A DNA stretch of 64,000 nt from Lacinutrix jangbogonensis (GTDB lineage: Bacteria > Bacteroidota > Bacteroidia > Flavobacteriales > Flavobacteriaceae), in NCBI RefSeq assembly GCF_000797445.1, contig NZ_JSWF01000014.1:186001-250000 (forward strand). Direction: 5' to 3'. How positions within the stretch are numbered: position 1 is the stretch's first letter; each line of letters starts with the position of its first letter. The notes beneath the pieces are model-generated. The model was not told the DNA's origin. It made no database searches and saw only the letters and a list, made by a program, of their open reading frames with translations. Below are positions 1 to 64,000 of the stretch, one piece after another. A program made the translations under genes and the position numbers.

Positions 1-756
1 AAAAATCCTAAATCCGAAGTTACTATTGGGCTTATTGGTAAATATGTAGAGCTTCAAGATTGTTATAAATCGATATTAGAAGCTTTTATTCATGCAGGCG
101 CAGTAAATGAGGTTAAAGTAACAGTAGAATCTATTCATTCTGAATATTTAAATGAAGACAATGTAAAAGCAATGTTATCTCATTTAGACGGTGTTTTAGT
201 AGCACCAGGATTTGGAGAACGTGGTATTGAAGGTAAAATTGATGCTATAAAATATGTTCGTGAACATAACATTCCATTTTTTGGAATCTGTTTAGGTATG
301 CAAATGGCAGTTATCGAGTTTTCTCGTAATGTATTGGGCTTAAAAGATGCTAACTCTTCAGAAATGGATGAGCATACAGCCAATCCTGTTATTAATTTAA
401 TGGAAGATCAAAAAAACGTTACAGATAAAGGTGGTACTATGCGATTAGGTGCTTGGGATTGTAAATTGGAAAGCAATAGTATTGTTGGAAAAGTTTACAA
501 TACAAAAACGATAAAAGAGCGTCACAGACATCGTTACGAGTTTAATAGTGATTATAAAAAGCAAATAGAAGATAAAGGGATGATTGCAACAGGTTTAAAT
601 CCTGATACAAACCTTGTCGAGATAGTAGAAATACCAAGCCATCCTTGGTTTGTTGGTGTGCAATACCACCCAGAATATAAGAGTACTGTTGAGAGTCCAC
701 ATCCTCTTTTTGTAGCCTTTGTAGCAGCTGCTTTAAAGCATAAGAAAAATAACTAA
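1..756 (+). CDS. pyrG: CTP synthase, C-terminal glutaminase part (5' end outside window)
   Basis: This is the C-terminal class I glutamine amidotransferase domain of CTP synthase, which converts UTP, ATP and glutamine to CTP in the cytoplasm. The frame is open from the first base, so the synthetase domain lies upstream of the window. The nucleophile Cys sits in GICLGMQ (Cys codon 289-291), and the His/Glu of the catalytic triad are in VQYHPEY (667-675). The [10 protein letters not shown] segment at the start is typical of the linker into the GATase domain. The PyrG-specific RHRHRYEFN segment is also present. The protein ends in a short Lys-rich tail. The next gene, yidC, follows in the same direction after about 160 bases. 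Confidence 0.96.
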
Positions 757-818
757 GGTGTCAGTTTGGCATAAAATAAATAACGGATTACTTTTTGAAG
801 AGTAAGTGTTGAAAGTAT

Positions 819-852
819 AAAGCCTGTTTGTTTTTTAACATACAGGTTTTTT
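819..852 (+). terminator. possible weak terminator after pyrG
   Basis: CCTGT and ACAGG arms (823-827 and 842-846), extended imperfectly by TG/CA, are followed by a run of six T. The stem is short and has mismatches, so this is only a possible rho-independent terminator. Confidence 0.35.
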
Positions 853-914
853 GAAATAACTAACTAGATTACCGCTGGAGTTTATCTTGAGCAAAGTCGA
901 AAGACGGAAATAAT

Positions 915-2819
915 ATGGAAGAAAAGAAATTAGACGTAAAATCGATAATAGGTTTTGTACTTATATTTGGAATTTTATTATTCATGATGTGGAGTAACCA
1001 ACCAACTCCAGAAGAAAAAGCAGCAGAAGAAAAAGTAAAACAAGAACAAGTTGAAGCTGAAAAAGCTAAAGTTGAAGCTCAAGAAGATGTAAAAACTGTT
1101 GCTGTAGAAGACTTCTCTAATGTACAACCTGGAGATTCGTTACAACAATTGGCAGCTCAAAATAAATTAGGTGCTTTTGCTTATGCAGCTGGTTTGGCTT
1201 CTCAGGATGTAACTGTAGATAATGGAGTGCTTCACTTAATATTCTCAAAAAAAGGAGGCCATTTATCTGAAGTTAAGCTTAGCAAATTCGTCGATTTCGA
1301 TTCTATTCCTATTTACTTAGTAAAAGAAAACAATGCGAGTTTTAATATCAATTTCGGAACAACTGATAGTCGAATATTAAACACCAAAAATTTACCGTTT
1401 CAATCTCTAGTAACTAAAAACGGAGAAAACACTTTAGTTTCTATGAAATTGAAAGTGTCGGAAACTAAGTTCTTAGAGTATTTGTATGTAATCAAACCTA
1501 ACGATTACATGATAGATTTTACTATTAAATCTCAAGGTTTAAACACTGTAATCAATGGCTCTCAAGATATTAAATTAGACTGGTATCAAACCAGTAAGCG
1601 TCATGACGAAAGTATAAGTTACGAGAACCGTTACACGCGTTTAACGTATCAACATGATGATGGTTCTGTAGACAAACTATCTCAAGCTGGTGAAGATGAA
1701 GAAACCGTTGAAGATTTAGATTGGTTATCGTTTAGACAGCACTTTTTCAGTACTATTTTAGTTTCAGATACGCCATTAAAATCGGTAACATTAACATCTA
1801 AAGATTTAGTAGAAGACGAGAAAATAGATACTTTATTCACAAAAAGGTTTGGAGCAAAAACCATTCTAGCTTTAACCGGAAATGAGTTAAACCAAAATTT
1901 CGGGTTGTTTTATGGCCCAACAGAAAGTAAAACGTTAAGTAGCTACGAAAAAAATCTAGAAGAAAGTATTCCATTTGGTTGGGGACTTTTTGGTTGGATT
2001 AATAAGTTTTTATTTATTCCATTATTTACTTTTTTAAGTTCTTATCTACCTTACGGTGTTGCCATTATTGTAATGACGGTACTTATTAAATTAGCCATGT
2101 CTTTTGTACAATACAAGCAGTATTTGTCGCAAATGAAAATGAAAATTCTAAAACCAGAATTAGAAGCTATTAAGGAGAAGCATAAAGACAATAAGATGAA
2201 AGCGCAGCAAGAGACAATGGCACTGCAAAATAAGGCAGGTGCTAGTCCGTTAGCGGGATGTTTACCAGCATTAATTCAAATGCCAGTATTTTATGCTTTA
2301 TTTATGTTCTTCCCAGTAGCTTTTGCATTAAGACAGAAAAAGTTTCTTTGGGCAGACGATTTATCATCTTTCGATTCTATTTACCAATTCCCTGATGGTT
2401 TTAGTATTCCTCTTTACGGAGACCATATCAGTTTGTTTCCAATTTTAGCTGGTGTTGCCATCTTCTTTTATATGAAGTTAACAACAGGACAACAACAAAT
2501 GTCTGCACCACAGCAAGAAGGGATGCCAGATATGGCCAAAATGATGAAGTACATGATTTATTTTGCACCAATTATGATGATTGTGTTCTTTAACTCTTAC
2601 GCGTCAGGTTTAAGTTTATATTACTTTATATCTAACTTAATTAGTATTGGTATTTTACTTGTGATTAAGAATTATATTTTAGATGAAGATAAAATTCTTG
2701 CAAAAATTCAAGTTCAAAAAGCGAAGCCTAAAAAAGAGAGTAAATTTCAGAAAAAAATGAAAAATATGATGGAGCAGGCAGAGCAGCAAAAACAATCACA
2801 GAAGAAAAATAAGAAGTAA
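915..2819 (+). CDS. yidC: membrane protein insertase YidC
   Basis: YidC inserts and folds inner-membrane proteins, alone or with SecYEG. An N-terminal membrane helix (about residues 11-25) is followed by an acidic/Lys-rich linker and a large periplasmic beta domain (about 60-350). The conserved insertase core comes next, with helices around SYLPYGVAIIVMTVLI, GCLPALIQMPVFYALF, FPILAGVAIFF and the final SGLSLYYFISNLISIG stretch. The tail is strongly basic (KKESKFQKKMKN and following), as in ribosome-binding YidC forms. The groove position that is Arg in E. coli (VRGIMYPL context) appears to be Lys here (IKLAMSFVQY). The length of 634 residues fits Bacteroidota YidC. It follows pyrG and ends at a clear terminator. 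Confidence 0.97.
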   Translation: MEEKKLDVKSIIGFVLIFGILLFMMWSNQPTPEEKAAEEKVKQEQVEAEKAKVEAQEDVKTVAVEDFSNVQPGDSLQQLAAQNKLGAFAYAAGLASQDVTVDNGVLHLIFSKKGGHLSEVKLSKFVDFDSIPIYLVKENNASFNINFGTTDSRILNTKNLPFQSLVTKNGENTLVSMKLKVSETKFLEYLYVIKPNDYMIDFTIKSQGLNTVINGSQDIKLDWYQTSKRHDESISYENRYTRLTYQHDDGSVDKLSQAGEDEETVEDLDWLSFRQHFFSTILVSDTPLKSVTLTSKDLVEDEKIDTLFTKRFGAKTILALTGNELNQNFGLFYGPTESKTLSSYEKNLEESIPFGWGLFGWINKFLFIPLFTFLSSYLPYGVAIIVMTVLIKLAMSFVQYKQYLSQMKMKILKPELEAIKEKHKDNKMKAQQETMALQNKAGASPLAGCLPALIQMPVFYALFMFFPVAFALRQKKFLWADDLSSFDSIYQFPDGFSIPLYGDHISLFPILAGVAIFFYMKLTTGQQQMSAPQQEGMPDMAKMMKYMIYFAPIMMIVFFNSYASGLSLYYFISNLISIGILLVIKNYILDEDKILAKIQVQKAKPKKESKFQKKMKNMMEQAEQQKQSQKKNKK

Positions 2820-2834
2820 GAATTATAAATTTTT

Positions 2835-2876
2835 AAAAAGCTGCCATTCAATTTATAGAGTTTGGCAGCTTTTTTG
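2835..2876 (+). terminator. rho-independent terminator after yidC
   Basis: A perfect 12-bp stem (AAAAAGCTGCCA with TGGCAGCTTTTT) is followed by T residues just after the yidC stop codon. Confidence 0.85.
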
Positions 2877-2926
2877 TTTAATACAATTTGATGATTTATT
2901 AATCGTTATAATACTATTGATAGGTC

Positions 2927-2947
2927 ATTCCGCACGTGATGCGGAAT
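2927..2947. repeat. short palindromic intergenic element
   Basis: ATTCCGCA and TGCGGAAT form an 8-bp perfect hairpin around a 5-nt loop, immediately upstream of the next gene. From memory, similar palindromes of the form TCATTCCGCA-n-TGCGGAATCC are common between genes in flavobacteria. Only one copy was noticed in this window. Confidence 0.45.
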
Positions 2948-2966
2948 CCACAAGAAAACTCAAAAC

Positions 2967-3671
2967 ATGAAAAAACTAATAATTGTAATCTTAGCTTTAG
3001 TTTCAACCTTAACCTTCGCGCAAGACATTAATAAAAAAGACTCAAACGGAAACCGCCATGGCAAGTGGAGTAAGAATTTTGAAGGCACAAATGTAATAAG
3101 ATATGAAGGCGAGTTTAATCATGGACGCGAAGTTGGAACCTTTAAATTCTATAAAAAAATAGACGATAAACCGGTTTTAACAGCTACCAGAGCATTTAGT
3201 TCAAAAAATGATTTAGCAAAAGTGAAGTTTTTCTCATCTACCAAAAATCTTATTAGCGTAGGTGACATGCGTGGGAAAACCTATGTTGGTAAGTGGATTT
3301 ATTTTCATAATAAATCTAAGGTTGTTATGACTGAAGAGTTTTTTGATAATAGAGGAAAGCTTGAAGGTTCAAAGAAAACATATTACTTAAGTGGACAATT
3401 AGCACAGCAAGATAATTATAGCTCTGGAATATTGGTTGGAGAATCGCGTAGTTATTCTGAATTTGGAAAAGTGCTTAGAACCTTTAATTACTTAAACGGT
3501 CAATTACACGGTTCTTCTAAAGTTTTCGATTCTCAAGGGAGAATAGAAATGGAAGGCGTATATCAAAAGGATAGACGGCATGGTATTTGGAAATTCTATA
3601 AAGATGGAAAATTTGTAAAAGAAAAAGATTTTACTAGACGTAGTAAATATCCTAAAAGAAAAAAAAAATAA
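2967..3671 (+). CDS. secreted MORN/YwqK-type repeat protein
   Basis: The protein begins with a clean signal peptide (MKKLIIVILALVSTLTFAQ), so it is probably periplasmic or surface-exposed. The rest is a chain of short repeats with the MORN/YwqK signature: G-x-W-x-x-(Y/F), RYEGEFNHGREVGTFKFY, YYLSGQLAQQDNYSSG, LNGQLHGSSKVF and VYQKDRRHGIWKFY. The C-terminus is a very basic stretch. YwqK-like proteins are often labelled as toxin-antitoxin components, but nothing here supports that: there is no neighbouring toxin gene and the protein is exported. Its function is unknown. It stands alone between two terminators. Confidence 0.8.
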   Translation: MKKLIIVILALVSTLTFAQDINKKDSNGNRHGKWSKNFEGTNVIRYEGEFNHGREVGTFKFYKKIDDKPVLTATRAFSSKNDLAKVKFFSSTKNLISVGDMRGKTYVGKWIYFHNKSKVVMTEEFFDNRGKLEGSKKTYYLSGQLAQQDNYSSGILVGESRSYSEFGKVLRTFNYLNGQLHGSSKVFDSQGRIEMEGVYQKDRRHGIWKFYKDGKFVKEKDFTRRSKYPKRKKK

Positions 3672-3690
3672 CAAGCTAGCACTAGATAAC

Positions 3691-3724
3691 AAAAAAAGCG
3701 CTTTGATTAATCAAAGCGCTTTTT
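3691..3724. terminator. bidirectional terminator
   Basis: AAAAAAGCGCTTTGA and TCAAAGCGCTTTTT form a near-perfect palindrome with flanking A and T runs. It can therefore serve both the MORN-repeat gene on the plus strand and the FAS1 gene on the minus strand, which converge here. Confidence 0.88.
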
Positions 3725-3789
3725 ATATGGTGTGACTTTAGTTTGCTATTCTCAAACTAAATAGTTGTCATTTAATATTTTAATTTCTT

Positions 3790-4770
3790 TTATGGTCTAA
3801 TTACTTTATCAACAACATGAGCAACTCCATTCACCGCTTGAATATTTATTAAAGTAGTTACAATATTTGTGACTCTAGATAATGGATCTGTAATAGTAAA
3901 GTTTGAAGTGTCAACATTAATTGTTCCTCCTAAAGTTGTAACAGGACCTGTAGTTAAATCATTAGAAGTTATATTTCCACCTACAATGTGTATGTTTAAT
4001 ACTGCTTCTACAGTTGCAGGAGCTATATCTCCCAATCCAGTTCCTCCAGTAGGATCTAATTCTAATAATAAGGCGTCAAACGCAGCATTAGTAGGTGTGA
4101 ACACTGTTAATGGTCCAGCCGTAGCATCAGCTAAAGTAGCGACTAGCATTGGAGATGGCATTTGAGAATCTGCAGATCCTAAAGCCGTTACTAAATCTGC
4201 TAATGCAGGATTAGTTGTTGCAAAAGTAGCTAATGTTGGTAACGTAATTACTTTGTCAACGATGTGTACAATTCCATTAGATGCCGATACATCTGCAGTT
4301 GATACAGATGCTAAGCCATTAAATTTAACACCACTTGATGTGTCAAAATAGATACTCATTTTATTTCCACCAGCGCCATCTGCTAAAGTGTTTGAGTAAC
4401 CTGCACCTAAACCAGTTAATGTTGCAGCATCTACAGTTCCGCTAATTACGTGGTTTAATAACACTTGTGTTAAAGCTGCATCTGGTATTTCAGTAACATT
4501 AGCCCAACCGTTTGCCGATAAAAATTCTGCAAAAGCTGCGTTTGTTGGTGCTAATACTGTAAATGGACCTGGGCCGCTTAACGTAGTCGCTAAATCTGCT
4601 TCAATAACAGCAGCTACTAAACTACTTAAATCTCCTGTAGCTTGTGCAGTTTGCACAATGTTTAATGCTACCGGTGTATTTACAGCAACATTGTTGTCAT
4701 CATCATTACTACATGACCAGAATAATGTCACGACTAATAATAAAATTGAAAGTTTTCTTAAATTTTTCAT
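3790..4770 (-). CDS. fasciclin (FAS1) domain lipoprotein, two FAS1 repeats
   Basis: The N-terminus is a lipoprotein signal with lipobox FWSC (lipidated Cys20). It is followed by SNDDDNN, an acidic export-type tail seen on surface lipoproteins of Bacteroidota. Two FAS1 domains follow (about 35-175 and 180-326). Each has the paired motifs TVLAPTNAAFAEFL / TVFTPTNAAFDALL and VLNHVISGTVDAATL / VLNIHIVGGNITSNDL, and each closes with G(I/V)(V/A)HVVDKVI. FAS1 proteins mediate adhesion or glycan contacts at the cell surface, which is the inferred role here. A Bacteroidota-type promoter box lies upstream. The gene stands alone. Confidence 0.9.
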   Translation of the reverse strand: MKNLRKLSILLLVVTLFWSCSNDDDNNVAVNTPVALNIVQTAQATGDLSSLVAAVIEADLATTLSGPGPFTVLAPTNAAFAEFLSANGWANVTEIPDAALTQVLLNHVISGTVDAATLTGLGAGYSNTLADGAGGNKMSIYFDTSSGVKFNGLASVSTADVSASNGIVHIVDKVITLPTLATFATTNPALADLVTALGSADSQMPSPMLVATLADATAGPLTVFTPTNAAFDALLLELDPTGGTGLGDIAPATVEAVLNIHIVGGNITSNDLTTGPVTTLGGTINVDTSNFTITDPLSRVTNIVTTLINIQAVNGVAHVVDKVIRP

Positions 4771-4800
4771 AGTTAATATTTTTTTTGTTTTTATGTTTCA

Positions 4801-4808
4801 CAAAATTA
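4801..4808 (-). promoter_or_regulatory. -7 box for FAS1 gene
   Basis: On the minus strand this reads TAATTTTG, matching the Bacteroidota -7 consensus TAnnTTTG, about 30 bases upstream of the FAS1 start. An upstream TTTG or ATTG lies at plausible -33 spacing. Confidence 0.45.
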
Positions 4809-4927
4809 AAAAAAGGTTAAACAATAAGATACAAAAATTTTGTTAAATGTTTTACACGAAATGTTAAACAACAAAACGGCTTTGGTTTTTGAAAAAAGAA
4901 TATTGCTGTCAAAAAAATTAAATCTTG

Positions 4928-4935
4928 TATCTTTG
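4928..4935 (+). promoter_or_regulatory. -7 box for mnmA
   Basis: TATCTTTG matches the Bacteroidota TAnnTTTG -7 element. A TTG at 4903-4905 is a candidate -33 element. The mnmA start lies about 40 bases downstream. Confidence 0.55.
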
Positions 4936-4975
4936 CAATCATTATAAAAACAGTCCTAATTTTTAGGAAAAAAAC

Positions 4976-6166
4976 ATGAAAAAAAGAGTAATTGTAGGAC
5001 TTTCTGGTGGTGTAGATTCTAGCGTTGCAGCTTATTTATTGAAAGAGCAAGGTTATGAAGTTATTGGTCTTTTTATGAAAAACTGGCATGACGATTCTGT
5101 AACAATATCAGATGAATGTCCATGGCTTGATGATAGTAATGATGCTATGTTGGTTGCCGAAAAACTAGGAATTCCTTTTCAAACTGTAGATTTAAGCGAA
5201 CAATACAAAGAACGTATTGTAGATTATATGTTTAATGAATACGAAATGGGACGCACGCCAAATCCAGATGTACTTTGTAATAGAGAAATAAAGTTCGACG
5301 TTTTTATGAAAATTGCTTTAGACCTTGGTGCAGATTATGTTGCCACTGGTCACTATTGTAGAAAAGGAGTGATAGAAAAAGATGGAAAGGAAGTCTTTCA
5401 ATTGTTAGCTGGAAAGGATAATAACAAGGATCAGTCTTATTTTTTATGTCAGCTATCTCAAAAGCAATTAGCGAAGGCATTGTTTCCAATTGGAGAACTT
5501 CAAAAACCAGAAGTACGTGAGATTGCTGCAAATGCCGATTTAATTACTGCGGATAAAAAAGACTCTCAAGGTTTATGTTTTATAGGTAAAGTACGTTTGC
5601 CAGATTTTCTTCAGCAACAATTAAAACCAAAAGAAGGCGTTATCGTTGAGATCCCAAAGGATAATTTTAATTATAACACGACTCAGAAGTCTTTCAGTAC
5701 AAAAACAGAAGAACTTCAATATTTATCTAGAAAACCAGAATATGCAGTGGCAGATGGAGAAGTAGTAGGTAAACATCAAGGTGCTCATTATTTTACTAAA
5801 GGTCAGCGAAAAGGGTTATCTGTTGGTGGAAAAGTGGAGCCATTGTTTGTTATTGATACAGACGTAAAAGAAAACGTAATTTATACTGGACAAGGCAAAG
5901 GACATCCAGGTTTATATAAAAAAGCATTATTTGTTTCTAACGAAGAGTTGCATTGGGTAAGACCAGATCTAGCATTAAAAACAGATGAAACATTAAGTGT
6001 TTTAGCACGAATTCGTTATCGTCAGCCCCTAGAGAATGCGATGCTGCACAAAGTAGAATTTGGATTGTATGTAGAATTCGAAAACTTACAATCTGCAATT
6101 ACTGAAGGTCAGTTTGTGGCTTGGTATTTAGAGGACGAATTAGTTGGTTCTGGTGTGATTTCGTAA
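4976..6166 (+). CDS. mnmA: tRNA-specific 2-thiouridylase MnmA
   Basis: MnmA makes 2-thiouridine at the wobble position (U34) of Lys, Glu and Gln tRNAs, using persulfide sulfur and ATP. The N-type PP-loop is GLSGGVDSS (residues 8-16). The catalytic cysteines are visible as Cys101 ([12 protein letters not shown]) and Cys201 (SQGLCFIGK). The ATGHYCR segment and the C-terminal beta-barrel domain ([20 protein letters not shown] region, then the VGSGVI end) are both present. The 396-residue length is usual for flavobacteria. A strong -7 promoter box precedes it. The secreted subtilase gene follows after 24 bases and may be cotranscribed. Confidence 0.96.
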
Positions 6167-6190
6167 TTTGTAGTAAATAAACCATATCTC

Positions 6191-7801
6191 ATGATTAAGA
6201 AAATTGCATTATTGGTTATGCTATGTTTTCAGTTTAATGCTATTGCTCAAGAGGATGCTTGGGTTTATTTAGCAGATAAGGAAAACGTACAAACTTCAAT
6301 ATCCAACCCGATATCCATACTTACACAACATGCTATTGATAGAAAAAGTGCACATAATGTTACCATCGATGAACGAGATGTTCCAGTAAATGAAAATTAT
6401 ATTTCGCAATTAAAAACGCAAATGGGAATAACAGTTTTAGCCAAATCGAAATGGTTTAATGCTGTTCACGTGCGTGGTTTGGAAGTGGATATTTTGGCTT
6501 TGGAAAATCTTATGTTCGTAAATGAAATTATTTTTGCTGACAATAATCTAAATGCTAAAACGGGAACAAGCAAACTTAAATCGGATTTTAAAAATGAGAG
6601 AGTACGCGCAGTTTTTAACTATGGTGATGCCTTAAACCAAATACAGATGTTTAATGGTGATGATTTGCATATTGCAGATTATACCGGATCGGGAATGACA
6701 GTAGCTGTTATTGATGCCGGTTTTCCAGGTGTAGACAATATTGCAGGTTTTCAGTATGTTCGAGATGCTGGAAACATTTTAGGAACTTACAATTTTGTTG
6801 CACGTGATGTCGATGTTTATTTAAATACTACAAGTAATCACGGTACATTGGTTTTTAGCGATATGGCAGGTTTTATTCAAGATGATTTCGTGGGTACTGC
6901 TCCAGATGCACAATATTATTTATTTATTACAGAAGACGCGCCAAACGAAAATCCTGTAGAAGAAAGTTATTGGGTAGAAGCTGCAGAGCGGGCTGATAGT
7001 TTAGGTGTAGATGTCATAAATACTTCTTTAGGTTATAAAAATTATGACAATACAAATTATTCTCACAGCGCTGCTGATTTGGATGGTTTAACAACGTATA
7101 TCTCTAAAGGTGCGAATATTGCTTTCGAAAAAGGTATGCTTATAGTAACCTCGGCAGGAAATTCTGGAGCAAGTGGTATTAGTGCACCAGGAGATGCACC
7201 AGGAAGCTTTACCATTGCAGCTGTAGATGCCAATGGGAATTATGCAGGATTTAGCTCTCAAGGTAGTGTTATCCAACTTACTCAAAAGCCAGATGTAGCA
7301 ACACAAGGACAATCTAGTTATGTTATTGGAGAGAATAATATAATAGCAACAGCTAGCGGCACTTCTTTTAGTTCACCAATTATGGCTGGTGGTTTAGTTT
7401 GTTTATGGCAAGCGTTACCAAATTTTAATAATGCTGAAATTATGCAGTTGGTACGAGAATCTGCATCACAATTTAATAATCCTGATTATTTTATAGGTTA
7501 TGGTATCCCTGATTTGTCTTTGGCTTTAAACGAAGGATTGTCGGTAGATGAGTTTCCTATTAGCGCAACTATTTTAAGAGTGTTTCCAAATCCTGTAACT
7601 AATGAGTTAAATGTACAATTGCCATCAATTTACGAAAGTGGTAACCTGATTTTTTATACTATTCTTGGAAAAAAAGTGCTAGAGAGCCAAGTTTCGCAAA
7701 CCCAGCGAAAAGTAAATGTTAGTCATTTTTCAAAAGGTGTTTATCTATTAAAAGTAGAGGCCGATGGTTTTTCTAAAACATTAAAATTAATAATTAATTA
7801 G
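6191..7801 (+). CDS. S8 (subtilisin-like) serine protease with T9SS sorting domain
   Basis: This is a secreted endopeptidase. The signal peptide (MIKKIALLVMLCFQFNAIAQ) is followed by an N-terminal propeptide-like region up to about residue 130. The subtilase catalytic domain comes next, with Asp175 (VAVIDAGFPG), His217 (TSNHGTL) and Ser392 (SGTSFSSPIMAGG), all intact. The last 75 residues or so (RVFPNPVTNELNVQLP ... GVYLLKVEADG ... LKLIIN) are a type-A T9SS C-terminal sorting domain. This predicts export across the outer membrane by the type IX system and attachment or release there. It is tightly linked to mnmA, with no evident functional connection. Confidence 0.95.
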   Translation: MIKKIALLVMLCFQFNAIAQEDAWVYLADKENVQTSISNPISILTQHAIDRKSAHNVTIDERDVPVNENYISQLKTQMGITVLAKSKWFNAVHVRGLEVDILALENLMFVNEIIFADNNLNAKTGTSKLKSDFKNERVRAVFNYGDALNQIQMFNGDDLHIADYTGSGMTVAVIDAGFPGVDNIAGFQYVRDAGNILGTYNFVARDVDVYLNTTSNHGTLVFSDMAGFIQDDFVGTAPDAQYYLFITEDAPNENPVEESYWVEAAERADSLGVDVINTSLGYKNYDNTNYSHSAADLDGLTTYISKGANIAFEKGMLIVTSAGNSGASGISAPGDAPGSFTIAAVDANGNYAGFSSQGSVIQLTQKPDVATQGQSSYVIGENNIIATASGTSFSSPIMAGGLVCLWQALPNFNNAEIMQLVRESASQFNNPDYFIGYGIPDLSLALNEGLSVDEFPISATILRVFPNPVTNELNVQLPSIYESGNLIFYTILGKKVLESQVSQTQRKVNVSHFSKGVYLLKVEADGFSKTLKLIIN

Positions 7802-7826
7802 TCTGTTCTAACAGGAATTTCTTTAA

Positions 7827-8789
7827 ATGAAACAAACAAAAAGTAACACCGGAAACAAAATAACAAAACTCTTCAATATAAAATATCCAATCATCCAAGC
7901 TGGAATGATTTGGAATTCTGGTTGGAAATTAGCATCTGCAGCAAGTAATTCTGGAATTCTTGGTCTTATTGGAGCAGGAAGTATGTATCCTGAAGTATTA
8001 CGCGAGCACATTCAAAAATGTAAAAAAGCAACCAACAAACCTTTTGGTGTAAACGTACCGATGCTGTATCCTAATATCACAGAGATTATGGATATTATAG
8101 TTGAAGAAGGTGTGAAGATTGTATTTACTTCCGCCGGAAACCCAAAAACATGGACCAAATGGTTACAAGACAAAGGTATAACAGTTGTACACGTTGTAAG
8201 TAGTGTAAAGTTCGCTTTAAAAGCGCAAGACGCAGGAGTAGACGCTATAGTTGCAGAAGGTTTTGAAGCTGGAGGACATAATGGTCGTGATGAAACGACA
8301 ACGCTAACTTTAATACCAATGGTAAAAGAGCAGTTGCAAATTCCATTAATTGCGGCTGGAGGTATTGCAACCGGAAAAGCCATGTTAGCGTGTATGGTTT
8401 TAGGAGCAGATGCTGTACAAGTTGGAAGCCGTTTTGTTGCTAGTAACGAATCTAGCGCTCATGACGGTTTTAAGCAAGTTGTAGTAGATGCAAAAGAAGG
8501 AGATACACAATTAACTTTAAAAGAATTAGCACCTGTACGTTTAATAAAAAACAAGTTTTATAACGAGTTACAAGAATTGTACAAAACGGCACCAACTCCT
8601 GAACAACTTAAAGAATTGTTAGGAAGAGCAAGAGCAAAACGCGGCATGTTTGAAGGTGATTTAGAAGATGGCGAATTAGAGATTGGACAAATTGCAGGAT
8701 TAATACATGAGATTAAGTCTGTCAAGGATATTGTTGAGGAAATGGTTAGTGAATTTGAGGAAGCGAAGGCTAGTGTTTCTTGTTTATAA
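7827..8789 (+). CDS. nitronate monooxygenase / 2-nitropropane dioxygenase family flavoprotein
   Basis: This is an FMN-dependent TIM-barrel enzyme of the nitronate monooxygenase family, which also contains the related FabK enoyl-ACP reductases. Recognisable segments are KYPIIQAGMIWNSGWKLA at the N-terminus, PFGVNVPMLYP, VEGF-type AEGFEAGGHNGRDE (with the family His near the FMN) and the phosphate-binding IAAGGIATGKAMLACMVLGADAVQVGSRF. A C-terminal helical extension resembles short-form NMOs. The native substrate cannot be read from the sequence; detoxification of propionate-3-nitronate is the usual assumption. It stands 26 bases downstream of the subtilase gene. Confidence 0.88.
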   Translation: MKQTKSNTGNKITKLFNIKYPIIQAGMIWNSGWKLASAASNSGILGLIGAGSMYPEVLREHIQKCKKATNKPFGVNVPMLYPNITEIMDIIVEEGVKIVFTSAGNPKTWTKWLQDKGITVVHVVSSVKFALKAQDAGVDAIVAEGFEAGGHNGRDETTTLTLIPMVKEQLQIPLIAAGGIATGKAMLACMVLGADAVQVGSRFVASNESSAHDGFKQVVVDAKEGDTQLTLKELAPVRLIKNKFYNELQELYKTAPTPEQLKELLGRARAKRGMFEGDLEDGELEIGQIAGLIHEIKSVKDIVEEMVSEFEEAKASVSCL

Positions 8790-9161
8790 GCATCTATATA
8801 AAAGTGAATATGTAATAAAAAATTAAGAAATATTATCTTGTTTTCGTATTAATTCAACTTAGTTCTTTCTATTTGTGCGTTTTTATTTTCTAAAGAGATT
8901 AGAATCATTATTGATGCTTTTATCTTAAAAATTGTTTCTAGCGATTTGATTTGCAATACGGAATATACAGGACTTTTTCAAAAGTGAATACCGGTTGGGA
9001 TAATTATAGGAGGATTTTCTTTTGGGAACTGTTTTTTGAATTTAAAATAAATTAACATTTTCAGAGTAAGAGAATCAAAAAGTGTTTTAACTTATATGTA
9101 ACTTAAAAAATTCTTCAAAAATAAAATCCAAAAACCAAAACCTAAGCACTATTTTTGCCAA
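8790..9161. other. intergenic region without recognisable gene
   Basis: This AT-rich stretch of 372 bases has stops in all frames at short intervals. Apart from a candidate -7 box just before the MATE gene, nothing is recognised in it. Confidence 0.6.
9150..9157 (+). promoter_or_regulatory. -7 box very close to the MATE start
   Basis: TATTTTTG matches TAnnTTTG and ends only four bases before the ATG. If it is used, the transcript would begin at or next to the start codon (leaderless or nearly so). Confidence 0.45.
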
Positions 9162-10553
9162 ATGGTTTTAAGCAACTATACTAAAGAATTTAAATACAAT
9201 TGGCAACTGGCAGCACCAGTAATGCTCGGTATGCTTGGTCATACATTTGTAAGCTTTGTTGATAACATTATGGTTGGTCAACTGGGTACAGCAGAACTGG
9301 CAGCAGTATCGCTTGGAAACAGTTTTATGTTTATAGCCATGTCTCTTGGAATTGGGTTTAGCACAGCCATTACACCTTTGGTAGCAGAAGCAGATTCTGC
9401 TAAGGATTTTGCACAAGGAAAATCAGCATTTAAGCATGGTCTCTTTTTGTGTTCTGTTTTAGGTGTTTTATTGTTTTTATTACTATTTTTCGCTAAGCCA
9501 TTAATGTATTTAATGAAACAGCCTGTTGAGGTTGTAGAATTGGCATTACCATATTTAGATTTGGTGGCTTTTTCTTTAATTCCGTTAATTATTTTTCAAG
9601 CGTTTAAACAATTTAGTGATGGTTTGTCTATGACAAAATATCCAATGTATGCAACCATTCTTGGTAATATTATAAATGTTGTTTTAAACTATTTATTCAT
9701 CTTCGGAAAATTTGGTTTTCCAGAATTAGGGATTGTTGGAGCAGCTTATGGAACGGTAGTCTCACGATTTATTATGCTTTGGTATTTGTGGTATTTGTTA
9801 AAGAAAAAAGACAAGTCGAAAGCCTTTGTAAGCAATATAAAACTGTTTGTTTTAGATACCTTAATGCTAAAAAAAATTATAAATTTGGGAGCGCCAAGTG
9901 CTATGCAAATGTTCTTTGAAGTTGCCATTTTTACAGCTGCCATATGGTTAAGTGGTTTATTAGGAAAGAATCCACAAGCAGCAAACCAAATTGCATTAAA
10001 CCTTAGCTCTATGACGTTTATGGTAGCTATGGGATTAGGTGTTGCGTCAATGATTCGCGTTGGTAACCAAAAAGGATTAAAGAAATATCATGAGTTGCGT
10101 CGTATTGCGTTTTCGTTATTCTTATTAGGAACAGTTTTCGCTGTTGGTTTTGCCCTTTTATTCGCCATATTTCATGATTACTTGCCTAGAATTTATGTCG
10201 ATTTTGATGACGCTGTAAATTTTGATGATAATATGGAAGTGGTATCAATAGCTTCAAAATTATTATTAGCAGCAGCCATTTTTCAAATAAGTGATAGTAT
10301 TCAAGTGGTTGTATTAGGAGCATTGCGAGGCTTACAAGATGTAAAAATTCCTACCTTAATAACATTTGTGTCCTATTGGCTTATTGGTTTTCCTGTTAGT
10401 TGGTTTTTAGGGAAAGAGGACGCTTATGGCAGTTTTGGTATTTGGTTAGGATTATTAGCAGGTTTAACTACGGCTTCAATTTTATTATATATTCGATTTA
10501 ACTATCTTACAAAAAAGCTAATTTTGTCAAACGAATTAACAACAAACAAATAA
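9162..10553 (+). CDS. MATE family efflux transporter
   Basis: This is a multidrug and toxic-compound extrusion (NorM-type) antiporter of 463 residues with about 12 membrane helices. The family signatures are the N-terminal LAAPVMLGMLGHTFVSFVDNIMVGQLGTAELAAVSLGNS segment and its counterpart in the second half (INLGAPSAMQMFFEVAIFTAAIWLSGLLG ... AANQIALNLSSMTFM). MATE proteins export cationic drugs or metabolites in exchange for Na+ or H+; the substrate here is unknown. A small acidic protein gene follows after 13 bases, so they probably share a transcript. The start at MVLSNYTKEF is supported by typical N-terminal length. Confidence 0.93.
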   Translation: MVLSNYTKEFKYNWQLAAPVMLGMLGHTFVSFVDNIMVGQLGTAELAAVSLGNSFMFIAMSLGIGFSTAITPLVAEADSAKDFAQGKSAFKHGLFLCSVLGVLLFLLLFFAKPLMYLMKQPVEVVELALPYLDLVAFSLIPLIIFQAFKQFSDGLSMTKYPMYATILGNIINVVLNYLFIFGKFGFPELGIVGAAYGTVVSRFIMLWYLWYLLKKKDKSKAFVSNIKLFVLDTLMLKKIINLGAPSAMQMFFEVAIFTAAIWLSGLLGKNPQAANQIALNLSSMTFMVAMGLGVASMIRVGNQKGLKKYHELRRIAFSLFLLGTVFAVGFALLFAIFHDYLPRIYVDFDDAVNFDDNMEVVSIASKLLLAAAIFQISDSIQVVVLGALRGLQDVKIPTLITFVSYWLIGFPVSWFLGKEDAYGSFGIWLGLLAGLTTASILLYIRFNYLTKKLILSNELTTNK

Positions 10554-10566
10554 CGAACAACAACAA

Positions 10567-10794
10567 ATGACACTTCCAAAATTCATACTAGGTGATAACA
10601 CCGATTTTCCAAACGCTATTTATGTAATCCATACAGAGTTTCCAATGTTTATAATAAACTTAGAAGATGATGAGGTGGAGTGGTTAGAAGATTTTGATCA
10701 ACACGACCAGAAAGAACTGGAAATGGAAACTGAAAACATGATCACAGAAGCTACAGCTTTTTACGATAGAGAAGTAGCACGTTACGACGGTTAA
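10567..10794 (+). CDS. small acidic conserved-type protein (75 aa)
   Basis: This is a 75-residue cytoplasmic protein with no signal peptide and a marked acidic middle (LEDDEVEWLEDFDQHDQKEL). Proteins of this kind occur widely in flavobacteria from memory, but I know of no function. Its position between the MATE and PAP2 genes with short spacing, plus coding-like codon use, supports it as a real gene. Confidence 0.7.
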   Translation: MTLPKFILGDNTDFPNAIYVIHTEFPMFIINLEDDEVEWLEDFDQHDQKELEMETENMITEATAFYDREVARYDG

Positions 10795-10799
10795 TATTA

Positions 10800-10845
10800 C
10801 TGTTATTGCGAGGCGGTTTTTAGCAGCGAGGCGATTTTTTTAATA
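10800..10845. repeat. degenerate intergenic repeat (GCGAGGCG unit)
   Basis: The unit GCGAGGCG occurs twice within about 20 bases in an otherwise AT-rich gap, before a run of seven T. It resembles the widespread flavobacterial intergenic sequence of the ATTGCGAGGC type. Confidence 0.35.
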
Positions 10846-10861
10846 ATTTTAAATCTGTTCA

Positions 10862-11434
10862 ATGTTAGAACAATTACTACAATACGATAAAGAACTCTTT
10901 TTATTTCTAAATAATTTAGGAAGTGAAACATGGGATAATTTGTGGCTTATAATCACTCATAAATTTACTTTTGCACCGCTTTATGCACTTTTGTTATTTT
11001 TGGTTTTTAAAAAACTAGGGGTAAAAGGAATGCTGTTTATGATTTTGGTAATTGTATTAATGGTAACATTTACAGATCAAATTACAAATCAATTTAAAGA
11101 TGGTTTTATGCGTTTGAGGCCCTGCAGAACAGATGGTATTATGGATAAAATGAGAATGGTTGCTGCTTATTGTGGCAAGTATGGCTATTTTTCTGGGCAT
11201 TCTTCTAATACTATGGCAGCAGCTATTTTCGCTGGTTTGTTATTAAAACCATATTATAAAAATCTAATATTTATATTAGTCTTTTGGAGCGTTGTAGTGG
11301 CTTATAGTAGAATTTATGTGGGTGTGCATTTCCCATTAGATATTGTCTCAGGAATGTTATTTGGAGTGTTTTCTGGGTTTATTTTTTATAAACTAGCAAC
11401 GTATGTGTTAAAACGATTTTCTATTTCAAAGTAA
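10862..11434 (+). CDS. PAP2 family phosphatase (membrane)
   Basis: This is a membrane lipid phosphatase of the PAP2 superfamily (undecaprenyl-pyrophosphate or phosphatidate phosphatase type). All three motifs are present: K-DGFMRL-RP (KxxxxxxRP), GYFSGHSSN (the (P)SGH motif, with F instead of P) and SRIYVGVHFPLD (SRxxxxxHxxxD). There are about five hydrophobic helices, with the catalytic face expected on the periplasmic side. Undecaprenyl-PP recycling or lipid A dephosphorylation would suit its position beside a lipid-glycosylation operon. Its 3' end overlaps the convergent GT39 gene by 14 bases. Confidence 0.9.
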   Translation: MLEQLLQYDKELFLFLNNLGSETWDNLWLIITHKFTFAPLYALLLFLVFKKLGVKGMLFMILVIVLMVTFTDQITNQFKDGFMRLRPCRTDGIMDKMRMVAAYCGKYGYFSGHSSNTMAAAIFAGLLLKPYYKNLIFILVFWSVVVAYSRIYVGVHFPLDIVSGMLFGVFSGFIFYKLATYVLKRFSISK

Positions 11435-13055
11435 GAATGTAAAATACGCTTTTTAAACGCGTATTGTTTTGTTTTGAACTGCTACCGAAGTGATTTAAAT
11501 CGTAAGTTCCAATTTCTTTCATAGTGTATTTATTGCGAATTTCTACTTCGTTTTCTGGACTCATAGCATTAACTAGTATTCCAAAGGTATTGTCCTTTGG
11601 AAACACATAAGCTTTTGCTTCTCTTTTAATTTCAGGTATTATATCGCCATAATCCCAAATGGTTTCTGGAGCGATGTAATTAATTGCAAATAGTTTGAGA
11701 TCGCGTTGTTGGTTTTCTTTATTTAAAGAAGACAGGCTATTAAATTTTTCATTTTTAAAGGCTTCAGAAAGTGGTAAAACAAAGATAATTACGGAGACAA
11801 AAAAGAGCACCGTTAATAGAAAAACGGTTTTGATGTCTTTTGCTTTTAGTTTAAATATAATGAATACTCCAATAGTAAATAAAACTGCAGATGCTAATAC
11901 GAACCGGAATAAATGTTCTTGCAATTCAGTTTTAAATAACACAAACATAACAACTGGAAACGCAATACCCAAAACCCCAATTAATCCAAAATTAAAATAG
12001 ACAGGAAATGTTTCTCGTTTGTCTTTTAACGTTTTAAACTTCCTGATTAAATATTCAATATAAAATCCAATATTAAACGCCAACGGAATTAATACAGGCA
12101 TTAAATAACGAGATTTCTTCATGGGTATTAACGACAGTAAAACAACTGCGGTAATAGTCCAAAGTATACTAAATTTATAAGCTTTAAAATGGCTGACACG
12201 TTTTTTTAGATAAGGATACAACAAGGAGATAAAAGCAGGAATGGTCCAAAGGCCACTTTGTACAAAAAAGCTCCAGTAATAGTAAAAAGGTCTGGTATTA
12301 TAGCCTGTCCACGTACTTGTTTCTCGCGTTGCAATCGCATCTAATGTTGCAGGGTCATTTAATTTAACATACAAATACCAAGAGCCACCAATGGTTAAGC
12401 CTAATACAATGACACCTAAAATCGAAGGCAGTTTTTGTGTTATATTTTTGTATTTAAAACTAAATCCATAGGCAATTAAAAACGGTAATAATAAAGCATA
12501 AATAGAAATTGGTCCTTTTGCTAAAATGGAGAGTCCTAAGAATATGCCAGCTTTAATAACAAGCTTCCAACTTTTAGTTTCAGATTTAAAAATCTTGAAT
12601 AAAAAGTAAATGGCCATGAGCATAAAAGCATGTGTAAAAATATCTGAAGGTGCCTCAATAGTAATTCCTATAACGTAAAAAGAAGTGATTAAAACGAATG
12701 CGTTAATCATGCTATGGGTTCTTCCTTTTAAAATGGTTCTCGATAAATAGAACATAAAACTTCCTGAAAGCATGACCATTAAAACTGCTGGAAATCGCAT
12801 TCCGAAAGGGCTTTTTATTCCAAAAAGTAAGCCGCTAAAAGCAGACATCCAAGACGGTAAAGGCGGCTTTTGGTAGCGCGCAACAGTATTCATTGTTGTT
12901 AAAAACCAATGGTCGTTATTAAGCATTTCGCGTGCAGTAATAAAGTTTCGCGCTTCCATAATTGAGACTTGTAATAGGTCTAAGTTTGGTAAGAGCATGA
13001 TGGCTACAAATAAGCAAATAGCAAGTATAGGATGTTGTTTAAGGTATTTAAACAT
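11421..13055 (-). CDS. ArnT-like GT39 family membrane glycosyltransferase
   Basis: This is a polytopic inner-membrane glycosyltransferase with a GT-C fold, in the dolichol-P-mannose / ArnT family. It transfers a sugar from an undecaprenyl-phosphate carrier, typically to lipid A or protein. About 11-12 membrane helices are followed by a C-terminal soluble region. The periplasmic loop 1 contains MEARNFITAREML and YQKPPLPSW, which correspond to the E-x-R-(x)n and YxKPPL substrate-binding features of ArnT. It is the last gene of a three-gene minus-strand operon: the GT2 gene would make the lipid-linked sugar and the LpxB-N-like protein would assist. It overlaps the upstream gene by 8 bases. Confidence 0.87.
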   Translation of the reverse strand: MFKYLKQHPILAICLFVAIMLLPNLDLLQVSIMEARNFITAREMLNNDHWFLTTMNTVARYQKPPLPSWMSAFSGLLFGIKSPFGMRFPAVLMVMLSGSFMFYLSRTILKGRTHSMINAFVLITSFYVIGITIEAPSDIFTHAFMLMAIYFLFKIFKSETKSWKLVIKAGIFLGLSILAKGPISIYALLLPFLIAYGFSFKYKNITQKLPSILGVIVLGLTIGGSWYLYVKLNDPATLDAIATRETSTWTGYNTRPFYYYWSFFVQSGLWTIPAFISLLYPYLKKRVSHFKAYKFSILWTITAVVLLSLIPMKKSRYLMPVLIPLAFNIGFYIEYLIRKFKTLKDKRETFPVYFNFGLIGVLGIAFPVVMFVLFKTELQEHLFRFVLASAVLFTIGVFIIFKLKAKDIKTVFLLTVLFFVSVIIFVLPLSEAFKNEKFNSLSSLNKENQQRDLKLFAINYIAPETIWDYGDIIPEIKREAKAYVFPKDNTFGILVNAMSPENEVEIRNKYTMKEIGTYDLNHFGSSSKQNNTRLKSVFYILTLK

Positions 13056-13671
13056 TCTGATTTTTTAGAATAATTAGATTTCTTACGTATATAACGGTGC
13101 CTAAAATATGTCCAACAAAAAGCACAGGATCTTTTCTAAATATGGCATAAGTTAAAATAAGGAGTGAACCTATTAAGCTTAAAGCCCAAAACCCAAGAGG
13201 TAGAGAAGAGTCTTTTTGTTTTTCAGAATATAGCCACTGATAAACGAAGCGTAAAGTAAAAATAGTTTGCGATATAATGCCTAAGATTAATAACCAAAAG
13301 GGAATGTTTTCGTTTTTAAAGAAAATATTGACATCTATTCTGTTGTTATTAAAGTAGAATATAGAAACAAATAGAGGCATAAATAGTAACACGTAGCGCA
13401 GAATTATTGGAATTTTTTTCCACTGATTTTGGAGCTGTAAATTTCTAATGTATATAAAATAGGTGAGTGCTTGACCAAGCATAATAGCAAAATCGTCTCG
13501 TAAATAGCCATAAATAAAAAGAAGAAAAGAAGCCATTAAACTCAATGTCCAAAATAAAGTTGGCGTGACAACACGTTTGGTTTTTTCACTCGAAATCCAT
13601 TGAATTATGAGACGCGATGAGAATAAAATTTGAGCTAAAAACCCAACACTATATATTAACCAATCACTCAT
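13048..13671 (-). CDS. LpxB N-terminal-like (LAB_N) membrane protein, internally duplicated
   Basis: This is a 207-residue, all-helical membrane protein made of two similar halves. Each half carries three hydrophobic helices. Half 1 (about 5-85) has ILFSSRLIIQWISSEK and LFWTLSLMASFLLF. Half 2 (about 120-205) has TIFTLRFVYQWLYSEK and GFWALSLIGSLLIL. This R-x-(I/V)-x-Q-W-x-x-S-E-K pattern is that of the lipid-A-disaccharide synthase N-terminal (LAB_N) family, found as stand-alone proteins beside ArnT-like transferases. A role in moving or presenting the lipid-linked sugar is inferred only. It is coupled to both neighbours by short overlaps. Confidence 0.82.
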   Translation of the reverse strand: MSDWLIYSVGFLAQILFSSRLIIQWISSEKTKRVVTPTLFWTLSLMASFLLFIYGYLRDDFAIMLGQALTYFIYIRNLQLQNQWKKIPIILRYVLLFMPLFVSIFYFNNNRIDVNIFFKNENIPFWLLILGIISQTIFTLRFVYQWLYSEKQKDSSLPLGFWALSLIGSLLILTYAIFRKDPVLFVGHILGTVIYVRNLIILKNQNV

Positions 13672-14384
13672 TATTTTTGTTTAGCAATAGTGTAGTTAAT
13701 ATACTTTTTTTTCATCCATAAGTAAGCAAAGCAGTCCATTAATGGTCCAATTAACCGGTTCCAAACGCCAAATTTTGCTTCACCTGCAACTCTTGGAAAA
13801 TGTTGTACAGGAATTTGTTTTATGATTCCGTTTTGTAATAAAATCATAGCTGGTAAAAAACGGTGTAAACCCTTAAACATAGGAATGCGCTTAGCGAAAT
13901 CTGTTTTGATTACTTTTAAAGGGCAACCAGTATCATCCATACCATCGTGTGTAAAACTTCTACGAATACCATTTGCTATTTTAGACGACATGTTTTTTAC
14001 AAAACTATCCTTCCTATTTGAGCGAACGCCTGTAACCAAGTCGTTCTCTCCAATATGTTCTAAAAGTAAATTAAAATCGCTAGGAGCAGTTTGTAAATCA
14101 CTATCAATATATCCAACGAGTTCTGTTTCTGTAAAATCGAAACCAGCTTTAATGGCAGCACTTAAACCTCTATTCTCTTTGAAGGAAATATATGAAAATT
14201 CTGGATTTCTATTGCAAACAGCTTCAATAATTGACTGGCTTTTATCTTTAGAACCATCATTAACAAACAAAATTTTGGTTGTTTTAGTTGCTATTTTGGT
14301 GTAGGCTAAAAGTTCAGTTTCTACACGTAATAGGTTATCTTCCTCATTATACACAGGAACAACAATTGTAAATTGATAAGTCAT
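13671..14384 (-). CDS. GT2 glycosyltransferase, dolichol-P-mannose/ArnC-like
   Basis: This is a family 2 glycosyltransferase that probably loads a sugar onto undecaprenyl phosphate. The nucleotide-binding start (VVPVYNEEDNLLRVETEL), VNDGSKDKS and the D-x-D site GYIDSDLQTAP are intact. The SRVAGEAKFG-like region (HFPRVAGEAKFGVWNR) is the acceptor-side motif seen in DPM1/ArnC-type enzymes. At 237 residues it lacks the C-terminal pair of membrane helices of ArnC. It is the first gene of the operon with the LAB_N and GT39 genes. It is transcribed away from the epimerase gene that starts about 250 bases upstream. Confidence 0.9.
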   Translation of the reverse strand: MTYQFTIVVPVYNEEDNLLRVETELLAYTKIATKTTKILFVNDGSKDKSQSIIEAVCNRNPEFSYISFKENRGLSAAIKAGFDFTETELVGYIDSDLQTAPSDFNLLLEHIGENDLVTGVRSNRKDSFVKNMSSKIANGIRRSFTHDGMDDTGCPLKVIKTDFAKRIPMFKGLHRFLPAMILLQNGIIKQIPVQHFPRVAGEAKFGVWNRLIGPLMDCFAYLWMKKKYINYTIAKQK

Positions 14385-14634
14385 AAATAATCTTGATTGT
14401 AATGCAAATGTATTGTTTTTTTAAGAATAGAAAATGAGTATCAAATAAAATATGTTTCTTTGTATATCAAACAGATTTTAAAAGGGTAACTATTAGATTT
14501 AAATTATGTTTTTGTTTGATAATTTGAAAATAGAATGATAGCCAAGTTTAGATTATATTTAAATTGAAATATAAAGGAAATAGAAACGAATCTAATGTAT
14601 TATCTTGAGGTTTATTGGGTATAGAATTTAAAAT

Positions 14635-15576
14635 ATGAAGATATTAGTAACAGGAGCAGCAGGTTTTATAGGTTCTCACACTTGCGAACGCTTAAAAAGT
14701 TTAGGGCATGATGTGGTTGGTTTAGATAATTTTAATGATTATTACAGTTTGGAGCTGAAACATTTAAATGAAAAAGCCCTTAACGCCAAAGGTATTAGTA
14801 TTATTAATCATGATTTAAGAGCAGATAGTTTAGTTGATGTACTTCCAAAAGAGGTTAACTATATTTTTCATTTTGCTGCACAACCAGGTATTTCGGCTTC
14901 ATCAACATTCGAAGATTATTTTACTAATAACATTATAGCTACCAAAAACTTAATTGATTATGCTTTAACACTCTCTAATTTACAGTTAATGGTAAACATT
15001 GGGACGTCTTCAATTTACGGTTTAGAAGCGACTTTTCCTGAAACGGTTGTACCAAAACCAGCATCGTATTATGGTGTAACAAAGTTAACTGCAGAGCAAT
15101 TAGTACTTCAGAAAAGTAGAGAGAAATTGTTTCAATCGTGCTCGTTGCGTTTATATTCTGTAATTGGTCCACGCGAACGTCCAGAAAAAATGTATACCAA
15201 ATTAATTGCTTGCGCTTTTACTAATACGGAGTTTCCTTTATACGAAGGCAGTGCGTCTCACCTAAGAAGCTTTACTTACGTTGGTGATATTGTAGATGGT
15301 ATTGTAAGTGTCATTGGAAATGAACCCAAAGTTGATGGTCAAATTATTAATCTTGGAACCGAAGTCGAGCACACCACTCAAGAAGGTATTGAAGCTGTAG
15401 AAGCTGTTATTGGTAAGTCAATACAAATAAACCATGTGTCTGCTAGAATAGGAGATCAATTGCGAACTAAGGCAAATATTGATAAGGCACGGGAGCTTTT
15501 AGATTATAATCCACAAACTACTTTATTAGAAGGCGTGAAAGCGCAAGTGGAATGGTATAAGGTTAATTTTACTTAA
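14635..15576 (+). CDS. NAD-dependent sugar-nucleotide epimerase (UDP-glucuronate epimerase-like)
   Basis: This is an extended short-chain dehydrogenase acting on a nucleotide sugar. The Rossmann motif GAAGFIGSH is at residues 7-15. The catalytic Ser/Thr region is NIGTSSIYG and the catalytic Tyr-Lys pair is YYGVTK. The length (313) and the LDNFNDYYSLELK segment resemble UDP-glucuronate 4-epimerases more than GalE. Its place, divergent from the GT2/LAB_N/ArnT-like operon, suggests that it supplies that pathway with its sugar donor, for example a uronic acid. This is inferred from position alone. Confidence 0.87.
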   Translation: MKILVTGAAGFIGSHTCERLKSLGHDVVGLDNFNDYYSLELKHLNEKALNAKGISIINHDLRADSLVDVLPKEVNYIFHFAAQPGISASSTFEDYFTNNIIATKNLIDYALTLSNLQLMVNIGTSSIYGLEATFPETVVPKPASYYGVTKLTAEQLVLQKSREKLFQSCSLRLYSVIGPRERPEKMYTKLIACAFTNTEFPLYEGSASHLRSFTYVGDIVDGIVSVIGNEPKVDGQIINLGTEVEHTTQEGIEAVEAVIGKSIQINHVSARIGDQLRTKANIDKARELLDYNPQTTLLEGVKAQVEWYKVNFT

Positions 15577-15660
15577 TTGTATACCCAAAGAGTCGTTAAG
15601 AATTCCTAGTAGTTTTCTGAATTTTAGAAACAAAAAAATTAGAGTCATAGATTAGTGTTT

Positions 15661-16677
15661 TTATCCTGAAATATAATGGCCATACTTTATTTTGCGAAGT
15701 AAAAAAATTGTTAAGCTTGAAAGTGAAATGCAAATTAGTGATGTTATGGGAATACTAATTACTGGGGTAGTGAATTCCCAACTGATTCCAAGCTTATTTA
15801 TAAGCGTTAAGATAAGAATGTGAGCTAAATATATGCCGAAGCTGTGATTATTTAAAAATGAAATTATAGCTTTAATCATTTTGTTTTTAATACTAATATT
15901 CTTTAATGTTAGAAATATACCAATTGAACTAAGTGCTACATTAGGGGTTAAGTATCCATAAAAATAACCTGCAAATTCACCTTTGTTTTGTGTTATGTAG
16001 TATGTGCCATAAATAGTTATTGTTATTCCTAATATTATAAATATGATTGGAGTGTATTTATATTTTAATTTAAAATTAGACAAGTAATAACCTAATACTA
16101 GATATCCAATATAACCCGTAAAATTAGTTAATGGGATTTTTGGGAAATACATCTTGAAATGTGGTATACTGTAAAGGATTGTTGCAAACCAAATGACTAA
16201 AAAATATAGAATTTCATTTTCATTTGAGTTTTTAATCCATTTCCTTAATATCGGAATAAATAAATAAAGCCCCAATAACGTATATACAAACCATAGATGG
16301 AATTTACTACCGTAAAATATTTTTCTTATTATTAACTTTATAGTATCTATAAGTGAATAGGAGTTTTCACCCAGTATTATATAATCATAAGATATATAAA
16401 TCAGACTCCAAAATAGTAATGGAGGTATGATTCTCCAAAATCTTTTTTTGATAAAATAACTTAATTCGTAGTCTTTACTCAATAACAGTGCACCACTAAT
16501 CATAAAAAACACAGGAACACAAAATCGAGTCGCTCCATCAAAGAGGTTTCCTATATTCCATATCCTTACAGGGATTTCTCCATACTTATATAGAATTGGT
16601 GATGACACATGCAAAATAACCACCGCGATCGTTGAGATTACTCTAACATTATCTAACCAAGATAGTTTCCCTTTCAA
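15661..16677 (-). CDS. acyltransferase family 3 membrane protein
   Basis: This is a polytopic acyltransferase 3 (OafA/WecH-type) protein of 338 residues with about 10 membrane helices. The N-terminal LDNVRVISTIAVVILHVSSP contains the family His in the first helix, and the conserved Arg follows in KKRFWRIIPPLLFW. Such enzymes O-acetylate or succinylate surface glycans. It lies convergent to the epimerase gene. Its base composition looks more AT-rich than its neighbours, which may point to a transferred gene. The acceptor is unknown. Confidence 0.87.
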   Translation of the reverse strand: MKGKLSWLDNVRVISTIAVVILHVSSPILYKYGEIPVRIWNIGNLFDGATRFCVPVFFMISGALLLSKDYELSYFIKKRFWRIIPPLLFWSLIYISYDYIILGENSYSLIDTIKLIIRKIFYGSKFHLWFVYTLLGLYLFIPILRKWIKNSNENEILYFLVIWFATILYSIPHFKMYFPKIPLTNFTGYIGYLVLGYYLSNFKLKYKYTPIIFIILGITITIYGTYYITQNKGEFAGYFYGYLTPNVALSSIGIFLTLKNISIKNKMIKAIISFLNNHSFGIYLAHILILTLINKLGISWEFTTPVISIPITSLICISLSSLTIFLLRKIKYGHYISG

Positions 16678-16832
16678 TGGTGCACGGTGTTTAGTTTATA
16701 AAAAGCTAATATTTTTATCATATGGCCAACGAATTTATACTAATTTGTTCACAAAATCAACCCAAATCATTAGTAACTATTATAATCTTATGTTAGACAT
16801 AAGTCAGTTTTTAATCTTAATTACCGCAAAAA

Positions 16833-17924
16833 TTATTTAGTACTCCCCAAACCCAACAAATACTCAGCAGCCACAAAAGGCGTCGTTTTATTAGCTTCAA
16901 TTAGCTTCAACTGTTTATTAAGGGCTGTTTTAATGTCAGTATTATCAAAGAAATCGCTTTTAAGTTGCTCTTCAATAGTTTGTATGAGCCAAAATTTGTT
17001 TTGTTCGTTTCGTTTAGAATAGAAGTAGTTGTTGTCAACGGTAAGTTTCAGGTAATCGGAAATCATAGTATATAAGTCTTGAATACCTTGATTTTCAATA
17101 GCACTACATGTGACCACTTTTGGTTGCCATGTAGACGATTTTACAGGATACATATGCAATGCACGATTAAATTCTACCTTGGCTAGCTTAGCACGCATGG
17201 TATTATCACCATCCGCTTTATTAATGGCAATAGCATCTGCCATTTCAATAATACCGCGTTTTATACCTTGAAGTTCGTCTCCAGCACCAGCGAGTTTTAG
17301 TAATAAAAAGAAATCCACCATACTATGCACAGCGGTTTCACTTTGTCCAACACCAACAGTTTCAATAATAATAGTATCGAAACCAGCAGCCTCGCATAAA
17401 ATAATAGATTCTCGTGTTTTTCTAGCAACACCACCAAGCGATGTTCCAGAAGGACTTGGTCTAATAAAAGCATTTTTATCTTTCACCAAATCTTCCATTC
17501 GGGTTTTGTCTCCTAGAATGCTACCTTTTGTAAGCGAGCTACTTGGGTCTACAGCTAACACAGCAACCTTTTTACCAATGCTTGTTAAATAGGTTCCGAA
17601 AGCTTCAATAAACGTGCTCTTTCCAACACCAGGAACACCTGTAATACCTATGCGGATGGATTGATTTGCATGTGGTAAACACGCTTTTATAATAGCATGG
17701 GCTTGTTCTAAGTGTTTCGTGTTTTTACTTTCGACTAAAGTAATGGCTTGACTTAGCGCTGTAATGTTTTCATTTAAAATGGCTGATACTAAAGTATCAG
17801 TCGATTTTTTATGTTTTCGGCTTTCTTTAATTTTTGAAATAGCAGAATTACTGGTTATTTCTGGAGCAGAAATACCTTCGTTTTCTTTTAGTGCAGATTT
17901 TTTATTTGCCATCTTTTTTGTCAT
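16833..17924 (-). CDS. meaB: methylmalonyl-CoA mutase-associated GTPase MeaB
   Basis: MeaB is a G3E GTPase that loads and protects the adenosylcobalamin of methylmalonyl-CoA mutase. It shows the Walker A motif GVPGVGKST, the Mg-binding region AVDPSSSLTKGSILGDKTRM and the ETVGVGQSE switch. The guanine-specificity motif is NKADGD. A longer N-terminal extension rich in Lys/Glu/Ser (first about 55 residues) precedes the domain. The mutase subunits themselves are not in this window. A matching cobalamin adenosyltransferase is encoded near 35.9 kb, consistent with a B12-dependent propionate pathway in this organism. Confidence 0.94.
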   Translation of the reverse strand: MTKKMANKKSALKENEGISAPEITSNSAISKIKESRKHKKSTDTLVSAILNENITALSQAITLVESKNTKHLEQAHAIIKACLPHANQSIRIGITGVPGVGKSTFIEAFGTYLTSIGKKVAVLAVDPSSSLTKGSILGDKTRMEDLVKDKNAFIRPSPSGTSLGGVARKTRESIILCEAAGFDTIIIETVGVGQSETAVHSMVDFFLLLKLAGAGDELQGIKRGIIEMADAIAINKADGDNTMRAKLAKVEFNRALHMYPVKSSTWQPKVVTCSAIENQGIQDLYTMISDYLKLTVDNNYFYSKRNEQNKFWLIQTIEEQLKSDFFDNTDIKTALNKQLKLIEANKTTPFVAAEYLLGLGSTK

Positions 17925-18049
17925 GTCCGTGTTTCCTTGAATTTGTTTCAGTAGAGGCGGAAAATCTTACCATTTTGTGTTATTTGTTTTATAAGGTCTC
18001 GACTGCGCGTGACCGGACAAAAATATTATTTTTTAAGTTTGAGTAATTA

Positions 18050-18166
18050 CTGACGACTGAATACTGCCTAATTGTTTAACCTTTCGATTAAGACCGTCAA
18101 TTGAAAGCTGAACACCGCCAACTCATTTCCCGAGTAAGACTGCCAAATGAAGACTGCTTACTTACT
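18050..18166. repeat. degenerate ACTGCC / CTGAA-type intergenic repeats
   Basis: Short related units recur here: GACTGAATACTGCCTA, GCTGAACACCGCCAACT, AGACTGCCAAATGAA and GACTGCTTACT. A further copy, ACTGAACACTGCCTACT, is found near 37.82 kb. They are non-coding and look like a degenerate repeat family. Confidence 0.45.
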
Positions 18167-18707
18167 TCAACGGTACAACAACCTTAGCATCATCCCACGC
18201 CATAGTTAAAGATAAATTATCTGTAGAATTATCGAAAGCAATAGTAAATTGTTCTACAGGTTTTTCTAGTTTTTGCACAGAAGCAGAGCACATTATAACA
18301 TCAAATTCTGGAATGCGCATAGGTTCCATAGTCTCGTCAACGCCCCATTTATATTGTTTAGCGTTAAACATAACGCTCCAAGACGTATCATTTGGTATGG
18401 TCCATAACGTGTATTTTCCAGCAGGAAGCGAGTCGTTACCAATTTTTAAAGCTTTATTAGTTTCAAAGGTGGTCGCCTCATTTGCGCCTGTTCTCCAAAC
18501 CTTATTAAAGGGCACCAAAGCACCAAAAACGTCTCGATTGCGTTTCGATGGTCTGTTGTAGAATATTTCTAACTTTAAATCATCGACAGTAAAGACCACA
18601 GTTTTTTTTGGACTCTTACGTTCTACAAAAACACCGGTTTTAGTAAAGTAAAAATACCCAAGAGCGGCAACAATAATGAGTAATAAAAAAACGATAAATC
18701 GTTTCAT
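18162..18707 (-). CDS. DUF2911 domain protein, membrane-anchored or exported
   Basis: The protein starts with a single hydrophobic helix (residues 4-20, FIVFLLLIIVAALGYFYF). A DUF2911 domain follows, with the typical run EIFYNRPSKRNRDVFGALVPFNKVWRTGANEATTF and later PAGKYTLWTIP. DUF2911 proteins are common in Bacteroidota and their function is unknown. The domain should lie in the periplasm. The gene stands alone and is divergent from the ECF sigma operon, with about 240 bases between the start codons. Confidence 0.88.
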   Translation of the reverse strand: MKRFIVFLLLIIVAALGYFYFTKTGVFVERKSPKKTVVFTVDDLKLEIFYNRPSKRNRDVFGALVPFNKVWRTGANEATTFETNKALKIGNDSLPAGKYTLWTIPNDTSWSVMFNAKQYKWGVDETMEPMRIPEFDVIMCSASVQKLEKPVEQFTIAFDNSTDNLSLTMAWDDAKVVVPLK

Positions 18708-18948
18708 AGCGATTGTAATTAAGTGAATACCAAATATAATTCAAATTTATAGTCAATTATTTGAAATTAATTTGGTGTCAGTTTGTGCGTTAAAGATACT
18801 CTAAAAGATAAGGCTGGTCAATAGCTTAACTCTTATTTAATCATTTTTGTTGTTACCTTTATAAAAAAAATGTAACTTTTTTGCCACATCTTAAATTTTG
18901 TGTCGTCTTTATAATGAGCTCGAAAATATACTAACCAAAAACCAATAA

Positions 18949-19506
18949 GTGAAAGTCGTTCAATTAGATAGTATTGAATTGTGTAAACAAAACAATCGCA
19001 AAGCGCAATTGAAATTGTATAACCAGTATTGTGATGCTATGTATTGTATTGCGAAACGTTTTGTAAATCACACAGCAGAAGCCGAAGATGTCGTACAAGA
19101 ATCTTTTATAAAAGCATTTTCAAAACTGCATCAATTTAAAGGCGACGTTACTTTTGGAGCGTGGTTAAAACGTATTGTTATTAATAAAAGTATCGATTAT
19201 CTCAAACTAAAAAAGCAGCGTTTAGTTGAGTTAGAAGACGTTCATTTAAAAGTGATCGATACTAATGATAATAACAATTGGTTAGTAGACGATACAACAA
19301 CTATAGACGAAATTAAGGTAGCTATTAATAATCTACCAGAAAAGTACAAATATGTTTTGATGTTGTTTTTAATTGAAGGTTATGACCATGAGGAAATTTC
19401 AAAAATATTAAATATTACGCAAGTCGCATCACGTACACAGTTGTCTAGAGGGAAAGTTAAATTACAAGAATTACTAAAACATAAAAGTTATGGCGAAAGA
19501 TATTAG
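18949..19506 (+). CDS. ECF-type RNA polymerase sigma factor
   Basis: This is an extracytoplasmic-function sigma-70 factor of 185 residues. Region 2 (about 15-85) contains ALKLYNQYCDAMY-like and EDVVQESFIKAF segments, with FGAWLKRIVINKSIDYLK just after. Region 4 (about 120-175) has the helix-turn-helix GYDHEEISKILNITQVASRTQLSRGK. The start is a GTG; no in-frame ATG gives a full region 2. The downstream gene overlaps its end by 17 bases and encodes a one-helix protein with the build of a regulator, so this is probably a sigma/anti-sigma pair. The signal is unknown. Confidence 0.93.
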   Translation: MKVVQLDSIELCKQNNRKAQLKLYNQYCDAMYCIAKRFVNHTAEAEDVVQESFIKAFSKLHQFKGDVTFGAWLKRIVINKSIDYLKLKKQRLVELEDVHLKVIDTNDNNNWLVDDTTTIDEIKVAINNLPEKYKYVLMLFLIEGYDHEEISKILNITQVASRTQLSRGKVKLQELLKHKSYGERY

Positions 19507-20050
19507 AGACCTATTTGAAGCAGATAATAAACTGTCTAAAGATACAATGCCAACTGGTCATGAAGTACGTTTTCTAGATAAGCTAGAGACCGCTTTACCA
19601 GAAAAGAAAGCCTCACAATTTAATTGGTTATCAATAGCAGCGAGTGTTGTCGTGTTTTTAGGGTTGAGTTTTGGAGCATTTCAGTTTTTTATTGCTAATG
19701 GAAATCAAGGTACTACAATTGCAGATGTGGAGACTAGTGACACCAAAACAATTGGTGATATTTCTCCAGATCTAAAAAAGATTGAAGATTATTATCTCGC
19801 TAATATCAATATAGAATTGTCTAAAGTAAAGTTAACACCAGAAAATAAAGAACTTTTCGATGGTTACGTTAAACGTTTAGACGATTTGAAAGCTGAATAC
19901 CAACGCTTGAATGTGGAGCTTACAAAAGAAGGGCCAGATGAGCTAACAGTAGATGCGCTTATTAGTAATTTGAAGTTAAGATTAAACTTAATGTATCGTT
20001 TAAAAGAACAATTAAAGGACTTGAATACAATCAATTCTAATCAAATTTAA
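19490..20050 (+). CDS. putative anti-sigma factor (single-pass membrane protein)
   Basis: This protein has 186 residues and one membrane helix (about 46-66, WLSIAASVVVFLGLSFGAF). A short cytoplasmic N-terminal part (GHEVRFLDKLETALPEKK) precedes the helix, and a periplasmic, helical, Lys/Glu-rich part follows it. The GHExRFxxKL segment before the helix is a recurrent feature of anti-sigma-like proteins next to ECF factors in flavobacteria. It lacks a visible zinc-binding HxxxCxxC motif. The overlap with the sigma gene indicates translational coupling. Confidence 0.72.
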   Translation: MAKDIRDLFEADNKLSKDTMPTGHEVRFLDKLETALPEKKASQFNWLSIAASVVVFLGLSFGAFQFFIANGNQGTTIADVETSDTKTIGDISPDLKKIEDYYLANINIELSKVKLTPENKELFDGYVKRLDDLKAEYQRLNVELTKEGPDELTVDALISNLKLRLNLMYRLKEQLKDLNTINSNQI

Positions 20051-20175
20051 AAATGAAGCTGAATAGGATAGTCAGCAAATCAATCAAAACGAAAATTATG
20101 AATCTAGCATGTAGAACGCTATCAACTCACGAAGTGATTAATAGCGTACCGCATGTGACACTTAAAAATAAACTT

Positions 20176-21651
20176 ATGACACTTAAATATATATATACTA
20201 CTATGCTTTGTTTGCTAGTATCGTTTAGTGCTGTGGCACAGAATGAACTTACAAAAACAAAGCAAACCATAAAGGTTAATAAAAACGTTGAAATTTATCT
20301 TGATGCTACGCATACTAATGTAGAAGTAGATACTTGGAACAAGAATTATGTAGAAATTGAAGCTTACATCGGAAGTAAGAAATTAAGTAAAGAAGAACTT
20401 GCAAAGGCTTTAGAAGCTTGGGACTTTGATGTTGATGCCAATGAAAATCGCATAAATATTCATTCTAAAGGCTCTCAAGGAAACTGGTCTAATGATATTA
20501 GTATAAAAATTTTAGATGAAGAGTCTCTAGAAGCACTATCTAATATGGACATTAATTTAAATTTAGAACCCTTATTAGAAGGCTTAAGCAGCTTAGAATC
20601 TTTACAAGATTTACCAGAAACTTTAAAAATACTACGTATTCCAGAATCTCCAGATGGTAGCTATAATATGGATTTCGATTTTGATAAATATCAAGAAGAT
20701 GGAGAGAAGTATTTAGACGCTTGGAGTAAGAAATACAGAAAGGAATATGGCGAAGAGTATGAAGAAGAAATGCGTGATTGGGCAAAAAGCATCAAGCAGT
20801 CAGATTTAGACAATTTCGAAAAAGAAATGACCATTTGGGGAGAGAAATTTGGTGGAGATATTGAGAAAGCTATCGAAGAAGGTTTCGGGGAAGATTTTGA
20901 AAAGAAAATGGAAAAATGGGGAGAAGATTTTGGGAAACAGTTTGAAGAAAAATTCGCGCCTGCAATGGAGAAATGGGGAGAAGAATTTGGCAAAGCTTTC
21001 GAAGAAAAAATGGAAGAGGCGTTTGGAGATTCTAAATCTAAAAACAGATTTGAGAAATCTAACAAAACTCAAGATTTAATAAAAACCATAAAAATTAAAA
21101 TGCCTAAAAAAGCAAAATTAAAGCTTGATGTTAGACATGGAGAACTTAAAATGGCATCTGTAATTAGTAATCCAGACATTACTATTTCACACGGTAAATT
21201 TTTAGCAAATACTATTGATGGAAGCGACGCTTCCATCAATATTTCATATTCTAATGCAGCTATTCAAGCATGGAACGAAGGCACTTTAAAATTAAATTAT
21301 GCGTCTAAAACAAAAATTAAAACTGCTAAAGATTTAATGCTTAACGCTGTGTCTTCTAATGTTGATATCGAAAATTTATGTGGGAACTCTGTTATAGATG
21401 GTAGTTTTGGCGATTTGTATGTGCAGAATATTTTGGACAATTTTAATAACCTAAATATTTTTTTAGAAAATAGCGATGCGCTATTAAGTTTACCTAAAAC
21501 AATAAATTACAACCTGTATTTTAAAGGCAATCACTCTAAACTTAATAAGAAGACAACTAATAGTAAAACAATAAAACATACTCCAAATGATGGAAATTCT
21601 AATAAAACCATTGTAATTAATGCCAAGTATAGTAACGTTATTGCTGAATAA
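20176..21651 (+). CDS. secreted DUF4097-like protein of the ECF operon, with internal WGE repeats
   Basis: The start is set at the ATG that gives a proper signal peptide (MTLKYIYTTMLCLLVSFSAVAQ). The frame is also open from an ATG at 20053, two bases after the previous stop codon, which would add 41 residues with atypical codons. The first part and the C-terminal third (KLDVRHGELKMASV, NISYSNAAIQAWNEG, DGSFGDLYVQ) resemble the beta-solenoid-like repeats of DUF4097 putative adhesins. Between them lies a very acidic, charged-helix region. In it WGE(K/D/E)FG recurs three times (for example MEKWGEDFGKQFEEKF, MEKWGEEFGKAFEEKM). Such proteins often follow ECF sigma/anti-sigma pairs in Bacteroidota. 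The function is unknown. Confidence 0.75.
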   Translation: MTLKYIYTTMLCLLVSFSAVAQNELTKTKQTIKVNKNVEIYLDATHTNVEVDTWNKNYVEIEAYIGSKKLSKEELAKALEAWDFDVDANENRINIHSKGSQGNWSNDISIKILDEESLEALSNMDINLNLEPLLEGLSSLESLQDLPETLKILRIPESPDGSYNMDFDFDKYQEDGEKYLDAWSKKYRKEYGEEYEEEMRDWAKSIKQSDLDNFEKEMTIWGEKFGGDIEKAIEEGFGEDFEKKMEKWGEDFGKQFEEKFAPAMEKWGEEFGKAFEEKMEEAFGDSKSKNRFEKSNKTQDLIKTIKIKMPKKAKLKLDVRHGELKMASVISNPDITISHGKFLANTIDGSDASINISYSNAAIQAWNEGTLKLNYASKTKIKTAKDLMLNAVSSNVDIENLCGNSVIDGSFGDLYVQNILDNFNNLNIFLENSDALLSLPKTINYNLYFKGNHSKLNKKTTNSKTIKHTPNDGNSNKTIVINAKYSNVIAE

Positions 21652-21679
21652 ATTTTATTTTTGAATTCAATTGTTTTAA

Positions 21680-22369
21680 ATGAATTCGAAAAACTTCAAA
21701 ATACGCTTAGCGGCTTTAACTTCACAAAATATTTTTGTTATAGATGCTGCAATTCCAAAAAGCGACTACACTCCAATCGATTTATCTAAAGCAAACACAG
21801 ACCTTGACACTTTCGATAGTTCTTCTTCTCAAGATTGGGATACTTACATTACCAAATATTTAAAAGAACGTAACAAAAAAGTAGCCTTTGGTGGTTATCT
21901 TGAAAAACGTGGTATTTATAATCGTAGCGATTATTTTAATAACCCAAATCCAAGAGCTGAGCGTAATATTCATATTGGTTTAGATTTATGGATAGCAGCT
22001 GGAACCTCTGTTTTAGCAGCGTTTAATGGTGAAATTCATAGTTTTAAAGACAATACTAACTTTGGCGACTATGGGCCAACAATTATTCTAAGACATGATT
22101 TGGATGGTTTTGTATTCTATACGCTTTATGGTCATTTATCTCGCGAATCTTTAGCCAACTTAAAAGTAGGAGCAATGGTAAGTCAAGGTGAAATTATTGC
22201 ATATTTAGGCAAAGCCGAAGTAAATGGTGATTATGCGCCACATTTACATTTTCAAATGATTATAGATTTACAAGGATGTGTTGGAGATTATCCGGGAGTT
22301 TGTTCTTTACAAGATTTAGAGTTTTATAAGGAGAATACTGTTAATCCTGAGAGAGTTTTGGAATTTTGA
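21680..22369 (+). CDS. M23 family metallopeptidase (LytM-like), no signal peptide
   Basis: This is a zinc peptidase domain of the M23/LytM family, usually a peptidoglycan endopeptidase. The metal ligands are visible: His98 and Asp102 in NIHIGLDLW and His190 in APHLHFQ, with His152 (LYGHLS) and His188 completing the active site. No signal peptide or membrane helix is seen at the N-terminus (MNSKNFKIRLAALTSQNIF), which is unusual for an envelope hydrolase. It follows the ECF operon after 28 bases. It could instead act on another substrate, as has been suggested for cytosolic-looking M23 proteins. Confidence 0.85.
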   Translation: MNSKNFKIRLAALTSQNIFVIDAAIPKSDYTPIDLSKANTDLDTFDSSSSQDWDTYITKYLKERNKKVAFGGYLEKRGIYNRSDYFNNPNPRAERNIHIGLDLWIAAGTSVLAAFNGEIHSFKDNTNFGDYGPTIILRHDLDGFVFYTLYGHLSRESLANLKVGAMVSQGEIIAYLGKAEVNGDYAPHLHFQMIIDLQGCVGDYPGVCSLQDLEFYKENTVNPERVLEF

Positions 22370-22614
22370 GTTTTAGGATGTTCGTTTAACTGTTTTTTTA
22401 AGTCTTAGTTGTATCCTTTCATATATCAATATTAAGTATGTATAGCATTTTCTTATAATTCAATTTATTATTTCCTCATCTTTAAATTGTCAAATAATAT
22501 AGAATAATAAAGGTCGGGTATTAATACCTATTTTTTAAAAAGCAGTATTTGTACTCTAAAAAAAACAATTGTTTTATCAGATATTTACAATGTAATGTAA
22601 GAACAAATTATTCG
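22370..22614. other. AT-rich gap upstream of the RiPP locus
   Basis: Neither strand shows an open frame of note, and no core-like Cys-Cys-Trp coding stretch is found here. It separates the M23 gene from the duplicated promoter region of the first precursor. Confidence 0.5.
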
Positions 22615-22708
22615 ATTGAGTAGCTACTATCAATTATTCTGATTACAAAGGTGGAATCCGAAAAACCTATTTTTAAATAGAGTAGGAATATTTTAAATTT
22701 TATTTATT
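22615..22708 (+). promoter_or_regulatory. upstream region of precursor 1 (duplicated copy A)
   Basis: The sequence from ATTGAG to the start codon is related to the region before precursor 2. Shared blocks are ATTGAGT-GCTAC-ATCA, a downstream TCCGAA, and TAAATAGAGTAG followed by AATTTTAAA-like sequence close to the ATG. Spacing from ATTGAG to the ATG is 94 bases here and 93 in copy B. No TAnnTTTG box is obvious, so a dedicated regulator or another promoter type is possible. Confidence 0.6.
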
Positions 22709-23041
22709 ATGGCAAATTCTAATTGTTGTTGGATAATAGTAGCAACTACTGGCTGTTCAACAGACGTTAATACAGAGAAAGCTTCCGCAGTTGCCCAAAA
22801 ATCGGCACCGGATGATTGTTGTTGGATTGTTTTAGCAACTACTGGTTGTTCAACAGAAGTACAATCTACTTCTGCAGAGGCCTCTCTAGCACGTAAAAAT
22901 GCTGTTGCAGATGATTGTTGTTGGATTGTTTTAGCAACTACTGGTTGTTCAACTGATGCAGAAACTACCAAATTAGTACAGAAAAAAACAGCAGACAGCT
23001 GTTGTTGGATTGTTGTAGCAACTACTGGTTGTTCAACTTGA
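22709..23041 (+). CDS. multi-core RiPP precursor with four CCW...TTGCST cores, no leader
   Basis: The protein has 110 residues and contains four near-identical 15-residue units, DDCCWIVLATTGCST and close variants, with Cys-Cys at 6-7, 37-38, 70-71 and 98-99. The units are joined by Ala/Lys/Glu/Ser/Thr-rich spacers of 13-18 residues. Each unit has CCW, a hydrophobic stretch, Thr-Thr and a final Cys-Ser-Thr, which is material for dehydration and thioether rings. The first unit starts only three or four residues after Met, and an in-frame stop codon at 22694 excludes a longer leader. The genes that follow encode kinase, HopA1-like lyase and LanC-like cyclase proteins, so it is read as a multi-core lanthipeptide-type precursor. 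No family is recognised. Confidence 0.82.
   Translation: MANSNCCWIIVATTGCSTDVNTEKASAVAQKSAPDDCCWIVLATTGCSTEVQSTSAEASLARKNAVADDCCWIVLATTGCSTDAETTKLVQKKTADSCCWIVVATTGCST
22718..23038 (+). repeat. four direct repeats encoding the precursor cores
   Basis: Units of about 45 bases lie at 22718-22762, 22811-22855, 22910-22954 and 22994-23038. They are nearly identical at the DNA level (GATTGTTGTTGGATTGT then TTAGCAACTACTGG then TTGTTCAAC). The spacers between them differ strongly. This fits unit duplication with selection on the core. Confidence 0.85.
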
Positions 23042-23063
23042 TACTAACTTAAGTATGTATTAA

Positions 23064-23105
23064 AAAATATTGAGGAAGGATATTAATGTCGTTCCTCAAT
23101 ATTTT
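23064..23105 (+). terminator. terminator-like hairpin between the two precursor genes
   Basis: AAAATATTGAGGAA (23064-23077) and TTCCTCAATATTTT (23092-23105) form a perfect 14-bp stem around a 14-nt loop, followed by T-rich sequence. It probably ends the precursor 1 transcript, perhaps partially, and makes this peptide message separate from the enzyme genes. Confidence 0.75.
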
Positions 23106-23168
23106 CAAATTTTTATTTTGGTTATGGTCGAAATATTTAACAATAAACTAGTCAATGAAGAACTCTTA

Positions 23169-23261
23169 ATTGAGTTGCTACAATCATTCGTGTTGGTTAG
23201 TATAGTTCAATTCCGAATAGTCTATTCTAAATAGAGTAGAATAAATTTTAAAAATACAATT
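23169..23261 (+). promoter_or_regulatory. upstream region of precursor 2 (duplicated copy B)
   Basis: This is the second copy of the region described before precursor 1: ATTGAGTTGCTACAATCA, then ATTCCGAATAG, then TAAATAGAGTAGAATAAATT before the ATG. It follows the hairpin, so it probably drives precursor 2 and the modifying-enzyme genes. Confidence 0.6.
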
Positions 23262-23551
23262 ATGACAAATAGTTCAAAAGATAAGAAGAGCAACCTGAAC
23301 GCAAATAAATTGGTTGACATCAAGATACCTTATGATTGCTGCTGGATTCCTCTTTCAACTACAATGTGTAGTACTGATCCAACGTTCGTTGTTCAAAAAA
23401 AACCAATGATGATTGTTGTTGGGTTGGAGTGTTGGGAACTACAGGGTGCACTATGGATGAACCAAGCTTAAATAAATCCTCCTTAGAACAAAATTTAACA
23501 GATAACGATTGTTGCTGGGTTGTCGTTGCTACTACTAGCTGTACAACCTAA
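23262..23551 (+). pseudogene. second multi-core RiPP precursor, frame broken (or slipped) at an A8 tract
   Basis: The start frame reads a 24-residue N-terminal segment and then core 1, YDCCWIPLSTTMCST. It runs through VVQKK and then leaves the core pattern, stopping at 23471. A shift of -1 at the eight A residues (23395-23402) gives VQKKTNDDCCWVGVLGTTGCT and then NDCCWVVVATTSCTT, ending at 23551, so three cores in about 96 residues. The VQKKT-D-CCW junction also occurs in precursor 1 (LVQKKTADSCCW), so the shifted frame is the ancestral one. Sequencing error, a one-base deletion, phase variation or productive slippage on the A tract could each explain it. The kinase gene begins 44 bases further on. 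Confidence 0.75.
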
Positions 23552-23595
23552 TGCCTTATTATGCAATATTTCTAACTTAAAATACGCTAAACTTT

Positions 23596-24708
23596 ATGTA
23601 TACTGTAAATAACATTCATCACTTTTTATTGCAAGAGAAATTAATTGATTCAGATACGGTTGTATTTGGTGATTTCGAAGTAACAAGCATTAATAGGAGG
23701 AATCAAAATATACAAGTTACAACGCTCACAGATCCTAATTTCTTGATTAAACAAGTTAAAAATTTAAAATCTGAGAATGCTCAAACCTTGAAAAGAGAAG
23801 CTCAATTCTATGACTATTTTTCAAAGTCACTTCCTAGTCTAAATAATTACCTGCCAGAAGTTAAGTATGTTGATTTGGAAAAAGTAATCCTAGTTATGAC
23901 TTTTTATAAAGATGCTATTCCGCTATGGAAGTATTACAATGAAAAGACGATTGAAAAATTTCCTTTGAAAACTACTGAGACTGTAGGAAGGTTATTGGGT
24001 GAGGTGCATAATGCATTCACTAAAGAGGAAATAATGAAAGATAAAAGATTAGATTTTTTGAACGATGAATTGCCCTTAATTTTTAATTTGTATAAACCAC
24101 ATCCCAAACGCCTTTCTTATATAGGTCGTGGTGGTTATAATTTTATTAAACACATTCAAAAAGAGGACGATATAATGATTGCATTTAATAATATTCCATC
24201 TATTTGGAAGAAGAATGCTTTAATCCATGGAGATATAAAATTAGACAACTTTATTATTCTCAATCCTGAAGATCCTGCTAGTAATCAATTGAGATTGGTA
24301 GATTGGGAAATGCTTCAATATGGCGATTTTGCTTGGGACCTTGCCGGTGTATTTAATGATTTTGTTTTTTGGTGGATAATTAATATGCCTGATAATGAAA
24401 CACCTGAAGAAATGGTAAAAAACGCAAAATTTTCTTTCGACAAATTACATCCAGCCATAAATGTTTATTGGGAAAGTTATTGTAGTACAAGAGGCTTAAC
24501 GTTTAAAGAGAACATAGAATTATTAGAAAAAGTAACCCTGTTTTCTGGCTTCAGGTTATTGCAAACATCTTTTGAAATCTCTTCAAAATTTGATGCTATT
24601 CCTCATATCGCACAATTGTTTTTAAATATGGGTAAAAGCATTATTAGAAACCCAGAACTCACTCAAGAAAAATTATTTGGAATATCAAAAAAAGAATTGA
24701 TATCATGA
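23596..24708 (+). CDS. APH-like kinase of the RiPP locus (class V LanK/TvaC-like)
   Basis: This is a stand-alone aminoglycoside-phosphotransferase-fold kinase of 370 residues. The catalytic loop is LIHGDIKLDNF (His211, Asp213, Asn218) and the metal-binding motif is LVDWE (Asp236). An N-lobe Lys lies in PNFLIKQVKN. In class V lanthipeptide and thioamitide pathways (LxmK, TvaC) such a kinase phosphorylates Ser/Thr of the precursor before elimination. The same role is inferred here because the next gene encodes a HopA1-like lyase (4-base ATGA overlap) and the precursors lie just upstream. The C-terminal helical part (about 240-370) includes WDLAGVFNDFVFWW, as in APH-type proteins. Antibiotic resistance is an unlikely alternative in this setting. 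Confidence 0.85.
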   Translation: MYTVNNIHHFLLQEKLIDSDTVVFGDFEVTSINRRNQNIQVTTLTDPNFLIKQVKNLKSENAQTLKREAQFYDYFSKSLPSLNNYLPEVKYVDLEKVILVMTFYKDAIPLWKYYNEKTIEKFPLKTTETVGRLLGEVHNAFTKEEIMKDKRLDFLNDELPLIFNLYKPHPKRLSYIGRGGYNFIKHIQKEDDIMIAFNNIPSIWKKNALIHGDIKLDNFIILNPEDPASNQLRLVDWEMLQYGDFAWDLAGVFNDFVFWWIINMPDNETPEEMVKNAKFSFDKLHPAINVYWESYCSTRGLTFKENIELLEKVTLFSGFRLLQTSFEISSKFDAIPHIAQLFLNMGKSIIRNPELTQEKLFGISKKELIS

Positions 24709-25751
24709 TAAAAACGAAACTTCACAAAGACATTCAAGAGGTATTAAATGCTGTTGAAATTTTAACCGAGACCTCTTACAATATCAAAGATATTCAAAGA
24801 GATTTGACTCAAATAAAATTAAAATCAGATGATGGAGAGGTACTTCAAAAAGACCCTAAGAGAAATGATTTATTTTTTAAAGAAATTCTTAGATCCGATA
24901 TTTATAATCAACTATACAAGTTTAATGTTCCAGATAAAAACAGCTTTTTGGGAGAAGTAATGAATGGTAACTTTTTAGAAAATTTATCCAATGCAAATAA
25001 TGGTTCAGGAACTTGGGAAGATAATTGGCTAATTGTAGGCGAAGAATTCAGTACTGGGAAAATAATTGTGAAGAAAAAAGATATTATGTTTTGGGTTAAC
25101 AAAGATGAAGTAATAAGCAGTAATGAATCTTATGTTAACAACACACCATGCCTTGTGAAAATAGAAAAAGAGATTAAAAACTTAAACCCAAGTTTTTATA
25201 TGGTATTTGGAAATACGAATAAGGAGAAAATTAATAAATTTGAAAATCAATTAACCCGTTTCTATTGGAATTTAACTCCTACAGGTGCTATTAAATATAT
25301 AAAACTTGTTACGGAAAGATTAAACGAAAAAAAATGTTGTTTCCGTACTAAAGTACTTTCTAATCCTCAAGAATACAATAGATCAGATGCTGGAGTTTTA
25401 TATTTAGATACAAGCCAACTATCAGTCGCTCTTCCAATTATTATGGAGATTTACAACGACCTTAAATCTTATTTAAAAGACAAAACACCACTCTTTTCAA
25501 AACAGCTTGCTAGAGGCTTAAGTTTTGCCGAAGACCCACAAGATGGTAATAGTTTTGGGATTTCGAGAGCAGAAATTATAAGTGATACCTTATATGATTG
25601 CTTTCAAAATAAAATTTTATCAAAGAATGAAATTTCTAATGAAATCTGTTCTTCGTTTTTATCCAAAGGAATTAATCCCAACTATCCATATTGTTCACAA
25701 TCAAAATTGGACAACTATGAAATTTTATTAAACTCAATAATCTTAAATTAA
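24705..25751 (+). CDS. HopA1-like lyase of the RiPP locus (class V LanY/TvaD-like)
   Basis: This 348-residue protein belongs to the family annotated as T3SS effector HopA1. In RiPP clusters its members act with an APH-like kinase to eliminate phosphate from Ser/Thr (LxmY, TvaD). The family pattern is clear. The central FYWNLTPTGAIKYIKLV region is followed by FRTKVLSNPQEYNRSDAGVL. Near the C-terminus LARGLSFAEDPQDGNSFG (Glu276-Asp277) matches the conserved A-E-D-P-x-D-G-x-SFG block. It overlaps the kinase gene by four bases and precedes the cyclase gene by three, so the three are translated together. No secretion signal is present, which argues against an effector role. Confidence 0.85.
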   Translation: MIKTKLHKDIQEVLNAVEILTETSYNIKDIQRDLTQIKLKSDDGEVLQKDPKRNDLFFKEILRSDIYNQLYKFNVPDKNSFLGEVMNGNFLENLSNANNGSGTWEDNWLIVGEEFSTGKIIVKKKDIMFWVNKDEVISSNESYVNNTPCLVKIEKEIKNLNPSFYMVFGNTNKEKINKFENQLTRFYWNLTPTGAIKYIKLVTERLNEKKCCFRTKVLSNPQEYNRSDAGVLYLDTSQLSVALPIIMEIYNDLKSYLKDKTPLFSKQLARGLSFAEDPQDGNSFGISRAEIISDTLYDCFQNKILSKNEISNEICSSFLSKGINPNYPYCSQSKLDNYEILLNSIILN

Positions 25752-25754
25752 ACG

Positions 25755-27056
25755 ATGGAGACACTTCAAATAGACTCTACTAAAGAAACCTTATTAAATG
25801 CTGCTTTAGAGATAGGAGATCATTTAATATCTACAGCAATTTGGGACTCAACTTCAACATATTGTACCTGGAATGGTGCTCGTGATATTCAAGATGCTCA
25901 AATTGCAAAATACTCAAAAAGAGTTTCGATTTTGAGTCCTGAATTTTATAGTGGAACTGGTGGAGTTGCTTATTTTTTAATAGAACTTTACCACAACACA
26001 CAAAATGAGGAATATAAAAAAATTGCTTTAGGAGCATGGATGAGATCCATTAATTACATGAGAATTAATGACTTTCCAGCTTCTTCTATTTCTTTTTATG
26101 CTGGAGATTTAGGCTTAATTTTTGTTGGTTACAGATTTCTTGAAGTAGATAACAGTCTTGGTGAGGCCATTCAACCACATTTAGATTGGTTGATATCTAA
26201 CTTAAAAAATGGTTTAAATGATAAACATTCTTTAGATATTATAGGAGGAAATGCAGGAGCTATTCCTGTTTTACTAGAATTAAAAAGAAAGTACAATTTA
26301 GATATTTTTGAAAAAGTAGCAACCGATTGTACTGAAGAATTAATAAGCCTTGCACAATGGAAAGATGATATGTGTATTTGGTCATCTCATAAAGTACATG
26401 GCGTAGAACTGGATACGCCTCCTACCACAGGTTATTCTCATGGAGCATCTGGTTTGGCAGTAGCGTTGTTAGAAGCTTATCAGTATTTTGGAGATAACAA
26501 ATACCTTAAACATGGAAGAGGATCATTTACTTTCGAAAACTCCTTATTTAATGACGAAGAAGGGAATTGGGTAGATACTAGATATCCACATGTAAAACGA
26601 AATGGAAAAATAACTGGAACATTCAGATCTGCATGGTGCCATGGCGCACCAGGCATTGCTTTAGCTAACCTAAGGGCAGCATTCTTAGATACGGGTAACA
26701 GTGAGCTTTATTTTGAAAAAGCTCGCATCGCTATTAATACAACAAAAACTTTGTTATTGGAAAAAATAGAATCACTTCCTGAAAAAGATGCAACGCTATG
26801 CCATGGGATTTTAGGTTTGTCGGATATAATTTTTAGTTATGCTCAAAAACTAAATAACGAAGAGCTGATGTCATTTTCAAGAGCAATTACTTTAGATTAT
26901 ATTTCCAAATTTAAGAATGTTATTTCATTGCCATCAGGTATTGTTGCCGGCGGTTATAATCCATCTATTATGGTAGGACTTTCTGGTATTGGATTACATT
27001 GTCTAAGATTATACTCTAATGAAAATATAAGTAGCCCATTAATTTGTGTATTATAG
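25755..27056 (+). CDS. LanC-like cyclase of the RiPP locus
   Basis: This is a 433-residue lanthionine-synthetase C-like protein, stand-alone as in class I systems. The three family motifs are complete: GYSHGASG (His229), SAWCHGAPG (Cys295, His296) and TLCHGILG (Cys349, His350). These give the zinc ligands and the general acid/base His. The end, PSIMVGLSGIGLHCLRLY, is also typical, so the gene appears full length. LanC enzymes add Cys thiols to dehydrated Ser/Thr. Lexapeptide-type class V clusters use a different protein (LxmX) for this step, so a kinase, HopA1 and LanC set is a distinct arrangement. It is the last intact gene of the operon before the IS element. Confidence 0.9.
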   Translation: METLQIDSTKETLLNAALEIGDHLISTAIWDSTSTYCTWNGARDIQDAQIAKYSKRVSILSPEFYSGTGGVAYFLIELYHNTQNEEYKKIALGAWMRSINYMRINDFPASSISFYAGDLGLIFVGYRFLEVDNSLGEAIQPHLDWLISNLKNGLNDKHSLDIIGGNAGAIPVLLELKRKYNLDIFEKVATDCTEELISLAQWKDDMCIWSSHKVHGVELDTPPTTGYSHGASGLAVALLEAYQYFGDNKYLKHGRGSFTFENSLFNDEEGNWVDTRYPHVKRNGKITGTFRSAWCHGAPGIALANLRAAFLDTGNSELYFEKARIAINTTKTLLLEKIESLPEKDATLCHGILGLSDIIFSYAQKLNNEELMSFSRAITLDYISKFKNVISLPSGIVAGGYNPSIMVGLSGIGLHCLRLYSNENISSPLICVL

Positions 27057-27177
27057 AGTAGAGGTTTGTCTTTATCAACTTTAGGATTGGTTTTGTTAAA
27101 CTCATTTTTTAATCATGAATTAATAACTGTTATTTCTAATAAAATATTAGGTCTCGAAGAATTAAATATTTCAAACT

Positions 27178-27200
27178 TTAAAACCTGAGTTCGACGTAAG
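27178..27200 (+). repeat. IS left end: target duplication plus inverted repeat
   Basis: TTAAA is followed by ACCTGAGTTCGACGTAAG. The ends of IS982-family elements begin with ACC. Confidence 0.9.
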
Positions 27201-28212
27201 GAATTAATAAAAAAGAGTTAATTGTGAAGATTTTTCTGTTTCAAATTTAATGCTAGGTTTCTTTTCTTGAAAAGAATAAGCCATAAGACTAGCTACTAAA
27301 TTAGTAATGAAATTAGCAAAACTTCTATGCCTAGAATGCTCCGCGTGAGCTATATTTTTAAGTTGATCATTTATAGTTTCTATAACAGACCGTTTTCTAA
27401 GTAATATTTTATCTCTCATGGTCATTATCACATTTTTCATATTGTTTCTAATACCCGTTATTAGGTGCAACCCTTGATCGAATAGTAAAGCCGATAATTG
27501 CTTAGATATATAACCTTTATCTGCATATAAACTCCCAAATATTTTCTTTAAAAAGTGGTCTTCTTTTAAAGGTGTTCTGTCATCCACATTGGCTTGAGTA
27601 ATAATAAAGTCAAGGAGTTCGCCTTTATCATTGACAATAACATGAAGTTTAAAACCGTAAAACCATCCCATTGTAGATTTACCAATAGTTGCAATCCCTT
27701 TAAATACTTTATTCTGACGTATACGTTTCTTTTTACAGGCTCGTATTGGTGTTGAATCTATAAAAGAAATACCAGTACATTTACCAAGGCAACACATTTT
27801 CATAAACAGGGTTAGTGGTAGTATATTAGCTTGCATAAGTTCTACAAAACGATTATAAGACACTGTATTTGGGAACTCTTGCTTTAAATGTTTTTGCACA
27901 TAGAAAATATAGAAGTGCTTGAAGGTTCTTATACCACTTAAATGAAATAGAACGGTAAGGCTTACTATCTCACTCATAGACATTGTAGATTTTCTATTTC
28001 TGCTCTTTTTACCAGTGGAAAGCAGTCTTTTTCTTAAAGCTGGCTCAAAAACAAGGCAAAAATCATCAATAGAACAGAAAATTTCAGTAATTTTATCATT
28101 AGAAATCATAAGCAGGATGTTTTTTAATATATTGAAAAACAACACTTTAATATGCTAAATATTCTGCTTTTTTCGATACTAAAAAACCTCTTTTCTTACG
28201 TCGAACTCAGGT
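27183..28212 (-). mobile_element. IS982-family insertion sequence, complete
   Basis: The element is 1030 bp long with perfect 18-bp terminal inverted repeats (ACCTGAGTTCGACGTAAG at 27183-27200 and its complement at 28195-28212). A 5-bp target duplication TTAAA flanks it (27178-27182 and 28213-28217). One transposase gene fills it. Identical ends and an intact duplication suggest recent insertion. Confidence 0.92.
27204..28145 (-). CDS. IS982-family transposase
   Basis: This is a 313-residue DDE transposase. The first catalytic Asp is in SFIDSTPIRACK, the second in FGSLYADKGYIS and the Glu in KRSVIETINDQLKNI, matching the IS982 pattern with Y-x-x-K-G-Y. The N-terminal part (about 20-110) is helical and likely binds the ends. 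The frame is intact, so the element could still be active. It is transcribed toward the cyclase gene, and its product ends about 20 bases inside the left end. Confidence 0.94.
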   Translation of the reverse strand: MLFFNILKNILLMISNDKITEIFCSIDDFCLVFEPALRKRLLSTGKKSRNRKSTMSMSEIVSLTVLFHLSGIRTFKHFYIFYVQKHLKQEFPNTVSYNRFVELMQANILPLTLFMKMCCLGKCTGISFIDSTPIRACKKKRIRQNKVFKGIATIGKSTMGWFYGFKLHVIVNDKGELLDFIITQANVDDRTPLKEDHFLKKIFGSLYADKGYISKQLSALLFDQGLHLITGIRNNMKNVIMTMRDKILLRKRSVIETINDQLKNIAHAEHSRHRSFANFITNLVASLMAYSFQEKKPSIKFETEKSSQLTLFY

Positions 28213-28217
28213 TTAAA
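28195..28217 (-). repeat. IS right end: inverted repeat plus target duplication
   Basis: CTTACGTCGAACTCAGGT followed by TTAAA, complementary to the left end. Confidence 0.9.
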
Positions 28218-28439
28218 AGTTATCCTAATCTAGTTAAAGATGTCTTAATTATTGAAAGTAAAGATAATATTAATTCTATTTTAATATATAGTGCTAACGG
28301 ATAGTTGGTTAAATAAACAAAAAGCTTGGGTAAATGTTTTAATAATAAAATCGATGTAAGTAAACTGCAAAAAGGCATTTATTAGATTAAATAATGATCA
28401 AGGAATTCTAAATCAAAAATTTATTAAGGATTAAAACGA

Positions 28440-28847
28440 CTAATCAAAAACATTCCGCTGTGCGAGAGATTTTCCGAAGAAAAAACCAGCAATAACTCCA
28501 ACAACTTCAGCAATTACAAATCCTGTTTCTTTTGGTAAGCCAAACGTAACAAAGGCTGTTGCTAAAATCATAATTCCAGCTACACTATAAGCAGGAATCA
28601 TACTCGTTTTAGAAATTAAACCAGCGACAAACATACCAGTTATAATGCCCATAAAATGGCCTATAACCACAAATATTTTCGCGCCAGTTGGAATACTAGC
28701 CATATTATTTTTTATCCATTCCATATCACTAGGATCTGATCCTTTTGGTAATGGAAAAAAAGTATGTCCAAGAAGGTTTTCGAAAAGATGAACAGCTAGT
28801 GCTGCGGCTATAAATCCTACGATAGTGGCAACTATATTTCTAAGCAT
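28440..28847 (-). CDS. small four-helix membrane protein (unknown function)
   Basis: This 135-residue protein has four hydrophobic helices (about 3-23, 57-77, 83-100 and 105-125), many with small-residue patterns (GHFMGIITGMFVAGLI, VVGVIAGFFFGKSL). Loop 1 carries FPLPKGSDPSDMEWIKNNM. Similar small proteins occur in Bacteroidota from memory, with no assigned role. It is monocistronic and opposite in strand to the RiPP operon, so it is probably unrelated to it. Confidence 0.7.
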   Translation of the reverse strand: MLRNIVATIVGFIAAALAVHLFENLLGHTFFPLPKGSDPSDMEWIKNNMASIPTGAKIFVVIGHFMGIITGMFVAGLISKTSMIPAYSVAGIMILATAFVTFGLPKETGFVIAEVVGVIAGFFFGKSLAQRNVFD

Positions 28848-29246
28848 GATTGTTTTATTTTTAGCCTTATTAAAGAGTGTGTTAAAGCAATAGAAAACTA
28901 AATTTACGAAATAATTATTGAATATGTTTTATTGTGAAATAACTTAGGAAGCATTTCAGTCTGTGCCTTTGATTATAGTCACGACATGAGGTCGTACTTC
29001 GTTCTTGAGATGACCGATGAAGAAATGAATGCTAAACCGGTTGTGTTTTCTGACCTTTTTATGCTTACCGATGGTTTCGATAGCCATGGTTATGGAAAAT
29101 AAGTAGTACTTGTTAATCAATGGACTATAACCCAATTTCCTTTAGTTAATAAGGTTTTTTTTTGTTTAATAAATATTTAAAAAAAATAAACAAAAAAACA
29201 CATATATTTAGATTTTTTCATTCTATCGACGTATTTTTGCCGTACT
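28848..29246. other. gap with a short open fragment and a promoter box
   Basis: This stretch of 399 bases has no convincing gene. A 38-codon open frame (28986-29102, starting MRSYFVLEMTDEEMNAK) may be a remnant, and its start overlaps a TCGTACTTCGTTCTTGAGATGACC stretch resembling intergenic repeats. A T-rich run at about 29155-29165 and the -7 box at 29232 lie before the prenyltransferase gene. Confidence 0.4.
29232..29239 (+). promoter_or_regulatory. -7 box for the prenyltransferase gene
   Basis: TATTTTTG matches TAnnTTTG and lies seven bases before the ATG, so a very short 5' leader is expected. Confidence 0.5.
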
Positions 29247-30101
29247 ATGAAATTAACATTTAAAGAAATATTAATGAGGTCCAGACCAAGATTCTGGATG
29301 TATGTTCTGGGAACGTTTTTAATAGGTGTTATGTCTTCAGGCAATCTCTTTTTACATAGCGATTTTACGACGCTCCTTTTAATAGTTTTTGTTCTGTTTT
29401 TTTCGCTACCGGCGAACGTCCTTATTTACGGTGTTAACGATATCTATGATTATCATACCGATATTTATAATGATAAAAAGGTGAAATACGAAACGGTTTT
29501 ACATCCTGAAAAGCATAGTAAGTTTTGGCTAATAATAGCACTAGTATTACTTCCTTTTTTGCCTTTACTCTTTATCGTTAATGTGCCAACAATACTCGCC
29601 TTATTGTTATTTCTTTTTACAGGGTTATTTTATTCGGCTACACCAATACGTGCTAAAACAAAGCCACCTTTAGATGTTGTTTTTTCTTCAATTATATATG
29701 TGTCGCCTGCATTAGTAGGGTTTTTTGTCACTGGAAACACAAACATACAATGGTTTGCCGTGCTTGGTGGTATTATTTGGGCTTTTGGTATGCAAACCTA
29801 TTCTGCAGTTCCAGACATTGAAGCAGACAGAAAAGCGGGATTCAATACATTGGCTATTATGCTTGGTGAGAAAAAAGCCTTGTGGTTTTGTTTAATGGCT
29901 TATTTTTTTTCTGCTTGTATTGGTTTCTACTATGTAGGAGTTATAGCCGCTGTCTTTGGTGTTGTTTATATCTCAATAGTGTTATTAAGTATTTATAATC
30001 CGTCAAAATTGTTTAAATATTATACTTACTTTCCTCTTATCAATGTGTTAACGGGAGCCCTTTTGTTTTTCTCTATGTTTTTTAAGGAAATGATGTTATA
30101 A
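29247..30101 (+). CDS. UbiA-family prenyltransferase, lycopene-elongase-like
   Basis: This is a polytopic UbiA-superfamily protein of 284 residues with about 8-9 helices. The first Asp motif is NDIYDYHTDIYNDKK and the second is PDIEADRKAGFNT. The N-terminal SRPRFWMYVLG resembles the carotenoid-specific branch (CrtEb and LyeJ-type lycopene elongases, with an SRPRFWLY-like start). It is convergent with a CrtI-type desaturase gene, overlapping it by six bases, which supports a carotenoid substrate. Other UbiA reactions such as menaquinone or digeranylgeranyl lipid synthesis are less likely but possible. Confidence 0.8.
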   Translation: MKLTFKEILMRSRPRFWMYVLGTFLIGVMSSGNLFLHSDFTTLLLIVFVLFFSLPANVLIYGVNDIYDYHTDIYNDKKVKYETVLHPEKHSKFWLIIALVLLPFLPLLFIVNVPTILALLLFLFTGLFYSATPIRAKTKPPLDVVFSSIIYVSPALVGFFVTGNTNIQWFAVLGGIIWAFGMQTYSAVPDIEADRKAGFNTLAIMLGEKKALWFCLMAYFFSACIGFYYVGVIAAVFGVVYISIVLLSIYNPSKLFKYYTYFPLINVLTGALLFFSMFFKEMML

Positions 30102-31607
30102 GGATTCTAAAGGTTTTGCTGTTTTAATTTTCTGAATACGTTTGTAAACGAGTTCTGCTGAAATTAGGCAGATGGGCATCCCAATTCCAGGACTAGTACT
30201 CGCGCCAACATAATACAGGTTTTTAACTTTTTTACTGTAATTTAAAGGACGTTTTAGCGTCTGTTTTAAAGTGTGAGCCAAACCTAGAGCGGTGCCCTTA
30301 TAAGCGTTGTAATCTTTTTTAAAATCGTCTCCCCAATACGAACGCTCATAAACAATATAATCTTCAATTTTAGGAAGGTTCAAATCCGTCTTCATCAGGT
30401 TTAAAATCTTTTTTCTATAACCGCTCATATCAGCTTCCGTAAGATTAAGGCCAGGAGGAATTGGGACTAGCACGAATAGATTATCGGTTCCTGGTGGTGA
30501 CAATTCCGGATCTGTTTCTGTGGGCTTACAAATGTAATAACTAGGGTCGTCTGGAAGTTGAGGTGTATCAAACAACTCCTTAAAATTCTGTTTCCAATCA
30601 GCTCCAAAACGTAGGTTGTGATGACTTAATAAGTCTATTTGTCTGTCCAAACCAAGATACATTATAAAAGCACTCGGACTCAAAACAGCTTTCTCCCAAT
30701 ACTGTTCAGGATATGTTTGGTAGCGTTTTTCTAATAATTTTGTTTCGGTGAACCATAAATCGGCATTAGAAATAATAAGATCTGCTTTTAGAACCGCTCC
30801 ATCTTCTAGTTGCACACCAACAGCATGTTTGTTCTCAATGAGAATTTTGGCCACTGGTGCATGGGTTATAAATTGTGTGCCATGCTTTTTATTAATATTT
30901 ACAAGTGCTTTTACTATTTCATAAATGCCGCCTTTAGGATAGTAAACACCCATATTAAAATCTATAGCATTCATTATATTGTACATCGCAGGTGTTTTTG
31001 CGGGATCGGAACCAAGAAACACTAAAGTGTATTCAAGAATTTTTTTTAGACGATCACTCTTAAACCACTTATTTAAATACGATTGCATCGTTTGAAACGG
31101 ATTGAGTTCTATCCCTTTTTTTATAACTTTCCATTTTAGAAATTCCATTGAAAATCCAAGATTGCGATACATAAAGGTGTCTTTGGCCATCTCGTATTGC
31201 GCACCAGATTTTTTTAAATACGCTGTGATTTTAGGCGTAACACCAGGTTCTAAGGTTTCAAAAAGTGGTAAATCTTTTTCTAAGTCTGAATGAATATCAA
31301 CGACAGGAAGTTCTTTATCGTTAGAAAAGAATACACGATATGAAGGAGAGAGCTTTATTAAATCCAAATGATCTGAAATATTTTCATCTAGAAGTTTAAA
31401 ATACTGTTCGAACACATCTGGCATTAAATACCAAGACGGACCCATATCAAAAGTGTAACCTTCGGCTTTAAAAATATTAGCACGACCACCGAGGTTCGCG
31501 TTTTTTTCAATAACGTTAACCTCATAACCTGCTTTGCTTAAAAGTGCCGCAGAACCCAATCCTCCGATACCGGAACCAATAATAATCACTTTCTTTTTCA
31601 TGGTCAC
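30096..31607 (-). CDS. CrtI/CrtD-type carotenoid desaturase
   Basis: This is an FAD-dependent phytoene-desaturase-family enzyme of 503 residues. The FAD-binding start is KKVIIIGSGIGGLGSAALLSKAGYEV with the following E-K-NANLGGR motif. GYTFDMGPSWYLMPDVFEQYF is the typical substrate-side segment. The C-terminal NLYYVGASTSPGIGMPICLISAELV is the carotenoid-desaturase signature. The start could be the first or the third Met codon (two residues apart). It introduces double bonds into a carotenoid backbone; phytoene or an elongated lycopene are both possible. Other carotenoid genes (crtB, crtE) are not nearby. Confidence 0.9.
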   Translation of the reverse strand: MTMKKKVIIIGSGIGGLGSAALLSKAGYEVNVIEKNANLGGRANIFKAEGYTFDMGPSWYLMPDVFEQYFKLLDENISDHLDLIKLSPSYRVFFSNDKELPVVDIHSDLEKDLPLFETLEPGVTPKITAYLKKSGAQYEMAKDTFMYRNLGFSMEFLKWKVIKKGIELNPFQTMQSYLNKWFKSDRLKKILEYTLVFLGSDPAKTPAMYNIMNAIDFNMGVYYPKGGIYEIVKALVNINKKHGTQFITHAPVAKILIENKHAVGVQLEDGAVLKADLIISNADLWFTETKLLEKRYQTYPEQYWEKAVLSPSAFIMYLGLDRQIDLLSHHNLRFGADWKQNFKELFDTPQLPDDPSYYICKPTETDPELSPPGTDNLFVLVPIPPGLNLTEADMSGYRKKILNLMKTDLNLPKIEDYIVYERSYWGDDFKKDYNAYKGTALGLAHTLKQTLKRPLNYSKKVKNLYYVGASTSPGIGMPICLISAELVYKRIQKIKTAKPLESL

Positions 31608-31682
31608 AAAAATAATGAAGACTAGAGTGGTTAGAAAGAAATTAAGAAGGAATTAGTAAAGGGAATGTAAAACTAAGCACAA

Positions 31683-31713
31683 AAAAAACCTGATAAGAAT
31701 TATCAGGTTTTAA
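31683..31713 (-). terminator. rho-independent terminator after secA
   Basis: AAAACCTGATAA and TTATCAGGTTTT form a perfect 12-bp stem with a GAA loop. On the minus strand it is followed by a long U run, just beyond the secA stop codon. Confidence 0.88.
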
Positions 31714-31784
31714 ATAGAGTAATTTTCATTTCTAAAGAAACGAAAAAGAATATAAATGTAGCTTTTTTAAAGTTGTAATATTAA

Positions 31785-34700
31785 TTAATCAGTAACCATA
31801 ACCCATTCGCCTTTAGAAATTAAAGGCTCGGCTTGTTTGTATTTTACGGTTTTGTTTTCTCCACTCATAACATGTTTGATGGTTACTTTGTCGTTACGTC
31901 CAATTTTTGGTTGGTCGCGAACAATAGTTTCCACGACTTGTCTTTGCTGTTGCGTATTCCCAGCTTGCCTGTTTTGTGCAGAACGTTCATCAAGATTCTG
32001 AATGTCATCCTTTTGAGCTTGTAAATGATCTCTTCGTTTAGGCTGCTTTGCTTCGCTAATGGTATTCGTGTCTTCACTTGGTAATTCTCCCTTAAACAAA
32101 AATGAAATAACATCTTTATTTACGAGATCAATCATCCCTTTAAACAATTCAAAAGCTTCAAATTTGTAAATTAATAAGGGATCCTTTTGCTCATGTACAG
32201 CTAATTGAACCGATTGTTTTAACTCGTCCATTTTACGTAAATGCGTTTTCCAAGCATCGTCAATAATGGCAAGTGTAATATTTTTTTCAAAATCGGTAAC
32301 GAGCTCTTTACCTTTAGATTGGTAGGCACGTTCTAAATCTGTTACAACTTGTAAGGTTTTAACACCATCTGTAAATGGCACTACAATACGCTTATATTTA
32401 TCACCTTGATTTTCGTATACATCTTTAATAACTGGAAAAGCAACTTCTGCATTGCGTTCCATTTTGCCTTTATAATGAGAGAAAGCAGCAGTGTAAACGC
32501 GTTGCGCCAAGTCCGTTGCCGATAGTTTTCCAAATTCAGATTCAGTAATAGGAGACGGCATAGAAAAATAACGAATCAATTCGAATTCAAAGTTCTTAAA
32601 ATCACTTGCGCCTTTGTTGGTTTCTGCAATGCCTTCCGAAGTATCGAAAATCATGTTTGCTAAATCCACACGTAAACGCTCACCATTTAAGGCATTGAAA
32701 CGACGTTTGTAAACGACTTCACGTTGAGAGTTCATAACATCATCATACTCTAGTAAACGCTTACGAACACCAAAGTTGTTTTCCTCTACTTTTTTCTGCG
32801 CACGTTCAATTGATTTAGAAATCATAGAATGCTGAATCACTTCACCTTCTTGTAATCCCATTTTATCCATCATTTTGGCAATACGTTCACTACCAAATAA
32901 TCGCATTAAATTATCTTCTAAAGACACATAGAATTGAGAGCTCCCTGGATCTCCTTGACGTCCAGCACGACCTCTTAACTGTCTATCGACACGACGCGAA
33001 TCGTGACGTTCTGTACCAACAATGGCTAAACCACCAGCAGCTTTTACTTCGTCACTTAATTTAATATCTGTACCACGACCGGCCATGTTTGTAGCAATAG
33101 TTACTTGTCCTGCATTACCAGCTTGTGCTACAATATCAGCTTCTTTCTTGTGTTGTTTTGCGTTTAAGACGTTGTGGTCTATTTTACGAATACTTAACAT
33201 CTTACCTAGAAGTTCCGAAATTTCAACGTTGGTTGTACCAATTAAAACGGGACGCCCTTGTTGTGATAATTTGGTTACTTCTTCAATAACAGCATTATAC
33301 TTTTCACGCTTCGTTTTGTAAACTAAATCTTCTTTATCTTTTCTAGCAATAGGTCTGTTGGTTGGTATTTCTACGACGTCTAATTTATAGATCTCCCATA
33401 ATTCGCCAGCTTCTGTAACAGCGGTACCTGTCATACCAGACAGTTTACGATACATTCTAAAGAAATTTTGAAGTGTTACCGTTGCAAAAGTTTGCGTTGC
33501 ATCTTCAATTTTTACATTCTCTTTTGCTTCAATCGCTTGGTGTAAACCATCGCTATAACGACGGCCATCCATTATACGGCCCGTTTGCTCATCTACAATC
33601 ATTACTTTATTCTCCATAACAACATATTGGTTGTCTTTTTCGAATAGAGCGTAGGCTTTTAGTAATTGATTTAAGGTGTGAATACGTTCAGATTTTACAC
33701 CAAACTCTCTAAATAATACTTCTTTGAGGTTTGCTTCTTCTTCAGATGCTAATCCTTTAGTTTCAATTTTAGCAATTTCAATACCAATTTCTGGCATAAC
33801 GAAGAAATCTGGATTGTCTTTTCCAGAGATATATTCTACACCTTTATCTGTTAATTCAATTTGATTATTTTTTTCTTCAATAACATAATACAAAGCTTCG
33901 TCAACCTTTGGCATCTCACGATTATTGTCTGCCATATAAGTGTTCTCCGTTTTCTGAAGGATTTGTTTAACACCGTCTTCACTTAAAAACTTAATTAATG
34001 CCTTGTTTTTTGGAATACCTCTGTAAACTCTCAACAATTGAAAACCACCTTCTTTAGTATCGCCATCTGCAATTAATTTTTTTGCTTCGACTAAGGTTTG
34101 TGTTAATTGCTTGCGTTGCACAGAAACAATATCCTCAACTTTAGGTTTTAAAGCATCAAATTCATGCTCATTTCCTTTTGGGATTGGGCCTGAAATAATT
34201 AATGGTGTTCTAGCGTCATCAACTAATACAGAATCGACTTCATCTACAATAGCATAATGGTGACGACGTTGTACTAAGTCGTCTGGCGAATTTGCCATAT
34301 TATCACGTAAGTAATCGAAACCAAATTCATTGTTTGTACCATAAGTAATATCAGAATTGTAGGCTTTTCTACGACCATCACTATTGGGTTGGTGGTAATC
34401 GATACAGTCAATGGTCATCCCATGGAATTGGAAAATTGGTGCCATCCAAGCCATATCACGTTTCGCTAAGTAATCGTTTACAGTTACTAAATGCACACCT
34501 TTTTCGGCTAATGCATTTAAGTAAACTGGTAATGTCGCTACTAAGGTTTTTCCTTCACCAGTTTGCATTTCAGCAATTTTACCTTGATGTAAGGCAATAC
34601 CACCAATAAGCTGAACATCGTAATGAATCATGTCCCAGGTAATTGGTTTTCCAACGGCATCCCAAGAGTTAGACCATGTTGCTTTTTCGCCATCTAAGGT

Positions 34701-35141
34701 TACATAATCTCCCATTCCAGAAACTTCTCTGTCAAAAGGACTTGCAGTTACTGTAATTTCTGTATTATTAGTGAAACGTTTTGCTGTTTCTTTAACTACA
34801 GCAAAAGCCTCAGGTAATAGTGCGTTTAATGTTTCTTCAACAGCTTCGTAAGCTTCGTCTTCGATTTTGTCAATCTCTTGATAAATATCTTCACGTCTGT
34901 CTATATCTTCCGTAGCATCTGCTTCTTCTTTTAACGTGTCTTTACGAGCGTTAAAAGGCTTACGCGTTTCAGCGATAACAGCTTTAAATTCGTCAGTTTT
35001 AGCTCTTAACTCATCGTGAGATAAGGCGCCAATGGCAGCTTCAAAGGTTTTAATTTTATCTACTAAAGGTGACATGGATTGCACATCTTGTTTGGATTTA
35101 TCTCCAACAAATACTTTTAGTATGGAATCTAAAAAACTCAT
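31785..35141 (-). CDS. secA: preprotein translocase ATPase SecA
   Basis: SecA is the motor of Sec-dependent export across the inner membrane. All core elements are present: the Walker A motif MQTGEGKTLVATLP, the DEAD-type DEVDSVLVDDARTPL, TNMAGRGTDIKL and RQLRGRAGRQGDPGSSQFY. At 1118 residues it is longer than E. coli SecA (901), as usual in Bacteroidota, with insertions in the nucleotide-binding domain and a long linker. The C-terminus ends in KGEWVMVTD with no Cys-rich zinc site, so SecB-type docking by zinc is not expected. Confidence 0.97.
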   Translation of the reverse strand: MSFLDSILKVFVGDKSKQDVQSMSPLVDKIKTFEAAIGALSHDELRAKTDEFKAVIAETRKPFNARKDTLKEEADATEDIDRREDIYQEIDKIEDEAYEAVEETLNALLPEAFAVVKETAKRFTNNTEITVTASPFDREVSGMGDYVTLDGEKATWSNSWDAVGKPITWDMIHYDVQLIGGIALHQGKIAEMQTGEGKTLVATLPVYLNALAEKGVHLVTVNDYLAKRDMAWMAPIFQFHGMTIDCIDYHQPNSDGRRKAYNSDITYGTNNEFGFDYLRDNMANSPDDLVQRRHHYAIVDEVDSVLVDDARTPLIISGPIPKGNEHEFDALKPKVEDIVSVQRKQLTQTLVEAKKLIADGDTKEGGFQLLRVYRGIPKNKALIKFLSEDGVKQILQKTENTYMADNNREMPKVDEALYYVIEEKNNQIELTDKGVEYISGKDNPDFFVMPEIGIEIAKIETKGLASEEEANLKEVLFREFGVKSERIHTLNQLLKAYALFEKDNQYVVMENKVMIVDEQTGRIMDGRRYSDGLHQAIEAKENVKIEDATQTFATVTLQNFFRMYRKLSGMTGTAVTEAGELWEIYKLDVVEIPTNRPIARKDKEDLVYKTKREKYNAVIEEVTKLSQQGRPVLIGTTNVEISELLGKMLSIRKIDHNVLNAKQHKKEADIVAQAGNAGQVTIATNMAGRGTDIKLSDEVKAAGGLAIVGTERHDSRRVDRQLRGRAGRQGDPGSSQFYVSLEDNLMRLFGSERIAKMMDKMGLQEGEVIQHSMISKSIERAQKKVEENNFGVRKRLLEYDDVMNSQREVVYKRRFNALNGERLRVDLANMIFDTSEGIAETNKGASDFKNFEFELIRYFSMPSPITESEFGKLSATDLAQRVYTAAFSHYKGKMERNAEVAFPVIKDVYENQGDKYKRIVVPFTDGVKTLQVVTDLERAYQSKGKELVTDFEKNITLAIIDDAWKTHLRKMDELKQSVQLAVHEQKDPLLIYKFEAFELFKGMIDLVNKDVISFLFKGELPSEDTNTISEAKQPKRRDHLQAQKDDIQNLDERSAQNRQAGNTQQQRQVVETIVRDQPKIGRNDKVTIKHVMSGENKTVKYKQAEPLISKGEWVMVTD

Positions 35142-35459
35142 AGTTTTATGTTTTATATTTTGATTGTTATGTTTTATCTGTGTAAAACAGAACAGTTATT
35201 ATTTTAGTTATGTGGCGACTATCTCAATGAGTTCAGTCGAAGTGCCTTTATCTTTAGTGTTTTTAATACTCAAATTTTAAGGGCTTAAATATACGTTTTT
35301 AGCTGTGGTTGGCTAAATTTTAAACCACAAAAAAAGTCTCTAATGGAGACTTTTTTCTTTCTTTTTAGTGTTTAAACGTAGCGTTGCTGCGTCTTATAAT
35401 TGTTGAAACGTTGCTGTGCAGCGTTTTAGCAGTATTAGAGCCTATGCAAAGCATAATGT
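35142..35459. other. gap upstream of secA
   Basis: This stretch of 318 bases has no gene. It holds GAGTTCAGTCGAAGTGCC (35228-35245), a hairpin terminator (35329-35356) and two related hairpin-forming segments around 35375-35433 (CGTAGCGTTGCTGCGT, AACGTTGCTGTGCAGCGTT). Confidence 0.5.
35329..35356 (-). terminator. rho-independent terminator after the DUF2795 gene
   Basis: AAAAAAGTCTC and GAGACTTTTTT pair around a five-base loop. It has T runs on both strands and suits the minus-strand DUF2795 transcript. Confidence 0.75.
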
Positions 35460-35681
35460 CTAATACTCGTCCTCGTTCCAGAGGTAGTCTTCGTCTGTTG
35501 GGTAATCAGGCCAGATTTCTTCGATAGAATCGTAAGAATCGCCTTCATCTTCAATAGCTTGTAAATTTTCAGTCACTTCTAAAGGTGCTCCAGTTCTAAT
35601 CGCGTAATCGATAAGTTCATCTTTAGTAGCCGGCCAAGGTGCATCACTTAAATGAGATGCTAATTCTAATGTCCAATACAT
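35460..35681 (-). CDS. DUF2795 domain protein (73 aa)
   Basis: This is a small acidic protein with the DUF2795 pattern (MYWTLELASHLSDAPWPATKDELIDYAIRTG-type helix pair, then GDSYDSIEEIWPDYPTDEDY). It is common in flavobacteria upstream of secA-like genes and has no known function. No signal peptide is seen. The AT-rich stretch upstream probably holds its promoter. Confidence 0.85.
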   Translation of the reverse strand: MYWTLELASHLSDAPWPATKDELIDYAIRTGAPLEVTENLQAIEDEGDSYDSIEEIWPDYPTDEDYLWNEDEY

Positions 35682-35857
35682 TTCTTAATAGGTTTTATTT
35701 TTTGCAAAAATAAATTTTTAGTTTTAATAGGCAAGAAAAAAGAGGATTATTTTTCAGTAATAAAAAAGAACGTCATTTTTCACTGAAACTATTTGATAAT
35801 AAATCTTTTGCAGTGTTATTTAATCACAGGACCTAAGATTGTCTTTCTGTTTAGCGT

Positions 35858-36430
35858 TTAATGCTTTTCAGGAATCCATTTTACTTCGTCTGCTTGCAAG
35901 TCATGAGACAACTTTCGTGCCAATACAAATAGGTAGTCAGAAAGACGGTTTAAATAGATTAAAGCTTCAGGTAAAAAGGGTTCTATTTCGTTTAATGCGC
36001 TGGCTAAACGTTCGGCTCTTCTACAGACACAACGTGCTACGTGACAGAATGACACCGTTTGATGACCTCCAGGTAATACAAAATGCGTCATTGGTGGTAA
36101 GTCTTCGTTCATAGCATCCATTGCGTGCTCTAGAAGTGTTATGTCTTCTTGTGAAATTTTATTGATGTTTAAACGCTCTTTTCCATTTTTTAAAATTAAT
36201 TTCTCTGGATCTGTTGCTAATACAGCTCCAACAGTAAAGAGTTTGTTCTGAATTGTAATTAATATGTCTTTGTAGTGTTGATTGATATTTTGGTCGCGGA
36301 TAAGTCCTATATGTGAATTTAATTCATCTACAGTGCCATAACTATCAATTCTAATATGATGTTTTGGTACACGAGTGCCACCAAATAATGCTGTTGTTCC
36401 TTTATCTCCTGTTTTTGTATATACTTTCAT
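35858..36430 (-). CDS. PduO-type cob(I)alamin adenosyltransferase
   Basis: The enzyme transfers the adenosyl group of ATP to cob(I)alamin to form adenosylcobalamin. The start is set at MKVYTKTGDKGTTALFGG because the ATP-binding TGDKGTT loop normally begins at about residue 6; the open frame extends upstream (to 36514) with residues of no typical character. R-C-V-C-RRAER and the helix-bundle end (YLNRLSDYLFVLAR) are family signatures. Together with MeaB it points to an active B12-dependent methylmalonyl-CoA mutase. The gene stands alone. Confidence 0.93.
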   Translation of the reverse strand: MKVYTKTGDKGTTALFGGTRVPKHHIRIDSYGTVDELNSHIGLIRDQNINQHYKDILITIQNKLFTVGAVLATDPEKLILKNGKERLNINKISQEDITLLEHAMDAMNEDLPPMTHFVLPGGHQTVSFCHVARCVCRRAERLASALNEIEPFLPEALIYLNRLSDYLFVLARKLSHDLQADEVKWIPEKH

Positions 36431-36832
36431 GGTAACGAAGTTAAAAGTTATTAGTCGAAAGTTAAAAGTTTTGAGGAGAAAATATTTTTCTGCCTTCATA
36501 TATTTATTGAACACTATTTTTACCCATAAGTTTAATATGTGATGCTCCTTCTTTCAGTGGCAGGAAGGTGGATGCTGTTTTAACAGAACTCGGAAGTTTT
36601 GTGATAAATGTATGGCGGCTTAATAAATAGTATAGATTTTAGTTTCTATAGGCTTTAACGTCTCTTTTTTTGAATTCTCAATCGAATGTTAAATTCATTA
36701 TTAGCTTTAAAAGTAAGCAGAGTACTAACTCATGATTGGTAGTAAGTAACCATGTTATTTTAAATTTATTATTATAAGACTAGCGTAGAACTTGTAATTA
36801 TTGCGATTCGAGGCCAAGGAATAGTAAAAGGT
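36431..36832. other. gap with no recognisable gene
   Basis: This is an AT-rich stretch of about 400 bases. ATTGCGATTCGAGGCCAAGGA (36803-36823) resembles the ATTGCGAGGC-type intergenic repeat. No conserved frame is seen. Confidence 0.45.
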
Positions 36833-36958
36833 TTATTGATTTAAGCGCTTATTGCCTTTCTTCTTTTTATAGCTGTCTTTATAAGCAGTGTTTCTTTTTC
36901 TTGGAATACCAATAAACGCAATGATTAGTAGTGTTGTAATTGTGAAAATTATAAGCAT
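36833..36958 (-). CDS. tiny membrane protein (41 aa) following the methyltransferase gene
   Basis: The frame encodes a hydrophobic helix (MLIIFTITTLLIIAFIGIP) followed by a strongly basic tail (RKRNTAYKDSYKKKKGNKR). The ATG starts two bases after the stop codon of the upstream methyltransferase gene, a typical coupled spacing. Single-helix, Lys-rich miniproteins like this are plausible inner-membrane proteins. The function is unknown. Confidence 0.55.
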   Translation of the reverse strand: MLIIFTITTLLIIAFIGIPRKRNTAYKDSYKKKKGNKRLNQ

Positions 36959-36960
36959 GA

Positions 36961-37734
36961 TTATATTCTTATAGTAAAATGCTCCTTTTTTTGTTCTTTC
37001 CTAAAAAACACAATGCCCCACATAAAGGTATCTATCGTTACGGTAACTTGTGGATGTTTTTTAATGGTTTCCCAAGCTTCAGTCATGCCTTTAGACCAAT
37101 AAATATCATCAAAAATAAATACAGACGCGTTAGTTGCTGTTGGTAACAAGGATTCAAAATAATCCAAAGTGGCTTGTTTTTGATGGTTACCATCAAAATA
37201 AATAAGATCGTAGGTTTTAGATGTTAAAGGCCTAATGACTTCACTAAAATCACCAGTAAGTATTTCAATGTTTTTTACGTTGAATTGCTTAAACGTCCCT
37301 TTTGTAAACGTCGAGATATTTGGACAGCCTTCAATAGTGGTGATTTTAGCTTTTGGATTCCCAAGGTGCATGGCATGTGTTGCAATACCTAAAGAAGTGC
37401 CTAATTCAAGAACCGTGTTAATTTTAAAGTAATCTAATAAACGAAATAATAGTTTTGTTTCTTTTTTTGAAGCGCCTACTTTTTGTGCCATTTTAGAAAC
37501 AGAACGTTGGTTAGATTTAAAAACACGACTACCAGAACCTAAATCTGTGACATCAATTTTGAGCTTGCTTTTTCTTAATGTTTTACCGTATAATGCAATT
37601 TGTTTGTAAGAATTGTAATTAGTTTTATCATAAAAGCATTTAGTAATTAGGTTGTATACAAAAGGAGAATGCACGCCATGTTGGTTTGAAGAGCGCAATA
37701 GAAAGGTTATGTAGGAAATTATTTGATGTAGCAT
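36961..37734 (-). CDS. class I SAM-dependent methyltransferase (O-methyltransferase-like)
   Basis: This 257-residue protein has a Rossmann-type methyltransferase domain in its second half. Motif I is VLELGTSLGIATHAMHLG, followed by the ITTIEGCP acidic loop and the DLIYFDGNHQ catalytic-region motif, similar to catechol-type O-methyltransferases. The first 90 residues (FVYNLITKCFYDKTNYNSY, then Lys-rich segments) are characteristic of a conserved flavobacterial group. The substrate is unknown. It appears to be cotranscribed with the tiny membrane protein gene. Confidence 0.82.
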   Translation of the reverse strand: MLHQIISYITFLLRSSNQHGVHSPFVYNLITKCFYDKTNYNSYKQIALYGKTLRKSKLKIDVTDLGSGSRVFKSNQRSVSKMAQKVGASKKETKLLFRLLDYFKINTVLELGTSLGIATHAMHLGNPKAKITTIEGCPNISTFTKGTFKQFNVKNIEILTGDFSEVIRPLTSKTYDLIYFDGNHQKQATLDYFESLLPTATNASVFIFDDIYWSKGMTEAWETIKKHPQVTVTIDTFMWGIVFFRKEQKKEHFTIRI

Positions 37735-37847
37735 TATGTTTCAACAAAAGTTGTAATTTATTTAATTTCTCTTTCTTTTCTATTTAACATTCAACACTAT
37801 CCCATAAGAGTAAGCAACTGCATACTGAACACTGCCTACTTTTTTTC

Positions 37848-39713
37848 CTACCCTTCCATTTTCTCAGTTAATTCTAACCAACGCATTTCTTTTTCTTCAA
37901 TACCGTCGATAACAACTTTTAGTTTACCGGATAATTCATTGATTTCAGCTGTAGATAATTCTGGATTTAGAAACTTCTTCTCCAATTCAGTTTTATCAAA
38001 TTCTAGCGTTTTTATTTTACTTTCTAAGTTCTTATATTCTTTTTGCTCGTTATAAGACAACTTTATAGTGCTGTTTTTTTTCCAGTTTTTCTTTTCCTTT
38101 TTCTCTTCTTCAGAAATTGCTGAAATTACAGGTTTACTATCGTCGTAAGCTCTAAAATCACTATAGTTTCCTGGGAAATCTTCAACAATACCTTCGCCTC
38201 TAAATATAAATAAATGATCCACTATTTTATCCATAAAATAACGGTCGTGAGACACAACTAATAGACAGCCAGGGAAATCTAATAAGAAACTTTCTAACAC
38301 GTTTAAGGTTACAATATCTAAATCGTTAGTCGGTTCATCGAGAATTAAAAAGTTAGGGTTTTGTATTAAAATAGTACAGAGGTATAGGCGTTTACGTTCC
38401 CCACCACTTAGTTTTTCTACAAAATCATATTGTTTTTTTCTATCGAATAAAAAGCGTTCCAATAATTGTTGCGCACTAATTTGTTTTCCTTTTTTTAATG
38501 GAATGTAATCGCCAAACTCACGAACCACATCTATAACCTTCTGATTGGGTTTTGGTGTAATTCCTGTTTGCGTGTAATAGCCAAATTTTACCGTTTCTCC
38601 AATTACTATTTTCCCGGAATCTGGCTGCGCACTTTGTGTTAAGATATTTAAAAAAGTCGATTTGCCAGTTCCGTTTTTTCCAATTATACCAGCACGTTCA
38701 CCTTTTTGGAACATATAATTAAAACCATCTAAAATTACTTTGTCCTTGTAGGATTTTGACACCTTTTTTAATTCTACAATTTTACTACCTAAACGCTCCA
38801 TGTTTAGTTCTAATTGTATTTCGTGGTCTTGTCTGCGTTGGCTTGCCTTGTGTTTAATTTCGGTGAAATCGTCTATTCTTGATTTCGATTTTGTTGTTCG
38901 CGCTTTGGGCTGGCGACGCATCCAAGTTAATTCTTTTTTATAGAGTTGTTTGGCTTTTCCGGTCTCTGCCGTTTGCTGTTCTATTCTGGCTTCCTTTTTT
39001 TCTAGGTAGTAAGAATAGTTTCCTTTGTATGAAAATAATTCACCGTGATCCAATTCTATAATTTCGTTGCACACACGCTCTAAAAAATAACGGTCATGCG
39101 TTACCATAAACAAGGTGATATTTTCTTTGGCGAAAAAGTCTTCTAACCATTCTATCATTTCAAGATCCAAATGATTCGTAGGCTCATCAAGTACTAAAAG
39201 ATCTGGTTTATTAATTAAAGCATTCGCTAAAGACAATCGCTTTTTTTGTCCTCCAGACATGCTACTTACTTTTTGCTGTAAGTTGTCGAGCTTCAGTTTA
39301 AAAAGAATTTGCTTGTATTGCGTTTCAAAATCCCAAGCATTCTGGATGTCCATTTGTTCGAATGCTACTTGATACGCATCAGCATCTTCAGGATTTAAAA
39401 GCGCCTTCTCGTAATTTTTTATAACATCAAGAATAGGGTTGTCACTGTTAAAAATAGTGTCTTCAACGGTTAATTCGCTATTTAAATAAGGTTCTTGAGG
39501 TAAAAAAGAGACTTTAATATCTTTTCTAAAAATAACATGACCAGTATCCGGCTCGTCAGTTTTTTCAAGAATATTTAGTATGGATGTTTTTCCTGTTCCG
39601 TTTTTAGCTACAAAAGCTACTTTCTGACCTTTGTGAATGCTAAACGAAATGTTCTCGAAAAGTGTAAGCGCTCCATAAGATTTCGATATGTTTTCTACTG
39701 TGAGATAATTCAA
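37848..39713 (-). CDS. ABC-F family ATPase (Uup-like)
   Basis: This is a soluble protein with two ATP-binding cassettes and no membrane segments, so it belongs to the ABC-F translation-associated family. The Walker A motifs are AKNGTGKTSILNIL and GKNGTGKSTFLNIL, and the signatures are SMSGGQKKRLSLA and KLSGGERKRLYL. The ABC-F inter-domain linker is Lys/Arg-rich (KELTWMRRQPKARTTKSKSR). A C-terminal coiled coil (about 540-620) is like that of Uup. It probably acts on ribosomes. It stands alone, divergent from the polysaccharide locus. Confidence 0.93.
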   Translation of the reverse strand: MNYLTVENISKSYGALTLFENISFSIHKGQKVAFVAKNGTGKTSILNILEKTDEPDTGHVIFRKDIKVSFLPQEPYLNSELTVEDTIFNSDNPILDVIKNYEKALLNPEDADAYQVAFEQMDIQNAWDFETQYKQILFKLKLDNLQQKVSSMSGGQKKRLSLANALINKPDLLVLDEPTNHLDLEMIEWLEDFFAKENITLFMVTHDRYFLERVCNEIIELDHGELFSYKGNYSYYLEKKEARIEQQTAETGKAKQLYKKELTWMRRQPKARTTKSKSRIDDFTEIKHKASQRRQDHEIQLELNMERLGSKIVELKKVSKSYKDKVILDGFNYMFQKGERAGIIGKNGTGKSTFLNILTQSAQPDSGKIVIGETVKFGYYTQTGITPKPNQKVIDVVREFGDYIPLKKGKQISAQQLLERFLFDRKKQYDFVEKLSGGERKRLYLCTILIQNPNFLILDEPTNDLDIVTLNVLESFLLDFPGCLLVVSHDRYFMDKIVDHLFIFRGEGIVEDFPGNYSDFRAYDDSKPVISAISEEEKKEKKNWKKNSTIKLSYNEQKEYKNLESKIKTLEFDKTELEKKFLNPELSTAEINELSGKLKVVIDGIEEKEMRWLELTEKMEG

Positions 39714-39788
39714 GGATTGTTTTTTTTACAAAGAACGGGTAAAAAACCAAAAAACGAGACAAATGTTTTATTATTCACGGTGAAAAAC

Positions 39789-39796
39789 TATATTTG
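39789..39796 (+). promoter_or_regulatory. -7 box for the polysaccharide locus
   Basis: TATATTTG matches TAnnTTTG, about 20 bases before the start of the Wza-like gene. This could be the promoter of the whole operon. Confidence 0.55.
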
Positions 39797-39816
39797 CGTT
39801 AAATCAATGGTCCAAA

Positions 39817-40608
39817 ATGAATCGATTGCTATTCGGTATTGTAATTATTATATTTAGTGTGTTATGTACCTCTTGTATTACTAATAAGGATGTGGTTTAT
39901 CTACAAGATAAAGGCACAGTTGTTAGTGATTCTTTGCAACTAGTAGAATTATCAAAACCTTATCGCGTTCAAATTAATGATATTTTAAGTGTTAATTTTA
40001 AAGCGGTGGATTCTGAGGTTAATAAATTATTAGGAATTTTTCAGCCTGTTTCAAAAGTCGGTGGAGCATCGGGATTATATTTTAGTGGTTTTTCTGTAGA
40101 TTTGCATGGTAATATTGAATTTCCAATTTTGGGTAAAATAAATGTTTTAGGCTATACTACAGACGAGATTAGATTAAAAATTAAAGACGCCTTGTTTGAA
40201 AAATATTTAAAAAAAGAGGCTCAGGTTTTTTTAACTGTAAAATTATCAGGCTTACGTTATACAGTTACAGGAGAAGGTGCTAATGGAATATTTACGTTGC
40301 AACAAGATCGTGTTAATATCATAGATGCTTTAGCAAATGCTGGAGGTATGGCTAATACGGCAGATCGTACAGATATAAAAATTATAAGACAATATCCTCA
40401 AGGACAGAAAATTCACAGTATTGATCTTACGGATATTGCGGCATTGAAATCCCCATATTATTTTATTCAAGCTAATGATATTATTATGGTTAAACCTTTA
40501 AAACGTAAGGCGATAGGCGCTGGAGAAACGGCAACACAAACCTTAAGAACGGTAGCTTCAATATTTTCTGTTATAGTTTCCACCTATTTTTTGGTAAAGA
40601 ATCTTTAA
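39817..40608 (+). CDS. polysaccharide export lipoprotein (Wza-like)
   Basis: This is an outer-membrane polysaccharide export protein of 263 residues. The lipoprotein signal ends at CTSC (lipid Cys about residue 20), followed by ITNKDVVYLQDKG. The polysaccharide export (Poly_export) domain (SKPYRVQINDILSVNFKAVD) and the SLBB-type domain (YTVTGEGANGIFTLQQDRVNIIDALANAGG) follow. A C-terminal helix (ASIFSVIVSTYFLVKNL) would span the outer membrane as in Wza. It precedes the Wzc-like kinase gene by ten bases, the standard order. Confidence 0.93.
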   Translation: MNRLLFGIVIIIFSVLCTSCITNKDVVYLQDKGTVVSDSLQLVELSKPYRVQINDILSVNFKAVDSEVNKLLGIFQPVSKVGGASGLYFSGFSVDLHGNIEFPILGKINVLGYTTDEIRLKIKDALFEKYLKKEAQVFLTVKLSGLRYTVTGEGANGIFTLQQDRVNIIDALANAGGMANTADRTDIKIIRQYPQGQKIHSIDLTDIAALKSPYYFIQANDIIMVKPLKRKAIGAGETATQTLRTVASIFSVIVSTYFLVKNL

Positions 40609-40618
40609 ATTTTAGTTT

Positions 40619-43081
40619 ATGAATGATGAATTTGATTTATCAGAGTCTTCTCAACCTGCTTTCGATATCAAAGCGTTTTTATTTCGAGCTTTACGCTATT
40701 GGTGGTTGTTTATTATATGCATTGGTATTGGTTTATTTTTTGCACACCAACAGAATATTAGAAAGCAACAGTCTTATAGTTTAGGTACACAAATATCTAT
40801 AGTCGATAATACTAATCCGCTATTTACGTCAAATACAAGTTTAACCTTTAATTGGGGCGGTGTTTCTGGTAAAGTAAAAACAATAGTTACCATTTTAAAA
40901 TCGCGGTCTATTCATGAGAATGTAGTAGATAGTTTGGACTTATATGTCTCTTATTTAAAGCAATCACGCTTTAGAAAAGACGATATTTATAAAAGCGCTC
41001 CTTTCGAGTTTAACTTAACGCCCAATACAAACCAAATACTTAATACCCCTATTAAAGTAACGTATTTAGGAGCAAATACTTATGAGCTAAGTTTAATTAG
41101 TGAGGCAGAAGAGTCTATAGTAGTAACTACTCAAAACTTCACAGACAAGACCAAAGGTGTTATTGATGTGTTGCCTAATGAAAGAATCTTTACGTTTACT
41201 TCTGGCGATACCATAAATCTGCCTTTTATCCATGGCGTTATTAATATTAAGGACAATGCCGTTGTGGCCCCAAATAGTGACTACTTTTTAGAGTTTCAAG
41301 ATTATAATACTGTGGTTAGTAAGTACAGACGTAAATTAAAAATACAAAACCCTAAAGCTTCTGCTATTCTTAATTTAAGTATGACAGATTTTAACAAGAG
41401 AAAAATTGTCGATTATTTAAACGAAACGGTTAAAGTTGCAGTTGCAGATGAACTAACACGGAAAAATCAGTTTGTAATAAATACAATAGCATTTATAGAT
41501 AGTCAATTAAATCGCTACAAAGAAAAAATTGTTAAAGACACAGACTCTTTAAATGATTACAGACAAAAAAATAAGATTTTTAATTTAAGTGCTGAAGCAT
41601 CTCAGGTTAGTAATGAATTAATTTCTTTAGAGTTGCAAATAGACGCGCTTGATATGAAATTACATTACTATGCGCAATTAAAAAACTATTTAGAAACCAG
41701 CGATACGTTTACAAATTTTCCGGCACCTTCAACAACAGGAGTTGGTGAAGCTAGTATTTTAAAGAATATTTCTCAAATAAACACCTTATCTGTTCAAAAA
41801 GCGAAGCTTCAAGAATCCGTTATAAGTGATGCAGCTATATTTGATGATTACAATAGTCAAATAGAGGCTTTAAAATTGGTGCTGTTAGAGAATATTAGCG
41901 CAGCAAAGAACGGTATTAAAAGAGACAAGGTGTTTGTAAATTCTAAAATAGCTGGTGTTAATACAGAGCTTAGAAAGTTGCCTAAATTACAACAGGACTT
42001 ATTTGGGTATAGACAACAGTTTTCTTTAGACCAACAAACCTATAATCTGTTTCTATCAAAACGTGGCGAAGCAGATATATTAAAATCAGCTACGGTGTCA
42101 GATGTTTTAGTAATAGATAAAGCTAAAGACACAGGCGCGAGAGTAACAGACTTAAAATTACAATCGGCCTATATATTGGCTAGTGTCATAGGCGTATTTC
42201 CGCCATTATTATTAGCCTTCTTAATCACTTTTTTCGACAACAAATTACATAGTCCAAAGCAATTAGAAACAGAATCCAGTATTCCTGTGTTAGGTGTTGT
42301 AGGCTTGAACACATTGGACAATAACTTAGTCGTCCATAGAAAACCAAAATCTACAGTAGCAGAAGCCTTTAGAGGTATTCGCTCAAGCCTACAGTATATA
42401 TACAAAAAACACGAATTAGAAGGCACAAAAACAGTTATGGTAACTTCGTCTGTAAGTGGAGAAGGAAAAACTTTTTGTTCTATAAATGTAGCGACCGTCT
42501 TTGCGCTAAGTGGAAAGAAAACAGTCTTGGTAGGCTTAGATTTAAGGAAACCTAAAATTTTTGGAGATTTTGATATTAAAAATGATATTGGTGCCGTTAA
42601 CTATTTAATCGGGCAAATGGACTTAGAGCAAGTCACGCAAAAAACAGAAATAGAAAATTTAGATGTTGTCACTTCTGGTCCAATTCCTCCAAATCCTTCA
42701 GAGCTATTAATTGGAGATAAAATAGATACGTTAATAGCATCTTTAAAAGAAAAGTATGATTATATTGTTTTAGATACACCTCCTGTTGGCTTGGTTTCTG
42801 ATGCTTTAGAACTTACTGAGTATGCAGACGCTACACTATATGTTGCAAGGCAAGACTACACTAAAAAAGGAATGCTTAATTTAATTAATGATAAGTATAA
42901 AAAAGGCGAAATAAAAAATATTAGCCTGGTCTATAATGGTTTCGATCAAACTGGAAAATATGGTTATGGCTACGGTTATGGCTACGGTTACGGTTATGGT
43001 GCGTATGGGAATGGGTATAATGAAGACGAAGTCAAAAAAAAACCAATACTAAAACGTATCAAAAGTCTCTTTAAAATATAA
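40619..43081 (+). CDS. Wzc-like chain-length determinant / tyrosine autokinase with Tyr-Gly tail
   Basis: This inner-membrane co-polymerase controls polysaccharide length and export. A first helix (about 15-40) is followed by a long periplasmic Wzz-type part with a coiled coil, then a second helix at about 515-540. The cytoplasmic BY-kinase domain has Walker A SSVSGEGKT (Lys617), Walker A' VLVGLDLRKPK and Walker B YIVLDTPPVG. The C-terminus holds a run of alternating Gly-Tyr (YGYGYGYGYGYGYGAYG), the tyrosine cluster that is autophosphorylated. Length (820) is normal. Confidence 0.95.
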   Translation: MNDEFDLSESSQPAFDIKAFLFRALRYWWLFIICIGIGLFFAHQQNIRKQQSYSLGTQISIVDNTNPLFTSNTSLTFNWGGVSGKVKTIVTILKSRSIHENVVDSLDLYVSYLKQSRFRKDDIYKSAPFEFNLTPNTNQILNTPIKVTYLGANTYELSLISEAEESIVVTTQNFTDKTKGVIDVLPNERIFTFTSGDTINLPFIHGVINIKDNAVVAPNSDYFLEFQDYNTVVSKYRRKLKIQNPKASAILNLSMTDFNKRKIVDYLNETVKVAVADELTRKNQFVINTIAFIDSQLNRYKEKIVKDTDSLNDYRQKNKIFNLSAEASQVSNELISLELQIDALDMKLHYYAQLKNYLETSDTFTNFPAPSTTGVGEASILKNISQINTLSVQKAKLQESVISDAAIFDDYNSQIEALKLVLLENISAAKNGIKRDKVFVNSKIAGVNTELRKLPKLQQDLFGYRQQFSLDQQTYNLFLSKRGEADILKSATVSDVLVIDKAKDTGARVTDLKLQSAYILASVIGVFPPLLLAFLITFFDNKLHSPKQLETESSIPVLGVVGLNTLDNNLVVHRKPKSTVAEAFRGIRSSLQYIYKKHELEGTKTVMVTSSVSGEGKTFCSINVATVFALSGKKTVLVGLDLRKPKIFGDFDIKNDIGAVNYLIGQMDLEQVTQKTEIENLDVVTSGPIPPNPSELLIGDKIDTLIASLKEKYDYIVLDTPPVGLVSDALELTEYADATLYVARQDYTKKGMLNLINDKYKKGEIKNISLVYNGFDQTGKYGYGYGYGYGYGYGAYGNGYNEDEVKKKPILKRIKSLFKI
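42959..43018 (+). repeat. TATGGC/TACGGT hexanucleotide repeat in the kinase gene
   Basis: About seven tandem copies of a (TA[T/C]GG[C/T]) unit encode the Tyr-Gly tail. Such in-frame hexamers can change copy number by slippage, each step adding or removing one Tyr-Gly pair. Confidence 0.7.
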
Positions 43082-43083
43082 AT

Positions 43084-44070
43084 ATGCATAAGTACCATAC
43101 TCAAGATTTATCTCAGTATCGTTTTCTTATTACAGGAGGCGCAGGTTTTATAGGCTCTAATATTGTAAACTATTTAATAGCTAATAATGCAAAGCATGTA
43201 AGAGTATTAGATAATTTTTCTAATGGTTACAAGTCTAATATTCAAGAATTTATGGACTGTTCTAATTTTGAGCTTATTGAAGGCGATATCCGTGATTTAG
43301 AAACTTGTAAGCACGCCATGCAAGATATAGACTATGTGAGCCATCAGGCAGCTTTGGGCTCAGTACCACGCTCTATTAACGATCCTATAACATCAAATGC
43401 CGTAAATGTGTCTGGGTTTTTAAATATGCTTGTCGCTTTAAAAGAAAGTAAAACGGTTAAACGTATGGTTTATGCCGCATCAAGTTCTACTTATGGAGAT
43501 AGTAAAAGCTTGCCAAAAGTAGAGGAGACTATTGGTAAACCACTCTCGCCTTATGCGGTTACTAAATATGTAAACGAGTTATACGCAGATGTTTTTTGTA
43601 AAACTTATAATACTGATATAGTAGGCTTACGTTATTTTAATGTTTTTGGTCCAAAACAAAGTCCTAATGGCGCTTATGCAGCAGTTATTCCATTATTTAT
43701 GGAAGCTATTAAAAATAATGAGCCTGCAACTATTAATGGCGATGGAGAACAAACTAGAGATTTTACCTACGTTGATAATGCGGTACAAGCTAATATTAAA
43801 AGTTTTTTCGCTTCCAAAGAAGCACAAAACCAAGTGTTTAATATCGCTTTTGGAAAACGAATAAGTGTCAATGCACTGTGGGAATCTTTAAATGTTTCAG
43901 CAAACAAAAACATAACCGCTAATTATGGTCCTACAAGACCAGGTGATGTAAAAGATTCTTTGGCAGATATTAGTAAAGCACAACGTCTTCTAGGTTATAA
44001 ACCTAAATATTCTGTTGAAGAAGGCTTAAAAGAGACTTGGAATTATTTTAAAAAGACTATTAATATTTAA
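43084..44070 (+). CDS. WbpP-like UDP-N-acetylglucosamine / sugar-nucleotide 4-epimerase
   Basis: This is an extended SDR epimerase with the NAD motif GGAGFIGSN, catalytic region YAASSSTYGDS and YAVTK. The segment HQAALGSVPRSINDPI and a C-terminal GPTRPGDVKDSLADISKA are typical of the WbpP branch, which makes UDP-GalNAc from UDP-GlcNAc, or the corresponding uronic acids. It probably supplies a precursor for the polysaccharide. It follows the Wzc-like gene by two bases. Confidence 0.9.
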   Translation: MHKYHTQDLSQYRFLITGGAGFIGSNIVNYLIANNAKHVRVLDNFSNGYKSNIQEFMDCSNFELIEGDIRDLETCKHAMQDIDYVSHQAALGSVPRSINDPITSNAVNVSGFLNMLVALKESKTVKRMVYAASSSTYGDSKSLPKVEETIGKPLSPYAVTKYVNELYADVFCKTYNTDIVGLRYFNVFGPKQSPNGAYAAVIPLFMEAIKNNEPATINGDGEQTRDFTYVDNAVQANIKSFFASKEAQNQVFNIAFGKRISVNALWESLNVSANKNITANYGPTRPGDVKDSLADISKAQRLLGYKPKYSVEEGLKETWNYFKKTINI

Positions 44071-44120
44071 AGTGACTAGTTTTTAATTAAGTTGTAATGG
44101 TCATGTTAAAATAAATAAAT

Positions 44121-44960
44121 TTGGAAGTAAAAATTTATCAAAAAGAAAACAAACTAAGCCTGTTTAAGTTGCTTAAAGAGAGTTTAATGGATATTTATAA
44201 TTCTCGTTTTTTAGCCAGGCAAATGGCAGAACGCGATATTAAGGCACAATACCGGCAATCTTATTTTGGGATCCTATGGGCTTTTATCACGCCTTTAACA
44301 ACGGCTTTGGTATGGATTATTTTGAATATAACAGGAACCATAAAGCTTACAGATGCTGGAATGCCTTATCCATTATTTGCATTTACTGGAACACTAATGT
44401 GGTCTATTATAACAGAATCTATTAATTCACCAATGCAAAGTACCAATGGTGCACGAGGTATTTTAACAAAAATTAATTTCCCAAAAGAAGCTTTAATTAT
44501 TTCTGGAATTTATAAATTACTATTTAACACCAGTATTAAATTACTATTGTTGGTGTTTTTTTTGTTTTACTTTAAAGTCGTATTAACTTGGTACTTGCTA
44601 CTCATTCCTTTGGTGATTTTTGGAGCGGTCTTATTTGGTACAACAATAGGCTTATTTATTACACCTATTGGATTATTGTATGGAGACGTCAATAAATTAA
44701 TTAAATTTGGGTTACAATTTTTAATGTACGTAACGCCTGTGGTGTATGTGATTCCAAAAGACGGCATCATGAAAACCATAATGGAACTCAACCCAATAAG
44801 TCCAATTATTTTAACCGTTAGAGATTTAATACTTGGAGTAGAGTTTAATTCTATTACATATTTAGTAATTGTTTTATTATGCTGTTTGCCATTATTATTT
44901 TTGGGTTTAATTATTTATAGAATTTCGATTCCAATTATTGTAGAACGTTTAAGCGCCTAG
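44121..44960 (+). CDS. polysaccharide ABC transporter permease (Wzm-like)
   Basis: This is a six-helix ABC-2 type permease of 279 residues. The start is TTG (an alternative, ATG of MDIYNSRFLARQMAERDIKA, would lie 23 codons on). RDIKAQYRQSYFGILWAFITPL is the characteristic cytoplasmic N-terminal loop of Wzm-type permeases. The partner ATPase gene follows with only two bases between. Together they export a lipid-linked polymer across the inner membrane. Confidence 0.92.
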   Translation: MEVKIYQKENKLSLFKLLKESLMDIYNSRFLARQMAERDIKAQYRQSYFGILWAFITPLTTALVWIILNITGTIKLTDAGMPYPLFAFTGTLMWSIITESINSPMQSTNGARGILTKINFPKEALIISGIYKLLFNTSIKLLLLVFFLFYFKVVLTWYLLLIPLVIFGAVLFGTTIGLFITPIGLLYGDVNKLIKFGLQFLMYVTPVVYVIPKDGIMKTIMELNPISPIILTVRDLILGVEFNSITYLVIVLLCCLPLLFLGLIIYRISIPIIVERLSA

Positions 44961-44962
44961 TT

Positions 44963-46150
44963 ATGAAAGAGAACGATGTTTTAATAAAAGTAGAAGGCCT
45001 AAGTAAAAAATTCTGTAAGGATTTAAAAACCAGCCTATGGTATGGTGTTAAAGATTTAGCATCTGGTATACGTGGGAATACAAGCGAACGCGAATTGCGC
45101 CCTAAAGAATTTTGGGCAGTTAAAGATATTAATTTTGAGTTGCGTCGTGGCGAGTGTTTGGGTTTAATAGGACACAATGGAGCAGGAAAATCGACGCTTT
45201 TAAAAATTTTAAACGGATTAATTAATCCAGATGCAGGTAAAGTAACTATTAAAGGCCGCGTTGGCGCATTAATCGAGCTAGGCGCTGGTTTTAACGGCAT
45301 TTTAAGTGGTCGCGAAAACATCTATAATAATGGTGCAATCTTAGGGTTTACCAGAAAAGAGATTGATGGTAAACTGGACGAAATTATTGCATTTTCAGAG
45401 CTAGAAGAATTTATAGACATGCCGGTTCAAAATTATAGCTCAGGCATGAAAGTACGATTGGGTTTTGCAATTGCGGCACAAATGGAACCGGATGTTTTGA
45501 TTATTGATGAGGTATTAGCCGTTGGTGATATGGCATTTGCAATGAAATCTTTTAATGCTATAAGTCAGATATTAAAAACGTCCGCTGTAATTTTCGTAAG
45601 TCATAGTATGCCCTTTATTTCCAGGATTTGCGATAATGTCATTTTAATGGATAAGGGGAGTATTTTGTTGAAAACTGAAGATGTAGGTATTGGTATTCAA
45701 TCGTATTTTGATAAACAAAAACAGTTAGAATCCTTAAATTTTGGCAATGAAAATATTAATCTTAATTTTGTAAAAATATATTCAGATGATGAAATTGTTG
45801 ATGGTATTATTGAATATGGAAAAAAGGCAGTATTTGAAGTAAATGTTAGTTCTAATACTGGATATAAAAATGTTAAAGTGGCTATACTTATTTACAATAT
45901 GGCACAAATTAATGTAGCGCTATATGAATCTAGTTATATTGATATTGAAGGAACAAATAATCAGGATTTTAAGTTTGATTTTGGGAAAAGTTTTTTGTCT
46001 AGGAGTAATTATTTTATCACAGTTCGTTTTGATAATTTTGAAGATGGTAAGTCGCTTGTGATATCAAATTATGTAAACTACAGAAAATTTCAAGTTACAG
46101 GAGAGGAAAGAATAGTTTTTGCGCCACTTTATTTAATAGAGGAAAAATGA
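44963..46150 (+). CDS. polysaccharide ABC transporter ATP-binding protein (Wzt-like)
   Basis: This has the nucleotide-binding domain at about 1-245 and a C-terminal beta-sandwich at about 265-395. It shows Walker A GHNGAGKSTLLKIL, signature YSSGMKVRLGFAIA and Walker B DVLIIDEVLAVGD. The C-terminal extension resembles the Wzt carbohydrate-binding domain that recognises the end-modified chain. A methyltransferase and sulfotransferases are encoded just after it, and in other Wzt systems such modifications serve as the export signal. Its end overlaps the next gene by four bases. Confidence 0.93.
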   Translation: MKENDVLIKVEGLSKKFCKDLKTSLWYGVKDLASGIRGNTSERELRPKEFWAVKDINFELRRGECLGLIGHNGAGKSTLLKILNGLINPDAGKVTIKGRVGALIELGAGFNGILSGRENIYNNGAILGFTRKEIDGKLDEIIAFSELEEFIDMPVQNYSSGMKVRLGFAIAAQMEPDVLIIDEVLAVGDMAFAMKSFNAISQILKTSAVIFVSHSMPFISRICDNVILMDKGSILLKTEDVGIGIQSYFDKQKQLESLNFGNENINLNFVKIYSDDEIVDGIIEYGKKAVFEVNVSSNTGYKNVKVAILIYNMAQINVALYESSYIDIEGTNNQDFKFDFGKSFLSRSNYFITVRFDNFEDGKSLVISNYVNYRKFQVTGEERIVFAPLYLIEEK

Positions 46151-46989
46151 ATTTATTTAAAATTTTAAAGAATAATAATAAAGATAAAGTAGGGTTGTTC
46201 ATTTTAGGAGCACAAAAATGTGGTACTACTTCATTGCATTATTATCTTAGTCAACATCCTCTATTTTTGGGTTCACAACCAAAGGAAACTGATTTTTTTA
46301 GCTATGATAGGTATTATGAAAAAGGTGTCGATTTTTATCATAAATTTTTTGATTTAAATTTAAAGCAGAAGAGGTTACTTAAGTTTGATTCGTCAACTGA
46401 ATATTTGTATATCCCATATTGTGCAGAAAGAATAAAAAAATATAATCCTAATTCGAAATTTATCATAATAAAAAGAGACCCAGTTAAAAGGGCGATTTCT
46501 GCTTATAAAATGTATAAAGCTTTGAGTCAAGGTGAACTATGGTCAGAAGCTTATTTTAACAGGATTAAAATGCATAGTAGTGAATTTGAATCTAAAATGT
46601 TGAAATTATTAGTTAGAAAACCGTTTCCGGAATTTGCCGATTTAATTAGAGAGGAAGTTAGTTTAACTTCTACAAGTAACAATGAATTTATATATGAACC
46701 TAGTCTTATTGCTCGAGGAAATTATGAACATCAAAAAAAACGATTTCTACATTATTTTCCTAAAGAAAATATATTTGAAATTGATTTTGAAAGATATGCT
46801 GAAAATACAATCGAAGTGCTAAATGAGGTATTGGGCTTTTTAGATATAAAACAAGATTTTTTTGATGAAAGCTATGACTTGTCTATCCAACTTAAATCAA
46901 GAGAATCTTTTTTTCTAGATACTGATGAATATATTTCTTTTCGTCATTTGTTTAATGAAAATTATAGAAATAATGAAAATGATAGTTAA
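46147..46989 (+). CDS. PAPS-dependent sulfotransferase
   Basis: This is a sulfotransferase of 280 residues. The 5'-phosphosulfate loop is GAQKCGTTSLHYYL (about 20-33) and the 3'-phosphate motif is IKRDPVKRAISAYKMY. The KFDSSTEYLY segment before it is the usual substrate-side motif. It is read as adding sulfate to a polysaccharide or a lipid-linked sugar, given its place after the ABC exporter. Base composition is very AT-rich, like the following genes. Confidence 0.9.
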   Translation: MNLFKILKNNNKDKVGLFILGAQKCGTTSLHYYLSQHPLFLGSQPKETDFFSYDRYYEKGVDFYHKFFDLNLKQKRLLKFDSSTEYLYIPYCAERIKKYNPNSKFIIIKRDPVKRAISAYKMYKALSQGELWSEAYFNRIKMHSSEFESKMLKLLVRKPFPEFADLIREEVSLTSTSNNEFIYEPSLIARGNYEHQKKRFLHYFPKENIFEIDFERYAENTIEVLNEVLGFLDIKQDFFDESYDLSIQLKSRESFFLDTDEYISFRHLFNENYRNNENDS

Positions 46990-47896
46990 GTCCCCAATTA
47001 CATCTGGAAAAACAAAATTATTAAAAGAAATTCCAACAAGTTATTTGAATTTTCTATATCAAGAAGGCTTGGGTTTAACATTAGAAGATTATTTTAAAGA
47101 AATTGATAGCATTTGTTTATATCAATGCTTAGATACAGGATACAAATTCTTTTTTCCTTTCAATCTAAGTGGAAAAGAATTATTTTATAAGAAACTTGAA
47201 TTGAATAAGTGGTATTATCAAGAATCTAAGTGGGAATATGATGCTGCCAATTTATTTATCAAAGAGGGAGATAGAGTTTTAGAGGTTGGTTGTGGTAGAG
47301 GTCACTTTTTATCTCAATTAAAAAAAAGAGATCTTGAAGGCATAGGTTTGGAGTTAAATAAAGAGGCCATTGGTTTCGCAGTTAAGAATGATATTAAAGT
47401 GTTAGATAAATTAATTGAAGAGTACGCAGAAGAAAAACCTGAAAAGTTTGATGTTGTATGTGCTTTTCAATTACTTGAACACATATCGGATATTGGTTCA
47501 TTTTTCACACAATGCATTAGTTTATTAAAACCAAATGGGCGATTGATTTTTGCAGTACCAAATAATGAGGCCTTTTTCTTTAATCAAAGTAAGATACTTC
47601 CCGAAAATAACGTTAGATATATTAATCAATTGCAAACTTTAGCCCTTAATTTGCCTCCTCATCACATGGGGCTTTGGGATAAAGACGTTTTTAGAAAAGT
47701 AGCTAGTAATAACTTAAATTTGGAGTTAGTGAGTATAAAAGAAGAGCCAGTAAACAGCGGGAGAAAGGAATTAAATACTGAAATACTTAAAAATATTGGC
47801 ATAAAAAATAGATTTTTAAATAAACTTAATAAGTTTATTTATAGAAAAAGTTTAACAAAAGGTGATAGCTTATTGGTAGTTTATGAAAGAAAATAG
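46973..47896 (+). CDS. class I SAM-dependent methyltransferase
   Basis: A central methyltransferase domain shows motif I VLEVGCGRGHFLSQL, the IGLELNKEA acidic loop and VVCAFQLLEHISDIGSF. It is followed by a C-terminal tail. The start is taken at ATG 46973, giving a 17-base overlap with the sulfotransferase gene; an earlier ATG would overlap by 65 bases. It could methylate a sugar of the polysaccharide or the terminal residue. The substrate is unknown. The end overlaps the next gene by 14 bases. Confidence 0.85.
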   Translation: MKMIVKSPITSGKTKLLKEIPTSYLNFLYQEGLGLTLEDYFKEIDSICLYQCLDTGYKFFFPFNLSGKELFYKKLELNKWYYQESKWEYDAANLFIKEGDRVLEVGCGRGHFLSQLKKRDLEGIGLELNKEAIGFAVKNDIKVLDKLIEEYAEEKPEKFDVVCAFQLLEHISDIGSFFTQCISLLKPNGRLIFAVPNNEAFFFNQSKILPENNVRYINQLQTLALNLPPHHMGLWDKDVFRKVASNNLNLELVSIKEEPVNSGRKELNTEILKNIGIKNRFLNKLNKFIYRKSLTKGDSLLVVYERK

Positions 47897-49022
47897 AAGT
47901 TTATTAATTATTTCTTTCATGAGTGGTTTTCCATGGGGAGGAAGTGAAGAATTATGGTTTAAGACAGCGACTCATGCATTGTTGGAAGGAAAAGAAGTTA
48001 AAATATTGATAAAAAAATGGTCAAACGATCATGAAAATATTAATATTTTAAGAAGTAAGGGAGCTCAAATTTTTTATTTGGGTGAAAAGAATCCTGAACA
48101 AAAAGGATTTATTCAAAAAATTTTCACTAAAAAATTAAAGAAAAGAAATATTCCTTTTAAGGATTTGATTTTGGATGGTGTAGATAAAATTTTAGTAAGT
48201 CAAGGTGATACATTTTCTACTTTTGGTAATACTTTGTTTCAAGAGTTATTAAAACTAGATAAATCAGTTTATTTAATTAGTGAGCATTTATCAGATACTG
48301 GAATTCCGAGTACCGAAATTAGAAAGATTGCAAGAAATTCATTAAACAGAATAGAAAAGTTTTTTTTTGTTTCTAATCGCTCGCTTGAACTTACTAAAAG
48401 GTATTTGAATTCTAGTGGAGATAATTTTCTTTTGGTTAATAACCCTGTAAATCTAAAAGATAAAAAGATAGTCGAATACCCAAAAAACAAAACACTAAAT
48501 TTTGGTGTAGTTGCTAGATTAGATTGCAAATTTAAGGGGCAAGATATTTTATTAGAAGTTTTAAGTCAAGAAAAATGGAAGAAAAGAGATTGGTCTTGTA
48601 ATTTGTATGGAAGTGGTGTAGATCATCAATATCTAGATGATTTAATTTCAACCTATGGTTTAAATGATAAAGTAGTGATTAGAGGTCATATTAAATCTGT
48701 AAAGGGTATTTGGCGAAAAAATCATATTTTGGTTTTATCATCAATAAGTGAAGGGACACCTTTATCCTTAATTGAAGCACAAATTTGTGGGCGAGTAGCT
48801 ATAGGAACAGATGTAGGAGGGGTTTCTGAGGTTATCCATGATAACATAAATGGATGGATTGCTCAGGCACCATTAAAGAGTTATTTAGACGATGCAATGG
48901 AAAGGGCATGGAACGAAAGAGACAAATGGGAGCAAATGGGTAAAGTTGCTCATGACATGGTAATGAAAAGGTATGAAGAAGATGCTGGTGAACAATTATT
49001 CAATATAATTTTTAGTAGATAG
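47883..49022 (+). CDS. GT4 glycosyltransferase
   Basis: This is a GT-B fold retaining glycosyltransferase of 379 residues. The N-terminal domain opens with SFMSGFPWGGSEELW, and the C-terminal domain carries LNFGVVARLDCKFKGQDIL and the donor-binding E-G-T-P-LSLIEAQICGRVAIGTDVGGVSEV motif, the usual GT4 EX7E region. It probably adds a sugar during repeat-unit assembly. It is tightly packed with both neighbours. Confidence 0.9.
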   Translation: MKENRSLLIISFMSGFPWGGSEELWFKTATHALLEGKEVKILIKKWSNDHENINILRSKGAQIFYLGEKNPEQKGFIQKIFTKKLKKRNIPFKDLILDGVDKILVSQGDTFSTFGNTLFQELLKLDKSVYLISEHLSDTGIPSTEIRKIARNSLNRIEKFFFVSNRSLELTKRYLNSSGDNFLLVNNPVNLKDKKIVEYPKNKTLNFGVVARLDCKFKGQDILLEVLSQEKWKKRDWSCNLYGSGVDHQYLDDLISTYGLNDKVVIRGHIKSVKGIWRKNHILVLSSISEGTPLSLIEAQICGRVAIGTDVGGVSEVIHDNINGWIAQAPLKSYLDDAMERAWNERDKWEQMGKVAHDMVMKRYEEDAGEQLFNIIFSR

Positions 49023-50075
49023 ATGTACCTCAAACAAATTGATGCTCTTAGGGCTTTTGCTGTTATTTTTGTGATTTTTTCACATTGGGGACCGCAAAAT
49101 GAGATGGTAATGAAAATATTGCCTTTTGGCTTTTTAGGTGTAAATCTGTTTTTTGTGATAAGTGGTTTTTTAATTACACGAATCCTACTTACAAATCAGA
49201 ATTTAAAATCATCTACTAATTGGACCATTATTAAGAGTTTTTATATTCGAAGGACTTTAAGAATTTTTCCCTTATACTATTTAACACTATTCTTTTTTGT
49301 AATTATAAATTATCAAAACATAAGGTTAAATTTAAATCCTTACTTATTTTATTATTGTAATTTTAATTATTATCTTGACAATAGAATGCATGGTCAATTG
49401 TCTTCCAGATGGTCTTTGGCCGTAGAGGAACAGTTTTATTTAATATGGCCATGGATTATTCTTTTTATAAAAAAGATAAGAATGCAACAATTTTTAATTT
49501 TCACAATAATTTTAGCTTTTTGTTCAAGAACAATTCTGGTTCTTTTATTTCCGGAAAATGAGTTTGTTCAGTTTTTAATGATATCTAATTTGGACTCACT
49601 TGGTGTCGGAGGTTTGTTGGCTTATTTATCTATATACAATATTGAAATATTCAATTACCTCAATAAGGGATTGGTTATATCATTGATTTTATTTTTAGGT
49701 ATAGCTATGCTATTTTTATATTCTTTTTATCGTTTTAGTGAAACACATACTGGAGTTATTCCTATAAACTTAAAAGCGATTGGGTGTACATTAGTAAGTT
49801 TCGGTATTGTAATAAGAGTCGTTAATGGAGTTAGAAGTCGACTCGGTAGTATTATAATGACTAATAAAGCATTAGTTTTTCTGGGAAAGATAAGTTATGG
49901 CTTATATCTGTATCATAGTATAGTATATTTATTAATGGAAGAACTAAATTTTAAACACTTTTCTAGTTTCTATACCAAAATATTAGCAATACTTTTATTA
50001 CTTGTAATATCTTCATTATCTTGGTATTGCTTTGAGAAACCTTTAAATAATTTTAAAAAATATTTTTTATATTAA
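49023..50075 (+). CDS. acyltransferase family 3 membrane protein
   Basis: This is an OafA-type acyltransferase of 350 residues with about 10 helices. The His-containing first segment is QIDALRAFAVIFVIFSHWG, and RRTLRIFPLYY carries the conserved Arg. SRWSLAVEEQFYLIWPW (with Glu in EEQF) is the classic signature. It likely O-acetylates the polysaccharide. The start codon directly follows the preceding stop. Confidence 0.92.
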   Translation: MYLKQIDALRAFAVIFVIFSHWGPQNEMVMKILPFGFLGVNLFFVISGFLITRILLTNQNLKSSTNWTIIKSFYIRRTLRIFPLYYLTLFFFVIINYQNIRLNLNPYLFYYCNFNYYLDNRMHGQLSSRWSLAVEEQFYLIWPWIILFIKKIRMQQFLIFTIILAFCSRTILVLLFPENEFVQFLMISNLDSLGVGGLLAYLSIYNIEIFNYLNKGLVISLILFLGIAMLFLYSFYRFSETHTGVIPINLKAIGCTLVSFGIVIRVVNGVRSRLGSIIMTNKALVFLGKISYGLYLYHSIVYLLMEELNFKHFSSFYTKILAILLLLVISSLSWYCFEKPLNNFKKYFLY

Positions 50076-50076
50076 A

Positions 50077-51042
50077 ATGATTGATATTTCTGTTATTCTG
50101 TGCTGTTATAATAGCGCACACTTATTAAAAGAGACGTTGTGCCATTTAGCAAAACAAGTTACCAAAAAAGACTTTCTTTATGAAGTTGTCTTAGTCGATA
50201 ATAATTCTACAGACCAAACAGCACAAATTGCAAAACAGTTATGGTTGCTATTAGAAACTGACGTTGCATTACATGTTGTTTCAGAACGCCAACCAGGCTT
50301 GTCGTGGGCAAGAAAAACCGGAGTGTTAAATAGCAATGGAGATCTCATTGTTTTTTGTGATGATGATAATTGGCTAGAAGCACATTACTTGCAACTGGCT
50401 TACAATTTTATGATAAAAAATTCTAGGGTTGGAGCTTTAGGTGGTGAAGCGCAGGGGGTTTTAGAAATGGAGAGGCCGCCAAGTTGGTGGCAGGTCGAAA
50501 AGTCAAATTACGCGGTGGGTAAACAAGCAGAAGAAAGTGGTGATATTAGTAAAAGAGGGTATCTTTGGGGAGCAGGTATAGTAATGAGAAAAGAGTTATT
50601 AGTAAGATTATATCAAACAGGTTTTATATCTTTACTTTCCGATAGAAAGGGTAATGAATTAAGCTCCGGAGGAGATAGTGAATTTTGTAAATGGATACAA
50701 TTGATGGGGTTTAAATTATGGTACTTAGAATCCCTTAAATTTAGCCATTATATCACAAAAAACAGATTGGTCGACACCTATTTGGTTAAGTTATTAGAAG
50801 GTCATCAGCAATCACAAAATATACTCAATCTTTATAATTTGTTTGTTAAAAGTGTTTCCACTCGTAAGCTTTTAAGTTTTACTCGAATTGAGAGGCTTAT
50901 CATTTTAAAAAAGGTAATAAAGGCATTTCTAAAAAAAGATAAGAGATGGAAAATTGATTTGCAGTTAGTCTGTGGTGCAGCGGTTAAAATTCACCCAGAT
51001 TTATATCAAATAATAATTACTTATAAATATTTAACCAAATAG
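50077..51042 (+). CDS. GT2 glycosyltransferase
   Basis: This is a 321-residue GT-A glycosyltransferase. ISVILCCYNSAHLLKETL, VDNNSTDQT and the metal site VFCDDDNWLE are intact. The acceptor region contains WGAGIVMRKELL and GGDSEFCKWIQ, with a C-terminal helical tail. It lacks membrane helices. One base separates it from the acyltransferase gene. The sugar specificity is unknown. Confidence 0.9.
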   Translation: MIDISVILCCYNSAHLLKETLCHLAKQVTKKDFLYEVVLVDNNSTDQTAQIAKQLWLLLETDVALHVVSERQPGLSWARKTGVLNSNGDLIVFCDDDNWLEAHYLQLAYNFMIKNSRVGALGGEAQGVLEMERPPSWWQVEKSNYAVGKQAEESGDISKRGYLWGAGIVMRKELLVRLYQTGFISLLSDRKGNELSSGGDSEFCKWIQLMGFKLWYLESLKFSHYITKNRLVDTYLVKLLEGHQQSQNILNLYNLFVKSVSTRKLLSFTRIERLIILKKVIKAFLKKDKRWKIDLQLVCGAAVKIHPDLYQIIITYKYLTK

Positions 51043-51048
51043 CTATTA

Positions 51049-51855
51049 ATGAAAAAAATATTATCTAAAATTGAAAGCAAATTAAAATCCAAATTAAAGA
51101 TTTTAATTTACAGGGTACTAAAAAACAGAACTGTATTAGTTCACACTTTGGGAAAGGTGGGATCTTCAACCATTTATCACGAATTGAAAAAAGTAAGTCC
51201 TTGGGACAACATTTTTCACACTCATTTTTTGTCGGATGAATGGTTGCATTTAAAATTAAAAGAAGGAAATCATTTTGAGGTAAATAACAAGATGTCTCAA
51301 AAAGTGTTTGCTCATTTTAAATTGTATCCAAATAATAAAAAGTATATTATCTCTTTGGTTAGAGAACCAGTTTCTCGAGAAATTTCTAATTTTATGCAAA
51401 ACCCTGAAGATTTTGTTGATGGTAATATACTAGATATGTCTAATGAAAATTTAAAAAAAGCCTATTTAAATAAATTAAACTACGACTATACCTTTAATTG
51501 GTTTGATAGCGAGTTTTTAAATTATACAGGCTTTGATGTGTTTTCTGAGCCTTTTGATAAAGAGAAAGGGTTTTCTATATATCAGTATGAGGGTTTCAAT
51601 ATACTTATTCTAAAGTTAGAGCGCCTCAATGAATGCTATACAGAGGCGATGAAAATTTTTTTAGGGTTGAATTTGAGCCTTGAAGGCAATGCAAATCAGT
51701 CCTCACAAAAGCCTATTGCTCATGTTTATTCTGAATTGCGAAAGACAATAAAATTTTCGGAAGCTGCATTGAATAAAGTATATAGCCATAAATATGTCAC
51801 CCATTTTTATACAGAAGGTGAAATACAAGGTTTTACTTCAAAATATTTAAAGTGA
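51049..51855 (+). CDS. sulfotransferase-like capsular polysaccharide synthesis protein (NKWYS type)
   Basis: This 268-residue protein begins with a Lys-rich helix. The loop VHTLGKVGSSTIYHELKK resembles the 5'-PAPS loop. Later ISLVREPVSREISNFMQN resembles the 3'-PAPS motif. The family is usually called putative capsular polysaccharide synthesis protein and has a sulfotransferase-like fold. It may sulfate the polymer, but the activity is inferred from the two motifs only. Confidence 0.78.
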   Translation: MKKILSKIESKLKSKLKILIYRVLKNRTVLVHTLGKVGSSTIYHELKKVSPWDNIFHTHFLSDEWLHLKLKEGNHFEVNNKMSQKVFAHFKLYPNNKKYIISLVREPVSREISNFMQNPEDFVDGNILDMSNENLKKAYLNKLNYDYTFNWFDSEFLNYTGFDVFSEPFDKEKGFSIYQYEGFNILILKLERLNECYTEAMKIFLGLNLSLEGNANQSSQKPIAHVYSELRKTIKFSEAALNKVYSHKYVTHFYTEGEIQGFTSKYLK

Positions 51856-51987
51856 AATTTTCCAAGCTTTAGTGTTTTTAAAGGAACAGGTTTAGCTTTT
51901 TTAGAATTGATTTAAGTCGTTATAATAAATGATTATTTGTAAATTTTCAATCACTTTTTATTGTTATTTAGACAAATATCCATTCCT

Positions 51988-52305
51988 ATGGAGAAATATA
52001 ATGAGAAGTTAATCTTGAACGGTAACATAAATAGTCTGGACGAGCAACCTAAATCTAAATGTGAGTATATTGTCGATGATAGTGTATGCACCGATCGAAG
52101 CAAGGAACTTGTTGCGCGTTATCAAATGCATTTACTGATTGGATAAGTGTTGCAATCTTCGTGTTTTGTAACCATCACTAAAGGAATTGAAAAAGATATA
52201 GATGGTTCTTTATTGTTATCCAATTTTAGTAATGTTTTTATTTACGGTAAAGCCCTAAACATAATGTCTAAACACTTAATTAATGATGATTTATTAATTC
52301 TATGA
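51988..52305 (+). pseudogene. decayed gene with in-frame stop, still ATGA-coupled to the next GT2
   Basis: One frame gives 52 codons from ATG 51988 to a TAA at 52144-52146. It then continues open for 52 more codons to a TGA at 52303-52305, which overlaps the ATG of the next gene (ATGA). The two halves, with SKCEYIVDDSVCTD and SCFVTITKGIEKDIDGS, look like parts of one protein of about 105 residues or a remnant of a longer one. The family is not recognised. A single nonsense mutation explains it. Confidence 0.5.
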
Positions 52306-53123
52306 AGAACGCTAAAGATAAAACACCAGTACTAAGTATTATAATTCCAACTTATAATTCAGCTTCCACGCTTTCAGCGACTCTTGATAGTATTTTAAAT
52401 CAAACATTTAAGGATGTAGAACTGCTGATTATGGATGGGTTGTCTATAGACAAGACTTTAGAAATAGCAACAAGATATCAAAAGCAGTTTGATAATGTTT
52501 TTGTGTATTCAGAAAAAGATAAAGGTGTTTATGATGCTATGAATAAGGGAATAGATCTCTCTAAAGGTGATTTTTTATATTTTATGGGTAGCGATGATGT
52601 TTTTTACAATAATACTGTTTTAGCAAACATGTTAACAAAAGGAAACGTGTTGTTTGATTTTATTTATGGCAGTGTAGAGTTTAAGAAAAGTAAACGCATT
52701 CATTCTGGTGAGTCTAGTTTTAATAAATTAGTTTGGGAGCAAATAAGTATTTGCCACCAAGCTATTTTTTATAGCAGAGAAACTTTTGATACTATTGGTT
52801 ATTACAATTTAAAGTACTTTATACATGCTGATTATGATTTTAATATTAGATGTTTTAAGAATAAAGCGATTAAGATAAAATATGTGGACAGCATTGTTGC
52901 TATCTTTAATGAAGCCGGTTTAAGTGGGTTGAATTCCAATGCCGACGCGTTTCATACAGAACTAACAGCATTTAATGTCAATCAAAAATATAATATCCTA
53001 GATCTATATAATGAAAATTTAAGTTTAGAAAAAAAAATCAAAAGCATTTCAAACTCTAAAGAATATAGGCTAGGTCAATTTTTATTAAAACCAATTAAGA
53101 AACTCAAAAAAATGTTTTTTTAA
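52302..53123 (+). CDS. GT2 glycosyltransferase (WcaA-like)
   Basis: This is a 273-residue GT-A enzyme. It has ILSIIIPTYNSASTLSATL, IMDGLSIDKT and the metal-binding YFMGSDDVFYN. The GVYDAMNKGI segment is characteristic of this subgroup, and ICHQAIFYSRETF marks the acceptor side. It is clearly related to the enzyme encoded at 55446-56273. It is presumably one of the repeat-unit transferases. Confidence 0.91.
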   Translation: MKNAKDKTPVLSIIIPTYNSASTLSATLDSILNQTFKDVELLIMDGLSIDKTLEIATRYQKQFDNVFVYSEKDKGVYDAMNKGIDLSKGDFLYFMGSDDVFYNNTVLANMLTKGNVLFDFIYGSVEFKKSKRIHSGESSFNKLVWEQISICHQAIFYSRETFDTIGYYNLKYFIHADYDFNIRCFKNKAIKIKYVDSIVAIFNEAGLSGLNSNADAFHTELTAFNVNQKYNILDLYNENLSLEKKIKSISNSKEYRLGQFLLKPIKKLKKMFF

Positions 53124-53383
53124 AAGCTAATTTAAATTTTCAGAAATGCTATATTTACTTAGTATAAATAAGAGAGATGTTAGATGCTAAGTGATAGGTT
53201 TTTGTAATGAATATGACCTATAATGTCTAAAAACAATTATTTCTTGAATTATATTTAGAATTCTGAATATATAAAAGATCACTATGGATGTTAGTTCTAC
53301 CATTAGCCCTTTTGAGCTAACTTAACTAATAGTTAACAAATTGAGCACAAGTAAATAGATAGATCTATAAAATTAAAAGTAAA
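53124..53383. other. gap before gmd
   Basis: AT-rich sequence of 260 bases separates two parts of the locus. No gene and no clear TAnnTTTG box is seen. A promoter for the fucose genes may lie here. Confidence 0.4.
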
Positions 53384-54496
53384 ATGAAAACAGCATTAAT
53401 AACAGGAATTACAGGACAAGATGGCGCTTATTTAGCAGAGTTGTTATTGTCTAAAAATTATATAGTTCACGGTATAAAAAGGCGAGCATCTTCTTTTAAT
53501 ACGCAAAGAATAGACCATTTATACCAAGACAGACACGAAGATAATGTGCGTTTTAAATTGCATTATGGCGATTTAAGTGATGCCATGAACTTAACACGAA
53601 TTATAAAAGAGGTGCAACCAGACGAGATTTATAATTTGGGAGCGATGTCTCATGTTAAAGTAAGTTTCGATACTCCAGAGTATACAGCGAATATAGATGG
53701 CTTAGGCACGCTTAGAATTTTAGAAGCTGTAAGACTTTTGGGGTTAACAGAAAAAACTAGAATATACCAAGCGTCAACGTCAGAGTTGTACGGTTTGGTG
53801 CAAGAAGTGCCTCAAAAGGAAACGACACCTTTTTATCCTAGAAGTCCTTATGCTGTTGCTAAATTATATGGCTATTGGATAACCGTAAATTATCGTGAAG
53901 CCTACAATATGTATGCGTGTAACGGCATTTTATTTAATCATGAATCTCCGCTTAGAGGCGAGACATTTGTGACTAGGAAAATTACAAGAGCGACCGCTAA
54001 GATTGCATTAAAAATGCAGGAGACATTGTATTTAGGGAATTTAGATGCCAAACGAGATTGGGGACACGCAAAGGACTATGTAGAAGCCATGTGGCTAATT
54101 TTACAACAAGAGGTTGCCGAAGATTTTGTAATTGCTACAGGTGTTACCAAAACAGTGAGAGACTTTGTTAACATGGCTTTTAATCATGTTGGTATTACTC
54201 TAGAATTTACAGGAACAGGAGAACAGGAGGTTGGTAAAATAAAAGCCTGTACTCATACAGAATACCAATTAGAAATAGGAACCGAAGTTGTTAAAGTCGA
54301 TAAAGAATATTATAGACCTACAGAAGTAGATTTATTAATTGGGGATGCAACAAAATGTAAAACGAAATTAAACTGGGAACCTAAATATTCACTTTCCGAT
54401 TTAGTTGAAGATATGATGTCTGCGGATGTTAAATTGTTTAAAAAAGAGAAGTATTTAAAAGAAGGTGGTCACGATACCTTAAACTATAACGAATAA
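53384..54496 (+). CDS. gmd: GDP-mannose 4,6-dehydratase
   Basis: Gmd catalyses GDP-mannose to GDP-4-keto-6-deoxymannose, the first step to GDP-L-fucose. The NADP motif is [28 protein letters not shown] contains the catalytic Thr/Glu and [12 protein letters not shown] the Tyr-Lys pair. [19 protein letters not shown] is highly specific for Gmd. The length of 370 is normal. It overlaps fcl by one base. Confidence 0.97.
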
Positions 54497-55422
54497 TGGA
54501 ATTAAACGCTAAAATATACATCGCAGGCCATAATGGAATGGTAGGTTCTGCTATTCTAAGAGTACTTAAAGAGAAAGGCTATACTAATTTTGTGTTGCGT
54601 AGTTCATTAGATTTGGATTTAACGGATCAAGAAAAAGTAGCTTCATTTTTTAAAGCAGAAAAACCAGACTACGTGTTTTTAGCTGCGGCAAAAGTGGGAG
54701 GTATAGAGGCTAATAATGTGTATAGAGGTCAGTTTTTGTACGAGAATCTAATGATTCAGAATAACGTTATTCATCAAAGTTACGTTTCTAAAGTAAAGAA
54801 ATTATTGTTTTTAGCCTCGTCTTGTATTTATCCAAAATTAGCAAATCAGCCTATAAAAGAAGATTATTTACTAGAAGGGAAATTAGAGCCCACAAACGAG
54901 CCGTATGCAATTGCTAAAATAGCAGGAGTGAAGCTATGCGAGAATTATAATAGACAATATGGTTGTGATTTTATTTCGGTTATGCCAACCAATTTATATG
55001 GTCCAAACGATAATTACGATTTAAAGAACTCACATGTATTACCTGCTTTGTTACGTAAGTTTCACGAAGCAAAAGAAAATAATGCACCAACGGTTGAAGT
55101 TTGGGGATCTGGGACACCAAAAAGAGAGTTTTTACACGTGGACGATTTAGCAAAAGCTTGTTTTCATTTAATGGAGTCCTATCAAGGGAATGTGTCTGTT
55201 AATGTTGGGACTGGTGAAGATTTATCTATTAAAGCATTAGCTGAACTTATACAGAAGACTGTAGGTTATACGGGGATTATAGTTTGGAATAGTGATAAAC
55301 CGGACGGCACACCACGAAAATTATTAGACGTTTCGTTAATAAATAGTTTAGGTTGGAAATCTAAAATAGAGTTGAAAGAAGGGTTAAAAGACGTTTATGA
55401 AAACAAATTTTTAAAACAATAA
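54496..55422 (+). CDS. fcl: GDP-L-fucose synthase
   Basis: Fcl epimerises at C3/C5 and reduces at C4 the product of Gmd to form GDP-L-fucose. It has [12 protein letters not shown] (NADPH motif), [10 protein letters not shown], the Tyr-Lys pair [10 protein letters not shown] and the substrate segment [20 protein letters not shown]. The length of 308 is normal. It directly follows gmd, so the polysaccharide very probably contains fucose. Confidence 0.97.
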
Positions 55423-55445
55423 ATTTTAATTTAGTTTTAACTGCT

Positions 55446-56273
55446 ATGAATCCATTTTTCACAATTATTATTCCAACTTATAATGTTGAAAAATTACTTC
55501 CCGAATCACTAAATAGTATTTTAGAACAAAACTATAATGACTATGAAGTTATTATAATGGATGGTCTTTCTAAAGATAATACAGCTAAGTTAGCTCAGCA
55601 ATACGCAAAAACCAACCCGAAAATTAAAGTTTTTAGCGAGAAAGATTCTGGCATCTATGATGCTATGAATAAATCGATTGCCCGAGCCAAAGGCGCTTAT
55701 TTGTTTTTTTTAGGAAGCGACGATACTTTTTACAATAAGGATGTGCTTTCAAATATATATACAGAAATCAAAAATACAAATGCAGATGTTGTTTATGGGT
55801 CTGTATGTAGTACTAAATATGGAAGTAAATACGATGGTGCGTTTACTTATGAAAAATTAACAACTAAGAATATTGGACATCAGGCTATTTTTTTTAGCAA
55901 GAGTGTCTTTAAAGAGATTGGTGATTTTAATTTAAAATATAAAGCATTAGCCGATTGGGATCATAATATAAGATGGTTTTTTTCATCTAAGATAAAAAGT
56001 AAATATGTAGATCTAATCGTAGCAAATTATGCAGAAGGTGGGTTTAGTGACCAATATGTTGATTTGGTTTTTAATAGAGATAAGTCGAAAATTCTATTTA
56101 AGCATGGACTATTTAAATTAAAAACTAATAAATTAATTAAAATTATATCAGAACTTGTAAATTCATCGAAATTAGAGAATAAGTATTTAGCTTATTCTTT
56201 TTATAATACAGTTGTTATTGCGTTGAAAGCTTTAAAAATAATTCGCAAAATGTTATACCTTGTAAAGTATTAG
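55446..56273 (+). CDS. GT2 glycosyltransferase (WcaA-like)
   Basis: This 275-residue GT-A enzyme is paralogous to the one ending at 53123. It has TIIIPTYNVEKLLPESL, IMDGLSKDNT, GIYDAMNKSI, FLGSDDTFYN and IGHQAIFFSKSVF. It may be a fucosyltransferase given the preceding GDP-fucose genes, but the sequence does not decide the sugar. Confidence 0.91.
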   Translation: MNPFFTIIIPTYNVEKLLPESLNSILEQNYNDYEVIIMDGLSKDNTAKLAQQYAKTNPKIKVFSEKDSGIYDAMNKSIARAKGAYLFFLGSDDTFYNKDVLSNIYTEIKNTNADVVYGSVCSTKYGSKYDGAFTYEKLTTKNIGHQAIFFSKSVFKEIGDFNLKYKALADWDHNIRWFFSSKIKSKYVDLIVANYAEGGFSDQYVDLVFNRDKSKILFKHGLFKLKTNKLIKIISELVNSSKLENKYLAYSFYNTVVIALKALKIIRKMLYLVKY

Positions 56274-56345
56274 TTTTTGAAAACTAGGCTACTAATTTAC
56301 AGTTCCTGTAATCTGGGTAAATTTTAATTTTAAAAAAGATAAATA

Positions 56346-57209
56346 ATGATAAATGACTCTATATCTCCAAACTTCTTAATAATAGGAGCTAATAAGGGAG
56401 GGACCACTTCATTATTTCAGTATCTAATTGAGCATCCTGAAATATTCAAAACAACTGTTAAAGAGCCTATGTTCTTCAATCATTATAATAAACAAGGTGC
56501 TGACGAAAAGTTTAGAACAGTTCGAGTTATAAAATCGCTAGAATCTTATAAAAAACTTTTTAAAGGAAGTGAGAATTTTAAAGCAGCTGGTGAATCATCG
56601 ACCTCTTATTTAGCAAATCCAAATTGTGCGGCTAATATTTATGATTTTAATCCAGAAATGAAGTTGATTGCTATTCTTAGAAACCCTGTTGAACGGGCGT
56701 TTTCAAACTATTTAATGTATGTGCGTTGGGGAGAAGAAACGAGAACTTTTACTCAAGCACTTCAAGACGAGTTGAACGGTAAAGATTTGCCTCAAGGCAA
56801 GCAATATATTTATTTAGGGCGCTATTTAAAATCATTACAGATTTATAAAGCTCTTTTTAAAGACAAGCAATTAAAAATATTTCTTAATGAAGATATGAGA
56901 TCAAATCTGTTAAAGACGTATCAAGATATTTGCTGTTTTTTAGATGTGTCTGCAGATTTTGAACCAAATTTTAAAAAAAAATATAATACTAATGCTAGCG
57001 TTGAAATACGTCCTTTCCATAAGTTTTTAAAAAAAACAAATAAAATTATCCCTTATACCAACGTAATTCCTAGTTTTATTAAAAATTATATTTTTAGTAA
57101 ACCAAAAATGAAAAAGAAAGATAAAATGTTATTACAATCTTTATACAAAGATGAAATTGAAAAGTTGTCTATTTTCTTGGATCGTGACTTAAGTAATTGG
57201 TTAAAATAA
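56346..57209 (+). CDS. PAPS-dependent sulfotransferase
   Basis: This is a 287-residue sulfotransferase. It has GANKGGTTSLFQYL (5'-phosphosulfate loop) and LRNPVERAFSNYLMYV (3'-phosphate motif), with KEPMFFNHY and GESSTSYL between them. Strong similarity in pattern to the enzyme at 46147. It indicates that at least two positions of the glycan, or two acceptors, are sulfated. Confidence 0.92.
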   Translation: MINDSISPNFLIIGANKGGTTSLFQYLIEHPEIFKTTVKEPMFFNHYNKQGADEKFRTVRVIKSLESYKKLFKGSENFKAAGESSTSYLANPNCAANIYDFNPEMKLIAILRNPVERAFSNYLMYVRWGEETRTFTQALQDELNGKDLPQGKQYIYLGRYLKSLQIYKALFKDKQLKIFLNEDMRSNLLKTYQDICCFLDVSADFEPNFKKKYNTNASVEIRPFHKFLKKTNKIIPYTNVIPSFIKNYIFSKPKMKKKDKMLLQSLYKDEIEKLSIFLDRDLSNWLK

Positions 57210-57218
57210 AGATAATAA

Positions 57219-58298
57219 ATGAAAAAATTGAGACCAATTGCCTTTGTATTACCTCAGTTTCATCCAATTCCAGAAAATGATCTTTGGTGGGGAAAAGGAT
57301 TTACAGAATGGACTAATGTAACGAAAGCGAAACCTTTATTCGAAGGGCATTATCAACCGCATTTACCTACAGATTTAGGGTTTTATGATTTGCGATTGCC
57401 AGAAGCTCGTAAAGCGCAAGCCGATTTAGCAAAAGCTTATGGTATTTATGGTTTTTGTCATTACCATTATTGGTTTAATGGTAAGCGATTATTAAATCAG
57501 CCTTTAGACGGGATGCTAAAACAAAAAGAGTTAAACATGCCTTTTATGTTTTGCTGGGCTAATGAAAACTGGACACGCAGATGGGATGGAAGAGAGGACG
57601 ATGTGCTTATGCATCAGGAGTATAGCTTGGAAGATGATAAAGCACATATGCGCTGGCTGTGTCAACATGTTTTTTCCGATAAAAGATATATTAAAGTAGA
57701 TGGTAAACCTGTATTTGTAATTTATAGACATAATTTATTTCCAAATATAGAAGCGACAGCCGCTATTTGGCGAGACATTGCTAAAAATGAATTTGGATAC
57801 GAAGACTTGTATTTGTGCATAGCTGAAAGTTTTGGAGAAAAAACACCTCCAAATACGATAGGTTTTGATGCGGCTATTGAGTTTTCTCCGCATGCTGTCA
57901 TCAAACATAAAGTAGAGGCTAAACAAAAGAAATCTCTATTGGGTTTCTTGAAAAAAAGCAAAGAAGCTTTAAGAGTAGATGTACGCGATTTTAAATTAGG
58001 TGTTCAAAGTTGTAAAGACAGAGTCTTGCCAGGTTATAAGTTATTTCGAGGTGTAACGCCTTCCTGGGATAATACGGCAAGAAAAAATGAAAAGGGAATT
58101 GTTGCTAACGGAAGTAGTCCTGAATTATATTTAGATTGGTTAAAACATACTGTTGATAATTTCAAGCCTTATAGTAAAGATGAAAATTTTATATTTATTA
58201 ACGCGATGAATGAATGGGCAGAAGGGAACCACTTAGAACCTTGCATAAAGTATGGCAAAGCTTATCTCGAAGCAACTAAAAAAGCTTTAGAAAATTGA
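57219..58298 (+). CDS. WbsX-like protein (GH99-like domain)
   Basis: This 359-residue protein has the WbsX pattern FVLPQFHPIPENDLWWGKGFTEWTNV, GFCHYHYWFNGKRLL, FCWANENWTRRW and NAMNEWAEGNHLEP. WbsX-like proteins are found in O-antigen and capsule loci. They are related in fold to GH99 endo-mannosidases and are usually called lipopolysaccharide biosynthesis proteins or glycosyltransferases. The exact reaction is not established. It overlaps the next gene by four bases. Confidence 0.88.
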   Translation: MKKLRPIAFVLPQFHPIPENDLWWGKGFTEWTNVTKAKPLFEGHYQPHLPTDLGFYDLRLPEARKAQADLAKAYGIYGFCHYHYWFNGKRLLNQPLDGMLKQKELNMPFMFCWANENWTRRWDGREDDVLMHQEYSLEDDKAHMRWLCQHVFSDKRYIKVDGKPVFVIYRHNLFPNIEATAAIWRDIAKNEFGYEDLYLCIAESFGEKTPPNTIGFDAAIEFSPHAVIKHKVEAKQKKSLLGFLKKSKEALRVDVRDFKLGVQSCKDRVLPGYKLFRGVTPSWDNTARKNEKGIVANGSSPELYLDWLKHTVDNFKPYSKDENFIFINAMNEWAEGNHLEPCIKYGKAYLEATKKALEN

Positions 58299-59221
58299 AC
58301 CCGAAAGTTTCCATAATTGTTCCAAATTACAACCATTCAAAATTTTTGTCACAGAGATTAGATTCCGTTTTTAATCAAACGTATCAAAACTTTGAGGTTA
58401 TTTTATTGGATGATGCTTCGACAGATAATAGTGTGGAATTATTAAATCATTATGCAAAGCATGATAAGGTTTCTCATTTGGTAGTCAATACAGAAAACTC
58501 TGGTTCACCATTTAAACAATGGGAAAAGGGCATAAAATTAGCAAAAGGTGATTATGTTTGGATCGCGGAGAGTGATGATTATTGTGATCTAAACTTTTTG
58601 AATACTATTATAGTAAATATTGAAGTGGATATTGGTGTATATTATGTTCAAACTACCGACGTTAATAATGAAAGTGAAATACGCAACAATCGATTGAGCT
58701 ATACAAAAAATTTTAAATCTAATATTTGGAAATCTTCTTTTAGAATTGAAGGGAAACAATTTATTAGTTTTTATTTATCTGTTAAAAATGTCATCCCGAA
58801 TGCAAGTGCAGTTGTCTTTAAAAAAGATTTAATTAGTAATAATACATTTGATGATGTACTGGTTAACATGAACATGTGTGGAGATTGGCTAGCTTGGATA
58901 AAAATTAGTGAATACACAAATATAAAGTTTATAAACGAAAATTTAAATTTTTTCAGACAGCACAATACGTCTACTAGAAATCATAATTCTTCTCATAAAA
59001 TTAAAAATAGATTAATAGAGGAAAAATATATCAGGGATTATTTATTTGATAAACATCAAATAAATAATATTGAATTAAATAGAAGTATGTATCAAAGATG
59101 GTTTGAAATACATACAAAATGGAGTTTTTTGAAACCGAATTTTTATTTTATAAAACTAGAACAGCACAATAATTTCACTTTAATATTAAAATTTTTAAAG
59201 TATAAAACTTTTAAATTATGA
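58295..59221 (+). CDS. GT2 glycosyltransferase
   Basis: This is a 308-residue GT-A enzyme starting at TTG (TTGA overlap with the WbsX stop). It has VSIIVPNYNHSKFLSQRL, LDDASTDNS and VWIAESDDYCD. The C-terminal part carries a WKSSFRIEGKQFI region and no membrane helix. It is coupled with the next GT4 gene by an ATGA overlap. Confidence 0.89.
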   Translation: MNPKVSIIVPNYNHSKFLSQRLDSVFNQTYQNFEVILLDDASTDNSVELLNHYAKHDKVSHLVVNTENSGSPFKQWEKGIKLAKGDYVWIAESDDYCDLNFLNTIIVNIEVDIGVYYVQTTDVNNESEIRNNRLSYTKNFKSNIWKSSFRIEGKQFISFYLSVKNVIPNASAVVFKKDLISNNTFDDVLVNMNMCGDWLAWIKISEYTNIKFINENLNFFRQHNTSTRNHNSSHKIKNRLIEEKYIRDYLFDKHQINNIELNRSMYQRWFEIHTKWSFLKPNFYFIKLEQHNNFTLILKFLKYKTFKL

Positions 59222-60321
59222 ATATAGCTATTTTTTCACCCAGTCAAAATCCATATTCTGAAACTTTTATTCAAGCGCATAAAAATCACTTAAAAGATAA
59301 TGTGTTTTATTATTATGGATCTAAGGGGTACATTAAATTAGAAGGTCAAGATAGGTTGGTGCCAAAAGCATTGGAATGGCGTTATCGAATTATTCGTAAA
59401 TTAAATAACTATTCTTTTATTTATATTAATGAACAAGAGATCTTAACCTCCTTAAAAAAAAATGCTATTGATGTAGTGTTGATAGAGTACGGTACACATG
59501 CTCATGAATTATTATCTCTTTTAAAATCTAGTGACTTGGCTGTAGTCGTGCATTTTCATGGTTATGATGCGAGTGTTTATAAGACTATAACGAAATGTGA
59601 AAGCTATAAAGATATTTTTAGTTTTGCTACAAAGATTATAGCTGTTTCTCTTAAAATGAAAAAAATGTTATTAGTGTTGGGTTGTCCAAAAGATAAGCTG
59701 GTTTATAACGTATATGGTCCACAACGAGAGTTTGAAGCTATTCAACCAAAATTTTCTAAAAAACAATTTGTAGGTATTGGTCGTTTTACAGATAAAAAAG
59801 CACCGTATTATACTATTATGGCTTTTAAAGAAGTAGCCCACAAACATCCAGATGCGCTTTTACTTCTTGCTGGAGATGGTGTTTTACTTAATATGTGCAA
59901 GAATATAGTTAAATATTATGGCCTAGAAAATCAGGTTCAGTTTTTAGGTGTTATTTCACCAAAACGCTATCGTCAAATATTAGAAGAATCTTTAGCTTTT
60001 GTCCAACATTCTATTAGAGCTAAAAATGGTGATATGGAAGGTACGCCATTAGCAGTTTTAGAAGCTAGTGTAGCTGGTTTACCTGTGATATCTACTAATC
60101 ATGCTGGAATCCCTGATGTTATTGAACACGGTGAAACTGGTTTGTTATGTAAAGAACACGATGTTTCAGCTATGGCTAACAACATGATGCAAGTTTTAAA
60201 TGATATTACTTATGCTCAACAATTGGGTAATAATGGGAAACAACATATATTAAAGCATTATAGTGTAGCAAGGCATATTAAAAACCTACAAGATATTCTA
60301 GAAGAAGCAAGCAAAGTTTAA
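59218..60321 (+). CDS. GT4 glycosyltransferase
   Basis: This is a 367-residue GT-B enzyme. The N-terminal domain has IFSPSQNPYSETFIQAH and VVHFHGYDASVY. The C-terminal domain has VGIGRFTDKKAPYYTI and the E-G-T-P-LAVLEASVAGLPVISTNHAGIPDV donor motif. It is a retaining transferase of unknown sugar specificity. Confidence 0.92.
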   Translation: MNIAIFSPSQNPYSETFIQAHKNHLKDNVFYYYGSKGYIKLEGQDRLVPKALEWRYRIIRKLNNYSFIYINEQEILTSLKKNAIDVVLIEYGTHAHELLSLLKSSDLAVVVHFHGYDASVYKTITKCESYKDIFSFATKIIAVSLKMKKMLLVLGCPKDKLVYNVYGPQREFEAIQPKFSKKQFVGIGRFTDKKAPYYTIMAFKEVAHKHPDALLLLAGDGVLLNMCKNIVKYYGLENQVQFLGVISPKRYRQILEESLAFVQHSIRAKNGDMEGTPLAVLEASVAGLPVISTNHAGIPDVIEHGETGLLCKEHDVSAMANNMMQVLNDITYAQQLGNNGKQHILKHYSVARHIKNLQDILEEASKV

Positions 60322-60419
60322 TAATTATGTACTCTTTCTTATCTATTATATTTGTGTTTTATTCTGTTAATATTTAGGAGATATGAAACATTCAGTATAT
60401 TGACCCATTAAACATAAAA

Positions 60420-61358
60420 ATGCATATAAAGCCGTTAATTTCCATAATAATTCCAACATACAATCGAGCACAGATTATTGGGGATACATTAGACTCTGTA
60501 TTAGCGCAAACCTATACAAACTGGGAGTGTATTGTGGTTGATGATGGTAGTAGCGATAATACAGAAAATGTAATAGCAATTTATTGCGAAAAAGATGCTA
60601 GATTTCAATACCATAAAAGACCAAAGGAGAGACTAAAAGGCGGTAATGCTGCACGTAATTATGGGTTTGAAGTAAGTAATGGAGAGTTTATTATTTGGTA
60701 TGATAGTGATGATGTTATGCTTGAAGAAAAATTGCAACAGCATATTAACATGTTTAGTAATAAAACTACTATTGATGCAACAGTAACAAATAGCAGTCAT
60801 TATAATTTTATAAGTAAAAAACCTTATAAACTTTGGCGAGAACAATTAACATCTAACAACTTAATTTCTGATTTTATCGCCTTGAAAGCAGGATGGCATA
60901 CTGGGGATGCCTTGTGGAAATTAGAAAGCTTAAAGACTTTAAGTTTTAATGAAACGCTTGCTTGTGCTCAGGATTGGGAGTTTAATTTAAATGCTATTAT
61001 TACAGGTAAAACATTTGTTTTTAAAGACCAATGCTTATCGTATGTTAGGTGGACTCCAGGCTCCATAAAGAATAATTTAAATACCAATTATATTATTGGT
61101 AGTTTATTAGCAAGAGCATCCGTTTTAAAAATGCTAAAAAAACATGATAAATTGGATAAAGAGAATGCCGCTTTATTACTAAATGATTTTTATTCATATT
61201 ATGAATATTTAATATTCAACTTTAAAATAAAGTTCAGTATTACAGCATTAGGGCATATTATTTATTTGTCGTTTAAGACAAAAAAAATGAAACGTTTAAT
61301 AAGTAATTTGGCATTTTATTATCCGTATAAAGTAATAAAACGTATTTTGAGCTTATGA
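60420..61358 (+). CDS. GT2 glycosyltransferase
   Basis: This is a 312-residue GT-A enzyme. ISIIIPTYNRAQIIGDTL, VDDGSSDNT and the metal site WYDSDDVM are intact; GGNAARNYGFEVSNG is the typical G-G-x-x-AARN segment. The end has basic helices. The next gene overlaps by four bases. Confidence 0.91.
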   Translation: MHIKPLISIIIPTYNRAQIIGDTLDSVLAQTYTNWECIVVDDGSSDNTENVIAIYCEKDARFQYHKRPKERLKGGNAARNYGFEVSNGEFIIWYDSDDVMLEEKLQQHINMFSNKTTIDATVTNSSHYNFISKKPYKLWREQLTSNNLISDFIALKAGWHTGDALWKLESLKTLSFNETLACAQDWEFNLNAIITGKTFVFKDQCLSYVRWTPGSIKNNLNTNYIIGSLLARASVLKMLKKHDKLDKENAALLLNDFYSYYEYLIFNFKIKFSITALGHIIYLSFKTKKMKRLISNLAFYYPYKVIKRILSL

Positions 61359-62146
61359 TATCTGTTGTAATTAGAAATAAAAATGAAGCTAAGGCTTTAG
61401 CTCATGTACTTAGTATATTAACAAGTTTGTATTCAAATGATATAGGAGAAATTATTTTGGTAGATAACAAATCTACAGATAATAGTGTTTTAGTTGCTGA
61501 GAAATATGGATGTAAAATTGTAACGATCAGTCATTTTACTTATGGGAAAGCCACTAATTTAGGGATTAATGAAGCTAAATTTAAATACGTACTGCTTCTA
61601 AGCGCTCATGCAATACCAATTGGATCTTCTTTTTTTAAGTCTGCAATTGCTAGTTTTGAGAATAATAGTAAAGTCGCTGGGATTAGATTTGTGAATTCCT
61701 TTGAGAATTATATTAGAGCGCATAAAAATGACTATCAAGTTAAGAACCCTTTAAAATATGGATTGATGACAGCTTGTGCAATGGTAAATAAATCAGTTTG
61801 GGAAGAATATAAATTTGATGAAGCATTGGTGGCTAGCGAAGATAAATATTGGTCTAAAACTGTTGTAGATCACGGGTTTTTAATAAAAGATGTGGCAGAA
61901 ACATTCTTTTATTTTGCTCGGCGCACAGAAGTTTCTAATTTAAATCGCTTTAAACACGAGACCATTGCGGATTATCAATTACATGGAGAAAAATATTCGT
62001 CTTATTTTAAAATTGTTGCTTCTAGTGTTTACAAAATGACAATAATTAATATGAGCTCTTTTTTTCAAAATATTTATAATGAATTGAAATTCTTAAAAAT
62101 AAAATTTCAAATTAAAGATACGCTTAATAAAACGAGCAAAAGATGA
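61355..62146 (+). CDS. GT2 glycosyltransferase, no obvious DxD
   Basis: This is a 263-residue GT2 protein. It begins ISVVIRNKNEAKALAHVL with VDNKSTDNS. At the usual metal-binding position it has LLLSAHAIPI instead of an Asp-x-Asp. Such Ser-Ala-His forms are known among GT2 proteins, and the rest of the fold (ACAMVNKSVWEEY, ASEDKYWSK) looks normal. It may bind the metal through other residues. Confidence 0.85.
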   Translation: MISVVIRNKNEAKALAHVLSILTSLYSNDIGEIILVDNKSTDNSVLVAEKYGCKIVTISHFTYGKATNLGINEAKFKYVLLLSAHAIPIGSSFFKSAIASFENNSKVAGIRFVNSFENYIRAHKNDYQVKNPLKYGLMTACAMVNKSVWEEYKFDEALVASEDKYWSKTVVDHGFLIKDVAETFFYFARRTEVSNLNRFKHETIADYQLHGEKYSSYFKIVASSVYKMTIINMSSFFQNIYNELKFLKIKFQIKDTLNKTSKR

Positions 62147-62347
62147 TGTTAAGGTCGAGACTTTAACACCCGTAGTTGAAAATTTAAACAAAATGACACA
62201 TAATTAATGCTATTTATTTCAGAATTAATTAAGATTGAAAATAACATTTCTAGAAATGGCTTTTAACTATTCGAGAAAACAGTGCAACATAGAATGCTTT
62301 TAAAAAAAGGCATATAACATTATTTATTACTAGAAATCAATTCTGAA

Positions 62348-63415
62348 ATGATAACCATAATCTTAACATACAGAAACAGAAAACTAAACACTGTAAAAAA
62401 CTGTTTAGAGTCTCTAGCGAATCAACTCAATAGTGAATTTGAAGTAGTTTTAGTAGATTATGGCAGTGCTTCTAAATATGAAAGTGAATTAATAAATGTG
62501 CTAAACTACTATAGTTTTGTAACACTAATGCGATGCGAAACAGGATTGCAATTATGGTGTAAGTCTAGAGCTATTAATATCGCTTTAAAAAGAATTAAAA
62601 CACCGTATTGTTTTGTTGGAGATATCGATATGTTATACCATCCGGAGTTTATTACTATTTTACATAAAGAAGCAAACCATAAGACTACAACCTATTTTCA
62701 AGTCGGCTTTCTAAGTGAAACAGAAACTAAAACAAACAAGGCGTTTTTAGATTACGAGATTGCTTTTAAATCTCAAAAAGAAGCTACGGGTATGACCTTA
62801 TATAACACTTCTCTATTAAAATCTATTAATGGTTACGATGAATTTTTTAATGGTTGGGGAAGTGAAGATACAGATGTGCATATACGTTTGCAAAACGCTG
62901 GACATCACGTTGAATTTTATACCGAACGCGTCTTAATGTTGCACCAATGGCACCCTAAAAATTACAGAACTAAAAATGATGTTACTCCGTTTCATAGTAG
63001 TTTAGAGCAAATTAATGCAGCATATTTAGACTTAGTCATTTCAACAAAAAAAGTAATAGCAAATACAGAATATAATTGGGGCGTTTATAATCAAGACGAC
63101 TACCAAAAGCTAAACACAATTGAAAGAAATTATACGCTCACCAACAAAACAGGGCAATTATCAGCATTTATTAATTGTGTTTTGTTAGTAGAAAAAGATA
63201 AAGTTGTTACACTTTCTATAGCTACACATAACGCGTATAAATCCACCAAACAGAAAGCAAAAGCACTCTTAGGTAAAAAAAGCATGACTTTTGATAGCAT
63301 GCAAGTGCTAAATGATACCATTTTAGAATGTATTATTAGTAAGTTTAGAAACCAAGCGTATCGATATCAGTTTAATAGAGATACAAACACTATCGCTTTA
63401 ACCATTAAATTATAA
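62348..63415 (+). CDS. GT2 glycosyltransferase with galactosyltransferase-like acceptor motif
   Basis: This is a 355-residue protein. The N-terminal GT2 part has ITIILTYRNRKLNTVKNCL and the metal site VGDIDMLYHPEF. FNGWGSEDTDVHIRLQNAGH is the WGxEDxD-type motif of family 7 C-terminal domains, and it carries the catalytic acid. The last roughly 120 residues (after LHQWHPKNYRT) form an additional domain I do not recognise. The gene follows a 200-base gap. Confidence 0.87.
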   Translation: MITIILTYRNRKLNTVKNCLESLANQLNSEFEVVLVDYGSASKYESELINVLNYYSFVTLMRCETGLQLWCKSRAINIALKRIKTPYCFVGDIDMLYHPEFITILHKEANHKTTTYFQVGFLSETETKTNKAFLDYEIAFKSQKEATGMTLYNTSLLKSINGYDEFFNGWGSEDTDVHIRLQNAGHHVEFYTERVLMLHQWHPKNYRTKNDVTPFHSSLEQINAAYLDLVISTKKVIANTEYNWGVYNQDDYQKLNTIERNYTLTNKTGQLSAFINCVLLVEKDKVVTLSIATHNAYKSTKQKAKALLGKKSMTFDSMQVLNDTILECIISKFRNQAYRYQFNRDTNTIALTIKL

Positions 63416-63418
63416 GCA

Positions 63419-64000
63419 ATGCGAATATTAATGGTTTCTATGAACTCTATTCATTTTCAACGCTGGACCAATCAGTTAATAGATGGTGAACATGAGGTTT
63501 TTTGGTTCGATATTAAAGATGGAGCGCAAGTGCCAAGTTTATCTTGGGTGAAAGCGTTTCAAGGTTGGAAACAAAAATTCCCTAATCTAAAAGGAAGACA
63601 CTTTTTAAAGAATAAACTTCCTAAAGTTTATAAAGCCTTAGAAAATGATACCGCAAAAGCATTCGAAAGCGTACTGTTGGATGTGCAACCGGATGTAGTA
63701 CATAGTTTTGTACTCTATATTTCTTGTACGCCAATTTTAAATGTTATGAAAAAGTATCATGCTTTAAAATGGGTTTATTCTTCTTGGGGAAGTGATTTGT
63801 ATCACTTTAAAGAGTTGCCAGAATATAGAAAAGATATTGAAATGGTGCTGCCAAGACTAAATTACTTGTTTACAGATTGTAAACGAGATGTGCAATTAGC
63901 AAAAGACTTAGGGTTTAAAGGTGAAGTTTTAGGAACGTTTCCTGGAGGAGGAGGTTATGATTTTTCAGTTTCAGATAAATATATACAAACACCAGTTTTA
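63419..64000 (+). CDS. glycosyltransferase, GT4-like N-terminal part (3' end outside window)
   Basis: The ATG lies four bases after the previous stop and the frame is open to the last base (194 residues seen). MRILMVSMNSIHFQRWTNQL and DVQPDVVHSFVLY, then WVYSSWGSDLYHF, are typical of the N-terminal domain of GT4-like enzymes in polysaccharide loci. The donor-binding half is missing. Confidence 0.8.
   Translation, partial: MRILMVSMNSIHFQRWTNQLIDGEHEVFWFDIKDGAQVPSLSWVKAFQGWKQKFPNLKGRHFLKNKLPKVYKALENDTAKAFESVLLDVQPDVVHSFVLYISCTPILNVMKKYHALKWVYSSWGSDLYHFKELPEYRKDIEMVLPRLNYLFTDCKRDVQLAKDLGFKGEVLGTFPGGGGYDFSVSDKYIQTPVL

Follow-up and report, generated by a model that had tools for sequence, protein, structure and literature searches.

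We analysed a 64,000-nt stretch of the Lacinutrix jangbogonensis genome (GCF_000797445.1, contig NZ_JSWF01000014.1, positions 186,001-250,000, forward strand), referred to below as the window; all feature coordinates count from its first letter. The ORF list and its translations gave the gene order A1, A2, K, Y and C on the plus strand. The following features were recorded:

22648-22688, plus strand: DUF805b RNA (Rfam RF02914), a structured 5' element (43.3 bits; gathering score 35.6)
22709-23041, plus strand: A1, leaderless tandem-core precursor of 110 aa (ORF; Tenacibaculum counterpart)
22724-22762, plus strand: A1 core 1, CCWIIVATTGCST (repeat pattern and Tenacibaculum comparison)
22817-22855, plus strand: A1 core 2, CCWIVLATTGCST (repeat pattern and Tenacibaculum comparison)
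22916-22954, plus strand: A1 core 3, CCWIVLATTGCST (repeat pattern and Tenacibaculum comparison)
23000-23038, plus strand: A1 core 4, CCWIVVATTGCST (runs up to the stop codon)
23262-23551, plus strand: A2, second precursor gene, frameshifted (ORFs 23262-23471 and 23429-23551; three frames translated separately)
23596-24708, plus strand: K, putative LanK-type kinase with an APH fold (PF01636, 1.2e-10; LxmK-like fold)
24705-25751, plus strand: Y, putative LanY-type phospho-Ser/Thr lyase of the HopA1 family (PF17914, 1.5e-39)
25755-27056, plus strand: C, predicted stand-alone zinc LanC cyclase of the LanM C-terminal type (PF05147, 5.1e-53, 180.3 bits)
27181-28214, minus strand: IS982-family insertion sequence (transposase 27204-28145; NF033520, 1.1e-78)

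The K and Y genes shared 4 bases and 3 bases separated Y from C, in agreement with the coupling given in a preliminary description of this DNA. The motifs named there were also recovered: HGDIKLDN (for HGD...N) and DWE in K, AEDPQDGNSFG (for AEDPxDG-SFG) in Y, and the zinc motifs of a LanC-like protein in C, with ligands C295, C349 and H350. Of its two Cys/Thr-rich multi-core genes, A1 stood, with four near-identical CCW...CST units, but A2 is not a single open frame as sequenced. The GC content (0.318 in the cluster vs 0.321 in the whole window) gave no sign of foreign base composition, and PADLOC matched none of K, Y and C to a defence system. The DUF805b RNA, the sole Rfam match at gathering across the window, ends 20 nt upstream of the A1 start codon; it was dropped as a marker of RiPP genes only, since varied genes stand behind other copies.

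The A1 protein contained 12 Cys and 28 Ser/Thr residues and four cores of 13 residues each (consensus CCWIxxATTGCST). The cores were separated by linkers of 15-20 residues, which began with Asp or Glu and mostly ended in Asp. Other RiPP families with multi-core precursors have short sequences for recognition or cleavage between the cores. The usual precursor form is an N-terminal leader followed by one C-terminal core, and A1 departs from it. Five residues stand ahead of core 1, and an in-frame stop at 22694 lies four codons 5' of the ATG, indicating that A1 has no leader. At a threshold of at least 9/13 identity, the core 13-mer occurred four times in A1 but only once in each of 500 shuffled A1 proteins. 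The same core was also found on a Tenacibaculum contig. On both counts, its repetition in A1 is not due to chance.

K is a stand-alone APH-family kinase (42 bits against PF01636; cut-off 23.2). Against the LxmK model NF038156 it scored 82.7 bits, far below the cut-off of 315, indicating by sequence that K is a relative of LxmK and not the same equivalog. The AlphaFold model of K (pLDDT 82) had LxmK as its top PDB match (9dk3_A, E 1.1e-13, TM 0.73), and the match to TvaE (8jsu) was far weaker (3.3e-5). A PDB search with a sequence profile of K recovered chains of choline kinase and ACAD11 and missed LxmK. Given this result and the low equivalog score, K is tied to LxmK through NF038156 and its fold.

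Y is a stand-alone HopA1-family protein (136 bits against PF17914; cut-off 22.7). Its residues R185, K216, R226 and Y233 aligned with CaoY R187, K219, R229 and Y236, keeping the K+10 and K+17 spacing of the CaoY active site, and were invariant in all eight homologues. In CaoY, activity was gone or nearly so in R187 and K219 mutants and impaired in an R229 mutant, and Tyr236 is conserved, according to the text cited (PMC9486802). The top PDB match of the Y model was LxmY (9dk3_B, E 4e-16); the model was of moderate confidence (pLDDT 72, pTM 0.56), and its superposition on LxmY was loose (TM about 0.5, rmsd about 10). When K and Y were searched separately, their top three PDB matches were chains A (LxmK) and B (LxmY), respectively, of 9dk1-3. 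Because the best fold matches lay within the LxmKY complex and the counterparts of the CaoY residues were invariant, K and Y resemble the dehydratase pair of a class V lanthipeptide, such as LxmKY.

C matched TIGR03897 (5.4e-72) over model positions 543-931 only, with 242.9 of the 304 bits set as cut-off. As this match was confined and below the cut-off, and no LanM dehydratase domain was present, a class II LanM fragment was rejected. The zinc ligands of C were invariant in all nine sequences. In a LanC tree, which ruled out a class I LanC, nine K-Y-C cyclases formed one clade (95/91); the HopA1-LanC fusions from Deinococcus and Rhizobium joined this clade (98/95), and ten stand-alone LanCs of flavobacteria fell elsewhere. 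The tree took 11 of the 20 listed loci (L058, L062-L071) and left out the remainder (K-Y-C already in, LanM N-terminal part, or weak matches); its plasmid side comprised five LanM and three fusions, from 62 plasmid records with a LanC match. On Aliiroseovarius plasmids, HopA1 and LanC matches adjoin.

A tandem or giant Cys/Thr-rich repeat precursor lay upstream of K at all nine distinct flavobacterial K-Y-C loci found. A contig scan of further genomes gave 7 loci from 60 pattern matches, three of them duplicating genomes already in the set (L015=L007, L017=L006, L018=L012; identical BLAST rows). The Tenacibaculum locus (L013) had the same tandem-core plan, with enzymes 53-63% identical to those of the window. 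Between these two loci, dN/dS was about 0.23 (K), 0.27 (Y) and 0.25 (C), at dS values of 1.2-1.55 that are near saturation. The pN was 0.044 for the cores vs 0.25-0.29 for the enzymes and the core pS was 0.355, indicating that the core peptide is conserved while its DNA drifts. The Kordia loci had giant precursors of 290-585 residues, with 27-60 Cys. PF17914 was matched in 5 of 397 family genomes, including L. jangbogonensis and G105; the weak G105 match (L009, 22 bits) was removed, as its locus had no K, Y or C match. At wider ranks, L. jangbogonensis itself was the one genome matched, by PF17914 among 296 order genomes and by the Y profile among 395 phylum genomes. These loci put class V-type enzymes, together with fitting precursors, in Flavobacteriaceae, Kordia algicida among them; a 2025 review, in the passage cited, describes class V-type peptides as so far found only in actinobacteria (PMC12328550).

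We interpret the locus as a compact cluster for class Vb-type lanthipeptides, whose multi-core substrate lacks a leader, a reading to which we give a probability of roughly 0.75. The central proposal of the preliminary description, that a flavobacterium has a class V-type kinase/HopA1-lyase pair and a LanC next to tandem cores rich in Cys/Thr, is supported. The enzyme identities, the catalytic and zinc residues, the repetition and conservation of the cores and the lack of a leader in A1 are established by sequence, predicted fold and comparison; we infer that the enzymes are active, how the rings are placed, that core or linker takes the place of a leader in recognition, and the cleavage and export of the product as well as its function. 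K would phosphorylate Ser/Thr residues within the repeated A1 cores, Y would remove the phosphate by elimination to give Dha/Dhb, and C would close (methyl)lanthionine rings in every CCWIxxATTGCST unit by adding Cys thiols. A protease encoded elsewhere would then cut the A1 linkers, so that each A1 could release as many as four thioether peptides of 13 residues, nearly identical to one another. The cluster itself has no protease or exporter gene, and a Pfam scan of 20 other window proteins found none specific to it; a MatE efflux protein was encoded 12 kb upstream, and genes for polysaccharide export lay 12 kb downstream. A Kordia S53-like protease had no match in the L. jangbogonensis genome in a search run without a positive control.

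Lanthipeptide enzymes typically require an N-terminal leader for precursor recognition. Here the leader may have been dispensed with, K-Y-C reading the core or linker itself, and in the Kordia loci the leader domain may now be a separate protein acting in trans on the giant precursors; we put this forward tentatively, at somewhat under even odds. If K-Y-C do read the repeated core or linker, one short precursor would yield many copies of one thioether peptide.

Alternatively, class Vb enzymes could be activated by a leader-domain protein encoded elsewhere, A1 being a core array only. The Kordia loci may supply a leader in this way, through a neighbour protein of 136-158 residues. This small protein lay beside the giant precursor, itself lacking an obvious leader, in five of six Kordia-type loci (all except L008). 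It carried FFQGDIY[QN]Q[YF] and gave a weak alignment (15.4 bits, six sequences searched) with the N-terminal part of the class Vb peptide ORF from Deinococcus. In a Lacinutrix precursor (G675), LLQGDIYNNY stood about ten residues ahead of the first repeat. However, no such small protein was seen at the Tenacibaculum locus, and a profile of the Kordia neighbour protein (A7) found nothing in L. jangbogonensis at E 1 or better while recovering both Kordia positive-control genomes. This profile test is weak, as it missed the motif-bearing G675 precursor and gave only a broken 16.5-bit match to G079. Overall, we consider a leader supplied in trans unlikely for A1.

It is similarly doubtful that the cluster is decaying or silent, i.e. 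a horizontally acquired cassette with a broken second precursor and a product no longer made here. A2 leaves frame past an A8 run (23395-23402), with CCW units starting at 23337 in the first frame and at 23414 and 23510 in the other; the third was also recovered by pattern search. The frameshift may reflect a true lesion, slippage or an error in sequencing. The IS982 element, bounded by perfect 20-bp terminal inverted repeats (27181-27200 and 28195-28214), lies 124 bp past the LanC stop codon, and together with the A2 frameshift it makes decay conceivable. The distribution within the genus was also patchy: a LanC relative occurred in 2 of 13 same-genus genomes, at different genomic places, and in the six same-genus regions read, the two flanking genes were separated by 67 bp to about 3.3 kb and enclosed no K-Y-C. 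Nevertheless, the reading frames of A1, K, Y and C are uninterrupted, dN/dS against Tenacibaculum is about 0.25, and the structured element before A1 scores above gathering.

That the Cys-rich repeats are metal-binding or disulfide peptides, with K-Y-C acting on something else, would suit their pairs of adjacent Cys and their very Cys-rich make-up but is highly improbable in view of the Cys paired with Ser/Thr in the peptide gene upstream of K at all nine loci found, and of the short peptide ORFs with Cys and Ser/Thr that lie next to the kinase at the three fused HopA1-LanC loci read.

If the class Vb-type reading with a leaderless multi-core substrate is true, a single gene such as A1 would be a simple means of producing a stapled peptide in many copies or variants. 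Its leaderless, repeat-built form would also be a direct test of LanK-LanY recognition, and how these enzymes recognise their precursor is called poorly understood in the text cited (PMC9486802).

The preliminary description had held that class V cyclases are not of the LanC type and had therefore suggested an undescribed subclass. The former is true of class Va but not of class Vb, the class V clusters with a LanC cyclase such as mSmoA/SmoC and SpcC, which is already in print, so the latter does not stand on this ground (PMC12291118, PMC12328550). C provides the LanC with zinc ligands that marks class Vb. Class Va (lexapeptide LxmKY, cacaoidin CaoKY, rosin) has the same kind of dehydratase pair, judged from the catalytic residues and the predicted folds; unlike it, the window cluster has a LanC, and neither the decarboxylase LanD nor LanX of class Va was present among the cluster proteins and 20 other window proteins scanned. 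The class Vb systems mSmoA/SmoC and SpcC (Streptomyces pathocidini) likewise have LanK, LanY and LanC, with only (Me)Lan rings described in the passages cited. Those accounts speak of a leader and mention no tandem cores, whereas the window locus is flavobacterial and has tandem cores without a leader. The preliminary description had touched on the tandem cores only briefly. The plasmid loci with a kinase and a fused HopA1-LanC (Deinococcus sp. QL22, Pseudonocardia, Rhizobium johnstonii) would have the same three activities, and in the LanC tree no outside relatives of the K-Y-C cyclases are nearer than the cyclase domains from Deinococcus and Rhizobium. They differ in combining Y and C in one protein of 749-800 aa, and their peptide ORFs look like a long N-terminal part with one Cys-rich end. 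Thioamitide TvaC/TvaD also pair an APH kinase with a HopA1-like lyase, as the cited text describes (PMC9486802), but the window cluster has no further modification gene. Cyanobactins and other RiPP families likewise have multi-core precursors, with different chemistry; for lanthipeptides, an introduction published in July 2026 states that no such precursors were on record (PMC13343206), and A1 would be such a case. What looks new here is thus the substrate, a tandem-core precursor without a leader, whereas the set of kinase, lyase and LanC is itself known as class Vb.

All genes placed in the locus by the preliminary description were found on re-reading the window sequence, with their motifs, the overlap between the genes for the APH-fold kinase (K) and the HopA1-family lyase (Y), and the gap between Y and the LanC cyclase gene (C). 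Its claim of two multi-core peptide genes held for the first (A1), which is open and encodes four cores. In the second copy (A2), 25 residues precede the first core and the frame is lost at an A8 run (23395-23402), so that two of its units are out of frame with the remaining one. The A1 region contains the following features:

22648-22688: DUF805b RNA, which stops 20 nt short of A1; nothing else in the window reaches an Rfam gathering score
22709-23041: A1 precursor gene, encoding MANSN and then four 13-residue cores

The A1 cores follow the order CCWIIVATTGCST, CCWIVLATTGCST twice, and CCWIVVATTGCST, with linkers of 18, 20, and 15 residues between them. Four in-frame codons lie 5' of A1, preceded by a stop at 22694, so an alternative start cannot add a leader. 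At 9/13 identity, the 13-mer had four copies in A1 versus one in each of 500 protein shuffles, and of the five matches to a degenerate core DNA pattern in the whole 4.0 Mb genome, A1 contains four and A2 the fifth. As a gene structure, the tandem-core precursor is real with high confidence, and it is the novel point of the locus. Recognition by the K-Y-C enzymes without a leader is plausible.

Related RNA elements precede the precursors of two other K-Y-C loci:

L013 (Tenacibaculum) 6439-6473: DUF805b, ending 22 nt before the precursor start
L012 (Lacinutrix) 5656-5726: the sister family DUF805, ending 14 nt before the precursor start

Neither family was detected at gathering in the six Kordia-type loci. 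There were at least 2 RNA matches in the window genome and at least 34 over 13 genomes of the genus, both lower bounds because 150 candidates were scored per genome. For 18 of the remaining 33 copies, the downstream sequence was read: about 18-30 nt separate the element from the start of the longest ORF, and the genes are varied, with two short ORFs (L095 and L102) that look like RiPP precursors among them. DUF805b is taken as a 5' control element common to A1 and other genes.

In profile searches, K matched the APH family (E 1.2e-10), Y the HopA1 family (E 1.5e-39), and C LANC_like (E 5.1e-53) as well as the cyclase half of LanM (TIGR03897, model positions 543-931). K scored 82.7 of 315 bits against the LxmK equivalog model, well under the cut-off. 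AlphaFold models of K (pLDDT 82, pTM 0.84) and Y (pLDDT 72, pTM 0.56) were built on eight-sequence alignments, and the PDB was then searched. The top three matches were the A chains (for K) and the B chains (for Y) of the lexapeptide dehydratase LxmKY (9dk1-9dk3). After LxmK, the K model matched small-molecule kinases, starting at 1.1e-8; in the PDB, a sequence profile built from four K proteins matched choline kinase and ACAD11 chains but missed LxmK. The Y model superposed loosely on LxmY (TM about 0.5, rmsd about 10), and a profile of four Y proteins returned 9dk1_B first (1.2e-9). For the cacaoidin lyase CaoY, excerpts of PMC9486802 report that K219A abolishes and R187A nearly abolishes lyase activity, that R229Q is inefficient, and that SpvC has Tyr236 conserved as well. 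The Y counterparts of CaoY R187, K219, R229, and Tyr236 (R185, K216, R226, and Y233) were invariant in 8/8 sequences; the spacing K+10 and K+17 is the same in both proteins, and the R-to-K distance is 31 in Y versus 32 in CaoY. The C zinc ligands C295, C349, and H350 were kept in 9/9. We have high confidence that these enzymes are class Vb-type.

The combination of kinase, lyase, and LanC had been proposed as perhaps an undescribed subclass, but it is already class Vb. According to excerpts of PMC12291118, class Va has LanK, LanY, LanD, and LanX and no LanC, and class Vb, for example mSmoA, has LanK, LanY, and LanC; excerpts of PMC12328550 make the same division, naming SmoC and SpcC. Since the window encodes the three components of published class Vb, its enzyme set is of class Vb type. 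For class V or multi-core lanthipeptides in Bacteroidota, Flavobacter, and Kordia, the open-licence PMC papers listed and the excerpts read showed no report of the present arrangement. PMC10734526, PMC7477175, and PMC11118758 each mention RiPP clusters of Kordia, and their excerpts contain no class V or multi-core lanthipeptide. As an excerpt of PMC11118758 places a Kordia LanC beside a nucleotidyltransferase, the Kordia K-Y-C loci may have been seen before and filed under another heading.

K-Y-C operons occurred in nine distinct flavobacterial genomes: the window genome, a Tenacibaculum MAG (L013), a Lacinutrix isolate of the window's genus (L012), five Kordia (L006, L007, L014, L016, and L019), and a draft with the same gene arrangement (L008). 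Because L008 contains gaps and its Y is interrupted by an in-frame TAG, it was used for C and the precursor count only. BLAST identities to the window K, Y, and C were 53, 53, and 62.5% in Tenacibaculum and 23-39% in the remaining loci. A cyclase relative was present in 2 of 13 same-genus genomes. PF17914 matched 5 of 397 family genomes, of which G105 lacks the partner genes, and at order level 1 of 296; the Y profile matched 1 of 395 genomes in the phylum, the window genome being the single match in both cases. The K-Y-C system is rare and patchy in the genome samples searched.

HopA1 genes were also seen on plasmids. A HopA1-family protein is encoded on 19.5 kb plasmids of Pediococcus pentosaceus (H14-H16). 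Two cyanobacterial plasmids (L022 4485-6810 and L026 1240-4925) carry a HopA1 gene, an aldo/keto reductase, and short Cys-less peptide genes, of which Nostoc has four that are nearly identical; their annotation shows no LanC, and in the Tolypothrix plasmid, an annotated kinase precedes the HopA1 gene. The products here are perhaps Dha/Dhb peptides without thioethers. On a Runella rosea plasmid (L023 6998-8609), the kinase gene and the HopA1-like gene are both short and no LanC is annotated, and HopA1 and LanC matches adjoin on Aliiroseovarius crassostreae plasmids (H7-H11 and H20-H24).

A Cys/Thr-rich repeat precursor lies 5' of K in 9/9 K-Y-C loci, with four cores in two, the window and Tenacibaculum. 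The Tenacibaculum precursor (108 residues) has four cores of the A1 pattern. The first begins six residues after the start, and the linkers measure 14, 17, and 19 residues. In that of the Lacinutrix isolate (489 residues), nine PVVSC-centred repeats follow about 180 N-terminal residues; those of the six Kordia-type loci span 290-585 residues and contain 10-26 T-[GAS]-x-x-x-C motifs along with 27-60 Cys. All six Kordia-type loci encode a protease matching Pfam Peptidase_S8, with a weak pro-kumamolisin match, which we take to be S53-like. It is about 510 aa long (L007 4927-6459 and five other loci) and adjoins the giant tandem precursors. This S53/subtilase-like protein is a candidate core-releasing protease.

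A small protein of 136-158 residues occurs in 5/6 Kordia-type loci (absent from L008) and resembles the N-terminal part of a peptide ORF 5' of the Deinococcus kinase:

L015 (a repeat of L007) 5034-5450, and four other Kordia loci: small Kordia protein
L021 (Deinococcus) 4114-4683: class Vb peptide ORF

The motif [FL][FL]QG occurs in both, in the Lacinutrix precursor, and in one Pseudonocardia peptide; a second Pseudonocardia peptide has FFDG. Scores were low (15.4 bits for Deinococcus, 10.0 for Lacinutrix, under 1 for the others). As a lead, the Kordia leader may be kept as a separate protein. The window genome gave no relative of it, a weak negative, as the same search misses the Lacinutrix genome too.

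Between the window and Tenacibaculum, dN/dS was about 0.23 (K), 0.27 (Y), and 0.25 (C); dS, at 1.2-1.55, was close to saturation. The enzymes had pN of 0.25-0.29, and the cores, in 4 x 4 comparisons, pN of 0.044 and pS of 0.355; the linkers were too dissimilar for alignment. The cores drift silently with their sequence hardly changed, the pattern to be predicted for a core peptide that is itself the product.

The cluster is flanked by a gene for an M23 peptidase and by a small one (28440-28847) without a Pfam family. In six same-genus regions, the flank counterparts lie 67 bp (L045) or about 1.2-3.3 kb (the other five) apart, with no K-Y-C between them in any; the Lacinutrix K-Y-C is elsewhere on its contig. 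Together with an IS982 element with 20-bp terminal repeats behind the LanC gene, these K-Y-C-free counterparts suggest a cassette at a variable site, although the base composition of the cluster is ordinary. Twenty further window proteins belonged mostly to housekeeping or surface-polysaccharide Pfam families (three had none), and none was a cluster-specific exporter, protease, or AviCys enzyme. The M23 gene is not cluster-specific, because it has a counterpart in 13/13 same-genus genomes.

A tree built from 28 LanC domains placed the nine K-Y-C cyclases in one clade (95/91; in 94% of bootstrap trees), which grouped with the Deinococcus and Rhizobium HopA1-LanC fusion cyclases (98/95). Separate groups were formed by six LanM cyclase domains (95/94) and by ten stand-alone flavobacterial LanCs (100/100). 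The third fusion, from Pseudonocardia, fell outside on a long branch; several rows, including all three fusions, have an odd letter make-up, and long-branch attraction is a caution in reading this tree. The fusions are all on plasmids:

L021 5980-8382: Deinococcus HopA1-LanC fusion
L024 5881-8130: Pseudonocardia HopA1-LanC fusion
L025 4515-6848: Rhizobium HopA1-LanC fusion

A K-matching APH kinase adjoins the fusion in 3/3 loci read, which makes these loci a two-gene version of class Vb. Given this neighbour and the kinship in the tree, the flavobacterial K-Y-C system is best viewed as one branch of a lineage that already unites kinase, HopA1 lyase, and LanC.
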